Under the pieces are notes generated by a model that ran no database searches, was not told the origin of the DNA, and saw only the letters and a list, made by a program, of their open reading frames with translations. The position numbers and the translations under genes were made by a program. This document shows positions 1 to 64,000 of a stretch of 64,000 nucleotides of DNA, piece after piece. The first letter of the stretch is position 1; every line of letters begins with the position of its first letter. Source of the stretch: Niastella vici (GTDB lineage Bacteria > Bacteroidota > Bacteroidia > Chitinophagales > Chitinophagaceae); NCBI RefSeq assembly GCF_002077945.1, contig NZ_LVYD01000113.1, positions 124,001-188,000 of the forward strand, in the 5' to 3' direction.

Positions 1-1562
1 TAACCCAGATCGGCGTTATAACCTTTTGCATCTTTTAAGTTGGGATCAATTTTAGAAGTTACCCCTATCGGGGTTAACTGCGAGTAATCAATAGGGCGGT
101 ATGCCTGGCTGATGTTTGCATACACATTTGTGTTGTCTGTTACCTTATATTCTATTCCCAATCCAAATAATGGTATTGAACGATTCCGGCTTTCATTGGC
201 AATCAGCTTATCGTTATCCTCCACTTTATAACCCTTTGCCGTGCTTTTCAAATATTCAAACCTGAAGCCGGGCGTTACCGTTAAACGGTTGGTAAGCCTG
301 AAAACATTTTCTATAAAAGGGGCGAAATTAGTAGTGGTAAAATCAAGGTCGTATTCGTAGTCGCCTTTAATGGTTAAATCAAAATCTGATCCTGTTGTCC
401 CTTCACCCCCACCCTGTCGCTTAAACCAGGCATAGGCATAACGCATACCGGTTGCTAAAGTATTATTCATACTGCCTAAATGGTAATTGTGTAACAGCCG
501 TATTTCTGTAGTGCTGTTATGCATGTCTTCATTTTCCACTTCCCTGGGAACATATTCACCGGTTAACGGATCTTTTTCATCAAGCGCTTCGGCGCCGCCA
601 TCTTCATTTCGCCAAACCAAAGCCCGGTTGCTAAACAGCAATGAGGTTTTTACATTCAGCGATGTTTGGGGCGACAATTTATAATTGGCATAAGCACTTA
701 CTAAATTCCACGGACTTTTCAGCCAGTTTCTGCTGCGGAAGGAAGAACGTGGATTGGCATTATACATACTATCAGAAAGGCCGCCAGGCATTTTAATGCG
801 GTTTCTCAATAAAGAATATTCAACGCCAATATTTAATTTATTGGAAGCATTGTATTGCACTCTTCCAAAACCCGATAGTTGCCATTGCTGGCTATTAGGT
901 CTCCATCCATCCATTCTTCTATATTGAACAAATCCATAGTAGCTCCATTTTTTTATGCTTCCACCGATGGCATTAAATGTATTAAATAAGCCATAGCTGC
1001 CGCCGGTTTCGGAAGTCGTCCATTCAAAAGGCTTATTCTTTGGCGCTTCATTTAATACATAGTTTACCATACCGCCAAATTGCGAACCAAATTGCAGCGA
1101 AGCTGCACCTCTTATCATTTCAATGCGGCTTACAGCTTCCATCGGTGGTAAATAATAGGCTTCATTATAACCGTAAATATCTGCACTGATATTATAGCCA
1201 TCCTGGCGGGTATTCATTTCAATACTTTGGTTAGGATTTAATCCTCGCGTGGCAATGCCATTGGCGGTAAATCCGCCGCTTTCCGTTTCTACAATATTTA
1301 ATCCTGGTATCCTGCCAAGGATCTGGCGGGTATTGTTGATGGCTTTATTGGCATCGAGGCTATCAACCACAATCACTTCATTTTTTTTACCGGCATAAAT
1401 AATTCCGTCTTTGACTTCAGGCATATGGCCGGTGCCACGAACTGTTTTAATGGCGGTAACTGTTACTTCTTTAAGGTATCGGGTTTTGCTGCTATCCTTC
1501 GGTTGCTGGGCATACAGGGTTATGGGTATTACAAAAAGGAGTATGAGATAATAACATTTCAT
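1..1562 (-). CDS. TonB-dependent receptor, FecA/siderophore type (5' part, cut by window edge)
   Basis: This is an outer-membrane receptor for TonB-driven uptake, most likely of an iron(III) chelate. The gene is read from an ATG at 1562 and runs open for about 520 codons off the left edge. Residues 1-19 are a signal peptide ending in LYA before QQ. A TonB-box-like stretch, EVTVTAIK, lies at about 32-39. The plug domain spans about 35-170 and contains RIPGLNIVE, IATRGLNPNQS and EMIRGAASLQFGSQFGGMVN. From about 180 the sequence alternates aromatic and polar residues like a 22-strand barrel. There is no carboxypeptidase-like N-terminal domain, so it is not SusC-like. The plug resembles Fe(III)-dicitrate (FecA) receptors by family knowledge; the true ligand cannot be read here. 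The ECF sigma gene 250 bp upstream on the same strand could regulate it, but no anti-sigma gene is visible. Confidence 0.9.
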   Translation of the reverse strand, partial: MKCYYLILLFVIPITLYAQQPKDSSKTRYLKEVTVTAIKTVRGTGHMPEVKDGIIYAGKKNEVIVVDSLDANKAINNTRQILGRIPGLNIVETESGGFTANGIATRGLNPNQSIEMNTRQDGYNISADIYGYNEAYYLPPMEAVSRIEMIRGAASLQFGSQFGGMVNYVLNEAPKNKPFEWTTSETGGSYGLFNTFNAIGGSIKKWSYYGFVQYRRMDGWRPNSQQWQLSGFGRVQYNASNKLNIGVEYSLLRNRIKMPGGLSDSMYNANPRSSFRSRNWLKSPWNLVSAYANYKLSPQTSLNVKTSLLFSNRALVWRNEDGGAEALDEKDPLTGEYVPREVENEDMHNSTTEIRLLHNYHLGSMNNTLATGMRYAYAWFKRQGGGEGTTGSDFDLTIKGDYEYDLDFTTTNFAPFIENVFRLTNRLTVTPGFRFEYLKSTAKGYKVEDNDKLIANESRNRSIPLFGLGIEYKVTDNTNVYANISQAYRPIDYSQLTPIGVTSKIDPNLKDAKGYNADLG

Positions 1563-1815
1563 TGCAGTTCAGATTTGACCGCAAAATTGAATAAATACAT
1601 TAATGAAAATTTACATGAGCAGGAAAATATATTACGAAATAAGAAAAATTAAATATTTTTCTACCATAACTTCAATGTCACACATAATAGATTGCAGTTG
1701 AATGAATTAGACATTCAGTGATATTTTGCACAGACTATTAAGCCCTTGAAGTACAGGACCCGCAGATCCTGGCGCAGCACCGAAACTCAGCATAGAAGAC
1801 AATAGTAAACGGGAA

Positions 1816-2505
1816 TCACGTGTGAAGGTATTTGTTTCCCAATTCATCTATTCGTTTCATTACACCATTTACAATGCGGTCGCAGCAAACCAGGTTAAAT
1901 TCGTAAATATCTTCGGTGGAATATGTTTTTTCAATCTCTTTTCGAAGCATGGCTTTTGCCCGGTTTAACCTGACCTTAACATTACTGGCGGTAGTGTTCA
2001 TCGCCTCTGCCGTTTCTGCAACGCTAAGACCCGTGAGTTCCCGAAGCGTAAATGTTGTTCTATACTCTTGCGGAAGTTGTTGAAGGCAGGCTTCAACAAC
2101 TTTATTAAATTCTTTGCTGATCACTGCATCGTTGGTGTAGCTATGGTTGGGTAAAAACATAAGCGATGAATTGTCGGGTAAAATATCTGCCGGGAGTTCT
2201 TTCAGGTAATTGAACTTGTGTGCATTGCGATAGCATTGGTTCAGCATGATCCTGATAAGCCATGTTTTAAAGGAAGAGCGTTCAGCAAATTGCTTAAGGT
2301 TGACATAACTATTAATAAATGTTTCCTGCATCAGGTCTTCCGTGTCCTGGTGGTTAAAACCATAGCTTCTTCCCACTTTGTAGAGGTAAGGATTATACCT
2401 GCGGATTATAATTTCAAACACAGCAGTATTGCCTGCCAATACCTGCTGAATGATTTCGATATCGGTATATTTTTGAATGCTCTTGTCCGACATGTTTAAT
2501 GCCAT
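1816..2505 (-). CDS. RNA polymerase sigma factor, ECF (sigma-70) family
   Basis: A 229-residue alternative sigma factor that would direct RNA polymerase to a small regulon. Sigma region 2 lies at about 28-95 (AVFEIIIRRYNPYLYKVGR, EDLMQETFINSY, FKTWLIRIMLN) and region 4 at about 135-188 (LPQEYRTTFTLRELTGLS, then the helix-turn-helix ASNVKVRLNRAKAMLRK). A tail of about 40 residues with a Cys-Cys pair and DRIVNGVMKRI follows; similar tails are known in Bacteroidota sigma factors of this type. The ATG at 2505 is preferred because AGGAA sits about 6 nt upstream; a second ATG lies four codons in. It is 64 bp downstream of the DoxX-like gene on the same strand and may be co-transcribed. No anti-sigma factor is adjacent, so how its activity is controlled is unclear. 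Confidence 0.93.
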   Translation of the reverse strand: MALNMSDKSIQKYTDIEIIQQVLAGNTAVFEIIIRRYNPYLYKVGRSYGFNHQDTEDLMQETFINSYVNLKQFAERSSFKTWLIRIMLNQCYRNAHKFNYLKELPADILPDNSSLMFLPNHSYTNDAVISKEFNKVVEACLQQLPQEYRTTFTLRELTGLSVAETAEAMNTTASNVKVRLNRAKAMLRKEIEKTYSTEDIYEFNLVCCDRIVNGVMKRIDELGNKYLHT

Positions 2506-2569
2506 AGCTATTCCTGTTTAATGCTACCGGTAATTCAAAGTTACCAAATCGTGAGTAATATTATTATAC

Positions 2570-3004
2570 CTATCCCCTGGAGAATGATGCGCTGCTATTA
2601 GCCTCCTGCGCTTTTGATGCCCCGGTTGCCTGGGCTATTTGAGCAAGCGAATAAGCGCCTATGGACATAACAAGGTCGCGAACCGCTACGTCGAGATATC
2701 CTTTGGTAGCAAGAAGCGATAAACCAATGAGTGCAAGCCATGCACTTACAATATAAGCTCCGAGCGCAGGTCTTGAAAGAACGATCAGTCCCGCAATAAC
2801 TTCAATCACACCAACAATCAGCATAAATGTATGTGGACTAAACGGAAGTATTTGTGCAATGGTGGGATTGAGGTATTTTTCCCAATCTGTAAGCAGGTTG
2901 GTGAATTTATCTAAACCTGCCACAATGGGCACCAATCCATAAGTAACTTTCATAAGCTTGTAAATGCGCTCCACTCTTGGTGAAGTTAAAATTGCCGTTT
3001 CCAT
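2570..3004 (-). CDS. DoxX-like integral membrane protein
   Basis: A 144-residue inner-membrane protein with about four hydrophobic segments: residues about 18-34, 56-76 (FMLIVGVIEVIAGLIVL), 82-100 (IVSAWLALIGLSLLA) and 108-125. The pattern of short helices with GxxK/D near the first helix and the segment GVIEVIAGLIVLSRP fits the DoxX/SURF4-type family. The role is unknown; in Bacteroidota such genes are often linked to redox or stress sigma factors, and here an ECF sigma gene follows 64 bp downstream on the same strand. The last 20 residues are polar and Ser/Ala-rich. Assignment to DoxX is by overall pattern only. Confidence 0.75.
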   Translation of the reverse strand: METAILTSPRVERIYKLMKVTYGLVPIVAGLDKFTNLLTDWEKYLNPTIAQILPFSPHTFMLIVGVIEVIAGLIVLSRPALGAYIVSAWLALIGLSLLATKGYLDVAVRDLVMSIGAYSLAQIAQATGASKAQEANSSASFSRG

Positions 3005-3176
3005 AATATTTGTTTTTGATGACCTGAAAAGTAAAACTCTTCAAAACAATTGAGCAGATGAGCGTACAAAAGGTTACAAATGCCAGGAACAATAAATTTT
3101 CAAGAGGCCCTATGTGCCCCGCGGAATGCCCCGAACATTGAATAGCTGCCCGGTGCAAAAAGGCTTAACTGATATC

Positions 3177-3207
3177 AAAAAGCCTCCCGATGCATCGGGA
3201 GGCTTTT
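3177..3207. terminator. Bidirectional rho-independent terminator
   Basis: A perfect palindrome: A-run, GCCTCCCGA, TGCA, TCGGGAGGC, T-run. Both strands give a GC-rich stem followed by at least four U. On the minus strand it lies directly downstream of the T9SS-domain remnant that ends at 3254, suggesting that remnant was once a real transcription unit. The same core occurs at 6032-6049. Confidence 0.85.
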
Positions 3208-3253
3208 GCTGTATGAACTCATGCCTGTTTACATTCATCTGCTACTGATATGC

Positions 3254-3487
3254 TCATTTTTTCAGCAGTTTTTTCTATAATAACCGGTTACTACCGTCCG
3301 TAACTTCCAGCACATAGATGCCCGGTGTAAGACCTGCCGGAACATTTAAATGCAATGACTGGAAGCTTGTTGTCAGTTTTTGAGAGATGCTGAACACAGT
3401 TCTGCCGAATAGATCAAACAGTCGTACTTGTACTGCTGCGGCTGTATTTAACTGTAGCTGCAGGGACCAGCAGAAAACTACATGCAA
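3254..3487 (-). pseudogene. Remnant of a T9SS C-terminal sorting domain with an internal stop
   Basis: The minus strand reads about 66 residues of a type-A T9SS (Por secretion) sorting domain: LQLNTAAAVQVRLFDLFGRT, then LHLNVPAGLTPGIYVLEVTD and GSNRLL. A TAG at 3275-3277 then interrupts it. Past that stop the frame continues KKLLKK and ends in TGA at 3254-3256, which is how these domains normally end. So a single nonsense codon separates the domain from its natural C-terminus. The 5' end is also broken: no passenger protein precedes it, because plus-strand coding-like sequence starts at about 3458. I read it as the leftover 3' end of a secreted or surface protein. An intact short gene is possible but unlikely, since sorting domains do not stand alone. 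Confidence 0.6.
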
Positions 3488-3802
3488 TACCCAGGATATA
3501 TGGAATATTGGGTGCAGGTATCATTAGTACCAATCTCCTGCCGGGTAAAAGGCAGCGGAAACCCCGATAACATGAAGGTGAAAGTCTATAACCAGCAGCC
3601 ATATGCAGCCGAAGCAGGCCTTGGTTTTTTCAGCCGCACCGGTAATCATATTTTCGTTGACCTTGCCTGTAAGTATATTGTCTCTGCAAATTATTCGCCT
3701 GAGATCGGGGGATTGATATCTTATACAGGCTTAAAATTGCAGTTAAATGTGGGCTGGATGCTACATGCAGGTTTCAGCAGATTAAAAAAAAGTGATTTCT
3801 AA
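3458..3802 (+). pseudogene. Probable fragment of an outer-membrane beta-barrel or surface protein
   Basis: An open plus-strand frame of about 115 codons starts right after a TAG at 3455. It contains alternating hydrophobic/polar strands such as AGLGFFSRTGNHIFVDLACK, YIVSANY and TGLKLQLNVGW, which look like the last strands of a beta-barrel. It has no signal peptide or credible ribosome site and meets the T9SS remnant head to head at about 3455-3487. The pair looks like debris from a rearrangement. Function cannot be assigned, and a short expressed protein from the ATG at 3482 cannot be excluded. Confidence 0.35.
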
Positions 3803-4197
3803 ACCAACAGAGCCCTTCAAATCTTTGTTTTGATTTATTCCTCCGACCCTGGCCTCATCGCCAAACAAAGTCATTATTAAACATATAAATTTTTCCCCAT
3901 ACCAGGCTCAAATAGCAGCAATCATTTCAGCTCAGCAGCTCTGCAAATGACTTAGGCTTACCTGTTACAAAGCCACCTCACTATAACGTACTACTTACAT
4001 AACAGCCCGGCTATTTATTGAAATTTACAAGGTATAAAATTTGATATATAATTTGAAAACCAAATAATAAGATAGGATCATTATAAATATTCGTATATCA
4101 TTAATTAAATAACCAATATTTGCATTGTTAACCCCCTGAAAACACGCCAATACGCCCAACCATTACCTGAGTTTCCTATGCTAAAACCCGAACTTGC
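3803..4197. other. Intergenic stretch, AT-rich
   Basis: About 395 bp between gene debris and the lipoprotein gene at 4198. The last 180 bp are strongly AT-rich with several near matches to TAnnTTTG, but none with a well-spaced TTG. It presumably carries the promoter of the 4198 gene. I saw no repeat, RNA gene or ORF worth reporting. Confidence 0.5.
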
Positions 4198-5100
4198 ATG
4201 AAGAGCACATTGTGTACTTTCGCTTCCTGTTTGCTAATTCTATTTGTAATTCCTGCCTGTAATAAAGCTGATAAAACAGACCCTGATGCGGTTGATACAG
4301 GCAATGAGTCAGGTAATGAGACCAACCTCACCAACACCACTTCTACCCAATGCCCCAATGCACCCAGCTATGGCGACAGCATACTGTACCTGCAACCTGT
4401 AAAGGGCAATTATACGGTTGAACCCGTCAATAACAAAGGCGTGCAGGGTACATACCTGTCATGGCCCGAAGGACTCGACATCAACGCTACTACCGGCCTT
4501 ATCAATATTACGCAAAGTGAAACCGGCATCAGGTACAACGTAGCCTTTGTAAAAAAAGGAACGACTGATACCTGTATCAGTACCCTTATCCTCGGTGGCG
4601 TTTCTTATATCGACAGCATTTATGTACTGTCAAAAAACGATACCCTTGCCGCGCCCATTTTTAATGCTAACCCCAATGCCTCCCCTGTTTGTGATGGCAG
4701 CGATGATACCGACTACCCCGACAACGGCAACCATAACGGGAATAATAAATGCCAGTTTGATGATGATACAACCAGCCAGGGGGCAAACGCGCAAAAATTG
4801 CGTGTACGCACTGTCAGCGGCATTATCAATTTGAAAAAATCACTGGATGATGGCCTGTTGGGTAAGAACCCCAGGAACGGACACTTCAAAAAAGTAAAGA
4901 TCGAATACCGGCTGAACGACAATAGCAAGAAGGCCGATCAAAAGATCACCGTCCAGGTGATGTACTATGATAAAGTTTCAAGTATTCCCAATGATTTAAA
5001 GCAGGACGTTGCCTCCAAACGGAAAAACGCATTCACTTACAAGATCATTGCCGAAAAACCCCGTCCACCATTGTTGATCATTGCGGGCCTGGCGAATTAA
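4198..5100 (+). CDS. Putative lipoprotein of unknown function
   Basis: A 300-residue protein starting with a lipoprotein signal: Lys near the start, a hydrophobic core, and a lipobox FVIPAC with the acylated Cys at about 21. Residues about 22-50 are a Thr/Asn/Asp-rich tether. Residues about 50-135 contain GVQGTYLSWPEGLDINATTG and INITQSETGIRYNVAFVKKG, a pattern seen in putative-Ig/cadherin-like modules of Bacteroidota surface proteins. The middle, about 160-200, is rich in Asp, Asn and Gly, and the C-terminal third is basic (FKKVKIEYRLN). It is probably anchored in the outer membrane. It stands alone on the plus strand, and no enzymatic motif is recognised. Confidence 0.75.
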   Translation: MKSTLCTFASCLLILFVIPACNKADKTDPDAVDTGNESGNETNLTNTTSTQCPNAPSYGDSILYLQPVKGNYTVEPVNNKGVQGTYLSWPEGLDINATTGLINITQSETGIRYNVAFVKKGTTDTCISTLILGGVSYIDSIYVLSKNDTLAAPIFNANPNASPVCDGSDDTDYPDNGNHNGNNKCQFDDDTTSQGANAQKLRVRTVSGIINLKKSLDDGLLGKNPRNGHFKKVKIEYRLNDNSKKADQKITVQVMYYDKVSSIPNDLKQDVASKRKNAFTYKIIAEKPRPPLLIIAGLAN

Positions 5101-5120
5101 ACTTATTGGAGGGAAGAATA

Positions 5121-5143
5121 AATCTTATTCAGCAAATAAGATT
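5121..5143. other. AT-rich inverted repeat downstream of the lipoprotein gene
   Basis: AATCTTATT, a five-base loop, then AATAAGATT form a perfect 9-bp inverted repeat 20 bp after the stop at 5100. It lacks a GC-rich stem and T-run, so it is a weak terminator candidate at best; it may only protect the mRNA 3' end. Confidence 0.3.
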
Positions 5144-5193
5144 GCTGATAAAAGATGGGATGAAACAAAATTGTCGCTTTTTTCGTATTGGAG

Positions 5194-5433
5194 TTATGAG
5201 TAAAGAGAGATATTCGCAATTGATTGTGGAAGATTTTCTACAATTGCTTCCCTGCTATCCTCATCTTTTTCCTTTTCAGCAAGTGCATCGGCAAGTAACC
5301 TTATTTGTTCCCTGATTTCCTGAAGATCGCTGATGGTGGCGCCAAACTCCAATGCCATTGCGAATTTTCGCATTTCATGAATAATAATTGTTCTAAGCTG
5401 GGCTGCAGAAAGTTTTTGAAAACGTGGTTCCAT
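5194..5433 (-). CDS. Small predicted helical protein, unknown function (paralogue of the 6119-6313 gene)
   Basis: Read from the ATG at 5433 this is 79 residues; a longer form starting at 5478 adds 15 Lys/Asn-rich residues. The short form is preferred because its start MEPRFQKLSAAQL lines up with MHQKYQHLDLQTL of the neighbouring small gene. The rest is a predicted helical hairpin (LRTIIIHEMRKFAMALEFG, then LQEIREQIRLLADALAEKEK). The two proteins share spacing and pattern over about 55 residues, which argues that both are real. Small acidic or charged helical proteins of this kind recur in Chitinophagaceae genomes, to my knowledge without known function. Confidence 0.55.
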   Translation of the reverse strand: MEPRFQKLSAAQLRTIIIHEMRKFAMALEFGATISDLQEIREQIRLLADALAEKEKDEDSREAIVENLPQSIANISLYS

Positions 5434-5628
5434 TCTACACTTTTTCTTTTTATTATAGCAATTGTTATTCCTACGCATCTCTCATAGTTTACACTTATTC
5501 AATACTAAGTGTTTCACCCATGCAAATCAATCACATTACAATATGGTATAATGTTTGCTTTTAACCTAAGCCAGGCCGAATCCTGTTAATAAAGGATCTC
5601 GGCTTTATTGTTATCCATACTCTAAACT

Positions 5629-5889
5629 ATGTGGAAAATTATACAACCAGGTGATAAATTAGCACTGGGTGATACAGTTAAGCTTTTACCCTCGTCAATT
5701 TACAGTTCAACTAAAAAAGAAAAGCTGTATCAGGTAGTTAAAACCGAACAACATTATTTCGAGATCATGCTTAAGCCCGACGATGGTGATACCGGTGAAA
5801 ATGCCCAGCGTAGAATTATAAGATACCTTGATATCGGTTATCATATAGCCGTGGAAGTATGGGAAGAAACTTTACAAACAGATCAGTAA
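5629..5889 (+). CDS. Small hypothetical protein
   Basis: An 86-residue plus-strand ORF with normal composition: MWKIIQPGDKLALGDTVKLL at the start, a lysine-rich YSSTKKEKLYQVVKTEQ, then an acidic loop KPDDGDTGENA and a C-terminal strand-rich part ending IAVEVWEETL. It looks like a compact beta-rich fold, perhaps SH3-like, but I do not recognise a family. There is no signal peptide. It stands between two minus-strand small genes, with no strong ribosome site visible, which is common in this phylum. Confidence 0.55.
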   Translation: MWKIIQPGDKLALGDTVKLLPSSIYSSTKKEKLYQVVKTEQHYFEIMLKPDDGDTGENAQRRIIRYLDIGYHIAVEVWEETLQTDQ

Positions 5890-6020
5890 CAGTTCCATCG
5901 CTGAATAATTGTGGATTGGACTAATAAAAAGGGCGAGTTCTTATGGATATAAGGCCCCGCTCATCCATTTTAACTAATGGCGAATAAATGCAATTTATAT
6001 TCCATGAAAAGAGTATAGTA

Positions 6021-6053
6021 AAAGAAAGGCCCTCCCGATGCATCGGGAGAGCT
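6021..6053 (-). terminator. Rho-independent terminator downstream of the 6119-6313 gene
   Basis: The palindrome CTCCCGATG/CATCGGGAG at 6032-6049, read on the minus strand, is followed by GGCCTTTCTTTT. It lies about 65 bp past the stop of the small minus-strand gene. Its core is identical to that of the terminator at 3177-3207. Confidence 0.7.
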
Positions 6054-6118
6054 TCATGCAGACTTTCTTTTTACTAATTCAGCGCTTCACTATGTAACTG
6101 GCAGAATAATAGGTGCAT

Positions 6119-6313
6119 TTAGTGATCAACACCATCAGATAACGTACGCTGTTTCCTGTTTTTGATCTCTTCAACAAGGAAATCAATGATTATCCTTTGT
6201 TGCTTAACTTCCTCTGGTTTGCCACTAATAAATGCCTTTGTGTACTTTTGCGTTTCCTCTGCCAGCAAGTCAACCAACGTTTGCAAATCAAGATGCTGGT
6301 ACTTTTGATGCAT
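6119..6313 (-). CDS. Small predicted helical protein, unknown function (paralogue of the 5194-5433 gene)
   Basis: A 64-residue protein from the ATG at 6313; a longer reading would need GTG at 6367. The ATG has GAG a few bases upstream and gives a start that matches the paralogue at 5194-5433. The sequence is helical and charged: YQHLDLQTLVDLLAEETQKY, then a turn SGKPEE, then VKQQRIIIDFLVEEIKNRK. It has its own downstream terminator at 6021-6053. No function is known to me. Confidence 0.55.
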   Translation of the reverse strand: MHQKYQHLDLQTLVDLLAEETQKYTKAFISGKPEEVKQQRIIIDFLVEEIKNRKQRTLSDGVDH

Positions 6314-6817
6314 AATCTCAAACCTCAGCAAACTCCAATCCAGTTTTTGCCAAATAAGAGTTAGCACTTAAAATAGTTATTATTGAAGAGGAAAGGCTGA
6401 AAACAAAAGAACTTTAAAGGACCATTCCTGCAGCAGATGCAGAGATGCAGATCAGCGCCCTTTTACATTCAACTGAAAGGCCATTGAGCATTACAGGAAT
6501 ATTGACAGTGCAAAAGATTCCACACCCAACATACAAAGAAATGTTTTAACTTGCATAGAGATCATTCCCCAAAAACTTCTGATGTATTTACTCCCAATAT
6601 CTCTTGTATCACAGCGTGCCTGATGTAGCCCCAATCGAAAGATAATCCTGTTGAATTACCCACACCTCCCAATGAGTGCTTTATAAATACAAAGCGGCAA
6701 CGCTGTTGGCAATATCCTGCATGAATGCCGGCAATCCATAATTATTCATGGCCTGTAACCGTATGCGTTTTTTGTGCCTTACACTTCGGTTATTATAACA
6801 ACTTAAACTTACGTGTT
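6314..6817. other. Intergenic region upstream of the first PQQ dehydrogenase; contains a copy of duplicated upstream DNA
   Basis: About 500 bp without a credible gene. From about 6619 to 6720 it resembles 8425-8523, upstream of the second dehydrogenase. Both carry GCCTGAT, CGAAA, AATCCTGTTGAA, CCCAC and, 60-67 bp further on, CAATATCCTG. The tandem duplication therefore included the promoter region as well as the gene. An upstream ATG at 6725 is in frame with the gene but not conserved in the second copy. Confidence 0.6.
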
Positions 6818-8194
6818 ATGAGAACTAACTACCCAAACACTGCCTGTATGGTGACTCCGGCTTTTTCTAACTGCATTACCCTCCTGTTACTGACCATTTT
6901 GATATTACCCGGCTGCCAAAAATCAAATGAACCTAAGATCATGATAGGTATCGACATGGAATTGTTAGCCGATGATTTTGTGTCGCCCGTTCAGGTGCTG
7001 AGCACCCACCACAGCGAACGCCGTTATGTAGTTGACCAAATCGGGAAGATCTGGCTCATTGACAGAAACAACAATAAACGGCCCACGCCATTCCTCGATA
7101 TCAGTAGCAAACTGGTAAAACTTGACCCTACCTATGATGAACGTGGTTTACTGGGAGTTGCCTTTCACCCCGATTACAAAACCAATGGCCGTTTTTATGT
7201 TTATTATCAGTTGCCGCCACGCGCAGGCGGGCCAGCTCCCGGCATTCCATGGAATAATCTCAGCCGCATTTCAGAATTCAGGGTTTTACCCGACTGGTCG
7301 CGAGCCGATCCCAACTCAGAGAAAGTGATCCTTGAATGGGATGATCCGCAAAGCAATCACAATGGCGGCTCCCTTGTTTTCGGGCTCGACGATTTCCTGT
7401 ACATCTCCATTGGCGACGGCGGCGGCGCCAATGATATTGGGCCGGGCCATAGTACCGACTGGTACTCTATAAATGCCGGCGGCAATGCGCAGGACCTTGA
7501 AGCCAATTTCCTGGGTAAAGTGTTATGCATTGATGTAGATAGTGGCGATCCTTATGGCATACCGCCTACCAATCCCTTTGTAGGCAAACCAGGCCGCGAT
7601 GAGATCTTTGCTTTTGGTTTCCGTAATCCCTACCGCATGTCGGTCGATAAGCCAGGACACCAGATGATCGTAGGGGATGCAGGCCAGGTTTTATGGGAAG
7701 AAATTGATGTGTTGGTAAAAGGTGGCAATTATGGCTGGAACGTGAAAGAAGGCCGCCATTGCTTCAGCACCGCCGACAGCTCGAAAGTATTAGCCAGCTG
7801 TCCGTCGGTTGATGACAGAGGTAAACCATTGCTGGAACCGGTAATAGAGCTTAACAACTGGCAAAACCCGCTGGGCGGCAAAGCCACCGCGGTTATTGGC
7901 GGGTATGTTTATCACGGCGAAACGCTCAAAGACTGGCAGGGTAAATATATTTTCGGCACCTTTTCACAAACACCCACCACACCCAATGGCCAGCTTTTTA
8001 TGGCTACCCCTACAGGCGACTCATGGCCGTATGAAAAAATTTCGTTGCTGAACCACCCTGACGATCTGGGTTATTATTTGCGGGGATTTGGGCAGGATGA
8101 TGACGATGAATTGTATGTAGCCGTTTCTTCGATGTTGGGCCCGCAAGGCAATACCGGCAAGGTGTATAAAATTGTTCCGGTCTTTGGAAAATAA
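6818..8194 (+). CDS. PQQ-dependent sugar dehydrogenase, lipoprotein (copy 1)
   Basis: A 458-residue soluble-glucose-dehydrogenase-type (GSDH/aldose sugar dehydrogenase) six-bladed propeller that oxidises aldoses in the periplasm using PQQ. The start at 6818 is chosen over 6725 because GTGTTATGAG around the start is shared with copy 2. The lipobox is ILPGC with Cys about 33. Family motifs are DERGLLGVAFHPDY (107-120), NHNGGSLVFG with the likely catalytic His 181, IGDGGGAND (198-206), FAFGFRNPYR carrying the PQQ-contacting Arg, and GGNYGWN. It is 458 residues against about 350-480 for the family, so complete. Copy 2 follows 400 bp downstream. PQQ synthesis genes are not in the window, so the cofactor source is unknown. 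The substrate cannot be read from sequence. Confidence 0.88.
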   Translation: MRTNYPNTACMVTPAFSNCITLLLLTILILPGCQKSNEPKIMIGIDMELLADDFVSPVQVLSTHHSERRYVVDQIGKIWLIDRNNNKRPTPFLDISSKLVKLDPTYDERGLLGVAFHPDYKTNGRFYVYYQLPPRAGGPAPGIPWNNLSRISEFRVLPDWSRADPNSEKVILEWDDPQSNHNGGSLVFGLDDFLYISIGDGGGANDIGPGHSTDWYSINAGGNAQDLEANFLGKVLCIDVDSGDPYGIPPTNPFVGKPGRDEIFAFGFRNPYRMSVDKPGHQMIVGDAGQVLWEEIDVLVKGGNYGWNVKEGRHCFSTADSSKVLASCPSVDDRGKPLLEPVIELNNWQNPLGGKATAVIGGYVYHGETLKDWQGKYIFGTFSQTPTTPNGQLFMATPTGDSWPYEKISLLNHPDDLGYYLRGFGQDDDDELYVAVSSMLGPQGNTGKVYKIVPVFGK

Positions 8195-8595
8195 AATAAC
8201 TGATATTAAGGTCCTGATGCGTAGCCTGATCGTCACGGGTATGTAAAACCGCGCTCCAAATCCTGCGCAATTCTCCATAATGACCAGGCAGCTTTTTTCT
8301 TCATTACGTGGTCTGTAAACGAAGAACCTGATTGTGGTTAGGTTAATTGCAAATATGAATTATGGTTCGTATTTTAATAGAGGATCCCTGATACCATCAA
8401 CGATAATTACTTCCCTTACTTTCTGCCTGATAGTTCGTTGTAGCGAAAAGTAAATCCTGTTGAAATGCCCACGCCTGGTCAACTATTCGAAAAACACTTA
8501 TTAAAGTTGAAACAATATCCTGAGTGAGTGAAAGCATTTTGTACAATGCTTATTGAGATCGCCTTGTTTGTTTTAACCGTTTAAATTGATGTGTT
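8195..8595. other. Intergenic region between the two PQQ dehydrogenase genes
   Basis: About 400 bp with no terminator and no credible ORF. Its second half, from about 8425, is the second copy of the duplicated upstream DNA described at 6314-6817. Each dehydrogenase therefore probably has its own promoter instead of being one operon. Confidence 0.5.
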
Positions 8596-9981
8596 ATGAG
8601 GCTCAACCCACCAACCAGTGCCCAGCATTTGATTGTCACTTTTATCGTATTGACTGACCTGCTCCTGCTAAGCCTGTTCATTTTGGAAGGCTGCCAAAAA
8701 AACATACATGAAGATCTGAATGAGGATGGCATGAAACTGATCGCAGAAGATCTTGTATCGCCAATACAGCTTGTTGCTTCGCACTACAGCGAACGCCTGT
8801 ATGTAGTTGACCAAATAGGGAAAGTATGGGTCATTGACAGAACCGGCTACAAACGCCCCACTCCTTTTCTTGACATAAGCAGTAAACTCGTATCACTCGA
8901 TGCCGGTTATGATGAACGTGGCCTGATCGGTTTTGCATTGCACCCCGATTTCAAACTCAACGGCCGTTTCTTTGTGTATTACCAATTACCGCCCCGTGCC
9001 GGTGGACCAGCCCCCGGCGTTTCCTGGAATAACCTCAGCCGGATCTCAGAATTCCAGGTGCTGCCCGATCTGTTCAGGGCCGATCTCAATTCAGAAAAAG
9101 TACTGCTTGAATGGGACGATCCGCAACCCAATCACAATGGCGGATCGCTGGCTTTTGGCAATGATAATTACCTGTACATTGCCATTGGTGACGGCGGTGG
9201 CGACAATGATACGGGGCCGGGGCATGCCGACGACTGGTACACCGTGAATGCCGGTGGCAATGCACAGAATATTGAAGCCAATTTCCTGGGCAAGATCCTG
9301 CGTATTGATGTTGATAATGGGAGCCCTTACAGCATCCCCGAAAGCAACCCCTTTGTAAATAAACCGGGCCGCGATGAGATCTTTGCATTTGGATTCCGGA
9401 ACCCCTGCCGGATGTCGTTCGATATGGAAGGCGATCATCAGTTAATAGCTTCAGATGCCGGTCAGGTTTTGTGGGAAGAAATAAATGTTATAAACAAAGG
9501 TGGCAATTATGGCTGGAATGTAAAGGAAGGAACGCATTGCTTCAGTACCGCCAACAATTCGAAGGTGTTGCCATCATGCCCTACAATTGATGACAGAGGC
9601 AAGCAATTGCTGGAACCGGTAATAGAGATCAACAACTGGCAAAATCCTTTGGGCGGACAAGCAACAACAATTATAGGGGGCTATGTTTACCGGGGCAGTA
9701 AAATTCCGGAATGGCAGGGCAAATATATCTTTGGCAGCATTTCACAAACCCCATCAACACCTAATGGTGAATTATTTATAACCACTCCATTGGGCGGGCC
9801 AGGCACTGCCTGGTCATATGAAAAACTTATGTTAAAAGAGAATTCCAGTGATCTGGGTTATTATTTGAAAGGTTTTGGGCAGGACAATAATGGCGAACTC
9901 TATATCACAGTTTCTTCCAATGCCGGCCCCGGGGGCAATACCGGCAAGGTATTTAAACTGCTTAAATCATCGGTAAAGTAA
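8596..9981 (+). CDS. PQQ-dependent sugar dehydrogenase, lipoprotein (copy 2)
   Basis: A 461-residue paralogue of the preceding gene, alike over its full length. Its signal has a less classical lipobox (FILEGC), with Cys about 33. It keeps DERGLIGFALHPDF, NHNGGSLAFG with the catalytic His, IGDGGGDND, FAFGFRNPCR and GGNYGWN. The first dehydrogenase has RNPYR where this has RNPCR, next to the cofactor-contacting Arg; whether this changes substrate use is unknown. A strong terminator follows at 10052. The enzyme would act in the periplasm or at the outer membrane, feeding electrons into the respiratory chain. Confidence 0.88.
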   Translation: MRLNPPTSAQHLIVTFIVLTDLLLLSLFILEGCQKNIHEDLNEDGMKLIAEDLVSPIQLVASHYSERLYVVDQIGKVWVIDRTGYKRPTPFLDISSKLVSLDAGYDERGLIGFALHPDFKLNGRFFVYYQLPPRAGGPAPGVSWNNLSRISEFQVLPDLFRADLNSEKVLLEWDDPQPNHNGGSLAFGNDNYLYIAIGDGGGDNDTGPGHADDWYTVNAGGNAQNIEANFLGKILRIDVDNGSPYSIPESNPFVNKPGRDEIFAFGFRNPCRMSFDMEGDHQLIASDAGQVLWEEINVINKGGNYGWNVKEGTHCFSTANNSKVLPSCPTIDDRGKQLLEPVIEINNWQNPLGGQATTIIGGYVYRGSKIPEWQGKYIFGSISQTPSTPNGELFITTPLGGPGTAWSYEKLMLKENSSDLGYYLKGFGQDNNGELYITVSSNAGPGGNTGKVFKLLKSSVK

Positions 9982-10051
9982 AATAATCATAACAAAAACA
10001 CTCATTCACCCTGGTATTTTACTCTTATTTAAAAAGATGGTTACTGCTACA

Positions 10052-10088
10052 CGGCAATGATACATCATCATTGCCGTTTTTCTTTTTT
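10052..10088 (+). terminator. Rho-independent terminator after the PQQ dehydrogenases
   Basis: CGGCAATGAT, loop ACATC, ATCATTGCCG forms a perfect 10-bp stem, followed by a T-rich tract with one C. It is 70 bp past the stop at 9981. Confidence 0.9.
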
Positions 10089-10273
10089 GGGGAATCCTGT
10101 TCAAAAAAGAAGTTTTATAAGTACAAATACTTATTCGCATTTATAAATAACTTTTTAGTATTCGATCAACTTCTAAATAAACCGGCCCTCATATTAATTT
10201 CAGGCACTATGTTTGTTAAATAATCGAACAGTTCAGATAAATACTCTTTTTGAAAAACTAAAATATCCCTGTG

Positions 10274-10516
10274 ATGAACACAATGTTTAATTTCCTCCGG
10301 GATGCGTGGAAGATGGCAACCGGAATTATTTTAGCTCCACTGCTACGAGCAGAAAAAAAAGATATCCGTACTTATAGTATAAAACGTGCACTCAGCCGCA
10401 ATTACGCGCTTCAAACACTTTCTCCCCTACACAGTCCCAAATTAGAAAGGTCCCGCTATATGGACCAATGGTTAAGGACGCATACTCCACCAATAGTAGA
10501 ACGCAGGAACTACTGA
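10274..10516 (+). CDS. Small hypothetical protein
   Basis: An 80-residue basic ORF from the ATG at 10274; a GTG directly before it is less likely. It has a short amphipathic to hydrophobic start (FNFLRDAWKMATGIILAPLL) and then a basic, Ser/Tyr-containing stretch without low-complexity repeats. I do not recognise a family. It has its own space between a terminator at 10088 and 680 bp of noncoding DNA. It could be a chance ORF. Confidence 0.35.
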   Translation: MNTMFNFLRDAWKMATGIILAPLLRAEKKDIRTYSIKRALSRNYALQTLSPLHSPKLERSRYMDQWLRTHTPPIVERRNY

Positions 10517-11193
10517 CAGAACGATGACTTAAAAATTGTTCTTCACTTTTACATCAGCATCAGCACCGGTTAAATGGTTATCTAAAATTCTCCACGAGGA
10601 GATTTTCGTAAAGAGAGTTGTACAGTCGCCAGGCAGAAAAAAAGTGTTGCAAATTCAGTGATTCCCCAACCAGACAGGGCTGGAATACAAAATTCCGGTA
10701 CTGGTTGAAGCATATTGTTATTGTGAAGTAAAGAAAGTTTTTGAGAAAGTGCATACCCGGGAGAACAAAGTGACCTGAGATAGAGAGCAACCGCAACCTT
10801 GTGAAAGAACCTTACCTAACACAGTTACACCGTTAACATTAATCTTACCTGTCGCTTAAGCTTTTTCCTATTCAAGAGTGAATCCTATGTTAACAGCGTA
10901 TTCCGACTAACCGAAAGCATAAAAACAGAACCTTGTTTCCTGGTTAAGTTATGCCTGAATAAGTTTTAATCAAGTTCGGAGATCTGCTGAAGTACAATGG
11001 CTGCCATGCACAGCATGCGGCCCGGGACAAGTATGCCCCACTCTTAAAGCAAATTGAAAAACAAGAACCGCCATCGTGGTTAACACATCGCAGGTAAAAA
11101 ACAAACCTGTGATGTGAAAGGGGAAGCTCTATGCAAGTGCGTAACCACGAAAGGCCAGTGAGTAGTGTATCATTCATTAATTAATAACCTAAA
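10517..11193. other. Long intergenic region upstream of the first lyase, with a strong stem-loop
   Basis: About 680 bp with no credible gene; an antisense ORF at 10944-11177 has no recognisable protein character. At 11084-11116 CACATCGCAGGT and ACCTGTGATGTG form a 12-bp stem (one G-U) with a nine-base A-rich loop, 78 bp before the lyase start. There is no T-run, so it is more likely an mRNA leader structure or operator than a terminator. Confidence 0.5.
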
Positions 11194-12504
11194 ATGAAAA
11201 CATCAATGCAAACAGGTAATTTCTTTCGCAAGCATCAGCGCGTGCTGACCGTGTCCTTGTTACTGGCTTCAATTTATTCCTGCAAAAAAGGAGTTATGGA
11301 ACCGTCCCTTGAAAACACTACAGACAGTACCTTGAACACTACTGTTTCTGCCCGCTCAATTGGCAACCTTATTTATCATGAAACTGCTGATGGATCAAGC
11401 TTAAGCACTTATCCCAGCAAACAGGCAGCTGCATCCTACAGTATTACACAATCCACCACACAGTTTTTCAATGGCACCAAAGCAGTGCGGTTTGAATTAC
11501 ATGATACAGATCCAGAGGTGTCGAACGGAACCAGGGCAGAATTGAGTTTCCCGAAAACCACCAATCTGCATCGCTGGTATTCTTATGCCATGTATATTCC
11601 CAGCGATCAATTCAAGTACGACACAGATGACGATGTGATTACCCAGTTTCACCAGGGTGGCGGTGTTACACCGGCCCTTTGCCTCCGCGTAAAACAAGAC
11701 CACCTGTACGTAAGGATCCTGGGAGTATGGAACGACCTTGGCACACTGGGTAAAGACAAATGGCATTCATATGTATTGCATGTGAATCACTCATCCAACT
11801 CAGATGGATTAACTGAGATCTGGATCGACGGAGCAAAGGTGTTCAGCAAAACAGGCGCCAATGCATACCCCGTAGGCACCACTTATTCAATGCCCTGGCT
11901 TAAAATGGGTATTTACAAGTCGAACTGGAATGGCAGCGGCACTACACTTACCAATGTTCGCGTGCTCTATTTCGATGACATCAGGATCGGCGACGAAAAC
12001 GCTACCTATAATGACATGGTGCCACAAGGCAGTGGCAGCACCTCAACCACTACCACTACACCTACAGATACCACATCAACTACCAATACAACAACAACCA
12101 CTCCGCCCACAACAACCACAACCACTCCCACTTCCGGACAAAGTGTGACCAATCTCAAGCTGGTTAACGCAGCCACCGAGCAGGATGTGATCAGCATAAC
12201 TGATGGACAAACCATTAGCCTGAGCGCACTGGGCGTTACCAAATGCAACATTCGCGCATACACCAACACCTCCGTCGTGGGAAGTGTTAAATTCGAATTA
12301 AGCGGAACGCAAAGCAAAACTTCTACTGATAATGCAGCTCCCTTTGCGTTAATGGGCGATAATGGCGCCGGCAATTTCTATTATGGTAACTGGAATCCAC
12401 CAGCTCTGGGAACATATACCTTGAAAGCTACCCCTTACACTTTAGATAATGCAAGTGGTTCAGCGGGTACTTCTAAAACAATCACTTTCACTATCGCGAA
12501 ATAG
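11194..12504 (+). CDS. Polysaccharide lyase (heparin-lyase-I-like fold), lipoprotein with C-terminal accessory domain
   Basis: A 436-residue surface lipoprotein predicted to cleave a uronate-containing polysaccharide by beta-elimination. The lipobox SIYSC puts the acylated Cys near residue 30. The lyase domain spans about 55-275 and matches the Polysacc_lyase (PF14099-type) jelly-roll by family knowledge: AVRFELHDTDPE, NGTRAELSFP, HRWYSYAMYIPSD, ITQFHQGGG, WHSYVLHVNHSS, WLKMGIYKSNW and VLYFDDIRIGD. A Thr/Pro linker of about 35 residues (280-315) leads to a beta-sandwich module (about 318-436: VTNLKLVNAATEQDV, APFALMGDNGAG, TYTLKATPYT) common in Bacteroidota carbohydrate enzymes. A terminator follows, so the second lyase gene has its own transcript. 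Heparin, glucuronan and alginate-like substrates are all possible. Confidence 0.8.
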   Translation: MKTSMQTGNFFRKHQRVLTVSLLLASIYSCKKGVMEPSLENTTDSTLNTTVSARSIGNLIYHETADGSSLSTYPSKQAAASYSITQSTTQFFNGTKAVRFELHDTDPEVSNGTRAELSFPKTTNLHRWYSYAMYIPSDQFKYDTDDDVITQFHQGGGVTPALCLRVKQDHLYVRILGVWNDLGTLGKDKWHSYVLHVNHSSNSDGLTEIWIDGAKVFSKTGANAYPVGTTYSMPWLKMGIYKSNWNGSGTTLTNVRVLYFDDIRIGDENATYNDMVPQGSGSTSTTTTTPTDTTSTTNTTTTTPPTTTTTTPTSGQSVTNLKLVNAATEQDVISITDGQTISLSALGVTKCNIRAYTNTSVVGSVKFELSGTQSKTSTDNAAPFALMGDNGAGNFYYGNWNPPALGTYTLKATPYTLDNASGSAGTSKTITFTIAK

Positions 12505-12522
12505 TGGGGGTTATTGTTAATG

Positions 12523-12559
12523 AAAAAAAGGGCGGCCTGTAAAAAGGCTGCCTTTTTTT
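12523..12559 (+). terminator. Rho-independent terminator between the two lyase genes
   Basis: GGCGGCC, an A-rich loop, GGCTGCC and seven T. The stem has one G-U pair. It lies 20-55 bp past the first lyase stop and 35 bp before the second lyase start. Confidence 0.85.
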
Positions 12560-12593
12560 ATTGTATCTTTAAGGAAGTTAAATTTCGCCCCGT

Positions 12594-13403
12594 GTGATCC
12601 ATAAAAAACATATACTACTGGCAGGGGTTTTATTATCAGGAAGCATGGTTTATAGTTATAAAGATATGCTCCATGACAACAGGCCTCCATTGCCCCCAAC
12701 GGAACTGCAAACCCATATTCTTTACCAAACGGGTTTTGAAGCCAATACACTTCCCGCCTTTGTATCATTACAAACAGCCACGCCTTACGGAATGCAACTG
12801 GTGAACAACCCGGTTTATGATGGAAATAAAGCTGCCCGTTTTGAGCTAAGGCATGGCGACCCCGAAAATAATAATGGCACCAGGGCCGAAATATCATTTC
12901 CCCAGCCCGACAAAGCAACCAGCCTGGAGCGGTGGTATGCATTTGCCGTTTATTTCCCGCAAAACGATTATGATCCTGACAACAGCGATGAAGTGATCTG
13001 CCAATGGCACCAGGGTGGAAAAGCAACGCCTTCCTTATGCATCAGAACAAAGGCTGGCCGCATAAAACTCCGCGTAAAAGCCGACATCGATAAAAAAGAA
13101 TGGATAGAAATGGGAGAAATTAAAAAAGAGGTTTGGCAATACTATGTGATACACATAATACATTCCGCCGCAGCAGATGGGCTCATTGAAATATGGCAGA
13201 ATGGAGAACAGGTAGTAAAGCATGCCGGCATCAACATGTATGACATCTCTAACGGCAACTTTCATTTGCCAAACTGGAAACTGGGAATTTATAAAGCCGA
13301 CTGGAATAATAATGCTGAAACGGAGAGCAATAAAAGGGTTTTATATTTTGATGCCATAAAAATGGGCGATGCGCATGCCACCCTTGGCGACATGAAAAAA
13401 TAA
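12594..13403 (+). CDS. Polysaccharide lyase (heparin-lyase-I-like fold), secreted single-domain paralogue
   Basis: A 269-residue paralogue of the preceding lyase domain without linker or accessory module. The start is a GTG at 12594; the first ATG is 18 codons in and would destroy the signal peptide (KKHILLAGVLLSGSMVYS). There is no lipobox Cys, so the protein is probably released to the periplasm. Shared motifs with the first lyase are AARFELRHGDPE, NGTRAEISFP, ERWYAFAVYFPQND, ICQWHQGGKATPS, WKLGIYKADWN and VLYFDAIKMGD. It ends 16 bp from the convergent end of the EPS operon, which suggests a link to that polymer, like AlgL in alginate operons (inference). Confidence 0.78.
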   Translation: MIHKKHILLAGVLLSGSMVYSYKDMLHDNRPPLPPTELQTHILYQTGFEANTLPAFVSLQTATPYGMQLVNNPVYDGNKAARFELRHGDPENNNGTRAEISFPQPDKATSLERWYAFAVYFPQNDYDPDNSDEVICQWHQGGKATPSLCIRTKAGRIKLRVKADIDKKEWIEMGEIKKEVWQYYVIHIIHSAAADGLIEIWQNGEQVVKHAGINMYDISNGNFHLPNWKLGIYKADWNNNAETESNKRVLYFDAIKMGDAHATLGDMKK

Positions 13404-13419
13404 CCTACCTGTTTACGAG

Positions 13420-15120
13420 CTAAAATCCCGCAGCATTCATGGTTTTACAAAACAACGGGTCAGCCGACAATAGTTGAATAGTTTTCCTTCCGGTATAATT
13501 AGCCGCCTCCAGGGCCATGCTTTTCACAAATGAAAGCAACCGGTCTTTTCCCGTATTATTACAATACAGCCTTTCCAGCACCATCGCACTTTCAGGCGCC
13601 GGTACCTCCGGCTTGTCAGTTGAAACTGCATCGGGAAAACTGAACCAGGCACAGCACAACAGGCGGCCATTCTCTGTGCAGGTATAACAATGTTGTTTAT
13701 CTTCGAAGCGATGCATGGCATCTGACAGGAATGCCCACCTGGTTATATCCACCCTTTTTTCCTGTTTAAACTGCAACAGGTCATTCAGGTTGTCTTTATG
13801 CAATGATATTTTTACTGATGATAATGTACTGGTATCAACCTGATACAGTTTTTGAATTTGTTTTCCCTGTATTTTTTTTACCAGCGCTTTAACCGGATCT
13901 GACCAACGCCAATGCCGTACCCGGTAAAGGAATTTTTTCAGGTTAAGCTCTACCGACATAGGTCTGATACCCGCAGCAACAAGGCGGGCATGCATCTTAC
14001 TTTTTATTTTCCTTTTCGTACGAAATTTCAGTTGGCTGCTGATCACCCATTCCTTTACTTCATCATGCGCATTGGCCAGTTCTTCCTTATAAGTATCATA
14101 CCCCGCGGTAAGGTCAAAACAGGAAATACCTGCTGCCGACAGCTGTTTGAATAATAATACAAAATTCATATAGCCCGGTGAATAGTACCTGCTGTTAAAT
14201 GGCGCATGGCAGTTGATGCCGGCCAAATGCACCCACTTATCCTTACCGGTTACCGCCACCACAGCGGCCATCATTTTTCCATCCACATTCAATACGGTTA
14301 CATGAAGCAGGTTAAGGCGGAACAACTGCAACAGGAATTCTTTTTTTGCGGGATCATCCCTGAAAGGGTATTTATTGAACAGGGCGCTTTGCCTGAAATC
14401 GAACAGAACGGTCATTTCATTCAAACTGCTTTCAAACTTTGTATAATCATTTATGGTCTCAAACTCAACCTCGCCCAGTTTTTTCAGCCGGTTCAATTTA
14501 TGTTTGAAATGTTTGCGCTGAAACAGGTTCACATGGTTGGGGTTGTTGAAATTTAACAATGGCCGGGTGTACGACTGAATGATACTGTACCGGTTTAATT
14601 GTTTATCTTCTTTTATCCAGTTCAGCGGCGTTCCGGGCGAAAGGAACCGGAATGCTATGGGATGGGCCGGAAATTTTTTCAGAAGAGCGGCCAGGGCTTT
14701 TTTTATGAAAAGTTCTGATTCAGCAGGCGCCGCCAGCCAGGTTTGGTATTGCGCTTCATAATGCCCTGCACCCGCAATTTTACCGCCTTTTCCACCATCG
14801 CCGGCATTTAACAAAACCACTGGCAACAGGCCTTTCAATTGCCCCCTTTCAGTTGCTTTCACCAAAACGGGCAAATGCTGATCGCGGTATAGCCGATACC
14901 AGGCCGTAACAAATGGGCGGCTTTGAAAAACAGTGCCCCATGGGCAACAATCATATAGCATATCCCAGCTTTGTTGGAACGCAGGTTCCAACAACAGATC
15001 AATTACTGCAATGCCTGTTATCACCTCTATGGAATAACCATCGTTGAGCCTTATTTTGTTTTTTACTTCAGGAACAACGTCTTTGTATAATTCATTTTGG
15101 GTATCTGCTGTTGTATTCAT
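13420..15120 (-). CDS. FemAB/BcsL-type GNAT acyltransferase, two-domain (copy A)
   Basis: A 566-residue cytosolic protein, last gene of the EPS operon. Residues about 45-380 form a BcsL/CelD-type acetyltransferase fold (Acetyltransf_6 type): CPWGTVFQSRPFVTAWYRL, LPVLVKATERGQLKGLLPVV, KHFKHKLNRLKKLGEVEFE, KMMAAVVAVTGKDKWVHLAG and a Tyr/Gly-rich YYSPGYMNFVLLFKQL before FDLTAGYDTYKE. A second GNAT-like module follows from about 430 (NGRLLCCAWFSFPD, VLERLYCNNTGKDRLLSFVK). The whole architecture is repeated in the next gene upstream. ATG 15120 matches the paralogue start (MNTT against MSTT); a GTG at 15144 overlapping the upstream stop is the alternative. It probably transfers an acyl or aminoacyl group to an amino sugar, given the DegT aminotransferase neighbour (inference). 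Confidence 0.75.
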   Translation of the reverse strand: MNTTADTQNELYKDVVPEVKNKIRLNDGYSIEVITGIAVIDLLLEPAFQQSWDMLYDCCPWGTVFQSRPFVTAWYRLYRDQHLPVLVKATERGQLKGLLPVVLLNAGDGGKGGKIAGAGHYEAQYQTWLAAPAESELFIKKALAALLKKFPAHPIAFRFLSPGTPLNWIKEDKQLNRYSIIQSYTRPLLNFNNPNHVNLFQRKHFKHKLNRLKKLGEVEFETINDYTKFESSLNEMTVLFDFRQSALFNKYPFRDDPAKKEFLLQLFRLNLLHVTVLNVDGKMMAAVVAVTGKDKWVHLAGINCHAPFNSRYYSPGYMNFVLLFKQLSAAGISCFDLTAGYDTYKEELANAHDEVKEWVISSQLKFRTKRKIKSKMHARLVAAGIRPMSVELNLKKFLYRVRHWRWSDPVKALVKKIQGKQIQKLYQVDTSTLSSVKISLHKDNLNDLLQFKQEKRVDITRWAFLSDAMHRFEDKQHCYTCTENGRLLCCAWFSFPDAVSTDKPEVPAPESAMVLERLYCNNTGKDRLLSFVKSMALEAANYTGRKTIQLLSADPLFCKTMNAAGF

Positions 15121-15140
15121 ATAGGTATTTTTTTGGTTGG

Positions 15141-16829
15141 TCACTGTAACCGGTAAAACCCTGCTTTTTCAAATGCCCGGTCTTCATTACGATCTGTAAG
15201 CAAATAAAAGGAGGAATGCGGATTATCGAGCGCTAACACATTCCCCAGCGATCGCAGGAACAGTGGAAATTGTTTACGGCCTTTTGGATTGCAATAGAGC
15301 GCTGACAATGAAATGATGAACCCTTCTGTTTCATGAACAAATTTGTATGCGGTATTCTCAGCCGGCGCACTGGCTATCCATACACAGGCTAATAACCGCC
15401 CATCTTCGGCCCAGCTGTAACAATGCCCGCCTGCTGTAAACCGGTCCATGGCATCAGCAAGGAATTCCTGCCGGCTATACCAGCTCCCCTGTTGATCATA
15501 CTGCAGCAAATGGTGCAGGTCATCGCGCCTGCAATTCAATAAGCCGGAAGTGGCAAAACCTTTGCAAACGACCCAGCATTTCGATGTCTTGCGGGTGCTT
15601 TTTAATTTGTTGAAAAAAAGGGCAAAGAAGGAAGCTACACCCTGCCTCGCCATATGCATACATTTTCCTCTGAGCAGGATATAGCTCCTTTGCCCTTTTT
15701 TGAACACATCCCTTTTTATCCCAATGCTGGTAGCAGCATTTTTTAAATAGTTGTTGAGCCCGGTTTTTAACCGGTTTGTAAAGCCATGATAATTATTGCC
15801 AATACTGAGTGTATGTGCTACCGAATAATCTGTTGCCAGCGTTTCTTTGTACCCATCGGCGCCGGGGGTAAGATCAAAGACTGTTGCGCCTTCCTGCGCC
15901 AGTAATTTACCCAGCATTAAAAAATGGATGATACCGGGCGAATACCGGGCATAAGCTGCATCAAAGGAATTGATGCCCTGCAAATGAAGCTGCCTGTTAT
16001 CGCCTATACTTACATTGGCGGAAACTATTTTATCATTAATTTTTAATAAAGTCGTGTGCAGGATATTTTGTTGGAACAATAGCAGCAAAAACTTTTTTCG
16101 CCATGGATCAGTTTTAAAAGCAACCTTATTATACATCGCCCCTTTTCTGAAATCAGATTGCAGCGCCAGCTCATCAAATACCCCAACAAACCTGTTAAAA
16201 CCGGTAATGCGTTCAAACGACAATTCACCCATTTTTTTCAGCCGGTTGATCTTTTCGCGCCGGTTCTTCTTTTTTAGCTCACTGGTAAAATGCGCCTCAT
16301 CAATGAGCATGACCGGCTGCGGGGATGTTTTTACAAAACAGCGCTTTTTAAAAACCGGGTCCTTTTTGGTGAAGACCAGTGAAACACCTGCGGGTACATA
16401 TTTGAGCAACACTTTTTTACGGGGAAAAGTGCGGCGAAGCACCTGCAGAGCATTCTTTATAAACGCTTCGTCGTTTGCATCTGCGGTGATCCATACCTGG
16501 TATTCAGCCTGATTGGCCCCGGCGCCGGTTATGAGGCCTTTTTTATCCATTGCCAGGGTAAGCAGTCCCGTAAGTTTACCCGCCTGTTCACCTTTTATCA
16601 GAACAGGCAGCCAGTCATTTTCATATACCCGGTACCAGGTTGCTACAAAAGAAGGGTGCTGAAATACGGTTGCCCAGGGACAGGCGTTGTTGAGCCGGTT
16701 CCACCCGTCAAGGAAAGCTTCGTCGTTAAGCAGGTTCAACACTGCTGACCCCGTCAACAGTTTTATTGATGCCGTTGCAGGTGGAATGGCAACGCCGAAG
16801 GTCTTTATTTTTGTTATAGTTGTTGACAT
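15141..16829 (-). CDS. FemAB/BcsL-type GNAT acyltransferase, two-domain (copy B)
   Basis: A 562-residue paralogue of the following gene, with the same order of two folds. The first is at about 30-370: CPWATVFQHPSFVATWYRVY, LPVLIKGEQAGKLTGLLTLA, KKKNRREKINRLKKMGELSF, INDKIVSANVSIGDNRQLHL and YSPGIIHFLMLGKLLAQEG before FDLTPGADGYKETLA. The second runs from about 410 (RRDDLHHLLQYDQQG, EDGRLLACVWIASAP). Its 5' end overlaps the DegT gene by 16 bp, so the two are translationally coupled. The copies differ in about half of their residues by eye, indicating an old duplication and probably different acceptors or donors. FemAB-like proteins also occur in exosortase-associated EPS loci, but no exosortase is visible here. 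Confidence 0.75.
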   Translation of the reverse strand: MSTTITKIKTFGVAIPPATASIKLLTGSAVLNLLNDEAFLDGWNRLNNACPWATVFQHPSFVATWYRVYENDWLPVLIKGEQAGKLTGLLTLAMDKKGLITGAGANQAEYQVWITADANDEAFIKNALQVLRRTFPRKKVLLKYVPAGVSLVFTKKDPVFKKRCFVKTSPQPVMLIDEAHFTSELKKKNRREKINRLKKMGELSFERITGFNRFVGVFDELALQSDFRKGAMYNKVAFKTDPWRKKFLLLLFQQNILHTTLLKINDKIVSANVSIGDNRQLHLQGINSFDAAYARYSPGIIHFLMLGKLLAQEGATVFDLTPGADGYKETLATDYSVAHTLSIGNNYHGFTNRLKTGLNNYLKNAATSIGIKRDVFKKGQRSYILLRGKCMHMARQGVASFFALFFNKLKSTRKTSKCWVVCKGFATSGLLNCRRDDLHHLLQYDQQGSWYSRQEFLADAMDRFTAGGHCYSWAEDGRLLACVWIASAPAENTAYKFVHETEGFIISLSALYCNPKGRKQFPLFLRSLGNVLALDNPHSSFYLLTDRNEDRAFEKAGFYRLQ

Positions 16830-18025
16830 AAATTACAATCCCAGATTACAAGAAATATACTTTTAATCAGTTGTTTTAATGATTCCCGGGAGTTGGTCCC
16901 TGTTACCGATTGTTGCATTTCTGCTGAACTGGTTGCATTGAGCACTGCATCGGCGATCTGGTTCAATTCAGAAGGGGTCAGATCCTGGTGAACCGGTATG
17001 GCAAACACCCGGTTCCGGAATGCCATGCTCCGGGGAAATTCCTGTACGGGAAGCGAGGGATGTGCATTGCGCCAGAAAAGAATACCTTCCACTCCATAGC
17101 GGCGTAATTTTTTGAGCACCGATGGCGCATCATTTACTTCTACCGGAAATGCAAACGGGCAGGCGCCGGCAGGCAACGCTGCAAATGGACGAGGCACCAG
17201 ATGCCCCAGCTTGTGAAGCAGAAAATAGTAATTTTTTCTTCGCCGTGCAGCCGTGGTGCTGTCAACTACTTTTGGCAACAGGCGCATCGTCATGGCTGAA
17301 GGTGGTGAAAATGGATCACCCAGGGCAAACTCTCTATGCGGATCACACTTCTTTTTCTTAAACCATTTCAACATAGGTTTACAACTCAGATGCATGGAGC
17401 CTATCGCAGCCCAGCGTTCGGCCAGCCAGTTAAAGTGGCGTTTAAACACCCGCCATCCACCCTGCTTAATTGCCGACCCCGGTAGTGGCGGCGGCGCCAT
17501 GGAGATCACAGCGCCCCCATCAGGCACACCATACGTTTTGTACAAACAGAACACACCGGCATGCCCAAAAGACCCAACGGGTTTGTGATCAATTTCAGTA
17601 AGAAATGCCTGGGCCGCATCTTCAAAAAGCAACAGGCCCCGGTCATCGCACCATTGACGCCAGCGCCCGGCATCCTGGGGAAACCCCAGGTAATGTATAA
17701 TGTAAAGCACCCGCACATCGGGCGTGAGCAGGCTTTCCAGGTTTTGAAGGTCCGGCTCCAACAGTTCAGTCATTTTATAATAACGGATATTCACACCCGC
17801 CTGCAGCATGGCTTCCACTTCGCTGCCATGGTGATAGGCCGGCACCAGCACAATATCTTTAGCCCCCAACCCCAGGGTATGACAGGCATTCCAAATGGCA
17901 TGGCGTGCCCTGGAGAACACCCGGCATCCATCATCATTCAGCGGGTAAGGCAAACAGGTTGACTCATTCCTGAAATAAACGTTTATCGGCAATGTTGGCC
18001 AAATGGCCAGTCGGCGTGCCCACAT
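16814..18025 (-). CDS. DegT/DnrJ/EryC1/StrS-type PLP aminotransferase
   Basis: A 403-residue PLP enzyme predicted to transaminate a keto-sugar nucleotide for EPS synthesis. Motifs are LVPAYHHGSEVEAMLQAG (60-77), VLYIIHYLGFPQD, FEDAAQAF with the PLP-ring Asp 136, and FCLYKTYGVPDGGAV with the Schiff-base Lys at about 163. The start is ATG 18025; a TTG at 18034 that overlaps the upstream stop is the less likely alternative. The Lys motif deviates from the common SFxxxKxLTxGEGG form and resembles the subgroup with YKTxxVxDGGA. It is flanked by the active-site-less SDR upstream and the two acyltransferases downstream, so a make-amine-then-acylate cassette is plausible (inference). Confidence 0.85.
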   Translation of the reverse strand: MWARRLAIWPTLPINVYFRNESTCLPYPLNDDGCRVFSRARHAIWNACHTLGLGAKDIVLVPAYHHGSEVEAMLQAGVNIRYYKMTELLEPDLQNLESLLTPDVRVLYIIHYLGFPQDAGRWRQWCDDRGLLLFEDAAQAFLTEIDHKPVGSFGHAGVFCLYKTYGVPDGGAVISMAPPPLPGSAIKQGGWRVFKRHFNWLAERWAAIGSMHLSCKPMLKWFKKKKCDPHREFALGDPFSPPSAMTMRLLPKVVDSTTAARRRKNYYFLLHKLGHLVPRPFAALPAGACPFAFPVEVNDAPSVLKKLRRYGVEGILFWRNAHPSLPVQEFPRSMAFRNRVFAIPVHQDLTPSELNQIADAVLNATSSAEMQQSVTGTNSRESLKQLIKSIFLVIWDCNLCQQL

Positions 18026-18030
18026 AACTT

Positions 18031-19035
18031 TCAATTTCTAATTAATAATTGCTCGTTTGCTACTTCCGCATTCCATCGTTTTTTTTCCACTGCTTCTTCC
18101 TGAAAAATTGGAAGATAGGTCCAATACCAACTGGCAGATTGCAGCAGGCCCTGGCGTAATGAATAGCATGGGTGGTACCCCAGCAATTCCTTTGCTTTTT
18201 CGGCAACTGCTTCGGGAAGTGCATCCTGCTCAGGCCCCGGCTCATGCGCCAGGTCAACGGCAGCAATGCGTGCATCAAATACACTCAGCAATTCTTTCAG
18301 GCACAGGGCCAGCTGAGGTAAAGAATATTTTTCCTCAAAAGTGATATCGTACACCTGGTTCACTGCTGCCGGGTTATTGGTTAGCACCGCTAACAGGTTT
18401 GCCTGTACTACGTTTTCAACATAATTGAAATCGTGTACATACGCACCCGCGCCATTGATCACCGGCGATTCGTGCCGCATCAACTGCATCACGAAGGTTG
18501 GAATAATGGCAGCATACCCGCTACGGGGATCGTGCCGCTGGCCAAAAACATTTGAATACCGCAGCCCGATGGTTTCCATTCCATACAAACTGGCGAACTG
18601 TCCGGCATACAACTCATTGATATCTTTTGAACCATTGCAAAAGAAATCTGACGCATACACAAAGCGTTTCACTTTGGCATCATGTGCAACACCCAGCATG
18701 TTTAAAAAACCGGGCGTATTTACATTATTGATGGTCACGGGGTCGTTTGCTGACCGGGTAGCCGCATAATGGAAAACATAATCTATTCCTTCGCAGGCTT
18801 TTTTACAGGTATGTACATCCCGGATATCGCCATCGGTATAGCCAAACTGTGGATGATTGGCAAAGGGGGCCAGATTACCAAAACGGCCCGTTGAGAAATT
18901 ATCCAGCACACGCACCTTGCTGGCGCCGTCTGTCAACAGGCATTCGGCAAGATGCGAGCCTATAAAACCGGCCCCTCCTGTAATGAGGAAGGAGGACCCG
19001 GCTATTTTTTCTGATTGGTTGGGGGTCAGTTGCAT
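18031..19035 (-). CDS. Extended SDR, WbpP-type sugar-nucleotide epimerase lacking its catalytic segment
   Basis: A 334-residue protein from the ATG at 19035 (a GTG at 19068 is the other option). The NAD-binding end is intact: FLITGGAGFIGSHL with GxxGxxG at 20-26 and an FHYAATRSANDPVTINNVNT stretch. The C-terminal substrate domain matches UDP-GlcNAc 4-epimerases such as WbpP: GLRYSNVFGQR, QLMRHESPVINGAG, VHDFNYVENVVQ. Between them, about 22 residues are missing: after KRFVYAS the sequence jumps through DFFCNGSKD to INELYAGQF. This loses the SSSxYG loop and turns the YxxxK tyrosine into Cys (C-N-G-S-K). No frameshift is involved. It is probably inactive as an epimerase; a binding or regulatory role, or simple decay, is possible. 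Confidence 0.75.
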   Translation of the reverse strand: MQLTPNQSEKIAGSSFLITGGAGFIGSHLAECLLTDGASKVRVLDNFSTGRFGNLAPFANHPQFGYTDGDIRDVHTCKKACEGIDYVFHYAATRSANDPVTINNVNTPGFLNMLGVAHDAKVKRFVYASDFFCNGSKDINELYAGQFASLYGMETIGLRYSNVFGQRHDPRSGYAAIIPTFVMQLMRHESPVINGAGAYVHDFNYVENVVQANLLAVLTNNPAAVNQVYDITFEEKYSLPQLALCLKELLSVFDARIAAVDLAHEPGPEQDALPEAVAEKAKELLGYHPCYSLRQGLLQSASWYWTYLPIFQEEAVEKKRWNAEVANEQLLIRN

Positions 19036-19069
19036 ATTCTCACGTTTTAATTTAGTAAATGGGTACACT

Positions 19070-22000
19070 TTACTTTTTAAGCAGCTTCAGTGTTTGTATT
19101 TGCGAGTTGGTCTGGATCTTTATGAGGTAAAGCCCGCTGGCCAGGTACGAACCGTCGACAGAAACATAATTTTGAATGCCCGCTGCAGCCCAGCCCTGTT
19201 TCAACACCCTGATCGTTCTTCCCTCGCTATCGTATAACGTAATGCTATAGGGTCCCGGCAGCATTAGCTTAAAATCAAGTGTTGCATTGTTCACAAAAGG
19301 ATTTGGCCGCACCTGCCAGTTTTCAGCCGCCACAGGCAAAGCAGTGGCAACCCTTGCCAGGTTGCCGGGCGGTGCATCGGTAGCCAGTACGCCCAAAGCT
19401 TTAAGCGGGTTAACATTTTCATTCGTTGTAAGGACCACAATGGCGGGATTATAGGTTTGATGGATGCTGGTAGTATATTCAAGACTGTTGACGCCCAATC
19501 CATTAATCAGGGTCACCGGCAGGCCAAACGAAATATTTGCCGTAGAAGATTCCCTGTACAGTATATCCCCGCTACGGGTGCCATCGAAATTGTCGAGGTG
19601 GGTTGAATAGATCACCTTTACTTTACCCGCGGCCTCATTCATTATGACGATGGGCCTGTTCCCTTCTTTGGATGAAGTAACTGCATACAAATTATCCCAG
19701 CTGTTGTTGGGGCGGCGTACCAGTAATGCCATTGTTGGCAGGCCGGCTTTATCGTACCCGGTTTTTACAGCACAGTACAGGGTGCCATCGCTGGCGGCCA
19801 ATACATTTACGTAATTATCGGCCATTCCCTTATTAATGTTCTGAGCCGATTGTGATGCCGGCACTTCGTCGGCCGACCACAGCGTGGGATCGGCGCCGTC
19901 AGTATGCGTTTTAAAGCCAAACCGCTTTGCAGTCTGGTTCGACCAGAATACCCCGATCTTTCCGGGTAAAGCAGTGATGGCGCAAATATCCTCGCTCATT
20001 GCGCCTGAAGCAATGGTGATGGGTGAACTCCAGGTTGAATAAGGCGCATCACTGTAACGAACGAGCATATTGCCATTGCTGCAGGATGCTATCCAGAGCC
20101 TGCCGGTACCATCTTTATCGAGCGTAGCTGTTATTGTTCCGGCCTCAAAAACGATGTTTACATTGGCGGTCCTTTGTGTCCAGCGTTTATAGGTATTTGC
20201 AGCCGGATCATACTCAAGCGAAACAATATAGGAAGTAGCAGAAGCACCCCTGAACAGCAGCATGTGCACCAGGTTGCCCACTACCCGGCAATCGGTCCTG
20301 GAATTGTTTGCGGTGGCTATCGTTAATACATCTGTCCAACTGGTATTATCCAACCGGTAAATTTTTGTACCGGCTGATGTTGCTGCAACCGCCCACCATT
20401 TGCCTGCATAGCTCCATACTTTTGCCTGTGGTATTTCGCGCGTTGTACTTGAGATGGTTACCGGATCAAGGTCCATAAAGGATTGAAAGCACTGCGATGA
20501 AGCCACATTTACAGTATAGGTTTGCCCGCTGGTATAACCGCCACTGAGCGCATTGCCACTAACATCGGTTATTCCTGTATTGCTGTTCTTCACATCTAAC
20601 CGCAGCACGCCGTTTCCGGCCAGCGCCCTTACAGCTACGTCATATGTAGTGCTATCGGTTCCCACCACTTTTACGGCATCGGTGAGCGCCGTGGAAGCCG
20701 CCTGCTGGGCCACCTTCGAGAGGGTTCCCCGCACATTGCCACTGGTGGCAACGGTGATGAAATCTGCCGCATCGACCCCTCTTACTTTTTTGGAAAATAT
20801 AACCCTGTATGTTACCGTGGTGGTATCGGTGTTTTGGTTAACCGGCAATTGCCGGTTGATGCTGGTGACTACCGGCGGCCCGTTAAGATCCTGAATAATA
20901 TAAGTTTCGCCATTGGTAAATCCTGTGCTGATGGCATTACCGGTAGTGTCGCTGATACCGGTGCCGCTACCGTTCAGATCGAGCCGCAGCGTGCCGTTAC
21001 CCTGTACATTACTTACGGTTACATCATAAGCAACGCCATTTGTGCCAACAGGAACTGCTGCCCCATTCGCCAGCACACCGCTTGCTGTTCCCGAAACCGT
21101 GGTCACCGTAAAATCGGCACTATCCACTCCTGTTACTTTTTCTGAAAAGGTGGTCCTGAATGTAATACTTGAAGCATTGGTCACCTGGGTGGCGGGCGAT
21201 AGCCGGTTGATGCTGGTGACTACCGGCGGCACATCAGGAAGCTGCTGCTGAATAATATAGGTTTCACCATTGGTAAATCCTGTGCCAATGGCATTGCCGG
21301 CAGTATCGCTGATACCGGTGCCGCTCCCGTTCAGGTCGAGGCGCAGGGTGCCATCACCCTGTACATTACTAACTGTTACATCATAAATTAACCCATTTGT
21401 ACCAACAGGAACTGCAGCCCCATCCGCCAGCACCCCGCTTGCTGTTCCGGAAACCGTGGTCAACGTGAAATCGGCACTATCCACTCCTGTTACTTTCTCT
21501 GAAAAGGTGGTCCTGAATGTAATACTTGAAGCGTTGGTTAACTGGGCAGCAGGCGATTGCCGCAAGATGCTTACGGTAAATGGTGGCGTAAAGTCAACAA
21601 TATAGGTTTCACCATTGGTATATCCTGTGACAATGACATTGCCGGCAGTGTCAGCGATACCGGTGCCGCTGCCGTTAAGGTCGAGCCGCAAAGTACCAGC
21701 ACCCTGTACATTACTTATTGTTACATCATAAGCAATGCCATTTGTATCAACAGGAACTACAGCCCCATTTGCCAGCACACCGCCTGCTGTTCCTGAAACC
21801 GTGGTCAACGTGAAATCGGAACTATCCACTCCTGTTACCTTCTCTGAAAAGGTGGTCCTGAATGTAACACTTGAAGCGTTGGTCAACTGGGTGGCGGGCG
21901 TTTGCCGCAATATGCTTACGGTAAATGGTGGTGTGCGATCGACCATGTAGGTTTCACCATTGGTAAATCCTGCGCTTATGCCATTGCCGGAAGTGTCGCT

Positions 22001-23539
22001 GACACCGGTGCCGCTACTGTTCAGATCGAGGCGCAAAGTACCGTTACCCTGTACATTACTTACTGTTACATCATAAGCATCGCCACTTGTACCAACCGGA
22101 ACTACAGCCCCATTTGCCAGTACGCCGCTCGCTGTTCCGGAAACCGTGGTCAACGTGAAATCGGTATTATCAACGCCCGTTACTTTTTCCGAAAAAGTGG
22201 TCCTGAATGTAACACTTGAGGCGTTGGTCACCTGAGTGGCGGGTGATTGCCGCAAGATGCTTACGGTAAATGGTGGCGTGTGATCGACATTGTAGGTTTC
22301 ACCATTGGTAAATCCTGTGCCAATGGCATTGCCGACGGTATCTGTGATACCGGTGCCGCTATTGTTCAAATCCAGGCGCAGGATACCATCACCCTGTACA
22401 TTGCTTACTGTTACATCATAAGCAATGCCATTTGTACCAACCGGCACTACGGCCCCATTTGCCAGCACACCGCCTGCTGTTCCGGAAACCGTGGTCAACG
22501 TGAAATCGGTATTATCAACACCCGTTACTTTTTCCGAAAAAGTGGTCCTGAATGTAACACTTGAGGCGTTGGTCACCTGAGTGGCGGGTGATTGCCGCAA
22601 GATGCTTACGGTAAATGGTGGCGTGTGATCGACATTGTAGGTTTCACCATTGGTAAATCCTGTGCCAATGGCATTGCCGACGGTATCTGTGATACCGGTG
22701 CCGCTATTGTTCAAATCCAGGCGCAGGATACCATCACCCTGTACATTGCTTACTGTTACATCATAAGCAATGCCATTTGTACCAACCGGCACTACGGCCC
22801 CATTTGCCAGCACACCGCCTGCTGTTCCGGAAACCGTGGTCAACGTGAAATCGGTATTATCAACACCCGTTACTTTTTCCGAAAAAGTGGTCCTGAATGT
22901 AACACTTGAGGCGTTGGTCACCTGGGTGGCAGGTGATTGCCTCAGGATGCTTACAACAACCGGCGGAGTTACATCTTTTACCCCCGACAATTGCATATCA
23001 AAAGCCAGGTCTGCATTGTTGCCCGTTTTTTGATGAATTTCAGCGGCGATAATATTATTGCCATTTACAAAAGCAGATGTATTAATAGTAAAAGCCTGGG
23101 TAACCGTTCCATTATCACTGGCATCTTTACCGGTAGTTAAATAATTGACACTTCCCGTGCCCATATTATTCCGGTACACTTCCACCCCATTTACATAAAC
23201 CACCACGCCATCATCCCTCAATACACCGGCAGTAAAAGAGATGAAGTGGGAAGTGTCTGAAACAGCAATGATCTTTCTGAAGTAAGTGGTAATATATTTC
23301 TGTTTTGAGTCGGGCCCATAGCTTACAATGGTTGAAAGCCCGCTGAGCCCATACCCAAATTTACCATTCCCGGTTTTCCAGGAAGCATCGCTGAATGCAA
23401 GGGATCGCCAGGCAGTACCCTGATCTGTACCGTTATCGAGGTACTTCCAGCCTGAACCATAAGCGAAGATCGAGGTTTGCGCAAATACATTTTCCCTGCC
23501 TAACAATAAAAACAGGCAGAATAGGACACACGTTTTCAT
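19070..23539 (-). CDS. Giant secreted Ig-repeat protein with T9SS sorting domain
   Basis: A 1489-residue surface or secreted protein inside the EPS operon. Residues 1-20 are a signal peptide (ends VFAQ). About 22-188 form a galactose-binding-like sandwich (GVLRDDGVVVYVNGVEVYRN, IIAAEIHQ). Seven Ig-like repeats of about 115 residues follow at about 190-985, each starting near PPxxxSIxRxxPxxQ; the first six carry VTFRTTFSEKVTGVD, and the seventh has diverged. About 1000-1395 holds blades like those of BNR/sialidase propellers (VWSYAGKWWAVAATSAGTKI, DGTGRLWIASCSNG). A type-A T9SS sorting domain closes the protein (about 1405-1489, VRPNPFVNNATLDF to LKLLKK). It may bind or anchor the EPS made by the operon. 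No catalytic residues are recognised. Confidence 0.85.
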   Translation of the reverse strand: MKTCVLFCLFLLLGRENVFAQTSIFAYGSGWKYLDNGTDQGTAWRSLAFSDASWKTGNGKFGYGLSGLSTIVSYGPDSKQKYITTYFRKIIAVSDTSHFISFTAGVLRDDGVVVYVNGVEVYRNNMGTGSVNYLTTGKDASDNGTVTQAFTINTSAFVNGNNIIAAEIHQKTGNNADLAFDMQLSGVKDVTPPVVVSILRQSPATQVTNASSVTFRTTFSEKVTGVDNTDFTLTTVSGTAGGVLANGAVVPVGTNGIAYDVTVSNVQGDGILRLDLNNSGTGITDTVGNAIGTGFTNGETYNVDHTPPFTVSILRQSPATQVTNASSVTFRTTFSEKVTGVDNTDFTLTTVSGTAGGVLANGAVVPVGTNGIAYDVTVSNVQGDGILRLDLNNSGTGITDTVGNAIGTGFTNGETYNVDHTPPFTVSILRQSPATQVTNASSVTFRTTFSEKVTGVDNTDFTLTTVSGTASGVLANGAVVPVGTSGDAYDVTVSNVQGNGTLRLDLNSSGTGVSDTSGNGISAGFTNGETYMVDRTPPFTVSILRQTPATQLTNASSVTFRTTFSEKVTGVDSSDFTLTTVSGTAGGVLANGAVVPVDTNGIAYDVTISNVQGAGTLRLDLNGSGTGIADTAGNVIVTGYTNGETYIVDFTPPFTVSILRQSPAAQLTNASSITFRTTFSEKVTGVDSADFTLTTVSGTASGVLADGAAVPVGTNGLIYDVTVSNVQGDGTLRLDLNGSGTGISDTAGNAIGTGFTNGETYIIQQQLPDVPPVVTSINRLSPATQVTNASSITFRTTFSEKVTGVDSADFTVTTVSGTASGVLANGAAVPVGTNGVAYDVTVSNVQGNGTLRLDLNGSGTGISDTTGNAISTGFTNGETYIIQDLNGPPVVTSINRQLPVNQNTDTTTVTYRVIFSKKVRGVDAADFITVATSGNVRGTLSKVAQQAASTALTDAVKVVGTDSTTYDVAVRALAGNGVLRLDVKNSNTGITDVSGNALSGGYTSGQTYTVNVASSQCFQSFMDLDPVTISSTTREIPQAKVWSYAGKWWAVAATSAGTKIYRLDNTSWTDVLTIATANNSRTDCRVVGNLVHMLLFRGASATSYIVSLEYDPAANTYKRWTQRTANVNIVFEAGTITATLDKDGTGRLWIASCSNGNMLVRYSDAPYSTWSSPITIASGAMSEDICAITALPGKIGVFWSNQTAKRFGFKTHTDGADPTLWSADEVPASQSAQNINKGMADNYVNVLAASDGTLYCAVKTGYDKAGLPTMALLVRRPNNSWDNLYAVTSSKEGNRPIVIMNEAAGKVKVIYSTHLDNFDGTRSGDILYRESSTANISFGLPVTLINGLGVNSLEYTTSIHQTYNPAIVVLTTNENVNPLKALGVLATDAPPGNLARVATALPVAAENWQVRPNPFVNNATLDFKLMLPGPYSITLYDSEGRTIRVLKQGWAAAGIQNYVSVDGSYLASGLYLIKIQTNSQIQTLKLLKK
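20890..22975. repeat. Tandem 345-bp coding repeats (Ig-like units)
   Basis: Six closely related units with a period of about 345 bp (115 codons) lie within the giant T9SS protein gene. The two units around 22247 and 22592 appear identical for roughly 400 bp when read with a 345-bp offset; the others differ at scattered positions. Such identity points to recent unequal crossing-over or gene conversion, and the repeat number may vary between strains. Confidence 0.9.
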
Positions 23540-23598
23540 GACACAGTGGTTTAATTGATCAATATTTTTGAGTTAGCCTGAATAGGGTATACTAACAA

Positions 23599-24642
23599 TC
23601 AAAAAGCAGCTTTATACACTTTGTGGCTGAAGATGGTAAGGAAAACGATCTTTATATCGAGCCAGAACGACCAGTTCTCAATGTACCAGAGATCGTGCAG
23701 GGTGCGTTGTCTTTTTTGTTCTTCTGTATCGGTAGGTCCCCGCCAGCCGTTCACCTGCGCCCAGCCGGTTAAGCCGGGTTTTACATATTGCCTGAGCATA
23801 TAATGGTATACATTCAGCTGCAACTGCCGGTTCAGGTACCGCCGGTGCGGCCTTGGGCCCACTACGCTCATATTACCTTTTAAAACATTGAAAAACTGAG
23901 GCAATTCATCGATGCTGTATTTTCTTATTATTCTGCCAAACCGGGTGATCCTTGGATCATTTAATGTGGTAGAGCAAATACCATCTGCAGAATTATCGTT
24001 CTCCTTCATGCTTCTGAACTTGTATACTTTGAAAGGCTTTCCGCCTTTTCCGATACGGATGGCGGAATAAAAAACAGGGCCTCGTGATTCCAGCTTTATT
24101 ATAGCACCAATAACAAGAAAAAGTGGCAGCAGCAGCAGCAGCGCTGCAACGGCGAATATTTTATCAAAACAATTCTTAAAGAAGGCGGCCATTTTTCCGT
24201 CAGTGGGCAGTTCCCTGATGTTCACGGCATCAACCTGCCCAAACCGGGTGATCCTGTAATGATTGCCAAACAATTCATGATAATCCAATACATATTTAAC
24301 CCTGATGCCATGGTAATCGGCAACTGTCAAAATTTTTTGTATGGCCCCTATCTGGTTATCGGGCAAGGCAATAACGATCTCATCAATGGGATTCGATTGC
24401 AGGTATTGATCAACTGAATCCAGATCGGTCAGCACCTTTCTATTCTCGATCATACAGTCTTCCTGGTTATCGCAGCTAATAAATCCCTTTAGATGATAAC
24501 CGTGGTAATGACTTGTGAGCACCTCGTCTTCAATTCTTTTTGCTTTATTCCCCGTACCTGCCACAATAACGTATTTCGGGTTGGAGGGAAGTATGTCAAA
24601 TGCCATGAACGGGATCGCACGTCTCTGTTTTACAACGGTCAT
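23599..24642 (-). CDS. Undecaprenyl-phosphate sugar phosphotransferase (initiating transferase), short form
   Basis: This enzyme starts EPS repeat-unit synthesis by moving a sugar-1-phosphate onto undecaprenyl phosphate at the inner membrane. Residues about 24-140 form the Rossmann-like CoA_binding_3-type domain (YVIVAGTGNKAKRIEDEV, IDEIVIALPDNQ). One membrane helix lies at about 160-183 (VAALLLLLPLFLVIGAIIKL). The catalytic domain carries YKFRSM, the DELPQ motif (245-249), VGPRP (261-265) and GLTGWAQVNG. Family members of the WcaJ type are usually about 460 residues with four or five N-terminal helices; here that block is absent, and only 44 bp separate the start from the upstream gene. Function is still likely, since the catalytic half alone suffices in short (PglC-like) relatives. 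Confidence 0.88.
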   Translation of the reverse strand: MTVVKQRRAIPFMAFDILPSNPKYVIVAGTGNKAKRIEDEVLTSHYHGYHLKGFISCDNQEDCMIENRKVLTDLDSVDQYLQSNPIDEIVIALPDNQIGAIQKILTVADYHGIRVKYVLDYHELFGNHYRITRFGQVDAVNIRELPTDGKMAAFFKNCFDKIFAVAALLLLLPLFLVIGAIIKLESRGPVFYSAIRIGKGGKPFKVYKFRSMKENDNSADGICSTTLNDPRITRFGRIIRKYSIDELPQFFNVLKGNMSVVGPRPHRRYLNRQLQLNVYHYMLRQYVKPGLTGWAQVNGWRGPTDTEEQKRQRTLHDLWYIENWSFWLDIKIVFLTIFSHKVYKAAF

Positions 24643-24686
24643 AAAGCAGCTGATTTTAATGTTAACAAATCGATTCTACATCAGGG

Positions 24687-25427
24687 TTATTTTTCGATAC
24701 TGATCTTAAAAAAGCTTGTAGTGAGATATGAAATGAAGTAATTGCCGAAAAAGAACCGGCCGGGCCTTCCCAGCCGGTTTGGAGAGAGCCATACCACCTC
24801 CGGATTCCTGAATCCGGATTCCTTCAATAATTTAATCCAGGTATGTGGCTGCTGATGTTTATGCCATTCAATAGTTGGAACCAACCTGTTTTTCATTCCC
24901 ACATCGTTAAAGAAATTATTACAGGAACAATCCGTTACTATCAGCGTGGCTTTTTTCTTCATTACCCGGTAAACATTTTTAAAAATGTTTACATATCGCC
25001 TATAGCTGGTTTCATTTTTCAATAAATGAATGCATGCTTCCTCGTCGAGATGGTTGATGGAGTTATACATAATGACCACATCAAAGGTGGCGGGTTTGGT
25101 TTGCTGTAAAAACTCCTGCAGGGTAAACGGCATCAATTCAACGGGCAACGTTGCCGGAAATGCCTGCTGCAGATCACGGAATGCGTTGATCACTCCCCGG
25201 GTCGATCCTGCCTGTTCCGGTTCCAGGCAAATGGCTTTTTTAGCGCCTTTAATGGCCGCATAAAACGTGAGCAGGCCTTTGCCGCCGCCCACATCCAGCA
25301 CTTCTTTTTGTGCCAGCTCTACATGTTCAAAAAGATTGTCGAGGTGAAATTTGAGATTTTTCTTACTGGAATACATTTTCCGGTTGACCACCTGGTCAAA
25401 AAAACCTGTTTCAATTTTCTGTGCCAT
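24687..25427 (-). CDS. Class I SAM-dependent methyltransferase
   Basis: A 246-residue cytosolic methyltransferase. Motif I is VLDVGGGKGLLTFYAA (about 40-55), motif II CLEPE with the acidic residue binding the SAM ribose, and motif IV VVIMYNSINHLDEEA. C-terminal to the fold come VMKKKATLIVTDC and WHKHQQPHTWIKLLKESG. The N-terminal 35 residues are basic and may hold the substrate. Position between the AlgD-like dehydrogenase and the initiating transferase in the EPS operon suggests O-methylation of a sugar or lipid-linked intermediate (inference). Confidence 0.8.
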   Translation of the reverse strand: MAQKIETGFFDQVVNRKMYSSKKNLKFHLDNLFEHVELAQKEVLDVGGGKGLLTFYAAIKGAKKAICLEPEQAGSTRGVINAFRDLQQAFPATLPVELMPFTLQEFLQQTKPATFDVVIMYNSINHLDEEACIHLLKNETSYRRYVNIFKNVYRVMKKKATLIVTDCSCNNFFNDVGMKNRLVPTIEWHKHQQPHTWIKLLKESGFRNPEVVWLSPNRLGRPGRFFFGNYFISYLTTSFFKISIEK

Positions 25428-25502
25428 AGCAAAAGCATTTAAATGTTAATCGGTTCTTTTCTACAGTTTCTACAGGCCCTTACTATTTCACATTGGTGTG
25501 TT

Positions 25503-26810
25503 TTACCAGCAGATGCCCTCATAATTGGGCAACGCTTCGAGATCGTGGATCCTTACCAGATCTATAATAGCTGTTTTATCTTTTAACAAATGTTGATATT
25601 GTTTGGGGTCAAAATTCCTGTGACTGATGATCACTACATCATTTTCTGCAATGGACTGTTCAAGGTTGTTACTTAGGTGCTCCGATAAATGGGGCAGGCG
25701 TTCATTGATGTACGCCTTGTTGGCGCCAATGAGTTTTGAAAGACAAACATATTCATCATAAATGGTAACATGATACCCCTTCCCGATCAGGGTTTCGGCC
25801 AGTTCAACGAAAGGACTGAAACGCAGATCATCGGTACCTTCTTTAAAGCTTAGGCCTACCATACAGATGTTTTTCTTCCCCGTATCGTTTATTAATTCAA
25901 ATGCTTTTCGCCGGTGCTGTTCATTCGAGGAATTGATCACTGACAAAATGGGGGTATCAAGGTAATTGTCGTGCCCCAGGGTTACAAGGCCTTTCAGGTC
26001 TTTCGGCAGGCAGGAACCACCAAAGGCAAATCCCGGTTTTAAGTAAGCGGTTGAAATATTCAGCCGGGTGTCTTTGCAAAAGAGCTCCATTACTTTAAAC
26101 GGATCGATGTGCAACGATTTGCAGATGGCGCCCACTTCATTCGAAAAAGCGATCTTGAGGGCATGGAAGGAATTGTTGACATATTTTATGATCTCGGCCA
26201 CTTTAACATCCGTTATTTCAATGGGCGCATCGAGACAACGGTATAAAGAAGCCACCTGCTCCATGGCGAACGTATTATCGCCACCTACCACTGTAACCGC
26301 GGGGTGGTAATAATCATGGACGGCCGTTCCTTCCCGTAAAAATTCAGGATTTGAGACCACTGAAAAATCAACGCCCCTTTTTTTACCTGAAAATTCTTCT
26401 ATGATGTCGCCATAACGCCGGTTGGTGCCGGGGATCACCGTGCTGCGAATGACCACTGTGTGAAAGCTATCTTTTGCCCGCAACGCTTTTCCTATTTGTT
26501 CTGCCGTTTTGAAAATATAGGAGAGGTTCAAATGCCCATTCGAAGAAGGCGGTGTACCCACACAAATAATGCTTACTTCAGTATTCAACACCGCCTCCTC
26601 AACGAATGGGGTTGCTGATATACGGCCTTTTTCAAATCCTTCGCCAATGATCTCGTTAATATCTTTTTCCTGTATCGTGGGCCGGCCATTGTTGATGAGC
26701 TCAATTTTAAAATTGCTTACATCAACACCTATCACTTCGTGCCCGTTCTTTGCCAGGCAGCCAAGGCTGACGCAGCCAACATATCCCAAACCAAAAATTG
26801 AAATTTTCAT
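25503..26810 (-). CDS. Nucleotide-sugar 6-dehydrogenase, AlgD (GDP-mannose) type
   Basis: A 435-residue NAD-dependent dehydrogenase that oxidises C6 of a nucleotide sugar twice to give a uronate. The N-terminal Rossmann fold is MKISIFGLGYVGCVSLGCLA. Active-site residues are in place: NPEFLRE (Glu 156/160), Lys 209 in EIIKYVNN, Asn in the same helix, and the catalytic Cys 267 in FAFGGSCLPKDL. GLSFKEGTDDLRFSP follows. From recall, the length, numbering (Cys 268 and Lys 210 in Pseudomonas AlgD) and even the C-terminal EGICW agree with GDP-mannose dehydrogenase better than with UDP-glucose dehydrogenases. The product would then be GDP-mannuronate, an alginate precursor. UDP-glucose remains a possible substrate. 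Confidence 0.88.
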   Translation of the reverse strand: MKISIFGLGYVGCVSLGCLAKNGHEVIGVDVSNFKIELINNGRPTIQEKDINEIIGEGFEKGRISATPFVEEAVLNTEVSIICVGTPPSSNGHLNLSYIFKTAEQIGKALRAKDSFHTVVIRSTVIPGTNRRYGDIIEEFSGKKRGVDFSVVSNPEFLREGTAVHDYYHPAVTVVGGDNTFAMEQVASLYRCLDAPIEITDVKVAEIIKYVNNSFHALKIAFSNEVGAICKSLHIDPFKVMELFCKDTRLNISTAYLKPGFAFGGSCLPKDLKGLVTLGHDNYLDTPILSVINSSNEQHRRKAFELINDTGKKNICMVGLSFKEGTDDLRFSPFVELAETLIGKGYHVTIYDEYVCLSKLIGANKAYINERLPHLSEHLSNNLEQSIAENDVVIISHRNFDPKQYQHLLKDKTAIIDLVRIHDLEALPNYEGICW

Positions 26811-26816
26811 GGTGAA

Positions 26817-27836
26817 CTAAATTTTATAACGGTTTATCTGTTCTTTCATGAATGCGGTCATATCATCCCATTGCTCAAGCAGGTTGTTCCTGGTGCTGAG
26901 TTGTTTTCCGGGATCAAACTTGTTTTCAATGGTCTTATTTATAAAAGACAGGGCGCCGAAGCCGGATAAATGTTCCAGCATACCTGCCTGTATTAACAGG
27001 TCATTGGCTTTCATTTTCCTTGTTCCACAATACACGCTCGGCACGCCCAACATGGCGCCCTCCCTTGCCATACTATCGCCCGATGAGATCACCATTCTGG
27101 AATAATAAATAAGCGAATGAATGTCGGCAATGGGCTCCTGCAAAATGGTCCAGTGTGCAGGATACCTGTTGGTGTAACTCTTATCTTCAAGCGATAGAAT
27201 AACTTTTGTGTTGGTGTTTATGTCATTCGCGAAACAGCTGATGATGCCATCGGGCTGATTATAATAATTAAAAGATCTATTGCTCACTTCCCGCACAAAA
27301 ACATATTCATAAGGCGCCAGTCCATACTGTTGCAGCACCTGCTCATTGGGCTGAAACCGCCGGGGGCTCAGATAGCTCCATTCTTTAAGGCAATTGAAAA
27401 CCGATACCTTCCGGTCTTTTTTTACTATTGGCGGAAAGAACAGCTGGGTAGAAAGACTGGCATTTACAGCATTGATCCGCTTCCTTTCGGGATCATCGTA
27501 AAACTGGATGACCGGAATGCCGGCGAGCTTACCCGCCAGAGCCAGTGGGATGCTGCTTGCCGCCACACAAATATTGTACTGTTCTTTTCTTATCAGTTCA
27601 AGGAAGGCGAATGTTCGTTTCACATTTCCATCCCATAGTATTGACCACCTGGTACCCCTGCTGCTTCCCACGGGGATGGCAGTAAAGCCACCATATTCCT
27701 TTTTAATAATATTTGGCAATTTGCCCCTTTGCAGGTAACATATTGTTACATCCCAGTTTTCATTGCGTAACTCATTGCACAACCCTTTAAAAAGATTGAG
27801 CTGGGCGGGGTGTTTGATATCAAAGAGAATTTTCAT
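26817..27836 (-). CDS. DUF354-family glycosyltransferase-like protein
   Basis: A 339-residue protein with the fold of GT-B glycosyltransferases, DUF354 type: MKILFDIKHPAQLNLFKGL at the start, VAASSIPLALAGKLAGIPVI, and near the C-terminus SSGDSMAREGAMLGVPSVY, where the sugar nucleotide is usually bound. The start is ATG 27836, since the longer frame begins with TTG. It overlaps the deacetylase gene upstream by 17 bp. In the operon it lies between the deacetylase and the AlgD-like dehydrogenase. It probably acts as a glycosyltransferase, but DUF354 proteins have little direct biochemical evidence. Confidence 0.8.
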   Translation of the reverse strand: MKILFDIKHPAQLNLFKGLCNELRNENWDVTICYLQRGKLPNIIKKEYGGFTAIPVGSSRGTRWSILWDGNVKRTFAFLELIRKEQYNICVAASSIPLALAGKLAGIPVIQFYDDPERKRINAVNASLSTQLFFPPIVKKDRKVSVFNCLKEWSYLSPRRFQPNEQVLQQYGLAPYEYVFVREVSNRSFNYYNQPDGIISCFANDINTNTKVILSLEDKSYTNRYPAHWTILQEPIADIHSLIYYSRMVISSGDSMAREGAMLGVPSVYCGTRKMKANDLLIQAGMLEHLSGFGALSFINKTIENKFDPGKQLSTRNNLLEQWDDMTAFMKEQINRYKI

Positions 27837-28839
27837 AAAGGAGAACTGCAATTATCAATATCCGGTATAATGCATCCTGTAAAACCTTTTCCAGTACTGA
27901 ACCTTCTTCTGTTTTAACATTCGAACGCCTCGAAGGGTGATGTGGCAATTTGAACATGATCGGTTGCCATACGCCAGTGATGCGGCAGATATTCTCTGCC
28001 ATTGAAGCGCCTTCGAGGAAACCGAACCTTGGTAAGGTAAAATTATCTTTCAGCAGCTCCGGTGTCAGGTATTCAGGATCTGAAGAAAAAGCCAGCCGGT
28101 AATTCAAGGCCTTCAGGATCTGTATTTCACGGTTGCTATAATCGCCATTCGGATAAGCAAACGAGGCTACTTCGGTACCGGTCCACATTTCCAGTTTCTG
28201 CCGTGATTTTTTCATTTCATCATACACCTGCCGTTCACTGCAGTTAATAAGAATGGGATGCGTTTGCGTATGGGCGCCGATCGTAATAAAGGGCGATGCA
28301 GATATAGCCCTTACCTGTTCTACGGTCATAGCGTCCCTGCCGGGCTCTACCTTCTTTTTTACTTCCTGCAGAATGCCCTGCCGTTTTTCTTCGGGCATTT
28401 TTTTCAACGCCTTTTTGGAATATTGTATAAGCCCACATTCTTTTGCCTGCTGTACATACGACCACCAATACGGCCCTTCTTCAACCGGCGTGGTAGCAAC
28501 AAAAATAGTCACCGGCACTTCATACGTATTTGCCACCTCCACAACATTGGTCACATTCGATTGCCAGCCATCATCGACCGTAAGCAACACTGCACCTTTT
28601 GGAAAGGGCAGTTCCTCATTCTTTATTTTGTTGATATCATGCAGGCTTAAAAATTTGAATCCCTTTGATTTCAGCCACCTGACGCACTGTTCAAATTCAT
28701 CTTTGGCAGGCTTGTGAAAATACAGGGCAAGAATACAATTTGTATTCTGGGCCTTTTTCCTGGCATGCCTTACAAAGCCTGTCATGATGAATACAGTCGC
28801 TACCAGATAACCCAATAAGTTTCTAAAACTTTTTTTCAT
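27820..28839 (-). CDS. Polysaccharide deacetylase (NodB homology, CE4)
   Basis: A 339-residue membrane-anchored or exported CE4 deacetylase. An N-terminal hydrophobic segment (NLLGYLVATVFIMTGFV, residues 7-23) precedes a basic stretch. Metal and catalytic residues are present: TVDDGW (Asp 89/90), HTQTH (His 190 and His 194) and FAYPNGDY (227-234), which corresponds to the RxPY-type motif. A Lys-rich helical insertion at about 140-170 separates motifs 1 and 2. It would remove N-acetyl groups from GlcNAc-like residues during or after assembly, giving a partly cationic polymer. Deacetylases of this kind also occur in exosortase-linked EPS loci. Confidence 0.87.
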   Translation of the reverse strand: MKKSFRNLLGYLVATVFIMTGFVRHARKKAQNTNCILALYFHKPAKDEFEQCVRWLKSKGFKFLSLHDINKIKNEELPFPKGAVLLTVDDGWQSNVTNVVEVANTYEVPVTIFVATTPVEEGPYWWSYVQQAKECGLIQYSKKALKKMPEEKRQGILQEVKKKVEPGRDAMTVEQVRAISASPFITIGAHTQTHPILINCSERQVYDEMKKSRQKLEMWTGTEVASFAYPNGDYSNREIQILKALNYRLAFSSDPEYLTPELLKDNFTLPRFGFLEGASMAENICRITGVWQPIMFKLPHHPSRRSNVKTEEGSVLEKVLQDALYRILIIAVLLYENSL

Positions 28840-28925
28840 AAATCAGTTCCATTAAAGTTGAACAAACCAGGGAGAAAAGAAACAACAGGCAATAAACAAT
28901 TTACAATAGGCAAAGGCGCTTACTA
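28840..28925. repeat. Short intergenic gap with AAC-TTTGAAC-type phrase repeats
   Basis: An 86-bp gap whose right-hand repeats (AAACAATTTACAATAGG and, continuing into the neighbouring gene, AACTGTAAACTTTGAACT) are variants of a short phrase. The repeats run on to about 28970 inside the C-terminal codons of the next gene. Confidence 0.6.
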
Positions 28926-29954
28926 TTAACTATGAACTGTAAACTTTGAACTATTAACTGCAAGCTGCAAGCCGGGAGCCCTCCCCAATGACCGCTTATA
29001 CACAGCTATAATGCGCCGGGCAACAGTTCCCTGATCGAGCCCCAGTGCTATGAGCCGTTGCCTTCCGCTGGTGCGCCCATGCGTTTGCGAGAAATGTATT
29101 GCCATCGCTATTTTTTCCGCAAAATCGGTTGCATCAAATGAAGCAAGATAGCAGCCCTTTGTTTTACCAAACACCCAGCGTACATCACCCACATCGGTTG
29201 AAACAACGGGACAATTGCAGGCCATTGCTTCCTTGATGACATTGGGCGAGCCTTCCATAAACGAAGGAAAAACCAGCACATCCGCTTCATTCAAATAACG
29301 TGGCACATCGGCATGCGATACAGGATAAGGACATATCAGTTCTACAGGCGACCCTTCCAGGTAACTCATGGCAGCCTGTACCAACGGAAAATTTTTACCG
29401 GGTTTTGTTTTACTGGCGAGGAACAACACTTTCATCTTTCTATTTTCCCCTGAATGATCATTATTTATTACCCGCCATTGCGGTTTGAATTTTTCCAGAT
29501 TCACGCCATTGGGAATAACGAAAGATTTATGCCTGAGGTACACTGATTCTTCTATGTTCGCCGATTTGGAAATGATGGCTTTTACAAAAGGTTGTATGAG
29601 CCAGGTAAGAAACGAAGAGATCCTGCTGCTTAATTTAACCTTGTTCTTCCCTTTATATTCCCCATTGGCATCGCTGCCCATTAACGACAATACTACAGGT
29701 GTTCTTCTACCTGCTCCTATAAGGGCGGCATAACCGGAATAAATAAAGTGTGCATGAATAAGATCACAGGGTTCCCTTTTCAGCAATTTGCGCAGACTGA
29801 ACCCTGCTTTTATATAACCCCGCAAACCTTTTCCCACAACCGGATAATATTCCACTTCAATTCCTTCCGCTTTCAACGACTCGCCCTGCTCTTTAATAAA
29901 AGGAGCGATGTCGAATTCTTTACTATTACCGCTACAGACGAATAATATTCTCAT
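28926..29954 (-). CDS. Glycosyltransferase family 4 (GT-B)
   Basis: A 342-residue GT4 enzyme. The N-terminal domain begins MRILFVCSGNSKEFDIAPF and holds LIHAHFIYSGYAALI; the nucleotide-sugar domain holds VLFLASKTKPGKNFPLV and the E-x7-E motif in FMEGSPNVIKEAMACN, followed by PVVSTDVGD. It adds one sugar to the lipid-linked EPS unit at the inner membrane. The last 14 residues (LQLAVNSSKFTVHS) are encoded by the AACTTTGAACT-type simple repeat that otherwise sits between genes, so the natural end was probably near RSLGRAP. Confidence 0.88.
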   Translation of the reverse strand: MRILFVCSGNSKEFDIAPFIKEQGESLKAEGIEVEYYPVVGKGLRGYIKAGFSLRKLLKREPCDLIHAHFIYSGYAALIGAGRRTPVVLSLMGSDANGEYKGKNKVKLSSRISSFLTWLIQPFVKAIISKSANIEESVYLRHKSFVIPNGVNLEKFKPQWRVINNDHSGENRKMKVLFLASKTKPGKNFPLVQAAMSYLEGSPVELICPYPVSHADVPRYLNEADVLVFPSFMEGSPNVIKEAMACNCPVVSTDVGDVRWVFGKTKGCYLASFDATDFAEKIAMAIHFSQTHGRTSGRQRLIALGLDQGTVARRIIAVYKRSLGRAPGLQLAVNSSKFTVHS

Positions 29955-30050
29955 CGATTTCTGATTTTTTGATTTTGAGATTTTGAGATCTTATTTACTG
30001 TGGCGATCCTACAAATCCTGAAATCCCTACATCCCGAAACCCCAAAATCT
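29955..30050. repeat. GATTTTGAGATTTTGAGAT-type phrase repeat spanning a gene boundary
   Basis: Degenerate copies of GATTTTGAGAT/TCTCAAAATC fill the 40-bp gap between two glycosyltransferase genes. They continue as AAATCCTGAAATCCC, CTACATCCCGAAACCCC and AAAATCTCATC inside the last codons of the gene at 29995. This is a low-complexity, imperfect tandem array. Confidence 0.7.
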
Positions 30051-31167
30051 CATCGTAGGTTTGTTCAAAAGCTTTTCCCATTCTGTCGATAGAAAAAGTT
30101 GCTTCAATGATCTTCCGGCCCGCCTTTCCAAAAGCAGTGCATTTCTCCGGGTTATCGATCAGGCTCAGGATCATGCCGCTAATTTCGGTTTGTGATTGCC
30201 GCGTTACCAGGTAACCATTCACATTGTGTTGCACTATTTCTTTGGTTCCACCCGCATCGTTGGCGATCACCGGCAGGCCAAGACTCATGTATTCTATAAT
30301 GGCATTTGAAATGCCTTCTCCATGCACGGCGGTATTCGAAAAAAGCACCCCCACTGTACAGCAATTGACAACCGCTTCCACGTCATAGATCCTTCCGGTC
30401 ATTTTTATCAGGGGATTGCAGCGGGTCAACTCCTGGTAACGCGCACAGGCGTCCGGGTCTTTGCAACTATCGCCCACTGCAATAAAGGTGATATCATTTC
30501 TTTGTTTGGTGATCTTTTCTGCAATGCTGAAGAACAGTTTATAATCCTTGTTGGCCGAAAAGGTAGCAACCATTACCACGGCAAATGGTGTAGTGATCCC
30601 GTATTTCAACCGTACCCGTTCCAGCGGAGGCAGGTGCTCAAATCGCTGAAAACTTATTCCGTTGTAAATTATTTTCATTTTTGCGAATGGCGGTCTGTAC
30701 GCTTCTATACCTGCCCGGGAGTTTGATAAAATAACCGTTGAAAAATTAAAATTGATGCAATCGATCAATTTTTTAAGCGACCACCTTGCTGCATGGGGCG
30801 GAGCAGAAGTGATCTGTCCGTTCACCAGCCGTATACCCTGGCCAATTACAGCCGGCAGCGCATAAAATGTTTGCATGCGGCCCCAGGTATGGATAAGATG
30901 CGGTTTAAATTGCCGGCAGATCTTATAGAACTGGTAAAACACGGTGAGGTCGTTCTTTTGCCATTTCTTTTTAATTATGCGGCAGGTAAGGTTCAGATTG
31001 TAGAAAGCGGGATAATCAACTATGGGATCGGTAACTACAACTAATAATTCATAACGGTCTTTGCCCGACAGGTAAGATAATAATTCTATCAATCGCCGTT
31101 CTTTTCCTCCCCCCTTGAAACTGCCGATAAAAAAAAGGATACGCTTCCTGTAGTTATTCAGTTTCAT
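29995..31167 (-). CDS. Glycosyltransferase family 4 (GT-B)
   Basis: A 390-residue GT4 enzyme: GSFKGGGKERRLIELLSYL near the start, HTWGRMQTFYALPAVI, VILSNSRAGIEAYR, then FAVVMVATFSANKDYKLFF and the E-x7-E motif in GEGISNAIIEYMSLGLPVI. It overlaps the next upstream gene by 14 bp. The last 15 or so residues (GFRDVGISGFVGSPQ) are encoded by the phrase repeat at 29995-30050; the family-like sequence ends at about TYDEIL. Confidence 0.88.
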   Translation of the reverse strand: MKLNNYRKRILFFIGSFKGGGKERRLIELLSYLSGKDRYELLVVVTDPIVDYPAFYNLNLTCRIIKKKWQKNDLTVFYQFYKICRQFKPHLIHTWGRMQTFYALPAVIGQGIRLVNGQITSAPPHAARWSLKKLIDCINFNFSTVILSNSRAGIEAYRPPFAKMKIIYNGISFQRFEHLPPLERVRLKYGITTPFAVVMVATFSANKDYKLFFSIAEKITKQRNDITFIAVGDSCKDPDACARYQELTRCNPLIKMTGRIYDVEAVVNCCTVGVLFSNTAVHGEGISNAIIEYMSLGLPVIANDAGGTKEIVQHNVNGYLVTRQSQTEISGMILSLIDNPEKCTAFGKAGRKIIEATFSIDRMGKAFEQTYDEILGFRDVGISGFVGSPQ

Positions 31168-32353
31168 GTTCCTTTAATTTTTCCTTAATGGTATAATTGA
31201 TCGGTAGCTGCGTGCGGTCGTTTTTGCCGGGTATTATTTTATCGGTCACGGAAAGATACCGGAGCAGTTTCCGCGACACCAACCGGTAATTATGATTGAG
31301 CGAAACATAATCCCGGGCATTGGCCGACATAAGCTGATACAACTCCGGTGTTAAAGCCGCGTATTGCCTGCACAGGTCAAACACATCATCGTAAATAATT
31401 CCCAGATCGTTCTTTGAAATAATTGAATCAGGATTAACATTCACACCTGAAATAACCGGTGTACCCACCGACAGGGCTTCCAGAAATGTATTACTGAACC
31501 CTTCATGATGCGAGGTATTCAACAAAAACCGGGCATTCGCCAAAAAGGGCAGCACCTGCGTACGATGCAGAAAACCGGCAAATTGTACATTCGGCAATTG
31601 TTTTAATTTTTCCAGGTAACAAAGTGATTCCTCATCACAATTTGCCCCTTCTTTTCCGGCAATAAGGAATTGCTCTTTTTTCATCAGGCTGGCGATCTGG
31701 TATAAAAGCTTCAGGTTTTTCTGGTACCGGTAAATGCCCAGCCAGGCAATATAGCGCCGGGTCCTGTTCGTAACAACCAGCTCCTGATCATTTAAGTAAA
31801 ACGGGTTCGTCATTTTGATGGCTGATTTAACTGGGAACTTTTTCCGGATGGTCATAAGCTGAAAATTATTCTGACATAAGATGTGATGCGACAGGCCGAA
31901 ACCCCAGAACAACAATAATTGATGGATCAGCGAATGATCTTTACGGAACCGGTTGTCTAACTGGTTGTCGTTCGAAATGCGTTGAATGAATTTGATGTTT
32001 AACCGGCGGCAAATGATACAGAGCAGCAGGGAGGTCCAACCCGGAATGCTCACATAGAGATAATCGGGTTTTACCGCCTTCATTTGTTTCCAGATATACG
32101 GCAGCCGGTAATACAACCACCGCAACCAGCGAACGCCTTTGTTGCGATCATACATGGGAACAACCGGAATATTGCGGCATTCTTCTTTTAACGGGTTGGC
32201 GCCGGGCGAATCGGTCATAATATATACCTCCTGCCCTTCTTCCATCAATCCCCTGATCCATCCATATGTTTGAACGGCTGATCCGCCGCAGGGCTTTTCA
32301 GCCTGCATCATCAGGTTGATGAGCTTGTCGTCGTAAAATAAAAACCGCGCCAT
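31154..32353 (-). CDS. Glycosyltransferase family 4 (GT-B)
   Basis: A 399-residue GT4 enzyme. The N-terminal domain holds AEKPCGGSAVQTYGWIRGL and YLYVSIPGWTSLLLCII; the C-terminal domain holds YIAWLGIYRYQKNLKLL, VQFAGFLHRTQVLPFLA and the E-x7-E motif in HHEGFSNTFLEALSVGTPVI. It overlaps the downstream GT4 by 14 bp and lies 3 bp from the P-loop gene upstream, so these are co-translated. Acceptor and donor sugars cannot be read from sequence. Confidence 0.88.
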   Translation of the reverse strand: MARFLFYDDKLINLMMQAEKPCGGSAVQTYGWIRGLMEEGQEVYIMTDSPGANPLKEECRNIPVVPMYDRNKGVRWLRWLYYRLPYIWKQMKAVKPDYLYVSIPGWTSLLLCIICRRLNIKFIQRISNDNQLDNRFRKDHSLIHQLLLFWGFGLSHHILCQNNFQLMTIRKKFPVKSAIKMTNPFYLNDQELVVTNRTRRYIAWLGIYRYQKNLKLLYQIASLMKKEQFLIAGKEGANCDEESLCYLEKLKQLPNVQFAGFLHRTQVLPFLANARFLLNTSHHEGFSNTFLEALSVGTPVISGVNVNPDSIISKNDLGIIYDDVFDLCRQYAALTPELYQLMSANARDYVSLNHNYRLVSRKLLRYLSVTDKIIPGKNDRTQLPINYTIKEKLKEHETE

Positions 32354-32356
32354 AAC

Positions 32357-33190
32357 TTAACAGGATTGTGTAATTAAATTCAGCGTTGACCCTTCTTTAT
32401 TGTTTTCTGATCCGGCATCCCGGGTGGTCTCAATTTTCTTTAACAACTTAATTATACGGGCAACATTTTCCTTTACCGGTTGATGCCCATTAAATCGCAC
32501 GACCCCAACACCTGCCTGTTGAATTTTTTCAAGGATGATGTGTTGAACATGCCGCCAGTTTTCAATATCCCTTAGCAAAGCCGCATCATCTTTGCCACTG
32601 TGCGAAGCGATGATCTTGTTGCGGCCGCGAAGCCGCTTTACGATCTCACTGTTATCGGGTATATCCATATAAATGACTGCATAAGGCAATGGCGCCAGCT
32701 GTAAATATTTATCGAGCATACAATTGGTGAGCGGTTCATCAACCTTGGTATCTCTTATAAAAAAAGATTTTTGCAAAAATCCTTCTTCTATAATACAGGG
32801 TTTCTCCGACGCATTTTCCAATACAGCCTGATAGGTGCTAAAAGTGGTGAATAAAAAATAGGCCGACCGGTAGCGTTGGTTGATCTCATCGTCATTATAA
32901 AATTGGATATAGGAAATAAGTTTCCAGCAAAATGCTGCCAGTTCCTGTTCCTTTGCAGCAAATCGCAAGCCGTACTCTACCGGAATTGTCTTTGTTAACT
33001 TTCTATGCAGCACCATACGCAGGTGGTAGGCAAGCCATTTTCTGGCTGAAAAAAAATGTGGCCTGGCTGTCAGGAGCACATCAGGGTATGCCCATTGCGA
33101 ACCAGGCTTCCAGGTTCTGCACAACGATTTGTAAATAGCAGATTTCCCGACTCCCGGCGGGCCAATTATTTCAATGATCTTTGGCTTCAT
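32357..33190 (-). CDS. P-loop nucleotide kinase-like protein
   Basis: A 277-residue protein starting almost at its P-loop: MKPKIIEIIGPPGVGKSAIY, with GPPGVGKS at 10-17. The ATG at 33190 is chosen; a start at 33262 would overlap the upstream gene and add repeat-coded residues. Further along come VIYMDIPDNSEIVKRLRGRN, a region like the LID segment of small-molecule kinases, and a Lys-rich C-terminal helix. It resembles shikimate- or thymidylate-kinase-like folds. It follows another P-loop gene, so the two may phosphorylate a sugar or act together in export. The substrate is unknown. Confidence 0.65.
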   Translation of the reverse strand: MKPKIIEIIGPPGVGKSAIYKSLCRTWKPGSQWAYPDVLLTARPHFFSARKWLAYHLRMVLHRKLTKTIPVEYGLRFAAKEQELAAFCWKLISYIQFYNDDEINQRYRSAYFLFTTFSTYQAVLENASEKPCIIEEGFLQKSFFIRDTKVDEPLTNCMLDKYLQLAPLPYAVIYMDIPDNSEIVKRLRGRNKIIASHSGKDDAALLRDIENWRHVQHIILEKIQQAGVGVVRFNGHQPVKENVARIIKLLKKIETTRDAGSENNKEGSTLNLITQSC

Positions 33191-33246
33191 AGTTGAACGA
33201 AGGGTGTCTAAAGGGTTTAAAAAAGTCAAATGGGTCAAATGGTCGG
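33191..33246. repeat. GTCAAATGG phrase repeat in a short intergenic gap
   Basis: AAAGTCAAATGGGTCAAATGGTCGGTCAAAG consists of three close copies of GTCAAA(T)GG. It lies between the two P-loop genes and explains the unlikely N-terminal extension of the longer reading frame of the 32357 gene. Confidence 0.6.
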
Positions 33247-34713
33247 TCAAAGCACTTCCCAAAGTTTTCTTTTTGTTTCAAGCAGCACCTGTTCATAAGG
33301 CCTTCCGGCATCTATGTCAATGACGGTTGCATGGCCGAATGATATGCCGGAAAGATTTTCACATTTCTTTTCGATCAATTTATTATCGTGCTCAGGTTTA
33401 CGTTGGGCAGCTATTTCAGGAGGTACCTGCAATTTGAAAACTACATCAGCTCCGTTTTGGCAAAACAGGCTGAACTGTTTTCTTTCAAGCCGGGCAAACC
33501 AGGTGTTTGTATTCGCCTGCAATTTGGGGCCATCGAAAAACCCCAGTATATCTTTTTGCGGGAACCGGTCGCAGATCACCAGGCTTCTCTTTTGGCGCAA
33601 CCGGTTGGCAAGCCGTAGCATGTTTATTTTTTTATGTATCAGCAGCAGATAATAAATATTACCTGCCAGTTTTCTGAAGTATTTTGAAACAGCCCGGTCA
33701 TTGAAAAGGAACGCCGTTATGGAAAAAAGCCGCCACCCATAACTTTTGATGAATGGCCGTTTGCCAAAATAAAAATAATGGGTATCTATTTTAAACGTGA
33801 GCCATTTAATGACGTCATTACACAGCGTACTTTTGCCGGCCCCATCACTGCCTACCAATGCTATGACCTTACCACCCGCCAATAGTGTTTTTTTTAATTG
33901 AACAGGCCCGGTAAACCGGCCTGCATGCTTATAGAATTTGAGAAAATATTTATAATAAAAAGTCTTTATTGCAGCCATTGGGCTGGCGGTTATAATACTG
34001 GCTGAAAGCTGGTGATAGATCTGTGCGGAGAGATGGATCATGGCAGGCACGCTGTGGTATTGTACTATGTTGTTTATTTCTACCTCCAACCCGGCAGGCA
34101 CTTCCAATTGCAATCCGGAGCAAACCTCCCTGAAGCGCTGTAGCTGTACCTGGCTTAACAGCTGCTGCAGTTCCTTTTGTTTTACTATCGGTATCACCGG
34201 TTTATCATGGAGCATATTGGCATGGATGCGTACCAGCAGCACCAGGGTTTCCATTTCGGGTATTGGTACAGGCCACCCGGTTAGTTGATCTATTTTCAGC
34301 TGCTGAAAGAAAAATTCCAGCCAGGGCAAATGGAGAAATTTTTCTTTACCGGTTTTGGTGGCCAGATCGTAATGCGTATGCAAATGCAGGAGCCTGCCGG
34401 TATCGGGATCGAACCCCAACCAATCTTCAATGCCCGGATAGGCATTGCGCGGTTGCGATTGCATTTTTTTATAGGAACGCCGCCGTAATATGGCCTCAAA
34501 CTGCAGGCGGCAATTGGGGTGTACCAATATCTCGATATCGGATCTTCCTTCGAGTGATTGCAACAGGTGCGAATTACCTTTCCAATGGGCAAAACGGAGA
34601 TGTTCCCGTTTACAATCGGCCAGCAGTTCAACCGATTCACGGGTAATGTGATCGCGTGACAATTCAGCCCCGCTATCAGAATGGGAAACAGAAGGGTCTG
34701 TTAACAGCACCAT
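33247..34713 (-). CDS. Fusion of a nucleotidyltransferase-like domain and a thymidylate-kinase-like domain
   Basis: A 488-residue two-domain protein. Residues about 35-250 resemble nucleotidyltransferase-fold proteins: RFAHWKGNSHLLQSLEGRSD with IEILVHP gives the G-x-SD-x-(D/E)-x-LV signature (about 56-64), and HLHTHYDL follows. Residues about 280-488 are thymidylate-kinase-like: P-loop VGSDGAGKSTL (288-296), CDRFPQKDILGF (the DR(Y/F) motif), QVPPEIAAQRKPEH and a basic tail. A metal-binding Asp is replaced by Glu in the first domain (SDIE). Neither domain is standard in EPS pathways. A sugar or lipid kinase role is possible, but no function is assigned. Confidence 0.72.
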   Translation of the reverse strand: MVLLTDPSVSHSDSGAELSRDHITRESVELLADCKREHLRFAHWKGNSHLLQSLEGRSDIEILVHPNCRLQFEAILRRRSYKKMQSQPRNAYPGIEDWLGFDPDTGRLLHLHTHYDLATKTGKEKFLHLPWLEFFFQQLKIDQLTGWPVPIPEMETLVLLVRIHANMLHDKPVIPIVKQKELQQLLSQVQLQRFREVCSGLQLEVPAGLEVEINNIVQYHSVPAMIHLSAQIYHQLSASIITASPMAAIKTFYYKYFLKFYKHAGRFTGPVQLKKTLLAGGKVIALVGSDGAGKSTLCNDVIKWLTFKIDTHYFYFGKRPFIKSYGWRLFSITAFLFNDRAVSKYFRKLAGNIYYLLLIHKKINMLRLANRLRQKRSLVICDRFPQKDILGFFDGPKLQANTNTWFARLERKQFSLFCQNGADVVFKLQVPPEIAAQRKPEHDNKLIEKKCENLSGISFGHATVIDIDAGRPYEQVLLETKRKLWEVL

Positions 34714-34720
34714 ATTTTAT

Positions 34721-35989
34721 TTATTTTACTGCTTCCGGGGAAACGGGTGGGGTTTCTTCTTCAGAAGCTTCCGGATCTTCATTTTTTGTCAATGGCAATA
34801 GGAGCACGAGGAATAACAAGGTGGTTGCCGCCGTTTCGGTATACCGGCCGGTAACGGTAAATACCCCAAATGACAACGCACAAAAAAGAATTATTAATTT
34901 ATCCTGGTAGCCCTTTGAAGCCTTCAGCGCCTGCCAGAATGCAGTAGCTACCATTAAAAGATACAGGGTTAAACCGATAAATCCGCTTGAATGAACGATG
35001 TTGGTTAAATCGCCATGCAGGCTTCTGTCGCCCAGCACGCCATGACCGTAATTTCCGGCGCTGTTCCATAATTCAAATCCAAACCAGGGACTATAGGCGT
35101 GGTAAACAAACATATCATTGTATATAAGGGAATATTCAATAAAGCGCTTTTCTTCTGTCAGGGCCCGGTCATCGAGTTTACGTTCCTCTACCCTATCCCT
35201 GATCTCCTGCATAAAACCTGTATTGGCATACACCAGATAACCTAACACAAAGACCAGCCCCCCGATAAGGAAAACCATTTTTGCTTTCTGTTGCGTCATC
35301 ATGGTCAACAGGGCAACCACAACACTTAATGCGCTTAATCCCATAACCGTACGCCGCAGCGTAAGCATGATAAAGAAGAACGATGCCACCGCAAGGAGAA
35401 TAAAAAGGAGCTTTCGTTCACTGACGCCTTTCAGGAATACCACAAAAAAAGCGAAAGGCATGGTATTGAATGCAGCAGCCCAAAGGTTGCCATATAAAAT
35501 ACCGTTGGTGAAACCATACATATCGGTAGGCGCAAACTTATAATGAGTACTGAACAGTGCATTGACTATAAAAAGCGCCAGTATCAGGAACGAAGCATTA
35601 CTTAGTTCCCTGAATGCAACATCGCGCGGGATCTTTTTGTAGAGCGCAGGAATTATTGGCATCATAACAAAGAACCAGGTAACAGAAAAAGCATATGGGC
35701 GTATCAGGTCAAGGTCATGCGATTTATTTAGTAAAAGGAGAAAATAAATACTTATAAGTATTGCCCAAACATTATACTTAATAAACAGGCCGCTTTTTAA
35801 GATGAGTATGATAACGATCAAACTTAACATCCCATAAAAAATAAATGCAGGATGGGTTGTACCAATGATCTTGTCGACAAAAAGCAATACCGGCATATAA
35901 AAAATGCTCAGCTCATTTTTTACGAGCAAACAATAAAAGAAAAGGCCATAGAAAAATACAATTTCAACGAACCAGAAAAAAGGTGTCAT
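34721..35989 (-). CDS. O-antigen ligase/polymerase (Wzy/WaaL) family membrane protein
   Basis: A 422-residue inner-membrane protein with about 11-12 hydrophobic segments. The family pattern is present: LTLRRTVMGLSALSVVVALL (Arg pair at a helix start), then a large periplasmic loop (about 275-345, basic and acidic: RDRVEERKLDDRALTEEKRF) and a His-containing loop HGDLTNIVHSSGFIGLTLYL just before a helix, where the catalytic His usually lies. The C-terminus is cytosolic and Pro/Glu-rich. It would polymerise lipid-linked repeat units after flipping by the Wzx-type protein. Whether it is polymerase or ligase cannot be told by sequence alone. Confidence 0.8.
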   Translation of the reverse strand: MTPFFWFVEIVFFYGLFFYCLLVKNELSIFYMPVLLFVDKIIGTTHPAFIFYGMLSLIVIILILKSGLFIKYNVWAILISIYFLLLLNKSHDLDLIRPYAFSVTWFFVMMPIIPALYKKIPRDVAFRELSNASFLILALFIVNALFSTHYKFAPTDMYGFTNGILYGNLWAAAFNTMPFAFFVVFLKGVSERKLLFILLAVASFFFIMLTLRRTVMGLSALSVVVALLTMMTQQKAKMVFLIGGLVFVLGYLVYANTGFMQEIRDRVEERKLDDRALTEEKRFIEYSLIYNDMFVYHAYSPWFGFELWNSAGNYGHGVLGDRSLHGDLTNIVHSSGFIGLTLYLLMVATAFWQALKASKGYQDKLIILFCALSFGVFTVTGRYTETAATTLLFLVLLLPLTKNEDPEASEEETPPVSPEAVK

Positions 35990-36002
35990 GGCTGCGGGAA
36001 TT

Positions 36003-37136
36003 TCAGTTCATTACAATTGAAAAACGATCGAGGACCAATTGGGAAAATTTTTCATAAAAAACATCGGCGCTCAGGTTTTCCCTGGCATATTGGAGAGATT
36101 GCCTATGCATTTGATGCAGCTTCTGCTGATCTGAAACCAATATTTCAAGCGAGGAGGTAAGTTCTTCCAGGCTGTTTGACCTTACAACAAAACCGTTACC
36201 GCCATTGGTGATATTGAAGCTGGCGCCGCAGGTATCGGTACAAACAACAGGCAACCCATAGCCCAATGCTTCATTGACCGAAACTCCGTATTGTTCGTTT
36301 ATAGCTGGCAGTACAAAAATGTTGTGCGCGGCATACAGTTCGGCCATTTTATTATAAGGAATGTCCTGTTTGAATTCAACGCGGCCGTTCAGTTCCAGCT
36401 TATCTGCTTCCTGCCTGATGACCCTGTAATTGAGTTGTTGCTCGGGGGTTGCACATTCGCCGGCAATGGTTGCAGAAAACCGGTACCTGTCTTTAAGGGA
36501 GTGCAGGGCCTGCAGGAACAAGGCGTGTTTCTTTCTTTCCTGGTGATACTTGCCCACCATCAATATCCTGGGTGCTTCCCCCGAAAAATTGTTGTTGTTC
36601 TTTTCTTCGCCGTTAACAATAACAGGCAAAGGAACATAATACATATATTTCAACGCACCGTTATTTACTGACTCAGGACTGGTTTTTACCGGGCTCATCC
36701 AGGCAGCTTTAAAAAAACGAATGGTCCCTTTTTGTTTTAACAGCGTTCGCCACGATCTGTATCTGTTTATATCTTCCTGCGTATAAAAAATGATCTTTGC
36801 GTTTGTAAGCCGCGCATAAATTGCCACAGTAAGAGAAAATAATTTAAAAGGATCGCGAATGACCACCATGTCGGGCTTCAGTTGTTTAAAAGTGCGCCAG
36901 TACTTTGCCAACTGCGGAAAATAATTTCTTCGGGTAGCTGCGCCTTTTCCAAAAAGTTTTTCGGCGACCAGCGACAATTTACTTTGTTTGAATTGTGCAG
37001 GTTTTATTATGCTGTGATCTTCGGTTGGGCCAATACTTGCGGCATGAAAAATTACCTCATGCTTTTTTTCGATCAGCTTTTTTATCAATTGAACCTGGTT
37101 GGTATGAAACCGGGGGGCCACGAAAAGAATTTTCAT
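36003..37136 (-). CDS. Glycosyltransferase family 4 (GT-B)
   Basis: A 377-residue GT4 enzyme: MKILFVAPRFHTNQVQLIKK at the start, MVVIRDPFKLFSLTVAIYAR, ILMVGKYHQERKKHALFLQ at the start of the donor domain, then the E-x7-E motif in NEQYGVSVNEALGYGLPVV with TDTCGASFN. It lies between polymerase and flippase genes with gaps of 13 and 9 bp. It adds one residue of the repeat unit at the inner membrane. Confidence 0.88.
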   Translation of the reverse strand: MKILFVAPRFHTNQVQLIKKLIEKKHEVIFHAASIGPTEDHSIIKPAQFKQSKLSLVAEKLFGKGAATRRNYFPQLAKYWRTFKQLKPDMVVIRDPFKLFSLTVAIYARLTNAKIIFYTQEDINRYRSWRTLLKQKGTIRFFKAAWMSPVKTSPESVNNGALKYMYYVPLPVIVNGEEKNNNNFSGEAPRILMVGKYHQERKKHALFLQALHSLKDRYRFSATIAGECATPEQQLNYRVIRQEADKLELNGRVEFKQDIPYNKMAELYAAHNIFVLPAINEQYGVSVNEALGYGLPVVCTDTCGASFNITNGGNGFVVRSNSLEELTSSLEILVSDQQKLHQMHRQSLQYARENLSADVFYEKFSQLVLDRFSIVMN

Positions 37137-37145
37137 AAGTTTCTT

Positions 37146-38747
37146 TTAATTTTTACTGAAGCCTGTATCCGATCTGAAGAATTTTATCGACGTAACCAGG
37201 TCCCGTAATTCTCCTCTGTCTGTTCTATTCAATCCCAAAAAATAAAACACGAGCAAAGCGCTAACGAATGCCAGGGGGGCAAAAACTATTAACTGATAAA
37301 TGCCGGCTGTTGCTGTTTTTGTGGCCAGCCACCAGGCCAGCGCCAGCATAAGCAGCGCCGTTACAGAGGGCCTGAAGTTGATGATGGATGCAGCCCGTGT
37401 TCCGGCATTTATTATTGTTGACAGTACTTTCCGTTGTCCTATAAACAAATACAATCTGCTTATCATAAAACTGAGGCAAAGTCCGGAAATGCCCATATAA
37501 CTCACCAGTAAAACGCCAAAACCGGCAAACAACAACGCAGAAATGAGGGTAAGAATAACCTTTTTCTTAATGTCCAATGTTGCGCTGATGATACAGGCGT
37601 CATTCTTTACAAAAGTATCCTGAATGGTCATGATCATTATCAGCATATTGGCGGTATGGCCGGCAAAATGCCTGTTGCCCACCCATACGCTTAAAAATGA
37701 TTGATTGAAAAGTATGATGGTAACCCCAAACGCTGTAGTTAGCAGTAAAGAGATATTGTTTAATTTTTTTCTTACGGCATTCACCCGGGCATAATCTTTA
37801 AGGCCCAGCAGCTTTCCTATTCCGGGCATTATGCCAAGGATCAACCTGTTTATGATTCCCTGTAAAGCGGCAGGTATAAACTTCGTCAATGTGTAATATG
37901 CTACGGTGACCGGTCCTGCTATTACCCCCAGCAGCACCTTATCACTGTTCGTATTCAGCATATTGGCGCCTGCATCGGCCAGGTACCAGGCGCTTAATTT
38001 ACCGAACCGGAAAATATCTGACCGGTTTGGTTTGCTGAACCCGAACCATTCCACATTTCTTTTTACCACCACATAAAATGATATTCCGATCACCAGCGTA
38101 TCCAATAGCTGAACAAGGGCCAGCCCTGTTAACCCATAACCCAATTTAAGCGCCAGCACCTTCAGGCCCCCGCCGGCGATCACGATAGCGGCCCGCAGTC
38201 CCATGCGTTTGAAGGTAAGGTTCATTCCCCGCAGTATGGCTTCAAACATTTCGAAGATCTTAAACACAAGCACTGAAAAGATCAGTAGCGAGCAAGTGAT
38301 CCTGATCAGGCTGTAATGCGCTTTGGCTGCATGCGTAATATAGGGAGCATACCAGGTGATAACAGTACCGGCAATTAATATCACCGGCATTACCAATAGC
38401 ATTACAACAAAAGCGGCCCCAGCCTCGCGTTTCAATTCTTCTGCAGTAGCCACGTCTTTTTTCTGTGCCACCGTCCATTTCAGCACTTGTGATGACCGGG
38501 TATCTACAATAGTAGCATAATTGGTAAACTGGCCAAGCATTTGCCAGATACCGAATAAAGAAGTTCCCAGTCCCGTGATCATGAAAGGATTTACAAACAA
38601 ACCGGCGAGCCGGTTTGCTGTATAATCCAGTATGCTTGATACGGTATTCAGGTACGCTCGTTGCTTCAGGTTTTCTTTGGTCCCTCTTTTCTTTTTCTCA
38701 AGACCAGCATCTTCAGAGGGTTTACCTATTATTGGTTTTTCAATCAT
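37146..38747 (-). CDS. Wzx-type polysaccharide flippase (MOP superfamily)
   Basis: A 533-residue membrane protein with 12-14 predicted helices. After a basic, cytosolic 30-residue start come YTANRLAGLFVNPFMITGLG and LGIWQMLGQFTNYATIVDTR, the latter typical of Wzx proteins. A conserved centre NSDKVLLGVIAGPVTVAYYT follows. It would move lipid-linked repeat units across the inner membrane. The N-terminal Lys/Glu-rich extension is somewhat longer than usual, and the final loop after the last helix is short. Confidence 0.88.
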   Translation of the reverse strand: MIEKPIIGKPSEDAGLEKKKRGTKENLKQRAYLNTVSSILDYTANRLAGLFVNPFMITGLGTSLFGIWQMLGQFTNYATIVDTRSSQVLKWTVAQKKDVATAEELKREAGAAFVVMLLVMPVILIAGTVITWYAPYITHAAKAHYSLIRITCSLLIFSVLVFKIFEMFEAILRGMNLTFKRMGLRAAIVIAGGGLKVLALKLGYGLTGLALVQLLDTLVIGISFYVVVKRNVEWFGFSKPNRSDIFRFGKLSAWYLADAGANMLNTNSDKVLLGVIAGPVTVAYYTLTKFIPAALQGIINRLILGIMPGIGKLLGLKDYARVNAVRKKLNNISLLLTTAFGVTIILFNQSFLSVWVGNRHFAGHTANMLIMIMTIQDTFVKNDACIISATLDIKKKVILTLISALLFAGFGVLLVSYMGISGLCLSFMISRLYLFIGQRKVLSTIINAGTRAASIINFRPSVTALLMLALAWWLATKTATAGIYQLIVFAPLAFVSALLVFYFLGLNRTDRGELRDLVTSIKFFRSDTGFSKN

Positions 38748-38758
38748 TGCGTTTGTTA

Positions 38759-39847
38759 TTAATATGCTTTATTCAAATGATCTATTTCCACCTGTTCAAC
38801 CGCATAAAACTGCCGGTACCAGGCTATAAATTGCCGAAGCCCTGTTTGAACCGGTGTAGTGGGTCTATAGTCAAAGTTGGTTGCCAGGTCATTTATATCG
38901 GCCCAGGTAGTGAGCACATCACTCCGTTCCAGGTCCTTCATTTCTATTTTTGCTTTTTTTCCGCAATTCATTTCTATTTCCCTGATGAAATCCATTAACT
39001 CAACCGGGTTATCGTTACCGATATTATAAATGCGATATGGAGCTGATGAACAGGATGGATCAGGGCTCAGCCCATTCCAGGCGAAAGCGGGTGCTGCCGG
39101 TTTATCGAGCACGTGCACAATGCCTTCCACGATATCATCTATATAAGTGAAATCGCGTTTCATTTTACCCTGGTTGTACACGGTAATAGGCTGCCCCTTC
39201 ATTATGGCATCTGCAAAAAGGAAACAGGCCATATCGGGCCTGCCCCATGGCCCATACACCGTGAAAAAGCGCAAACCGGTAGTGGGTATATTAAACAAAT
39301 GGCTGTATACATGCGCCATCAGCTCATTTGATTTTTTTGTAGCTGCGTATAATGAAACAGGATGATTGGTGCACTGGGTAACCGAGAATGGCATCTGTTC
39401 ATTCAAACCATATACGCTGCTTGAGCTTGCATAAACCAGGTGCAATATGTTGTTTTGCCGGCAGGCTTCCAATACATTCAGGAAGCCGGTAATATTTGAT
39501 TGTATATAAACATCGGGATTGCTCATGGAATACCGCACGCCCGCCTGGGCTGCCAGATGGGCAACCAGATCAAATTTTTCCTTTTTAAAAAGGGTTATGA
39601 TCTCTCTTTTATCTTCCAGGTTCAGTTTAATGAACCGGTAATTATTGTACCTGCGGCTTTTCACCGGTTTGTTCCAGGCAATGCTGGTTCGGTCGATCCC
39701 GTTATCGGCCAAACGGGCATACTTTAAATTAACATCGTAATATTCATTGATGTTATCAATGCCTGTTACGTCGTCGCCCCGTTCAAGCAATTTTTTTGTG
39801 AGGAAGTAGCCAATAAAGCCGGCACTTCCTGTAACCAGTATTTTCAT
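38759..39847 (-). CDS. Extended SDR, UDP-glucuronate 4-epimerase type
   Basis: A 362-residue NAD-dependent sugar-nucleotide epimerase. The start is ATG 39847 (MKILVTGSAGFIGYF); the longer frame would overlap the wzc gene. GxxGxxG is at 7-13, AAQAGVRYSMSNPDVY at about 99-114, the SSSS stretch at 141-144, and YAATK with catalytic Tyr 167 and Lys 171. Then come LRFFTVYGPWGRPDMA and MKRDFTYIDDIVEGI. QAGVRYSM-NP and VYGPWGRPDMA are hallmarks of UDP-GlcA 4-epimerases (UDP-GalA formation). In contrast to the SDR at 18031, the active site is intact. The UDP-GlcA source is not obvious in this window if the dehydrogenase at 25503 makes GDP-mannuronate. Confidence 0.88.
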   Translation of the reverse strand: MKILVTGSAGFIGYFLTKKLLERGDDVTGIDNINEYYDVNLKYARLADNGIDRTSIAWNKPVKSRRYNNYRFIKLNLEDKREIITLFKKEKFDLVAHLAAQAGVRYSMSNPDVYIQSNITGFLNVLEACRQNNILHLVYASSSSVYGLNEQMPFSVTQCTNHPVSLYAATKKSNELMAHVYSHLFNIPTTGLRFFTVYGPWGRPDMACFLFADAIMKGQPITVYNQGKMKRDFTYIDDIVEGIVHVLDKPAAPAFAWNGLSPDPSCSSAPYRIYNIGNDNPVELMDFIREIEMNCGKKAKIEMKDLERSDVLTTWADINDLATNFDYRPTTPVQTGLRQFIAWYRQFYAVEQVEIDHLNKAY

Positions 39848-39848
39848 A

Positions 39849-42230
39849 CTAAGCGTGTTGCAATTTGTGTTTTCGGCTCCGTTTTTCGCGATATACATTT
39901 TCGTAGCCATACCCATAACTATAGCCATACATGCGCTTCAAAACACCTCTCGATCTGATGCCATTGAATACAATGTGCGGATTTTTCAATGCTTTGAATT
40001 TATTATTGCTATCGAGTATTTGCACCATAGCTTTTGGTGTACGACCATGCCGCATAACAAACAGGGTCATATCGCAATATTCAGAGAATACATATGATTC
40101 TGAAACCGGGTCAATGGGGGAAGCATCGAGCACGATGTAATCGAATGTATTGCTGAGATACTGTAGCAGGCTCTTTAACCGGCTGCTCAAAATAAGTTCT
40201 CTTGAATTATCTTTTTGCTGACCGGCCCCAATCACAAATAAATTATCGTCAGTGGTACTGCTGATGATCTCTTCAGGCGTCTTTGTTCCTTCGAGGAACT
40301 CAGCAACGCCCGCTTCGTTGGCCACACCCATAATAGAAGAAGCTTTTGGAATGCGAATATCAAGGTCAACCAGCACCACTTTGTTACCGGCCAGGGCCAG
40401 GCTTCGGGCCAGGTTGGTACTGATATAGGTCTTTCCTTCTGATGATATGCTGGAAGTGACCAGGATCCTTTTTATTGCCAGCTCCTTTTGCCGGCCAACC
40501 AATGCAATGGCAGCCCGCAGATGCCGGAACTGCTCGGCAACGACCGATACTTTGGAACCGGTCTTTATAAGCGAAGCATCTTCTTTATTGGCTGAAATTT
40601 CTGCAATAATTGGCGCATTGGTCAACGATTCTATTTCAGACCTGAACAGGATCTTTTTGTTCAGCAATTCTTTGGCAGAAACGTACGCGATGCCCAGGCC
40701 AAGGAAACCAACCAAAACCGCAAAATAAACCAGCATCTTTTTGGGACTAACTGGCAAAACGGAAGAATTGGCCATATCGATGATCTTGCTGTCTGAAACG
40801 GCAGAGGAACTTGCCAATGCGGTTTGCTCCCGTTTTTCGAGCAGGAAGTCATAGATGCTCCTCTTTATGGCCTGCTCCCGGCTAATAGCCAACAACTCTT
40901 TTTCCTTTTGGGGAATGCCGCGCAGCATGGAATTATAATTGCCACTTGTAGACGTGAGGTCTTTTTTTCCGGCTTCCAGGTTGATGCGGTGCATGCGCAG
41001 TTTTTCGAGGATCATTGGACGGGTTTGTTCTATAACTTTCGCCAATTCAATGGCAGCAGGATTATTCTCGCCGGTTGTTTTCATCAGCTTCCCGTATTCG
41101 ACCTTTGCGGTGTACATCTTTTGCATGAGATCGGTGAGCACCGGATCGGGTATGTCCATAGTAGAAGGCACTGTCTCGGTGTTGTTATCTTTCGAATTTG
41201 CATAGCGCTCCATTTCATCCAATGCCGCCAGTTCCATACTGAGATCGGCTATTTTCCGGTCATTGGTGCCCACATTTTCCAAATACTGTTTGCCCTGCTC
41301 AGTAAGATCAACTACTCCCTGATTTGTCCTGAACGTTTGTATTTTACCTTCTATAGAATCCAGCTCATGTCGAACACTTTTCAAACGGGTCTCAATAAAA
41401 GCGAGCGTATTGGCCGCGGTTCCTCTTTGTTCGTCTATTGATAGCTGGTTATACGCCAGCAGCAGGTGGTTCATAATATCTTCACCCCGTTGAGGCACTG
41501 CATCGCTGTACGTGAGGTCCATTGTTGAAGACAACTTGTTCTCGGATGTCACAACGAGATTGAGACTGATGGTGGGCGCCAGGTTCTTCGTTTTGTACAG
41601 ATCAAAATAAAGCTGGCCGGTAGAGTCAGTTGTTTGCCTGGCATTTTTTTCAAACTTCAATACGCCATACGGTGTATTACACCAGGTGTTCATTGGATAG
41701 GCCTTTTTATCAATGACCACTTCTTTAATTTCTTTTGAGGCTTTTCCATTTGGGCCGGGAAAATAATTAACTGAGAAAAGTACATCCGTATCGCCCGTCT
41801 CCTTCACCTGGTCAGGGTCCTGGGCCACAATGGTAATGGGTGAGCTGAGGTAAGCTGAAGTGGCATGCATTTTCAGGCTGCCAAAATCAGCCGCCTCAGA
41901 CACCGGCGCATATAAATGTAGCTGGTTGATCACATCTGTTATCAGTTTCCTGGAATGAATGACCTCCATTTCATTTTCAACGATATTTTTTGTGGGAAAG
42001 ATCTGCAGGGCTTCACCCATACCCGATTCATCCACACCCTTTTTTTCGTCTTTTACCATTACGGTAGCATAGGTTTCATAAACAGGAGTAGCAAAAAAAT
42101 TCAGGTAAACCAATGCCCCTGCAGAACCAAGCACAATCAGTATCAGGAACAAAGGCCAGTAGGGCAGGTACCAGTTTAGGGCAAGTGAAATGATATTCAT
42201 TTCATTGCCTGTCTTTTTGTGTGTTTGCAT
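39849..42230 (-). CDS. Wzc-type polysaccharide copolymerase with BY-kinase domain
   Basis: A 793-residue inner-membrane protein that controls EPS chain length and export by tyrosine autophosphorylation. Two membrane helices (about 22-45 and 503-525) bracket a periplasmic Wzz-like domain with long helices. The cytosolic kinase carries Walker A in TSSISSEGKT (592-601), Walker A' VLVDLDIR (Asp 622/624) and Walker B YIVLDASP (Asp 702). The C-terminus bears six tyrosines within 768-780 (YGYSYGYGYENVY), followed by a basic tail. Walker A' has Ile where Leu is usual (DLDIR for DLDLR). It follows wza with a 2-bp gap, the usual order in Wzy-dependent systems. Confidence 0.92.
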   Translation of the reverse strand: MQTHKKTGNEMNIISLALNWYLPYWPLFLILIVLGSAGALVYLNFFATPVYETYATVMVKDEKKGVDESGMGEALQIFPTKNIVENEMEVIHSRKLITDVINQLHLYAPVSEAADFGSLKMHATSAYLSSPITIVAQDPDQVKETGDTDVLFSVNYFPGPNGKASKEIKEVVIDKKAYPMNTWCNTPYGVLKFEKNARQTTDSTGQLYFDLYKTKNLAPTISLNLVVTSENKLSSTMDLTYSDAVPQRGEDIMNHLLLAYNQLSIDEQRGTAANTLAFIETRLKSVRHELDSIEGKIQTFRTNQGVVDLTEQGKQYLENVGTNDRKIADLSMELAALDEMERYANSKDNNTETVPSTMDIPDPVLTDLMQKMYTAKVEYGKLMKTTGENNPAAIELAKVIEQTRPMILEKLRMHRINLEAGKKDLTSTSGNYNSMLRGIPQKEKELLAISREQAIKRSIYDFLLEKREQTALASSSAVSDSKIIDMANSSVLPVSPKKMLVYFAVLVGFLGLGIAYVSAKELLNKKILFRSEIESLTNAPIIAEISANKEDASLIKTGSKVSVVAEQFRHLRAAIALVGRQKELAIKRILVTSSISSEGKTYISTNLARSLALAGNKVVLVDLDIRIPKASSIMGVANEAGVAEFLEGTKTPEEIISSTTDDNLFVIGAGQQKDNSRELILSSRLKSLLQYLSNTFDYIVLDASPIDPVSESYVFSEYCDMTLFVMRHGRTPKAMVQILDSNNKFKALKNPHIVFNGIRSRGVLKRMYGYSYGYGYENVYREKRSRKHKLQHA

Positions 42231-42232
42231 GA

Positions 42233-43036
42233 CTATCTGTTTAAACGATAAAAAAGTACAGCGGCCAGCGAGAGCCCGCTCAAGATAACCGGGAGCCAGT
42301 TGTGAACATTGCCCGAAGTAGATACTTTCGCTTTATTGGGTTCTACATAAACTATATCATTCGACCTGAGATAATAATAGGGCGAGGTAAGCAGGGTGCC
42401 CGAGTTCAGATCAATTCGCTGCACGATCCTGCTTCCATTTTCTTCCCTGATCACCGCAACGTTGTTGCGCCGGGCGTAAACCGTGAGATCGCCGGCAAAG
42501 CCCAGGGCTTCCAGAATATTTATTTTTTCATCGGGCACATTGATCACCATTGGATGGGCTACTTCGCCCAGCACAGTAACTTTAAAATTCAGGTAACGAA
42601 CGTTTACAACCGGGTACAGCAGGTATTTATTTTCAACAAGGTTCGTTGTTATATTTTCTTTCAGCTCTTTTTTTGTAAGGCCTGCTGCTTTTATGCGGCC
42701 GAGCATAGGCATATCTATATACCCATCCTGGTCAACCAGGTAACCGACGGCCTGCGTGGAGGTATAACCAACCGCCTGGGTCGACACGGTTATAGCCGTA
42801 TTGAAAGGCTGGCTTGCTATTGCATTCGGGCTGCTGACGGTAATACTAAGCAGATCGTTCTTTTGAATAACAGGCTCCAGGTTCTCAACGGCATTTTTAA
42901 TTACTGTACCATTAACGTCATTCAGGTACGTTACCTTTTTCATATTGGTACAGGCCGTGAACAATACACCGCATACTACAGCGGCATACAGCCAGGCATG
43001 CCTGTGCGGCTTGCTGTTTTTTTGATATGTTTTCAC
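42233..43036 (-). CDS. Wza-like polysaccharide export lipoprotein
   Basis: A 267-residue outer-membrane export protein. The start codon is GTG, and its GTGA overlaps the upxY stop. The signal ends in the lipobox LFTAC (Cys about 29). A polysaccharide-export (PES) domain at about 50-160 contains IQKNDLLSITVSSPNAIA, YLVDQDGYIDMPMLGRIKAA and VNVRYLNFKVTVLGEV, then SLBB-like segments (about 165-235: INILEALGFAGDLT, YYYLRSNDIVYVEPNKAK). A C-terminal helix (LPVILSGLSLAAVLFYRL) follows. An 8-residue tandem copy, STQAVGYT-STQAVGYL, sits at about 85-100, a small in-frame duplication. It forms the outer-membrane channel partner of the Wzc protein. Confidence 0.9.
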   Translation of the reverse strand: MKTYQKNSKPHRHAWLYAAVVCGVLFTACTNMKKVTYLNDVNGTVIKNAVENLEPVIQKNDLLSITVSSPNAIASQPFNTAITVSTQAVGYTSTQAVGYLVDQDGYIDMPMLGRIKAAGLTKKELKENITTNLVENKYLLYPVVNVRYLNFKVTVLGEVAHPMVINVPDEKINILEALGFAGDLTVYARRNNVAVIREENGSRIVQRIDLNSGTLLTSPYYYLRSNDIVYVEPNKAKVSTSGNVHNWLPVILSGLSLAAVLFYRLNR

Positions 43037-43584
43037 GATAATAATAATTGATAATAAAATAATAGGATGAACAACAGCTCTCCCCTGCTTCTGGTGCTAA
43101 CCACCTCTACATTCGATTTGGGAATTTCAGCCAGCATGGCATAACCCAATGAAGGCAGAAATACCCTGAGACTTTTGCCCAGTACTTCCATTACTTTACC
43201 TTCCTGTTCCATAAATAATCCGCATTTTATGCGTACCGTATCATCAACTTCCACGTCCAGTCTTTCCAGTCTAACGCTGCTGTATTCAAGCAGGAAGTTC
43301 CTGACCAGTTCAATTTCAGCATCGCGTATTACGGCCGGCTTACCCTGCCAGCTTACATAATTAAGTACGCCATCTGTTTGCAGCACGCTTAAATATTCTT
43401 TATCGGTTATGCGCACAAAAACATAAGAGGTGAACAATGGCTCAAACATAATTTTTTTCCGGTCGCTCCATTGCCGCGCTACTTTGTTCAGCGGGCAATA
43501 ATTTTCGATGTCTTTACGGGTTAATAAAGTAGCAACTTTTTTCTCCCATTTGGCATGTGTATAGATTGCATACCATTTTTTCAT
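43033..43584 (-). CDS. UpxY-type transcription antiterminator (NusG/RfaH paralogue)
   Basis: A 183-residue NusG-like protein that, like Bacteroides UpxY proteins, should bind RNA polymerase and suppress termination in its own long operon. The NGN domain begins MKKWYAIYTHAKWEKKVATL, and FEPLFTSYVFVRI is the typical RNA-polymerase-facing segment. The KOW part includes EQEGKVMEVLGKSLRVFLP. ATG 43584 is preferred; an upstream in-frame extension to 43671 lies in the repeated leader. The last 15 residues (ELLFILLFYYQLLLS) are encoded by a TTATTA-rich simple repeat and run into the wza GTG. It is the first gene of the 30-kb operon, with a leader of about 1 kb. Confidence 0.9.
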   Translation of the reverse strand: MKKWYAIYTHAKWEKKVATLLTRKDIENYCPLNKVARQWSDRKKIMFEPLFTSYVFVRITDKEYLSVLQTDGVLNYVSWQGKPAVIRDAEIELVRNFLLEYSSVRLERLDVEVDDTVRIKCGLFMEQEGKVMEVLGKSLRVFLPSLGYAMLAEIPKSNVEVVSTRSRGELLFILLFYYQLLLS

Positions 43585-43625
43585 AAGCGCAATTTTAAAG
43601 TTGGTATTGATCAATGGCCCAGACG

Positions 43626-44452
43626 AATAAAGGGCTTCGCCTATCATAATCACATTGCCTGATTTTGACAAATAGCCTAAAGGCCACTACTATTAATTAA
43701 TGGATAGAAAATGGATTAATTCTCCAGGATGAAACATGGATTAATACTGATGAGAATAGAGAATGGATAATGGATTGGAATGGTCTACGCGAAAGAAGAA
43801 TGGTACAAAAGAACCGATCAATAGATGGAGTTTGCGTGCATCACACCAGGCAAGGTTATATATTACCAAAGGGATGGAATCATTACTTGTTACAAAGCTT
43901 TCGGGATACAGCGATATTCAGGGGATGATTGGTAATCGTTATTCTATAGTTAACAAAAGATAGCAACATTAGAAAAACAATTCAAGTACAGTACCCTTTT
44001 TTTTAATCACACTAAGGGTTTACTGTTAATTGCACGCTAAATGATCGCATGATTTTATGACCATCGTCATATGGCCTCCGCCAATCATGCTCACCTATTT
44101 CCCCGGCCGTAAAAATAAGATCCACTAAAATAAATGGATAATGGATTGGAAACGAATTAGCAAGAATAATGGATTGGAATAAAAACCTGCATGAAGAATA
44201 ATACTAAAAGAACTGCTTATTGGTTTGGAGTTTGTAGGCATTATTAGAATAAGGTCAGTTTGAATATAGGGCTTCGCCACTCATCATCCCATTAATGGAT
44301 TTAGATAAAAAATTGCCTTAGAGCACTAACCTTACCTCACAATGTATGAATGGATAATGGATAGCGGAAGTATTAGCATGAATAATGGATAGAAAAACGA
44401 AAGAAGAATAACACTAAGTTACCAGGTTATTGATTAGCGGGTGTTTGGTCAA
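43626..44452. repeat. Three degenerate direct copies of a composite element in the upxY leader
   Basis: Block P (AGGGCTTCGCC..TCAT.ATC.CATT..GATTT) lies at 43629-43690 and 44268-44333. Block Q (TGGATAATGGAT repeats, then GAAGAATAA.ACTAA) lies at about 43772-43815, 44134-44205 and 44350-44420. Block R (TGGAGTTTG and a following GCAT) lies at 43825-43840 and 44225-44240, with a weaker match near 44440. All copies are in the same orientation. By eye, paired copies match at about 70 percent. Confidence 0.65.
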
Positions 44453-44548
44453 AGCATTTCAACGTTTATTTCCTTGCTTGTAATACATTCTACAAGGACT
44501 GTAGGGTAATATTACTTCCCTAAATAAATTCCGTTTGTGAATGCAAAT

Positions 44549-44577
44549 CAAATTTAATGATATTTATTTAATACAAA
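44549..44577 (-). promoter_or_regulatory. Candidate housekeeping promoter for the EPS operon
   Basis: Read on the minus strand: TTTTTG, 17 bp, then TAAATTTG. This is a full match to the Bacteroidota TTG-N17-23-TAnnTTTG consensus and the only such site I found between the PUL and upxY. It would start a leader of about 960 nt. The region is AT-rich, so a chance match is possible. Confidence 0.45.
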
Positions 44578-44652
44578 AATTAAAATAAGCAGCAGCCGGA
44601 ACGTTTTATTCAAAAATATTCATGATTCTTTGAGAGGAAAATTTTCCACATT

Positions 44653-44682
44653 AAAAAAGGAACAGGGCCTTAGGCAGCCCTG
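44653..44682 (-). terminator. Rho-independent terminator at the end of the PUL operon
   Basis: On the minus strand CAGGGC, an eight-base loop, GCCCTG, TTCC and six T. It is about 95 bp past the GH97 stop at 44775 and separates PUL and EPS transcripts. Confidence 0.85.
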
Positions 44683-44774
44683 CTTTATCTTAATAAGGTG
44701 AGGTAATACTAATTTAAAGTTTTACATAGGCAATACTAAAATAGGAACTCAAACTACCGGGGCAATGCGGTCTT

Positions 44775-46604
44775 TTATTCCATGGGTTGAATGATGACGG
44801 CCTCGCCTGTTTTTCCTTTCAGCGAAACAGGCCATTGATCGCCTTTCTTTACGGGAATACTTCTTTTGCGGATACTGTTCTTTTCCGCATCATCTTCATA
44901 TACGATGGCAATATACTTTTTTCCTTTTTGAAGAAAATCGAGCCGGACAGTAGCATGCCAGTCATCCAAACCGGCTGCATTGCCTATAAACCAGGTGCCG
45001 CCTTTTCTGCGGGCCACACTGATGCCTTTACCAATATCGCCGGCCAGGTAATGCGTTTCGTTCCATACGGTGGGGACCAGTTTGAAAAATTCTATTTCGT
45101 CTTCATTGGTATAATCGGCTGGTATGCCATACCAGAAAAGGGCCTGCAGCGGACTGAAATAAACAACAGTAAGAGCAAGCTGTTGCCCCCTGCTTACCTT
45201 CAGGTTCTTTGAGAACTGATTCTTTGCATTCGGATAGCAAAACGTAAAATCCGCCGGTCCCGCCAAAAAACGCGTAAAGGGCAATACGGTGGTATGAAAT
45301 GCGTCAGGACTGTTCTCATCGCCCCGAATGCCTTCCTGCGTCAACAAGGCGGGCCAGGTACGGCTTAAACCGGTTGGTTTGTAATTGTCGTGGATGTCGA
45401 GGATAAAACCAGCTTCATATACTTTTTGAATAGCGCCTGCCAGCCAGGTTAACCCGTGCTGGGTGAGGCCATCTACAAAACCGAATTTCAAGCCTGCCAC
45501 GCCCCATTGTTTGTATAAAGGTAAAATGGTGTCGAGCTTTGCTTTCAACCCAACATAATTCACGTAGAGGATAACGCCTATGCCTTTTTCCTTTCCATAC
45601 TGTATCACTTTCGGCATATCGATGGCGGGAATAACCTGTGTGGGATCGGAGGAGGTGCGGAACTCTGCGCCATACCAGCCGGCATCATACATTATATATT
45701 GTAAGTTGTGTTTTGCCGCAAAGTCAATACAATCGAGTCCGCTTTGTGTAGTTAACTGCGCCCTGATGAGTTTACCGGGCTTTATCCAATCTGGTAAGTC
45801 CTTGCTGGCTGCCGGGTTCAGCTTCAAATACAACTGACTGAAATCATGTAACCCGATCGCCGTTTTTGACACGCTGATGGTGCGCCAGGGCGTTGAAAAC
45901 GCACCGGCCACCTGTACAGCCGAATCCCGCGGAAAAACAACCGCCAGGGTATACGGCCCGCCACTTCTTTTCAACTCCGCTTTGGTATAGTTCACATTGT
46001 TTGCTTCGCCAATACTTACAAAGAACTTCCCATTGGTTAATGTGGCGGGCAGATCGCAGGTCTTTGTAAACGTATCAATGGATACCGGGGTAAACACCGA
46101 TTCCTGGTTGTACTGGTACAGGGTGACCGGTGCCTCAAAGCCAAACGTGGTGCTTTCTTTTTTGATGCAGTTGATGCCATTGTAAATGTCAGGCAACTCG
46201 TACCGGAAGGCTACACAGCCTTTATACGCACGCACAAGCACATTGAACCGGGTTGGCCCGCTGCTGCACGACAATACCAGCTCATTGTAATTATCGGTAA
46301 TGCTGTCTGCTTCGCCCAAAGGCCAGGGAAATTGGGCTGTATGCCTGCCTTCCTGTTTGTTTTTTATGACTATACCCGCTGCTGTGTCGCCGGCATTTGT
46401 TTGCAATCCCAATTGCGACCAGCGCGTTATGGCCTGGCCGGCAAACGAAAACCGGTACAATAAAAGCCCGTTCGCTGTTTTTACCTCGAACGAAGTTGAC
46501 CGGTCGGGTGAGAATACAGTATACGACCTTCCGGTTTGCGCCCTGCTTTCGGTGAGCACAAACATACCTGTCAATAAAAGCAGCCATTCTTTGATCACTC
46601 TCAA
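44775..46604 (-). CDS. Glycoside hydrolase family 97
   Basis: A 609-residue periplasmic GH97 enzyme, a family of alpha-glucosidases and alpha-galactosidases. The start is non-ATG: TTG 46604 or GTG 46598, giving the signal KEWLLLLTGMFVLTESRAQ. The N-terminal sandwich (about 25-270) has SPDRSTSFEVKTANGLLLYR and EVxxxNG-type motifs; the barrel begins near DWIKPGKLI. LKFGFVDG carries Asp 378 where retaining GH97 enzymes have their nucleophile, and LLTQEGIRGDE carries Glu 423. The C-terminal cap has RRKGGTWFIGNAAG. The Asp nucleophile suggests the retaining, alpha-galactosidase-like clade instead of the inverting SusB clade (inference). It is the last gene of the PUL. Confidence 0.87.
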   Translation of the reverse strand: MRVIKEWLLLLTGMFVLTESRAQTGRSYTVFSPDRSTSFEVKTANGLLLYRFSFAGQAITRWSQLGLQTNAGDTAAGIVIKNKQEGRHTAQFPWPLGEADSITDNYNELVLSCSSGPTRFNVLVRAYKGCVAFRYELPDIYNGINCIKKESTTFGFEAPVTLYQYNQESVFTPVSIDTFTKTCDLPATLTNGKFFVSIGEANNVNYTKAELKRSGGPYTLAVVFPRDSAVQVAGAFSTPWRTISVSKTAIGLHDFSQLYLKLNPAASKDLPDWIKPGKLIRAQLTTQSGLDCIDFAAKHNLQYIMYDAGWYGAEFRTSSDPTQVIPAIDMPKVIQYGKEKGIGVILYVNYVGLKAKLDTILPLYKQWGVAGLKFGFVDGLTQHGLTWLAGAIQKVYEAGFILDIHDNYKPTGLSRTWPALLTQEGIRGDENSPDAFHTTVLPFTRFLAGPADFTFCYPNAKNQFSKNLKVSRGQQLALTVVYFSPLQALFWYGIPADYTNEDEIEFFKLVPTVWNETHYLAGDIGKGISVARRKGGTWFIGNAAGLDDWHATVRLDFLQKGKKYIAIVYEDDAEKNSIRKRSIPVKKGDQWPVSLKGKTGEAVIIQPME

Positions 46605-46627
46605 GGGTTGCTGATTTTTAAGCGATA

Positions 46628-48115
46628 TTACTGGTTTTTGTTCAGTCTGAGCGAAGCCGAAGCGCGAAACTCCACGCCTTCCACATGATCGCCCAGCGCT
46701 ATATGGGCCATATCAGCCGTTCTATACCAGCCTGGTTTTCCTTCCATATCGTCTGAAATGACCCGGCCGTTTATTTTTAAATTTTCAAACACGATATTCT
46801 TTACTTTCCGTTCTTCATTATACCCTGAAATAATGGAGAGCTCTGCGTGCTGGCCATTGTAGGTAATGTCTTTGAATAGTACATTCTCTACGCCCCTTCC
46901 CGGCGCCGTACAGTATTTCTTATTAAAGAACACGCGGATATTGATGAGCTGTCCCTGGCGGAAATCTTCCACCCTGATATTTTCAAAAAGTACATTGCGC
47001 ACCAGGTTATTGTCGCCGGCATCGATGCTCAGGCAGCCCTGGTAATCGATCTGCGCTTCTTTGTGGTCAAGGATATCAATATTGATGTAATGCAGGTCTT
47101 CCAATACATCGGGATTAGGCGTATTGCCGTGCGTGCCTATTAAAATGGGATGCGCCACATCGGCCCACAGGGTTGAATTCTGCATGGTAATGTTGCGGCT
47201 GCTGCCGGTGAACCCGAGGCGGGTTCCGTACACCGTTGTACAATCGTCTGAATTGCGGTTGAACACGCCGTCGAGGAGTACATTGGTGCTGCTGATCACA
47301 TTCATGCCATCGCCCCAGCCATAATAGCTCATCGACTTTACATTGCGAATGGTCACACTGTCGCTACCGCCGGTAAAACATTGGGTGCAGAAGATGCCTT
47401 CTACCTCCACGTTCCTTGAATTGGCAATGCGAACGCCCTGCTTTACCGATTGGTCTACCATGCCTCTTCCCAACACCCGCACATCATGCGCATTGCTGAT
47501 CAGCACCTGCCCTTTCAGAATGGCGCCGCCGGCGAGGTATACCGTTTTACCCGATGATACATGCAAAACCTGTCCTTTTATTTCATGCACGCCGGGGCCA
47601 AAATACAGGAGGTTGGTATCGCGCAGGTCGGGTTTAAATGCAGAGACCGGGTTGGCAAACAGATGCAGGTTGTGAAAGATATCGCCATTCACTTCCACCG
47701 ACAGGTTGGCCGGCCTGTTTAACTGAAAGAAGACCGTTTTGCCGTTGATCGTAGGCGGAATACTGTAAGAAAGCGGCCTAACCCTGGCTTGCTGCACCAG
47801 GCCTTTGTTATAGGTTACCGCCACTTCTACCACTCCTGTAAAATCAAAATAGCACATAGAGGCTTTTTCTTCTTTGTGGCCGGCAGCAGTGGCCCTGCTT
47901 ACTTTAACCGTATAAACGGCCAACGACTGCCAGGCTTTTCCTTTTTGCCGCACCTTTACGGTAAAATCCTTATTTAACACCGCGTTGGTGGGGGCCGGGT
48001 ATACCGTTAAACCGGGCAACACAGGATCAAAGGCAAAAGCGGTTGTCCATTTCACTATACAAACGGTCAATAATACAAACAAGGCCATTCGAGGCACGCA
48101 CGGGCTATACTTCAT
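46628..48115 (-). CDS. Right-handed beta-helix glycoside hydrolase (GH28-like)
   Basis: A 495-residue secreted protein from the ATG at 48115, which has AGAAAG a few bases upstream; a longer frame would start inside simple repeats. The signal is MALFVLLTVCIVKWTTAFA after a short basic start. A beta-sandwich cap (about 30-145) precedes the helix. Coils hold YFGPGVHEIKGQVLHVSSG, VYLAGGAILKGQV, YYGWGDGMNVISSTNVLLDG and NRNSDDCTTVYGTR, with WADVAHPILIGTHGN. These recall GH28 motifs (NTDG, DDC, GSHG) but are not canonical, so the substrate is open: galacturonan-like or another uronic or neutral alpha-glycan. It precedes the GH97 gene by 23 bp. Confidence 0.78.
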   Translation of the reverse strand: MKYSPCVPRMALFVLLTVCIVKWTTAFAFDPVLPGLTVYPAPTNAVLNKDFTVKVRQKGKAWQSLAVYTVKVSRATAAGHKEEKASMCYFDFTGVVEVAVTYNKGLVQQARVRPLSYSIPPTINGKTVFFQLNRPANLSVEVNGDIFHNLHLFANPVSAFKPDLRDTNLLYFGPGVHEIKGQVLHVSSGKTVYLAGGAILKGQVLISNAHDVRVLGRGMVDQSVKQGVRIANSRNVEVEGIFCTQCFTGGSDSVTIRNVKSMSYYGWGDGMNVISSTNVLLDGVFNRNSDDCTTVYGTRLGFTGSSRNITMQNSTLWADVAHPILIGTHGNTPNPDVLEDLHYINIDILDHKEAQIDYQGCLSIDAGDNNLVRNVLFENIRVEDFRQGQLINIRVFFNKKYCTAPGRGVENVLFKDITYNGQHAELSIISGYNEERKVKNIVFENLKINGRVISDDMEGKPGWYRTADMAHIALGDHVEGVEFRASASLRLNKNQ

Positions 48116-48282
48116 ACATCTTTCTTTTTTCTTCTTTATTAAAATAACCAGAATATCGTGTTCACTGTAATGGTCAATGGTCAATCGTCAATGGTCAATA
48201 AAACCCTATTGAGCAAGCCTCGAAATCAATAGCGAGACACAAAAATTGAGAGACCAATTCACCATTCACCAATTCACCATAA
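48116..48282. repeat. GGTCAATCGTCAATGGTCAATA and AATTCACCATTCACC phrase repeats
   Basis: Two kinds of degenerate phrase repeats fill the gap upstream of the beta-helix gene: GTCAATGGTCAAT copies near 48170-48200 and CAATTCACCATTCAC copies near 48255-48280. They are not transcription signals that I recognise. Confidence 0.65.
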
Positions 48283-48768
48283 TCATCTTTCTGCAACCGA
48301 CAACTGACCTCTTACAATTCCGGCTGCATACCGTTTGGTATTGATCGTGAAATAATAAGCACCCGACAAAAAACCGGCCTGCTCATCGGTGGTGAACCCG
48401 TTATTGCCGGCCAGGCCAAGATTAACACTGCCGGCTTTATTGGTGTTTACGTATGGAAGCGTACGCAGCAATGGGCCGTTCTCCGTAGCAGCGGCAGGTC
48501 CATAAAAATTGATGGCGGTGATGGTATCTTTTTTCGTATCACGCCACAGATCGTTCCACGTAATGGTATACGTTAAAATATTTGTTTCCTTATCGTACAA
48601 TCCGGTAAACGTGGCGGTGGAGGTGGTATCGATCATGGGCACCAGCTGTTTGCTGCTGGCCTTCGCTATTACGGAATATTGAACGCCACTGATGCCACGG
48701 AGTTTACCACCTTTGGTACAGGCGATGGCCAGAGAGAATATGATGAGTATGATTGTCATTATCTTCAT
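48283..48768 (-). CDS. CHRD-domain lipoprotein
   Basis: A 161-residue lipoprotein with lipobox SLAIAC (Cys about 17). The rest is one CHRD-type beta-sandwich: TSTATFTGLYDKETNILTYT, then ITAINFYGPAAATENGPL and the conserved end AGIVRGQLSV. In PULs such small lipoproteins sit at the cell surface and may help hold the glycan. It follows the susD gene and precedes the beta-helix enzyme. Its binding function is inference only. Confidence 0.78.
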   Translation of the reverse strand: MKIMTIILIIFSLAIACTKGGKLRGISGVQYSVIAKASSKQLVPMIDTTSTATFTGLYDKETNILTYTITWNDLWRDTKKDTITAINFYGPAAATENGPLLRTLPYVNTNKAGSVNLGLAGNNGFTTDEQAGFLSGAYYFTINTKRYAAGIVRGQLSVAER

Positions 48769-48784
48769 AAAACTGATTCTCTTA

Positions 48785-48871
48785 ATTGTTAAAAAGTTTT
48801 TTAGTTGTTCAGTTCAAAGTTTTAAGTTCAAAGTTGAATTGCGAGGCAACTGTAAACTTTGAGCTGTAAAC
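48785..48871. repeat. TTCAAAGTT phrase repeats between CHRD and susD genes
   Basis: The gap holds repeated TTCAAAGTTTTAAGTTCAAAG and AACTGTAAACTTTGAGCTG variants. This is the same phrase family as the repeats at 28925-28970. Confidence 0.6.
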
Positions 48872-50650
48872 TTAATAACCCGGGTTCTGCACCAGTGAAG
48901 GCGATTTTACGATCTCGCTTTGCGGAATAGGCCAGAAATACATGGCATCGGTAAACACGTGTTTCCTTATTGGAATGATGCGGTAAGAAAAGGTGCCATT
49001 AGCGGCCCGCGTAATTTCCATTCCATGTGTTTCGGCGTTCTCGGTTTGCGGAGCGATCTTCCAACGGCGGATGTCCCAGAACCGGTGTTCTTCAAAGGCC
49101 AGTTCAACCCGGCGTTCATGGCGAATGGCATCGCGCATTTCGTCTTTGGTCATGCCGGCTTTCAATCCGTACAACCCATTTGTACCGGCCTGTATGCCGG
49201 CGCGGGCACGGATCAATTTCAACCAGTCATAAATTTCTGATGTTGGGCCGTAATATTCATTGGTAGCTTCTGCTGCATTCAACAATACTTCTGCATAGCG
49301 CATCACTACCCAGGGACGATACAATTCACTGCCGCCGCCCACGCCAAAATTGTTACACATCTTGTAGCGGAAATAACCTGTTTTGGTGCCGGTAGCCGAA
49401 TAAATGCCATCCACACTGGCGCTGGTGGCGGCTGCATTTCCCGTTGGCACCACACCAGTATAGGTATTCACCGGCTGATCGCCCAGGGTACCCATATTGC
49501 GTATAGACCCATTGTAATGGACCGTAGTAGTAAGCCGGGGATCGCGGTTCTTGTACATATTGTCGCCCATTCCCGGATAACCCGAAGCGGGATCGGTAAT
49601 ACGCAATCCGTTGATCATATCAAATTCATCGACCAGTTCCTGTGTAGGAAAGTACTTAGCCCCCACATAGCCGTTGGTGGTACCCCGCGATTGCGGGTTG
49701 GCGCTGTTCTCCACATAAAAATTATTGGAAGTACTTACAGGTTGCCAATAGGCCAGCACATGTTCGGTCTGCGGCGTATTTTGCAGGAAGAAAGTATACA
49801 TGGGTGTTGCCGAAGTGGTATATAAGCTGTACACGTTCAGGTTAATGACGGCTTTGGCCGCATCTGACGCATTTTTCCACCGCTCATTATCGGCCGTTGC
49901 ATAGGAAAGCAAATGATCGGGATCATCGGCCCGGGGGCCGCTATTGAAGAGCGGACTGGCTGCATACAATAATAACCTTGCCTTGGCCGCCAGCGCGGTA
50001 CCCTTGCTTACGCGGTTCTGGTTTACGTTATTAGTTGGATAAGAGGCGGGCAGCGCAGCGGCGGCTGCATCCAGTTCGCCCACTATATAACTAACGCAGG
50101 CTTCATAGGAACTGCGGGGCACATCGATCTTGTCGCCGTCATCATAGATATTATCACCGATGAGCGGGATGCCGCCATAATGCTTCACCAGCATCATCAG
50201 GTACCAGGCCCTTAAAAATCGCACCTGGGCGGTCCAGTAATCACGGGTGGCGGCAGTTATGGGAATACTGTCCCTGTTCTTCATAAAAATATTCGCAGCG
50301 CGCACCATCGTAAAAACCGTTGTCCAGGTATTTTTATCGGCATTACTGGCGTTCACCCCGCCATTTGAAATGATATAGGAGAAAATGGTGGGGTCGCTGA
50401 TGGGTTCGCTCTCGTCGCAGGCCGCATCGAGCCCGGTATTGTTGACCCGCCGGGCATTAAAAGAGAAACCGATATTCGAATATAAATTATTAATGACGCC
50501 GAGTGTTTTCACACTGTCTCTGAATACAGCCCCTTCGTCAACGGCTGAAAGGGTCTTTTGATCGAGGAAATCTTTTTTGCAGGCAGTCAGCAGCACCAGG
50601 GCGGCAACCGGCAAGGCCAGCAAAGATCTGCAATATTTAAGTGAGTTCAT
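48872..50650 (-). CDS. SusD/RagB-family outer-membrane glycan-binding lipoprotein (pair 1)
   Basis: A 592-residue SusD-like surface lipoprotein with lipobox VLLTAC (Cys about 24), then KKDFLDQKTLSAVDEGAVF. TPR-like helices (about 60-290) include RAANIFMKNRD, YWTAQVRFLRAWYLMMLVKH and YGGIPLIGDNIYD, all typical SusD segments. The C-terminus has RHERRVELAFEEHRFWDIRR and the usual NPGY end. It pairs with the SusC-like transporter ending 20 bp upstream and delivers oligosaccharide to it. Confidence 0.93.
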   Translation of the reverse strand: MNSLKYCRSLLALPVAALVLLTACKKDFLDQKTLSAVDEGAVFRDSVKTLGVINNLYSNIGFSFNARRVNNTGLDAACDESEPISDPTIFSYIISNGGVNASNADKNTWTTVFTMVRAANIFMKNRDSIPITAATRDYWTAQVRFLRAWYLMMLVKHYGGIPLIGDNIYDDGDKIDVPRSSYEACVSYIVGELDAAAAALPASYPTNNVNQNRVSKGTALAAKARLLLYAASPLFNSGPRADDPDHLLSYATADNERWKNASDAAKAVINLNVYSLYTTSATPMYTFFLQNTPQTEHVLAYWQPVSTSNNFYVENSANPQSRGTTNGYVGAKYFPTQELVDEFDMINGLRITDPASGYPGMGDNMYKNRDPRLTTTVHYNGSIRNMGTLGDQPVNTYTGVVPTGNAAATSASVDGIYSATGTKTGYFRYKMCNNFGVGGGSELYRPWVVMRYAEVLLNAAEATNEYYGPTSEIYDWLKLIRARAGIQAGTNGLYGLKAGMTKDEMRDAIRHERRVELAFEEHRFWDIRRWKIAPQTENAETHGMEITRAANGTFSYRIIPIRKHVFTDAMYFWPIPQSEIVKSPSLVQNPGY

Positions 50651-50669
50651 TTTAATTGCTGTTTTAGGG

Positions 50670-53600
50670 TTAAAAACCTAATTGTACACCGAAATTAAAG
50701 TTGGCGGTATTGGGATACGCACCACCGGTACCATTGGCGATCTCAGCATCCTGCTGAAACTTGCCCATTTGCTGGTAATTGAGCAGGTTATAACCCGTGA
50801 GGTATACCCGCGCATTCTGAACCACCCTGAGCCCGTTTAAAAATGATTGTGGCAACTGCCAGGCCAGCTCCAGTGATTTCAGGCGAACATACCAGGTATT
50901 GGCATACCAGAAATCGGAAATGGTTACCCAGGAAATATTGTTGATGTTGGTGTTCAACCCAATGCGTGGATAGGTGGCTGTGGCAGCAGTTGCAGGCGTC
51001 CAGCGTTCGAGGTTCCAGGGTCGCAAATTGCCATTGAACGCATCGCCGGCGCCTTCGGCCGTTACCTGTACCGCATAGCCATAAGCGCTTTGTACCAGGG
51101 CGCGTAAAGTAAGTCCTTTGTAATTTACCATCAGGTCGAGCCCCAGGTTATTGGTTGGCAAATTGGGTTTCGACAAATAGGTACGGTCGGCATCGGTAAT
51201 AACGCCATCGCCATTGAGGTCATCGTATTTAAGATCGCCCGGTTGAATAACACTCCATACCGGGGCGGGAACGCCTTTCTTCACTTTTCCGTTGCCGTCA
51301 AAATCATCCATTTGATAGAACCCAAGGTTATGATACCCGAGCGAACTCAGCACGCCGATGGCGCGGCCTGTTTTTGCCAGGTACGGATAGTCGGGCGCCT
51401 CACTAACATAGAGGATGCGGTTCGCCGCGAAAGAATAATTCGCACTCACTGAAACGTTTACCTGGCCAAAATGGTTCTTGTAGGTTAAAGCGCCATCAAA
51501 CCCTTTATTCTCTGTTCTACCGATGTTTTTCTTAGGCAGGGCCTGGCCTATTGTCAGCGGCACATCGCCCTGGTCAATCAGCTGATCGTACCGGTAGTTA
51601 TAGAAGTAGCTGCCGCTGAAGGAAACCTTACCACCAAACATACTAAGCTCAAGACCCAGGTCGGTTTTACGTTCTTTTTCCCAGGTCACATCGGGGTTTA
51701 CCAGAGCGCCTTCAACTGTGGTGTTGCCATAGTTATTGCCTCCAGTGGTTGTATACTGGATCACCGAATTAACCGTGCTGGGATAGCTGGCATCGGAACC
51801 TACCAGTCCGTATGAACCACGGAGCTTGAACATATCGAAGAATGGCAACGCCTCCTTGAAAAACCCTTCCTCGGCCAGGTTATATCCCCAGGAGATAGCC
51901 GGGAAAATTCCATAGCGTCTGTTGGCCTGAAAAAGGTCATTACCGTTGCGGGCAACCGTAATGCCAAACAGGTATTTTTGTTTGTAATCGTAATCGAGAC
52001 GGCCTGTTGTTCCGCGATAGTTCACCGGGATAGCGCTGCCGTTTATATAATTCCGTTGGTTAAGCAATAGCAAACCGGTAATGTGGTGGCCATTGAATGT
52101 GCGGTTGTAATTCAACATGGCCTGCAGAATGGTGGTTGAATTAAAGGCGCCATTGCTTACACCTACGCCGTAGGCCGGTGTGCGGTATTCCCCGGCATTC
52201 CTGATGGCGTAAGTATTGGAAACAGGATCGTATTTGTAAGAAGCGAGACCGGCACGTGTAAGGTTGCGGGCTTCATTGTTATTACCGGCATACGACACGT
52301 TGAATTTGGCCGATAAACCGGTGGTAATGAAATCGAGCCTTTGTTCGGCGCCGGCCACAATGTTGTAGTTGTTGTTAAAATTTCGTTTGTAGCCGCCGTT
52401 AGCCAGTCGGTTGATCGGACTGATTTGCCCAACGGAAGTAACTGCGCCTGTATGCGATGCATAGGGGTAAGAACCATCGGGATTATAAACGGGCATTGCA
52501 TAGGGGGCCAGGTAACGGTATGCACTGATCTCATAGAACAAACCGGCGCCTTCTACCACCCCACCCGGGTTATTGATTGTTTCGAACCGGCCATTTACAT
52601 CGAACCGGATCTTGAGGGTTTTTGTGGGGGTGATATCGAGGTTTGAGCGATAATTGTACCGGCGATAGAAGAAATTCGTGTTCACCTCATCACCAATGGG
52701 TTTGAAATCTTTTAAAATACCATTTTGGGTATAATAGCCCAGCGAGGTATAATACTTTACCAGTTTGTTGCCGCCACTGAAATCAATATTGTAACGGCCC
52801 TGGGTAGCAATTCTGTTCAACAGTTCTTTTGTCCAGTTTACGTTTGGATGCCCGTATGGGTCGGAACCATCTTTAAATTTCTGCAGGTCGTCCTGCGTAA
52901 AAGGCAGCACGGGGGTTTGCGATTGCCCGTACGCATCATTGATGGTGGCTTCATTTCGCAGTAAAGCGGTGGTATACGAATCGAGAAAAGTGGGAAAACG
53001 GATCACTTTGGTAATACCGGCTTCAGCAGTTACATTGATCCGCGGCTTGCCGAGCCGTCCGCGCTGGGTGGTGATCACCAGCACGCCGTTGGCGCCCTTC
53101 AAACCGTAAATAGATGTGGTAGCCGCATCTTTTAAAATGGAGATGGATTCAATTTCGTTGGCGTTCAACTGCGAGAGCTGCGTATAGTCATATTCTATAT
53201 CATCAACAATGATCAATGGCTTGTTATCACCATTGAGTGAGTTTACGCCACGAATGAAAAAGTCGGCGGCATCGGCCCCGGGTTGCCCGCTTCGTTGCTG
53301 GGAAAAGAAACCGGGCATGCGCCCAACCAGGGTATTTTGAATATTGGCGGTTGGAACCGTTCTTATTTCGTCGCCCTTGATGGTGCTTACTGCGCCGGTA
53401 TTGGTAATGCGTTTCGTTTTTCCATAACCGATAACCACCACATCTTCGAGCCCCTTTACATCGGTGGCCAGTTTTATATACAGGTCACTGCTGTTAACGG
53501 TTTCAACGGCTTGGGTCACATAACCCACATTGCTCACGGTAAGCCGGTGTTTACCGGTTAGCAAAATGGTAAAGCGGCCGCGTTCATCGGCAATGACGTT

Positions 53601-53753
53601 ATTTTTTTCGTTATTTTCTTCGGTGATGGTAGCACCGGACACTGGTTGCTTTTTATCGCTGGTAACCACACCGGTCACCTTCCTGCTTTGCGCCAGCAAA
53701 CCGCTGGTGCCTGCCAGCAACAGTATTAATAATATATTTAAACGTAAATACAT
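50670..53753 (-). CDS. SusC/RagA-family TonB-linked outer-membrane transporter (pair 1)
   Basis: A 1027-residue outer-membrane transporter. The signal peptide ends LLAQ (about 22). A carboxypeptidase-like beta-sandwich (about 25-100: VTGVVTSDKKQPVSGATITE, LTVSNVGYVTQAV) precedes the TonB box (about 103-110) and plug (about 110-235: GYGKTKRITNTGAVSTIKGD, GQPGADAADFFIRGVNSLNG, ISILKDAATTSIYGLKGANG). A barrel of about 22 strands fills the rest, closing with NFGVQLGF. It forms a complex with the SusD protein encoded just downstream and imports oligosaccharides using TonB energy. It is the second of two tandem pairs. Confidence 0.94.
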   Translation of the reverse strand: MYLRLNILLILLLAGTSGLLAQSRKVTGVVTSDKKQPVSGATITEENNEKNNVIADERGRFTILLTGKHRLTVSNVGYVTQAVETVNSSDLYIKLATDVKGLEDVVVIGYGKTKRITNTGAVSTIKGDEIRTVPTANIQNTLVGRMPGFFSQQRSGQPGADAADFFIRGVNSLNGDNKPLIIVDDIEYDYTQLSQLNANEIESISILKDAATTSIYGLKGANGVLVITTQRGRLGKPRINVTAEAGITKVIRFPTFLDSYTTALLRNEATINDAYGQSQTPVLPFTQDDLQKFKDGSDPYGHPNVNWTKELLNRIATQGRYNIDFSGGNKLVKYYTSLGYYTQNGILKDFKPIGDEVNTNFFYRRYNYRSNLDITPTKTLKIRFDVNGRFETINNPGGVVEGAGLFYEISAYRYLAPYAMPVYNPDGSYPYASHTGAVTSVGQISPINRLANGGYKRNFNNNYNIVAGAEQRLDFITTGLSAKFNVSYAGNNNEARNLTRAGLASYKYDPVSNTYAIRNAGEYRTPAYGVGVSNGAFNSTTILQAMLNYNRTFNGHHITGLLLLNQRNYINGSAIPVNYRGTTGRLDYDYKQKYLFGITVARNGNDLFQANRRYGIFPAISWGYNLAEEGFFKEALPFFDMFKLRGSYGLVGSDASYPSTVNSVIQYTTTGGNNYGNTTVEGALVNPDVTWEKERKTDLGLELSMFGGKVSFSGSYFYNYRYDQLIDQGDVPLTIGQALPKKNIGRTENKGFDGALTYKNHFGQVNVSVSANYSFAANRILYVSEAPDYPYLAKTGRAIGVLSSLGYHNLGFYQMDDFDGNGKVKKGVPAPVWSVIQPGDLKYDDLNGDGVITDADRTYLSKPNLPTNNLGLDLMVNYKGLTLRALVQSAYGYAVQVTAEGAGDAFNGNLRPWNLERWTPATAATATYPRIGLNTNINNISWVTISDFWYANTWYVRLKSLELAWQLPQSFLNGLRVVQNARVYLTGYNLLNYQQMGKFQQDAEIANGTGGAYPNTANFNFGVQLGF

Positions 53754-53779
53754 GTTAATGAGTTTGAGGTGAATGATGT

Positions 53780-55504
53780 TTAGTACCCGGGATTTTGTTC
53801 AATGCCCGGGTTCACCTGGGTTTCCTTCAATGCGATCGGGTACAGGTACATGGCATCGGTGAAATAAGGCGTCGTTACCTCTTTGGAAGTATACGTAAAT
53901 GTTCCATTGGTATTCTTTGTAATGGTGACGCCATGCAACATAGTGCCATATACAGCTTTGGCAATCTTCCAGCGGCGGATATCCCAGAAGCGTTGTTCCT
54001 CGAAGGCAAGCTCAATCCTTCTTTCGTTCCTGATAACATCACGCAGTTGCGATTGCGATAACCCGGCAGTGAGCGTATAGGGTGAAAGCCCGCCCCGTTG
54101 ACGGATCTTTTCTACTGCACTGTATATGGCAGTGGATGGTCCGCTGTATTCATTCATGGCCTCTGCATACATTAGCAAAATATCGGCATAGCGAATAATA
54201 CACCAGGCAGGCACAAAACCGTTGTCGCGATAAAGGGTGTTTGTATAGTTTGTACTGCTGCTGTCGTTGGCGCAGAATTTTTTGGCATAATACCCGGTTT
54301 GCGTTTGAACAGGCGCCACGGTTGGGTTGTTGGGTTTGTCTTTTCCGCCTTCAAAGGTCTCAATGGCCCGTTGCAACCATTTGGCGCCGTTATAGAATAC
54401 TGTGCGTTCCAACCGCGGATCGCGACCGGCATAAGGCGCGGCGGGATCATAACCCGAAGTGGCATCGGTAATGGGTTTACCATTCTTCATACCAAATGCA
54501 TCAACAAACTCCTGCGTGGGGCTCACCCGGCCTTCGCTTTTGGTGCCCGAGGGGGCAAAACCCACCGGCGACATATAATAAGCGTAAGTATTGGAAACAC
54601 GGGAATCACTTGTACGGAAAAAGATATGCTCTTTGTTGGCCCGTTGCAAAACGAGGGTATATGGATTGGCTTCCAGATCGTACAGGTTCAGGTCCATCAC
54701 CGCTTTCGCCGCATCGCCGGCAGCCTTCCATCGCCCGGCATCATACGAAGCATAACCAGTGTAGGGTTTATTGGGCGTTGATGACGGATTGAATAATGGA
54801 CTGGCCGCCAGTAACAGCACCTTGGCTTTTATAGACAGCACCACGCTTTTGCGCATGCGGCCAAAATCGGCATCTGTGGTCCTGTTGGCCAACGATGCAT
54901 CGGGCCTAAGACTGTCCTTTGCAATGTCGAGCTCCTTTACTATATAATTAATGCATTCTTCAAAACTGTTGCGTTGCAACTGGGTGAGTTCGGCATCAGT
55001 GGGATTATACACTTTGTCGCCCACCAGCGGCACCCCGCCATAGCGTTTCACCAGTTCGTAATAGAAATAAGCGCGCAGCGCCCTTGCTTCATTGGGGAAC
55101 CATACTTTACGCGAAGAGTCGGCCCAGGGCACACGCTGATAATTGGCCAGGAAAACATTGGCCTCGCGAATGGCATTATAACAAATGCCCCAGGTATCAT
55201 CAAAAGTAGAGATGGGACTGTATCCCCCACGGATCACATTCCAGTTACCATTTCCATCGGCACTGGGTACTGCATCGTCTGAAATAGATTCGAGCGGCGC
55301 ACTGTTATACCGGGAATAACCGGTTTGTATCCTTGAATAAATATAGGTCAACCACTTACTTGCCTGATCGCCGGTAGGGTCATTTGCATCAAAAATATAA
55401 TCGATCGTCAGCAGCTCCAGTGGTTTGTCTTCAAATGTTTTCTTACAGGAAGAAGCTGCCACCGTCACCAGTATTATACCAAATAAATAAAAATGTTTTT
55501 TCAT
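53780..55504 (-). CDS. SusD/RagB-family outer-membrane glycan-binding lipoprotein (pair 2)
   Basis: A 574-residue SusD-like lipoprotein. The start is ATG 55504 (MKKHFYLFGIILV); an in-frame ATG four codons upstream is less likely. The lipobox is AASSC (Cys about 19). SusD segments are ALRAYFYYELVKRYGGVPLV, AREANVFLANYQR and RNERRIELAFEEQRFWDIRR, ending NPGY. It differs strongly from the first SusD in the middle, so the two pairs likely bind different glycans or lengths. It follows its susC by 19 bp. Confidence 0.93.
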   Translation of the reverse strand: MKKHFYLFGIILVTVAASSCKKTFEDKPLELLTIDYIFDANDPTGDQASKWLTYIYSRIQTGYSRYNSAPLESISDDAVPSADGNGNWNVIRGGYSPISTFDDTWGICYNAIREANVFLANYQRVPWADSSRKVWFPNEARALRAYFYYELVKRYGGVPLVGDKVYNPTDAELTQLQRNSFEECINYIVKELDIAKDSLRPDASLANRTTDADFGRMRKSVVLSIKAKVLLLAASPLFNPSSTPNKPYTGYASYDAGRWKAAGDAAKAVMDLNLYDLEANPYTLVLQRANKEHIFFRTSDSRVSNTYAYYMSPVGFAPSGTKSEGRVSPTQEFVDAFGMKNGKPITDATSGYDPAAPYAGRDPRLERTVFYNGAKWLQRAIETFEGGKDKPNNPTVAPVQTQTGYYAKKFCANDSSSTNYTNTLYRDNGFVPAWCIIRYADILLMYAEAMNEYSGPSTAIYSAVEKIRQRGGLSPYTLTAGLSQSQLRDVIRNERRIELAFEEQRFWDIRRWKIAKAVYGTMLHGVTITKNTNGTFTYTSKEVTTPYFTDAMYLYPIALKETQVNPGIEQNPGY

Positions 55505-55523
55505 ACTACAAAGCATTGGCAGG

Positions 55524-58406
55524 TTAAAATTTAACGTTGAGGCCGAAGTTGAACACCTTCATAATAGGATAGGCTGCGCCCCATGATTCCGGATCGAGGT
55601 CTTTACGCACTTTATAGATCTCGGCCCAGGTAAGCAGGTTCAACCCATTCGCAAAAAAGCGCACAGTGGGCGAACCGATCCTGCGCATCAATTTTTCGGG
55701 CAGAGTATACCCCACTTCCACATTCTTCAGCCGCACAAAATCATTATTGAACAACCAGAAAGAAGAAGTTTGCGAATTGTTTGTGTTAGTGCCTAACCAA
55801 ACCCGTGGCTGGGTAGCTGTTTCAGCGGTTGCCAGGGTAAACCGGCCCAGGTTATATTCATAGGCGGTATAATTTCCATTATTGCCAAAACCATTCATGA
55901 AATCACCGCTGAGGTACGATTGGCGGTTCATGGTTCCCTGCAACAGCGCACTGAGGTCAAATCCTTTAAAGCGTAACCCGATGGTTGAACCGAAGTATAT
56001 AGTAGGTTTGGCACTGCCAATACCCGATTGATCATTTGCATCGATAACGCCATCGCCATTACGGTCGAGGTACCGGATATCGCCGGGGCGCAAAGATGAT
56101 TTTGGCGCAGCAGGCATTACAGCCGTTGCCGGGTCATTTATTTCATCATAACTTTTAAACAGTCCGGTAGCCGTATAACCATATAATACCCCAACCGGTT
56201 TGCCAGTGAGTACCTGGTAATCGTATTGTTTGGGCAGTTCGGCATTGTACACCACTTTCGATTGCACCATTGAGAAATTGGCAGAGATATAATATGCGAA
56301 ATCCTTCACCTGGTCCTGCCAGGTAGTAGTTATCTCGGTACCATAATAATTGAATTTCTGATAATTAAGCGCAGGATAGCCGGCGCCCAGCACGGCTGTT
56401 GTCATAGTAGGGGCGGCCACCAGGTCGTAGAATTTATTATAGAAATAATCGGCGGTGACCGTTAACCGGTTCTTCAACAAGCCCACATCAATACCTGCAT
56501 TCGCCTTTTTGGCTTTCTCGGGGCCCAGGTTGGGATTTGAAATAGCATTTTCACCGGTGCTTCTTTCGAGCGACATACCGGCGCCATACCAATAAGCCAC
56601 CGCATTATTGGTGTTCGTTCCGGGGTTGAAATAGGTTTGTATATAAGAGAAATAACCGGCATTCACCTGTCCCGTTAACCCGTAATTGGCGCGCAGTTTC
56701 AGGTTGCTGATGAAATGCAGGTTGTCTTTTATAAAATGTTCGTTGTGCAGGTTCCAACCCAAACCGTAGGCCCAATAGGTTGCCCAGCGTTTGGCCGGCG
56801 TTAAATAGTTATAACCACCGTAACTCACCGCCCCTTCAACTACATATCTATCGTCATAGGTATAATTCACCTTACCGGCATAGGCGGTATAATTTTCAGG
56901 CAGGTTGTTGATATTGAACCAGAGCCTGCTTTGCTGGTTAGCTATTGCCTGTACATCAATGGCATGGCGGCCAAAAGTTCTTTCATAACCGGCAGCGCCT
57001 TCCAGATATACGATGCGCGAGCGCTCATTGACCCCGCCACCTGTCGTTTGCTCGGTAGTGGTGCCGTATTTTGTATAGCTATTAGTAGTACCGGCATATT
57101 GATACACCTCAAAGTTCTTCACCCGGGTGGTAGTATAATACGCCGTATTGTTATTCGATGCTTTGGCCCTGAGGTATAAACCTTTTGTGAGCACATCCAG
57201 ATTTTGGGTTACTTCAAGATCAACGGCAATATCCCGCACATCCTGGAACTGGTAACCGCGCGATACGGCCTGCCCGTAGATGTTTGCATTTTCGCCATAC
57301 ACGCTCGTTCCGCCATAGCTGCCATTGGGATTATATACCGGGTAAGCCAGTTGCGGTGTAGTGAGCAGGGAAGAAAAAATACTGGCTACGCCCCCGCCCG
57401 GCTGGTTATAGCGCTGAAAACGGCCGAATAAATTTAATTGCACAAAGGTGCTGGGTGTTACATCCACGCCGAGGTTCGAGCGAAGGATATAGCGGTCGAG
57501 CTGTGAATTGGTATTATAAGGATTCTTGTCATCATCGGTTTTAAACAGGCCCTTTTGATTGAGCTTGTCGAGGTCAACAAAATACCTGAAGCCTTTGCCG
57601 CTACCCTGAATATTAAAATTATAACGGGTTACGCGGGCATTTTTATTCAGCACGGTTTTGTACCAGTTTACATCGGGATAGGTATAGGGGTCGGTCTGGT
57701 CTTTGTAGGCATCTATTTGCGCCTGACTGAAAACAGGTGTTGATGTTGTTTGTCCCAGGTCGTTTTGCCGCGCTTCATTATATAGCGTTGCATATTGCCA
57801 GGCAGCCAGCGGTTTGGGCAATGCCGAAGGCGTTTCAAAACCTGTTTGGGCGGTAAAAGAAAGCCGCGGTTTACCTACATCGCCTTTTTTTGTTTTGATA
57901 GAAATTATGCCATACGAAGAGCGCTGGCCAAACATCGCAGTTGACAAAGCATCTTTCAGTACGGTAATAGATTCGATCTGTTCGGGATCGAGTGAGAGAT
58001 AACCGCGTTCAACGCCGTCAACCAGAATGATCTGGGCCCTTGCACCGCGAATGTCGAAACTCATCCCGTTTCCATCGAGACCGGGACCGCCGCTGGTAAA
58101 GCGGATATTCAACCCGGCCAGCCGGCCAGGCAATGCCTGTAAGAACTGCGGACTGGGTGTTGTTGATAGTTGACTGGTGTAAACAGTAGCAGTCGATTGA
58201 AGCAACCGGCTTTTCTTTTGAACACCGAAAAGCACCGGTTCTACATCGGGCGATTTCAATAAGGGGGCATTGGTTGTTTTAAGCGCCAGCTTAATGGTAT
58301 CATCATCCTGCGCCTGTGCAGAAAAAGAAATAGTGAGGCAGGCTAGCAGCAAGGCCCTCCATAATAATAATGGAGAAACCGAACCCGGGGGTTTGCAGGC
58401 AATCAT
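55524..58406 (-). CDS. SusC/RagA-family TonB-linked outer-membrane transporter (pair 2), lacking the N-terminal sandwich
   Basis: A 960-residue SusC-like transporter, first gene of the PUL operon. The start is ATG 58406; the longer frame begins with TTG. The signal peptide (LLLWRALLLACLTISFSAQAQ) is followed by about 50 residues without the carboxypeptidase-like sandwich present in pair 1. The plug comes soon after (about 90-190: LQALPGRLAGLNIRFTSGGP, MSFDIRGARAQIILVDGVER, ESITVLKDALSTAMFGQRSS), then the barrel ending FNFGLNVKF. Short SusC forms without the extra domain are known. It pairs with the SusD encoded 19 bp downstream. A direct-repeat operator candidate lies upstream at 58488-58516. 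Confidence 0.93.
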   Translation of the reverse strand: MIACKPPGSVSPLLLWRALLLACLTISFSAQAQDDDTIKLALKTTNAPLLKSPDVEPVLFGVQKKSRLLQSTATVYTSQLSTTPSPQFLQALPGRLAGLNIRFTSGGPGLDGNGMSFDIRGARAQIILVDGVERGYLSLDPEQIESITVLKDALSTAMFGQRSSYGIISIKTKKGDVGKPRLSFTAQTGFETPSALPKPLAAWQYATLYNEARQNDLGQTTSTPVFSQAQIDAYKDQTDPYTYPDVNWYKTVLNKNARVTRYNFNIQGSGKGFRYFVDLDKLNQKGLFKTDDDKNPYNTNSQLDRYILRSNLGVDVTPSTFVQLNLFGRFQRYNQPGGGVASIFSSLLTTPQLAYPVYNPNGSYGGTSVYGENANIYGQAVSRGYQFQDVRDIAVDLEVTQNLDVLTKGLYLRAKASNNNTAYYTTTRVKNFEVYQYAGTTNSYTKYGTTTEQTTGGGVNERSRIVYLEGAAGYERTFGRHAIDVQAIANQQSRLWFNINNLPENYTAYAGKVNYTYDDRYVVEGAVSYGGYNYLTPAKRWATYWAYGLGWNLHNEHFIKDNLHFISNLKLRANYGLTGQVNAGYFSYIQTYFNPGTNTNNAVAYWYGAGMSLERSTGENAISNPNLGPEKAKKANAGIDVGLLKNRLTVTADYFYNKFYDLVAAPTMTTAVLGAGYPALNYQKFNYYGTEITTTWQDQVKDFAYYISANFSMVQSKVVYNAELPKQYDYQVLTGKPVGVLYGYTATGLFKSYDEINDPATAVMPAAPKSSLRPGDIRYLDRNGDGVIDANDQSGIGSAKPTIYFGSTIGLRFKGFDLSALLQGTMNRQSYLSGDFMNGFGNNGNYTAYEYNLGRFTLATAETATQPRVWLGTNTNNSQTSSFWLFNNDFVRLKNVEVGYTLPEKLMRRIGSPTVRFFANGLNLLTWAEIYKVRKDLDPESWGAAYPIMKVFNFGLNVKF

Positions 58407-58449
58407 AAGCAATCGTTTTAATAACAGTATTGGTTACAAATAGGCTTAA

Positions 58450-58516
58450 CCCTGTAAAATTAACAGGGAGAAAAGGGAGGTATGTGGGGGGTAAATGTCT
58501 TAAATGAGGGGTAAAT
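58450..58516 (-). promoter_or_regulatory. Candidate HTCS operator and leader stem upstream of the PUL operon
   Basis: GGGGTAAAT occurs at 58488-58496 and again at 58508-58516: same orientation, start-to-start 20 bp, that is two helical turns. AraC-type HTCS regulators bind direct repeats phased like this. Nearer the gene, CCCTGT and ACAGGG (58450-58468) form a 6-bp stem with a seven-base loop, and TAATTTTA in it is one base from the TAnnTTTG promoter element with no TTG at the right distance, as expected for an activated promoter. Confidence 0.5.
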
Positions 58517-58544
58517 CTGTCATTTGGTTAGTTATACCCTTTAA

Positions 58545-61500
58545 TTATTCCCTGTTGTCGGGATTAATGCTATCCTTATCAACCGTGAATTGTTTTCCAT
58601 GCACATTGCGGTAGCGACGGATATATTCAGAAGGATTCATGCCGAACAGCTTGTTAAACTGTTCGCGGAAGTATTTGATGTCGTTAATGCCGACCATATT
58701 GGCCGTTTCATTTACATTATAATTGGAGTTGATGAACAGTTCTGCTGCCTTGCGCAACCTGATGAACCGGATAAAGATATTTACCGATTGCCCCGAAACA
58801 GATTTCACTTTCCGGAACAGGTTCGAATGGCTCATGCCCATTTCGGCCATCAACGTTTTTACGCTGAAATTGTCGTCATCGAGATGGCTCTCCACAATGG
58901 CAATACATTTTTCGAGGAAGGCTTTGTATTCCTGGGATATCCGCTGGTTATTTTTATTAAGCGTGATCTCATTATAAAAATACCGCTGCAGGGTGTTGCG
59001 GGTCTTAAGCAGGTTAGTTACCCGGGCCTGTAACAAGGTATTGTCGAACGGTTTAATGATATAATCGTCGGCTCCGCCTTCCACGCCTTTCAGTTTGAAT
59101 TCATCGGAGGTACTGGCGGTAAGCAAAATGACCGGAATGTGGTTCAGCGAATCGTTCCCTTTTATCTGTTTACACAATTCAATGCCGTTCATTTCCTGCA
59201 TATGTACATCGGAAATGATAAGATCGGGCAAATAGGTGACTGCAGCCTTTAAGCCTTCTGCGCCGTTCTCGGCCTGGTGAATTATATAGGTATCCCTGAA
59301 CAGCTGCGCGAGGTAATTCCTTATTTGTTCGTCATCGTCGATGAGCAGAATGGTTTGTTTATCGGTGACCACCTCGGCCGTAGGCAATTTCTCTTCTACC
59401 TGTTTTTTGCTTTCTTCGATGGGTTCTTCCTTTACTGTTTGTAAAAACACGGGCCCCGATTCATGTTCCGCTACAATGGGGATGCCATTAAAATGCTCAG
59501 CGCCTTTTAATAAGGTAAGAAAGAACGTGGCGCCTTTGCCTTCTTCACTGGTGTAGGTGATATGCCCCTTATGCTGGTCGGTAAAATGTTTTACCAGGAA
59601 CAGCCCGATGCCGAAACCGGTTTTGGTGCCGGTGATGGTTCTTTCGGCCTGGTAAAACTGTTCAAACAATTTTTCACCGATCTGCCCCGGAATACCGGCG
59701 CCGCTATCGGCGATCTCAATCTGCACATTTTCATCCTGTTCGGTCACCGTGAAGGTAATGGAACCGTTGGCCGGCGTATATTTAAAGGCATTGGACAGCA
59801 GGTTGTAAAAAATGATCTCCAGTTTTTCTTTATCGGCGCAGATCTCCAATTCCTCATTGGCACAATTAAAAGTGTACGTGATCTGCTGCGAACGGGCCTG
59901 CTGCACAAAGCAGAGGTATACATCCCAGGCAAGGTGATGCAGGTTCAACCTGGAAGGTTTAATAGTATCCAGCCCGCTTTCGGCTTTGCGGAATAACAAC
60001 AGTTGATCGGCCAGGCTCAACATGCGGCGCGCATTGCGGTAAACAATGCTCAGCTCGCCATCGGGTTTTGCCTGTTCCTCCTGACGTTTTTTGAAAAGGT
60101 CTTTGAGCGGATTGATGATGAGGGTAAGCGGTGTTCTGAATTCATGTGCAATGGTGGTGAAATAGGAGATCTTCTTTTCATTGATCTCCCTTTCCTTTTC
60201 GTTCAACATTCGCTCGGCCTCGCGCTCCACGTGCTCGCGCTCCCGTTCGGCCCTTTCTTTTTCCAGCTCCGCTTTTTCTTTGGCGCGTTCAGCCTTTTCA
60301 GTTTCCGCATTCAGCCGCGCAATTTTCACTTCATAAGCCAGCCGGGTTTGTTTTATGCGATACCTGTTGTATACATATATAATAGCACCTGCCATGAGCA
60401 CATACATCAAATAGGCCCAAACAGAGCGGTACCAGGGCGGCAGTACAATGATCTGTAACAGCAATTCCTTTCCATCCCATTTTCCGGGCGTGCTGGTACT
60501 TTTTACCCGCAGGGTATAGTTGCCTTCAGACAGGTGCGTGTACACCGCAGTTCTGGAATTGTTGGCGTAGTTCCAGCCCCTGTCCCACCCTTCGAGAAAA
60601 TAAGCATATTGCATTTTGTCGGGCGCCGAATAATCGAGCGAAGCAAATTCAAAGGAAAGAATGGCTTTGTTAAATGGCACTTTAATGACCTCAATGCTGT
60701 TGCCGGTACTTTTTTCAATCACCGAATTTTCCTGTTCTATGGGGGTGTTGTTTATTTTGATATCGGTGAACAGGATGGGCCGGGTATTTCTATATTCAAT
60801 AATATCGGCGGGCTGAAAGATGTTGAACCCTTTTATGCCGCCAAACACCAGTTCGCCCGATCGTAATGCAAGGGCCGCGTTATAGTTGAACTGGTTGCTT
60901 TGCAGGCCATCATTCTGATAATAATTGGTAAACTGTTGATCTTTCCCGTTGAATTTGGAAAGGCCGTTAAAGGTGCTGATCCATAAATTGCCCTGCCGGT
61001 CTTCGAGGATATTTAAAATGGAATTGCTGCAAAGCCCTTCGTCTGTAGTGTATCGTTTTACGATCTTTCCGGTCTTTCGGTCGAACAACAGGAGACCGCC
61101 CCCTTCGGTTCCAACCCAGAAATTACCGGCTTTATCTTCCTGCAGCGAACGCACGGGTTTTCCAATATTAAAGAAACGGTGTTGTTTTTTTACCGGATCT
61201 ATGGCAATTAAATTCGACAAAGAACCGGCCCATAAAGTTCCTTCCCTGTCCTGGGTGATCAATAACAGGTCTTTTAATTTGTCATCGAACAACTCAAAAG
61301 TGTTGGTCGCACGATTCAATACAAAAAGTCCATATTGCAGGGTCCCGGTCCACAACCTGTTTTGTTTATCCTGGAACATGGTATAAGTGAGGCCGTTCAC
61401 GAATTCCCTGAATGGGGCCACCTGTACAAACCGGAAATGTTCAAAATTATTGGCAGCACTGTTATAGCGGTTCATGCCGCCTCTGTAGGTGGCTACCCAA

Positions 61501-62759
61501 ACCTTATTTTCGGGATCGCTTGTAATGGCGGTAATATAATCGTTGCTCAGTGAATGCGCATCAGCCGGGTCGTGCCGGTAATTGCGGAATGTATTTGTTT
61601 TGCGGTCCCAGATGCTGAGGCCATTGCCATCGGTTCCCACCCATAATTTCCCATCGGATCCTTCGTAAAAAGCAAAAATATAATTACTGAGCAGTGTATT
61701 GGCCGCCAATGGGTCAACATCAACTTTGCCGAACAATTTCTTGCGGTTGTCGATAATATTGATACCGCCGCGCAAACAGCCGATCCACATTCTGCCATCG
61801 CGGTCTTCCAAAACAGAAGTGATGGCATTACTACTCAGCGAATACCGTTGTTTGTCAGCCTCCAGGTATTGCATGGATTGGTCGTTTGCAATATCCAGGA
61901 TGGTAATGCCGGCATTGGTTGACACCCATAATTTGTTATTGCGGTCGCAGGTGAGTGCGATCACATCATTCTGGTGCAGGCCATTTTGCTCATCGTAATA
62001 TTTATCGTAGGTGTTTTGTTTAATGCTGTACCGGTGCATGCCTCTGCTGCTGCCCACCCAAATAAGATCGCCTTTTACCTCGAGGCAACTGGCATTGGTA
62101 ATGGATGCGTTTACCAGGCGGAGTTTTTTCGCGGCAGCATCAAAACGGTACAATCCTTTTGCCCGTACAAACACCCATATCGTTTTATCGGTGCCTTTTT
62201 TAATGGAGGCAATGTCGAGCACCTGCCCTGCTGCCTCCCCATCCATAGGAACGCGAACACAAACGCTGTCACCTGCCGCGCAAAAATATACGCCGGCATC
62301 AATGGTGCCAATAAACATATTGCCATCGCCATCGCTTTCGAGATCGCGGATCACGTTTGTTAATTTAACGAGCGGGCCTTTACCTGTTTTATAATAAACG
62401 GGCGTAAAACTATTGGCCAGGCTGTGGTAAACAGCGACTCCCTGCCGGGTGCCTACCCAAATGTTACCAATGTTGTCTTCATCGATGGCGTTGATGAAAT
62501 TGTTGGGTAAAGAAAGCGGGTTGTTGAAATTATTGCGGAATACTTTAAAATTATAGGCATCGTACCGGTTCAACCCATCATAGGTGCCGAACCATACAAA
62601 ACCTTTTTGATCCTGGAAAATACAACGTACCGAATTGTTTGATAAGCCCTGTTCTATACCCAAATAAGAGGTGATCGGGTAATCCGTAGCATAGAGGGGC
62701 CGGAAGAGATTAATTAACAGTAACGACAATACTGTCGCTTTGACAATTCCTATTTTCAT
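58545..62759 (-). CDS. Hybrid two-component system regulator (HTCS) of the PUL
   Basis: A 1404-residue one-protein two-component system spanning the inner membrane. The start is ATG 62759; the two-codon-longer frame begins with TTG. A signal or first helix at 1-24 is followed by two seven-bladed propellers of Reg_prop repeats (about 30-670; IGNIWVGTRQGVAVYH, DGKLWVGTDGNGLSIWDR), a Y_Y_Y domain (about 680-770), a membrane helix (about 785-805), and a Glu/Arg/Lys coiled coil (about 810-865). The kinase has HEFRTPL with His about 872 and an ATPase with NLLSNAFKY. A receiver (about 1134-1250; Asp about 1184 in LIISDVHM) and an AraC HTH (about 1300-1395) complete it. It senses glycan fragments in the periplasm and activates the neighbouring operon. 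Confidence 0.95.
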   Translation of the reverse strand: MKIGIVKATVLSLLLINLFRPLYATDYPITSYLGIEQGLSNNSVRCIFQDQKGFVWFGTYDGLNRYDAYNFKVFRNNFNNPLSLPNNFINAIDEDNIGNIWVGTRQGVAVYHSLANSFTPVYYKTGKGPLVKLTNVIRDLESDGDGNMFIGTIDAGVYFCAAGDSVCVRVPMDGEAAGQVLDIASIKKGTDKTIWVFVRAKGLYRFDAAAKKLRLVNASITNASCLEVKGDLIWVGSSRGMHRYSIKQNTYDKYYDEQNGLHQNDVIALTCDRNNKLWVSTNAGITILDIANDQSMQYLEADKQRYSLSSNAITSVLEDRDGRMWIGCLRGGINIIDNRKKLFGKVDVDPLAANTLLSNYIFAFYEGSDGKLWVGTDGNGLSIWDRKTNTFRNYRHDPADAHSLSNDYITAITSDPENKVWVATYRGGMNRYNSAANNFEHFRFVQVAPFREFVNGLTYTMFQDKQNRLWTGTLQYGLFVLNRATNTFELFDDKLKDLLLITQDREGTLWAGSLSNLIAIDPVKKQHRFFNIGKPVRSLQEDKAGNFWVGTEGGGLLLFDRKTGKIVKRYTTDEGLCSNSILNILEDRQGNLWISTFNGLSKFNGKDQQFTNYYQNDGLQSNQFNYNAALALRSGELVFGGIKGFNIFQPADIIEYRNTRPILFTDIKINNTPIEQENSVIEKSTGNSIEVIKVPFNKAILSFEFASLDYSAPDKMQYAYFLEGWDRGWNYANNSRTAVYTHLSEGNYTLRVKSTSTPGKWDGKELLLQIIVLPPWYRSVWAYLMYVLMAGAIIYVYNRYRIKQTRLAYEVKIARLNAETEKAERAKEKAELEKERAEREREHVEREAERMLNEKEREINEKKISYFTTIAHEFRTPLTLIINPLKDLFKKRQEEQAKPDGELSIVYRNARRMLSLADQLLLFRKAESGLDTIKPSRLNLHHLAWDVYLCFVQQARSQQITYTFNCANEELEICADKEKLEIIFYNLLSNAFKYTPANGSITFTVTEQDENVQIEIADSGAGIPGQIGEKLFEQFYQAERTITGTKTGFGIGLFLVKHFTDQHKGHITYTSEEGKGATFFLTLLKGAEHFNGIPIVAEHESGPVFLQTVKEEPIEESKKQVEEKLPTAEVVTDKQTILLIDDDEQIRNYLAQLFRDTYIIHQAENGAEGLKAAVTYLPDLIISDVHMQEMNGIELCKQIKGNDSLNHIPVILLTASTSDEFKLKGVEGGADDYIIKPFDNTLLQARVTNLLKTRNTLQRYFYNEITLNKNNQRISQEYKAFLEKCIAIVESHLDDDNFSVKTLMAEMGMSHSNLFRKVKSVSGQSVNIFIRFIRLRKAAELFINSNYNVNETANMVGINDIKYFREQFNKLFGMNPSEYIRRYRNVHGKQFTVDKDSINPDNRE

Positions 62760-62885
62760 ACGCAAGCACTAAAGCAACAACTTAGAGCTAATTCTGGTTA
62801 CACCATAAATGTACAATTCTTGCTGTATGCGTAACCATATTTTTGCGGGAATTTTAAACTGTTGAAAGGAATATTTTAAAAATCA

Positions 62886-62983
62886 ATCGATTAATCCTTC
62901 GACGGGAGGCATCGCTCAGCGCATGCCACGCTCCTTCGATACTTCGGCTACGCTCAGTGCGCTCAGTACCAGTGCGCTGCCCA
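62886..62983. repeat. CTTCG.TACGCTCAG-type intergenic repeat
   Basis: GACGGGAGGCATCGCTCAGCG and CTTCGGCTACGCTCAGTGCG with CTCAGTACCAGTGCGCTG are copies of a phrase that, from general knowledge, is spread widely between genes in Bacteroidota. It lies between the HTCS promoter side and the terminator of the lectin-lyase gene. Confidence 0.6.
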
Positions 62984-62985
62984 CG

Positions 62986-63012
62986 AAAAAATCCCCCGAC
63001 TAATGTCGGGGG
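62986..63012 (-). terminator. Rho-independent terminator of the lyase-lectin gene
   Basis: On the minus strand CCCCCGAC, loop ATTA, GTCGGGGG, then a T-run (A-run at 62986-62991 on the plus strand). It is about 35 bp past the stop at 63047. Confidence 0.9.
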
Positions 63013-63046
63013 GTGCTCTGATGTGTAAACGTTTACAATCTGTAAA

Positions 63047-64000
63047 CTACTCTTTAATAATTGTCCTGACTACATTACCCGCTCCCTGGTTCACTTTTAC
63101 GAAATAGGAACCGGGCGCCAGTCTCGAAATATCGATGGTATGCCTACTGCCCTGGGCATTAGCCGAATACATCAATTGCCCATTCGCATTATACACCTGT
63201 ATAGTTGCTTTTTCTTTGAAATAAACGGTCACCTGTTTTTGAGCCGGATTGGGCGTTATCAACAAGGTGTTTTGTTCAGTGGTTGTTGTGCCGTTTTCGG
63301 TGGTAACCATTCTTGCACCTGAAACAGGAACGAGTTGCCATTGCTGATTGGCGGCGGCGAGGTACGTCCACTGTTGAACAAGCGCGCCATCTGCTGTGGA
63401 ACCACCGTTTACATCGAGGCATTTGCCACTATGTACCGGAGTAATGCGATAATACCCATTACCGGCAGGAATAAAGGTGAACCGTTGATTATTGCCGCCA
63501 GTGGATGTCCAGATCTGCACTTTGGCGCCATCGGCGGTGGAAGCGGAATTTATATCCAGCGCTTTTCCACTGCCTACGCCGGTTACCATATAGCTGCCGC
63601 TGCTTTGGAACGCCAGGGTCCACTGTTGGCATGCACAGGTGTTCGCCGTCCATTGTTGTACCTGGCTGCCATTGGCGGTTCCATTGTTTAGTACATCGAG
63701 CGCCTTGCCACTGTGCCGGGCATAGATCTTATAGGTGCCATTGGCAACAGTATTCGCCACAAAGGGATCGCGGGTAAAGGTCAATGAGCCAAAGCCCAGT
63801 TGATCGAATCCGCCACTGGCGGTGCCATAATTGCCACCGCCACCTTCGGGCCTGTGCAGCTGAGCATAGGCGGCCATACCGGGCACAGCTATTCCGAGGC
63901 GATTGGCATAATGGTTATACACCATTTCCCAAACCGGGCGCAGATTGCCCCTGCTGGCGTCAGAAATAACTGTTTGCGACATTTGCGCACAATTTTGACC
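63047..64000 (-). CDS. Alginate-lyase-like protein with ricin-type lectin and T9SS tail (3' part, cut by window edge)
   Basis: The C-terminal 318 residues of a larger secreted enzyme; the frame stays open past the right edge, so the in-window ATG at 63982 is internal. The first 75 residues (VWEMVYNHYANRLG, RPEGGGGNYGTASGGFDQLG, FGSLTFTRDPF) match the end of alginate-lyase-family (PF05426-type) catalytic domains as recalled. A ricin-type beta-trefoil (about 80-215) with three QxW-like repeats (VQQWTANTCACQQWTL, VQIWTSTGGNNQRFTF, VQQWTYLAAANQQWQL) binds sugar. A T9SS type-A sorting domain (LLITPNPAQKQVTVYF to VVRTIIKE) ends it. It belongs to a unit of its own, ending at a strong terminator. Confidence 0.85.
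   Translation of the reverse strand, partial: GQNCAQMSQTVISDASRGNLRPVWEMVYNHYANRLGIAVPGMAAYAQLHRPEGGGGNYGTASGGFDQLGFGSLTFTRDPFVANTVANGTYKIYARHSGKALDVLNNGTANGSQVQQWTANTCACQQWTLAFQSSGSYMVTGVGSGKALDINSASTADGAKVQIWTSTGGNNQRFTFIPAGNGYYRITPVHSGKCLDVNGGSTADGALVQQWTYLAAANQQWQLVPVSGARMVTTENGTTTTEQNTLLITPNPAQKQVTVYFKEKATIQVYNANGQLMYSANAQGSRHTIDISRLAPGSYFVKVNQGAGNVVRTIIKE

Follow-up and report, generated by a model that had tools for sequence, protein, structure and literature searches.

WbpP, TviC and WbgU belong to the GnaB clade, which holds UDP-GlcNAcA and UDP-GlcNAc 4-epimerases. Extended SDRs that are non-catalytic and serve regulatory or structural functions are long established, MAT2B, NDUFA9 and the NmrA-type NADP sensor being examples. 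Excerpts of a study on Mth380, a WbpP-type protein, name the blocks ASVP, SPYAVSK, YFNV, QRPDSQYAA, QSRDF and DVRHS, with ASVP given among the substrate-site blocks, and state that in Mth375 the residues Asn184, Arg222 and Arg281 bond the UDP diphosphate (PMC12820599). Arg222 and Arg281 would correspond to the arginines of SRDF and RxGD in the proteins considered here. In another report every epimerase of its clade B (GnaB) is said to have an associated WbpO homologue (PMC3682973), and a third describes a pseudoenzyme as a protein without the conserved catalytic motifs of its family (PMC10211241).

The gene and its protein

The window, that is, the whole stretch of 64,000 nucleotides of Niastella vici DNA that was analyzed (contig NZ_LVYD01000113.1), contains a pseudo-epimerase gene, PSE, for which losses, orthology, synteny, selection and predicted fold were computed. 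The gene and the relevant parts of its protein are, in window coordinates:

18031..19035, minus strand: PSE, 334 amino acids, start ATG at 19035, stop at 18031-18033
18958..18981, minus strand: Rossmann dinucleotide-binding loop TGGAGFIG, residues 19-26, invariant in 9/9 genus orthologues
18748..18771, minus strand: eroded GSVPRS loop, residues 89-96, HYAATRSA, 4 residues missing
18616..18651, minus strand: eroded catalytic segment SDFFCNGSKDIN, residues 129-140, Tyr gone, Lys137 kept
18427..18438, minus strand: VHDF, residues 200-203, in place of SRDF/TRDF of intact relatives, Arg absent in 9/9
18211..18237, minus strand: residues 267-275, where R-x-G-D-x-x-H-S stood, R and G absent in 9/9
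18034..18108, minus strand: C-terminal helical tail, residues 310-334, end of model helix 293-333, variable in sequence

The start codon agrees with the ATG starts of the 8 other genus orthologues. Judged by its sequence, PSE is a WbpP/TviC-like extended SDR: it carries the TGGAGFIG loop, matches Pfam PF01370 with 103.8 bits (cutoff 20.9) and has the corresponding fold matches. Its closest sequence relatives in the PDB are the capsule protein 10ke/9pmn, WbpP (1sb8) and WbgU, and the alignments displayed for PDB entries split in two stretches at PSE residues 130-135. The TviC model NF011728 gives 194.7 bits, below its curated equivalog cutoff of 760, which is a weak test because two intact relatives (366 and 371 bits) also miss it; by the same model the orthologue of genome G005 scores 282, that of G003 227 and the window protein 195.

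Structure prediction, a check suggested in the first-pass annotation, returned a confident model (pLDDT 88.6, pTM 0.88), which may lean to the intact fold because the other 34 alignment rows are intact-type homologues. WbpP-type chains are its best matches, coming first in Foldseek (1sb8 with E 2.3e-28), and the 9pmn, 1sb9, 1sb8 and WbgU chains reach Z 37.2-38.2 in VIA-align. In the model, strand 124-128 is followed by seven residues and by helix 136-151, which would carry YxxxK; in the intact control L047 (pLDDT 94.7) the connection is longer and the helix spans 20 residues.

Losses in the window protein and across the genus

The first-pass annotation had read the protein as passing in frame from KRFVYAS through DFFCNGSKD to INELYAGQF, with about 22 residues and the catalytic Tyr gone. 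The minus strand does encode this succession, with no interruption of the frame, and the loss is indeed in frame. The exact number is 21, since the catalytic segment, counted from the Ala of YA[A/S/C] to the Glu of NELY, has 12 residues in the window protein and 33 in 50/50 intact rows (49 distinct sequences). The intact rows comprise 39 loci from the genome search and 11 from the best 80 of 560 confirmed related loci; they were chosen as good matches of at least 250 amino acids, regardless of segment length, with distant SDRs and partial matches omitted. Absence of the Tyr, which is present in 50/50 intact rows, was borne out by both alignments. MAFFT sets S136-K137 on T-K of SPYAVTK and DFFCNG on SSSxYG, with the Tyr inside the gap, and when the alignment is extended ungapped from Lys, C133 stands at its place. 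A properly placed Tyr, as an alternative alignment might have given, was rejected on these grounds. Hence the window protein keeps an alignable catalytic Lys without the Tyr of the Y-x-x-x-K pair, and reads SDFFCNG at SSSxYG. The damage goes beyond the segment first noticed, extending to the GSVP of the GSVPRS loop, the Arg of SRDF and R-x-G-D. Among the substrate-site blocks, GSVP, SRDF and RxGDxxHS are lost, and NVFG and QRxxPxxxYAA are largely kept. PSE thus lacks the catalytic motifs of its family, as a pseudoenzyme does.

Our Niastella sample comprised 10 genomes, 9 of them near-complete. A PSE orthologue is present in 9/9 near-complete genomes, at 52-81% pairwise identity; in the tenth, 61% complete, other relatives were seen and a PSE orthologue was not found. 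It had been asked in the first-pass annotation whether relatives share the deletion, and all nine orthologues have a damaged catalytic segment, of 12 (window), 19, 21, 24, 27, 27, 29, 32 and 33 residues, in which the leading Ser is the sole residue common to the nine. The size of the deletion alone is private to the window, whose segment is the shortest. Only G001, G002 and G005 (3/9) retain a full YxxxK. Lys is kept in 5/9 overall, without Tyr in the window and G007, and both residues are missing from G003, G004, G006 and G009. The GSVPRS stretch measures 26 residues in every intact row (50/50) and in six orthologues, as against 22 in the window, 16 in G006 and 17 in G007, and its Arg is missing in 8/9. 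Other losses are common to all the orthologues: 9/9 have neither the SRDF Arg, which is replaced by His in 6/9, nor the R and G of RxGD.

Conservation is distributed unevenly along the protein. Among the positions at which 90% or more of the intact rows agree, 36 have been retained in four or fewer of the nine orthologues and 39 in 9/9; 24 of the latter lie within residues 1-128, including TGGAGFIG, D45 and D70. All 39 gapped alignment columns before residue 310 fall in the GSVPRS loop, the catalytic segment and the RxGD region. NAD binding is plausible from the invariant Rossmann loop, and would perhaps be partly lost in G003, G004, G007 and G009, because the AA motif after strand 86-89 is changed there. 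Binding of a sugar nucleotide, which the first-pass annotation had thought retained, is doubtful with two conserved arginines gone in 9/9, though the Asn of NVFG (8/9) and the QRxxPxxxYAA block stay. An altered ligand is possible, because these elements are kept and S172, in the latter block, is a clade-specific invariant, the same in all nine and Gly in 45/50 intact rows. The first-pass annotation had also offered a recent loss of function. Since the decay is genus-wide, with the SRDF Arg and RxGD gone everywhere and the remainder decayed differently by lineage, a recent private loss was rejected.

The nine orthologues form one clade with support 100/100 and a long stem (0.64 changes per column). 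The clade is recovered with the same support when the eroded columns are removed, in a tree that omits L104 and in which the Tyr needs at least 2 state changes; in the first tree the bootstrap was unsettled, with sister-group support of 82/92. The nearest outside rows, G271, Flavobacterium orientale (L047), G045 and G043, are all intact, and their order is weakly supported. A clade profile with threshold E 1e-112 was run against a family set of 394 genomes, including the 10 of the genus. Outside the genus six family genomes pass, G271 and five others with six matches, all intact, and in the order set (396 genomes) only those of the window, G271 and G045 pass. At 1e-60, 141/294 family genomes match, among which the returned loci alone were inspected.

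Cluster, paralogue and selection

PSE belongs to one and the same exopolysaccharide cluster in 9/9 genomes. A WcaJ-type sugar transferase, the closest upstream neighbour found in all nine, precedes it and two FemAB/GNAT proteins follow (synteny by tblastn at 1e-8 in ~20 kb stretches). In the window its neighbours are:

25503-26810: nucleotide-sugar dehydrogenase, TviB 61.6 bits, three genes between it and PSE
23599..24642, minus strand: polyprenyl glycosylphosphotransferase, WcaJ type, TIGR03025 360.3 bits (cutoff 295.55)
19070..23539, minus strand: repeat surface protein, Por_Secre_tail, beside PSE in 3/9 genomes
16814..18025, minus strand: DegT/DnrJ-type aminotransferase, close downstream of the PSE stop, start codon placed by eye, in 5/9 genomes
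15141..16829, minus strand: FemAB1, GNAT (Acetyltransf_6), found in 9/9
13420..15144, minus strand: FemAB2, second Acetyltransf_6 protein, found in 9/9

Several features of these neighbours may be recorded. The secreted repeat protein also has a Big_12 match, and its gene contains a 345-bp tandem repeat of about six copies (5.9; 89% match) at window positions 20897-22954. The open frame of the aminotransferase (16814-18034, minus strand) overlaps the PSE stop. FemAB1 and FemAB2 form one open frame of 1129 amino acids in G003, G004 and G009 (L044, L039 and L040) and are separate in the other six. The aminotransferase is missing from these three genomes, whose PSE has neither Tyr nor Lys, and from G001. 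A methyltransferase-like gene of the cluster (24687-25427, minus strand) has no match in G003, G004 and G009.

A second relative, with the tested motifs intact, is present elsewhere in 10/10 genus genomes. That of the window genome is placed on another contig, in another polysaccharide cluster, where it adjoins a TviB-like dehydrogenase (581 bits, cutoff 592) and, by reading, polymer-export genes. The intact sister copy of G271 likewise adjoins a TviB-like gene (561 bits), and the intact sisters G045 and G043 have, by reading, no dehydrogenase next door, as is the case for PSE. This gene neighbourhood is therefore neutral as to membership of PSE in the GnaB clade.

No stop codon interrupts the nine PSE frames. 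By the simple NG86 method, dN/dS of PSE in five close pairs is 0.078-0.168, at dS values of 0.82-1.54 that are near saturation, and mostly saturated beyond these pairs. In the same pairs FemAB1 has 0.097-0.150 (the G003/G004/G009 pairs covering the fused frame, FemAB2 included), the sugar transferase 0.026-0.065 and the intact paralogue 0.036-0.050. Constraint on PSE is weaker than on the paralogue, because its dN/dS is about two to four times higher. When substitutions were placed at random at 0.4 per site, 0/1000 runs left a frame free of stops for any of three genes; at a density of 0.1 per site, 36, 42 and 44 of 1000 runs did so. These results support purifying selection on PSE.

Evolutionary distances of PSE co-vary most with those of FemAB1 (residual r 0.72, 2/5000 permutations as high; nine genomes), followed by a deacetylase (0.59, 36/5000), a lipoprotein (0.42, 77/5000), the intact paralogue (0.29, 424/5000) and FemAB2 (0.23, 867/5000); the gene at 28926-29954 was left out, its match being incomplete in one locus. 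With another baseline the values are 0.54 for FemAB1, 0.11 for the paralogue, -0.04 for FemAB2 and -0.25 for the sugar transferase. By gene order and co-variation FemAB1 is the leading candidate partner of PSE, although as a lead only, because other cluster genes co-vary too.

Proposed function and comparison with known systems

Taking into account that: (i) the damage is genus-wide; (ii) purifying selection has left nine frames without stops, and (iii) the fold is predicted with confidence, we favor the pseudoenzyme proposed in the first-pass annotation, and consider it likely that PSE is an old, genus-wide pseudo-epimerase which lost substrate binding on the stem of the genus and has since been maintained in the cluster as a scaffold or regulator without catalytic activity. 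Probably it has a new, non-catalytic job there in sugar-polymer production. In this model a WbpP/TviC-type UDP-N-acetylhexosamine(uronate) 4-epimerase would already have stood in the cluster when the genus began to diversify. Its capacity to bind the UDP-sugar was apparently lost a single time, on the stem, with the SRDF Arg and RxGD. A protein that no longer took up a substrate would have had no use for its catalytic segment (SSSxYG ... SPYAVTK) or for the GSVPRS loop, and both could then have been trimmed or substituted differently by lineage. The folded core would be held by purifying selection, probably together with the site for NAD and the helices of the SDR dimer. It would be kept because it binds something, so that PSE may now work by binding, as a scaffold or regulatory subunit of a machinery that includes the initiating sugar transferase and the FemAB-type transferases. 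A tentative extension, which we regard as somewhat improbable, would make PSE an NAD(H)-reading non-catalytic subunit docked on the FemAB-type transferase encoded nearby, through which the redox state of the cell would bear on how the polymer is built or decorated in Niastella; the nine species would then be a deletion series in which the substrate site and subsequently the catalytic segment were lost and the new binding role was kept.

Purifying selection would equally be expected if PSE were still an enzyme, with moved catalytic residues, a new reaction or a new ligand. The candidates for such an activity are the retained Lys (5/9, within a complete YxxxK in 3/9), the His in place of the SRDF Arg (6/9) and the QRxxPxSxYAA block with its invariant S172, together with the NVFG Asn (8/9). 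However, if the nine shared a new reaction, residues specific to it should have become fixed in the active site, whereas the eroded segment shares only its leading Ser over lengths of 12 to 33, and S172 is the one listed clade-specific invariant within a block assigned to the substrate site; we hold this explanation to be unlikely. By analogy with prozyme/AdoMetDC, PSE might instead be the inactive mixed-dimer partner of the intact TviC-like paralogue and regulate the supply of GalNAcA. The helices that form SDR dimers are present in the model, and every one of the 10 genus genomes has the paralogue. The principle itself is known for prozyme, as far as the excerpt of that report goes (PMC5201418). 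Nevertheless, the paralogue of the window genome resides on another contig and in another polysaccharide cluster, similar relatives occur in many family genomes without PSE (the 141/294 matching at 1e-60), and its residual r with PSE is 0.29 compared with 0.72 for FemAB1, which makes such a pairing distinctly unlikely.

Decay without function would account for the clearly unconstrained catalytic parts and for the faster evolution of PSE relative to the paralogue, the sugar transferase and the dehydrogenase. Yet a slowly decaying remnant would have to be caught in nine species before its first stop, although random substitution would have broken the frames, and dN/dS is well below 1 in five close pairs, three of them among G003, G004 and G009, whose PSE has lost both Tyr and Lys; it is a very improbable explanation. 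A local assembly collapse, which the first-pass annotation had raised, or an artefact of sequencing could be suspected from the 12-residue version being found in the window alone. The frame is kept, however, a tandem repeat was not found at the eroded segment, and eight other genomes have damaged versions of their own, including a single-contig genome (9,033,684 bases). An artefact is thus extremely improbable, and an assembly slip is ruled out as the origin of the damage because 9/9 near-complete genus genomes carry a damaged orthologue.

For the pseudo-epimerase that we favor, the nine orthologues offer a natural series of the birth of a pseudoenzyme, with graded loss in a fixed gene context and with the intact sisters and the intact paralogue as controls. 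It becomes possible to test whether exopolysaccharide assembly can be served by an SDR core that no longer binds substrate. Moreover, a similarity-based label of 'UDP-sugar 4-epimerase' for PSE genes would mislead predictions of the polymer. We found no report of a dead WbpP-type epimerase in a polysaccharide cluster in the open-licence literature, a weak absence; inactive extended SDRs are already known, and what is new is this case and its graded form across one genus.

Like prozyme/AdoMetDC in the excerpt cited (PMC5201418), PSE would be an inactive relative kept alongside an active one in the genome, but for PSE there is no sign of pairing with the active paralogue. With WbpP, TviC and WbgU it shares the best sequence and fold matches, the Rossmann core, the length and the domain order. 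It differs from them in being without the catalytic Tyr, SSSxYG, the GSVP loop, the SRDF Arg and RxGD, and in having no adjoining TviB-like gene, the dehydrogenase of its cluster scoring 61.6 bits compared with 581 and 561 for those beside two intact relatives. As in MAT2B, NDUFA9 and the NmrA-type NADP sensor, the SDR fold would have been retained as a regulatory or structural part after catalysis was lost; unlike in these, the active site of PSE has been dismantled lineage by lineage within one genus, and in an exopolysaccharide cluster.
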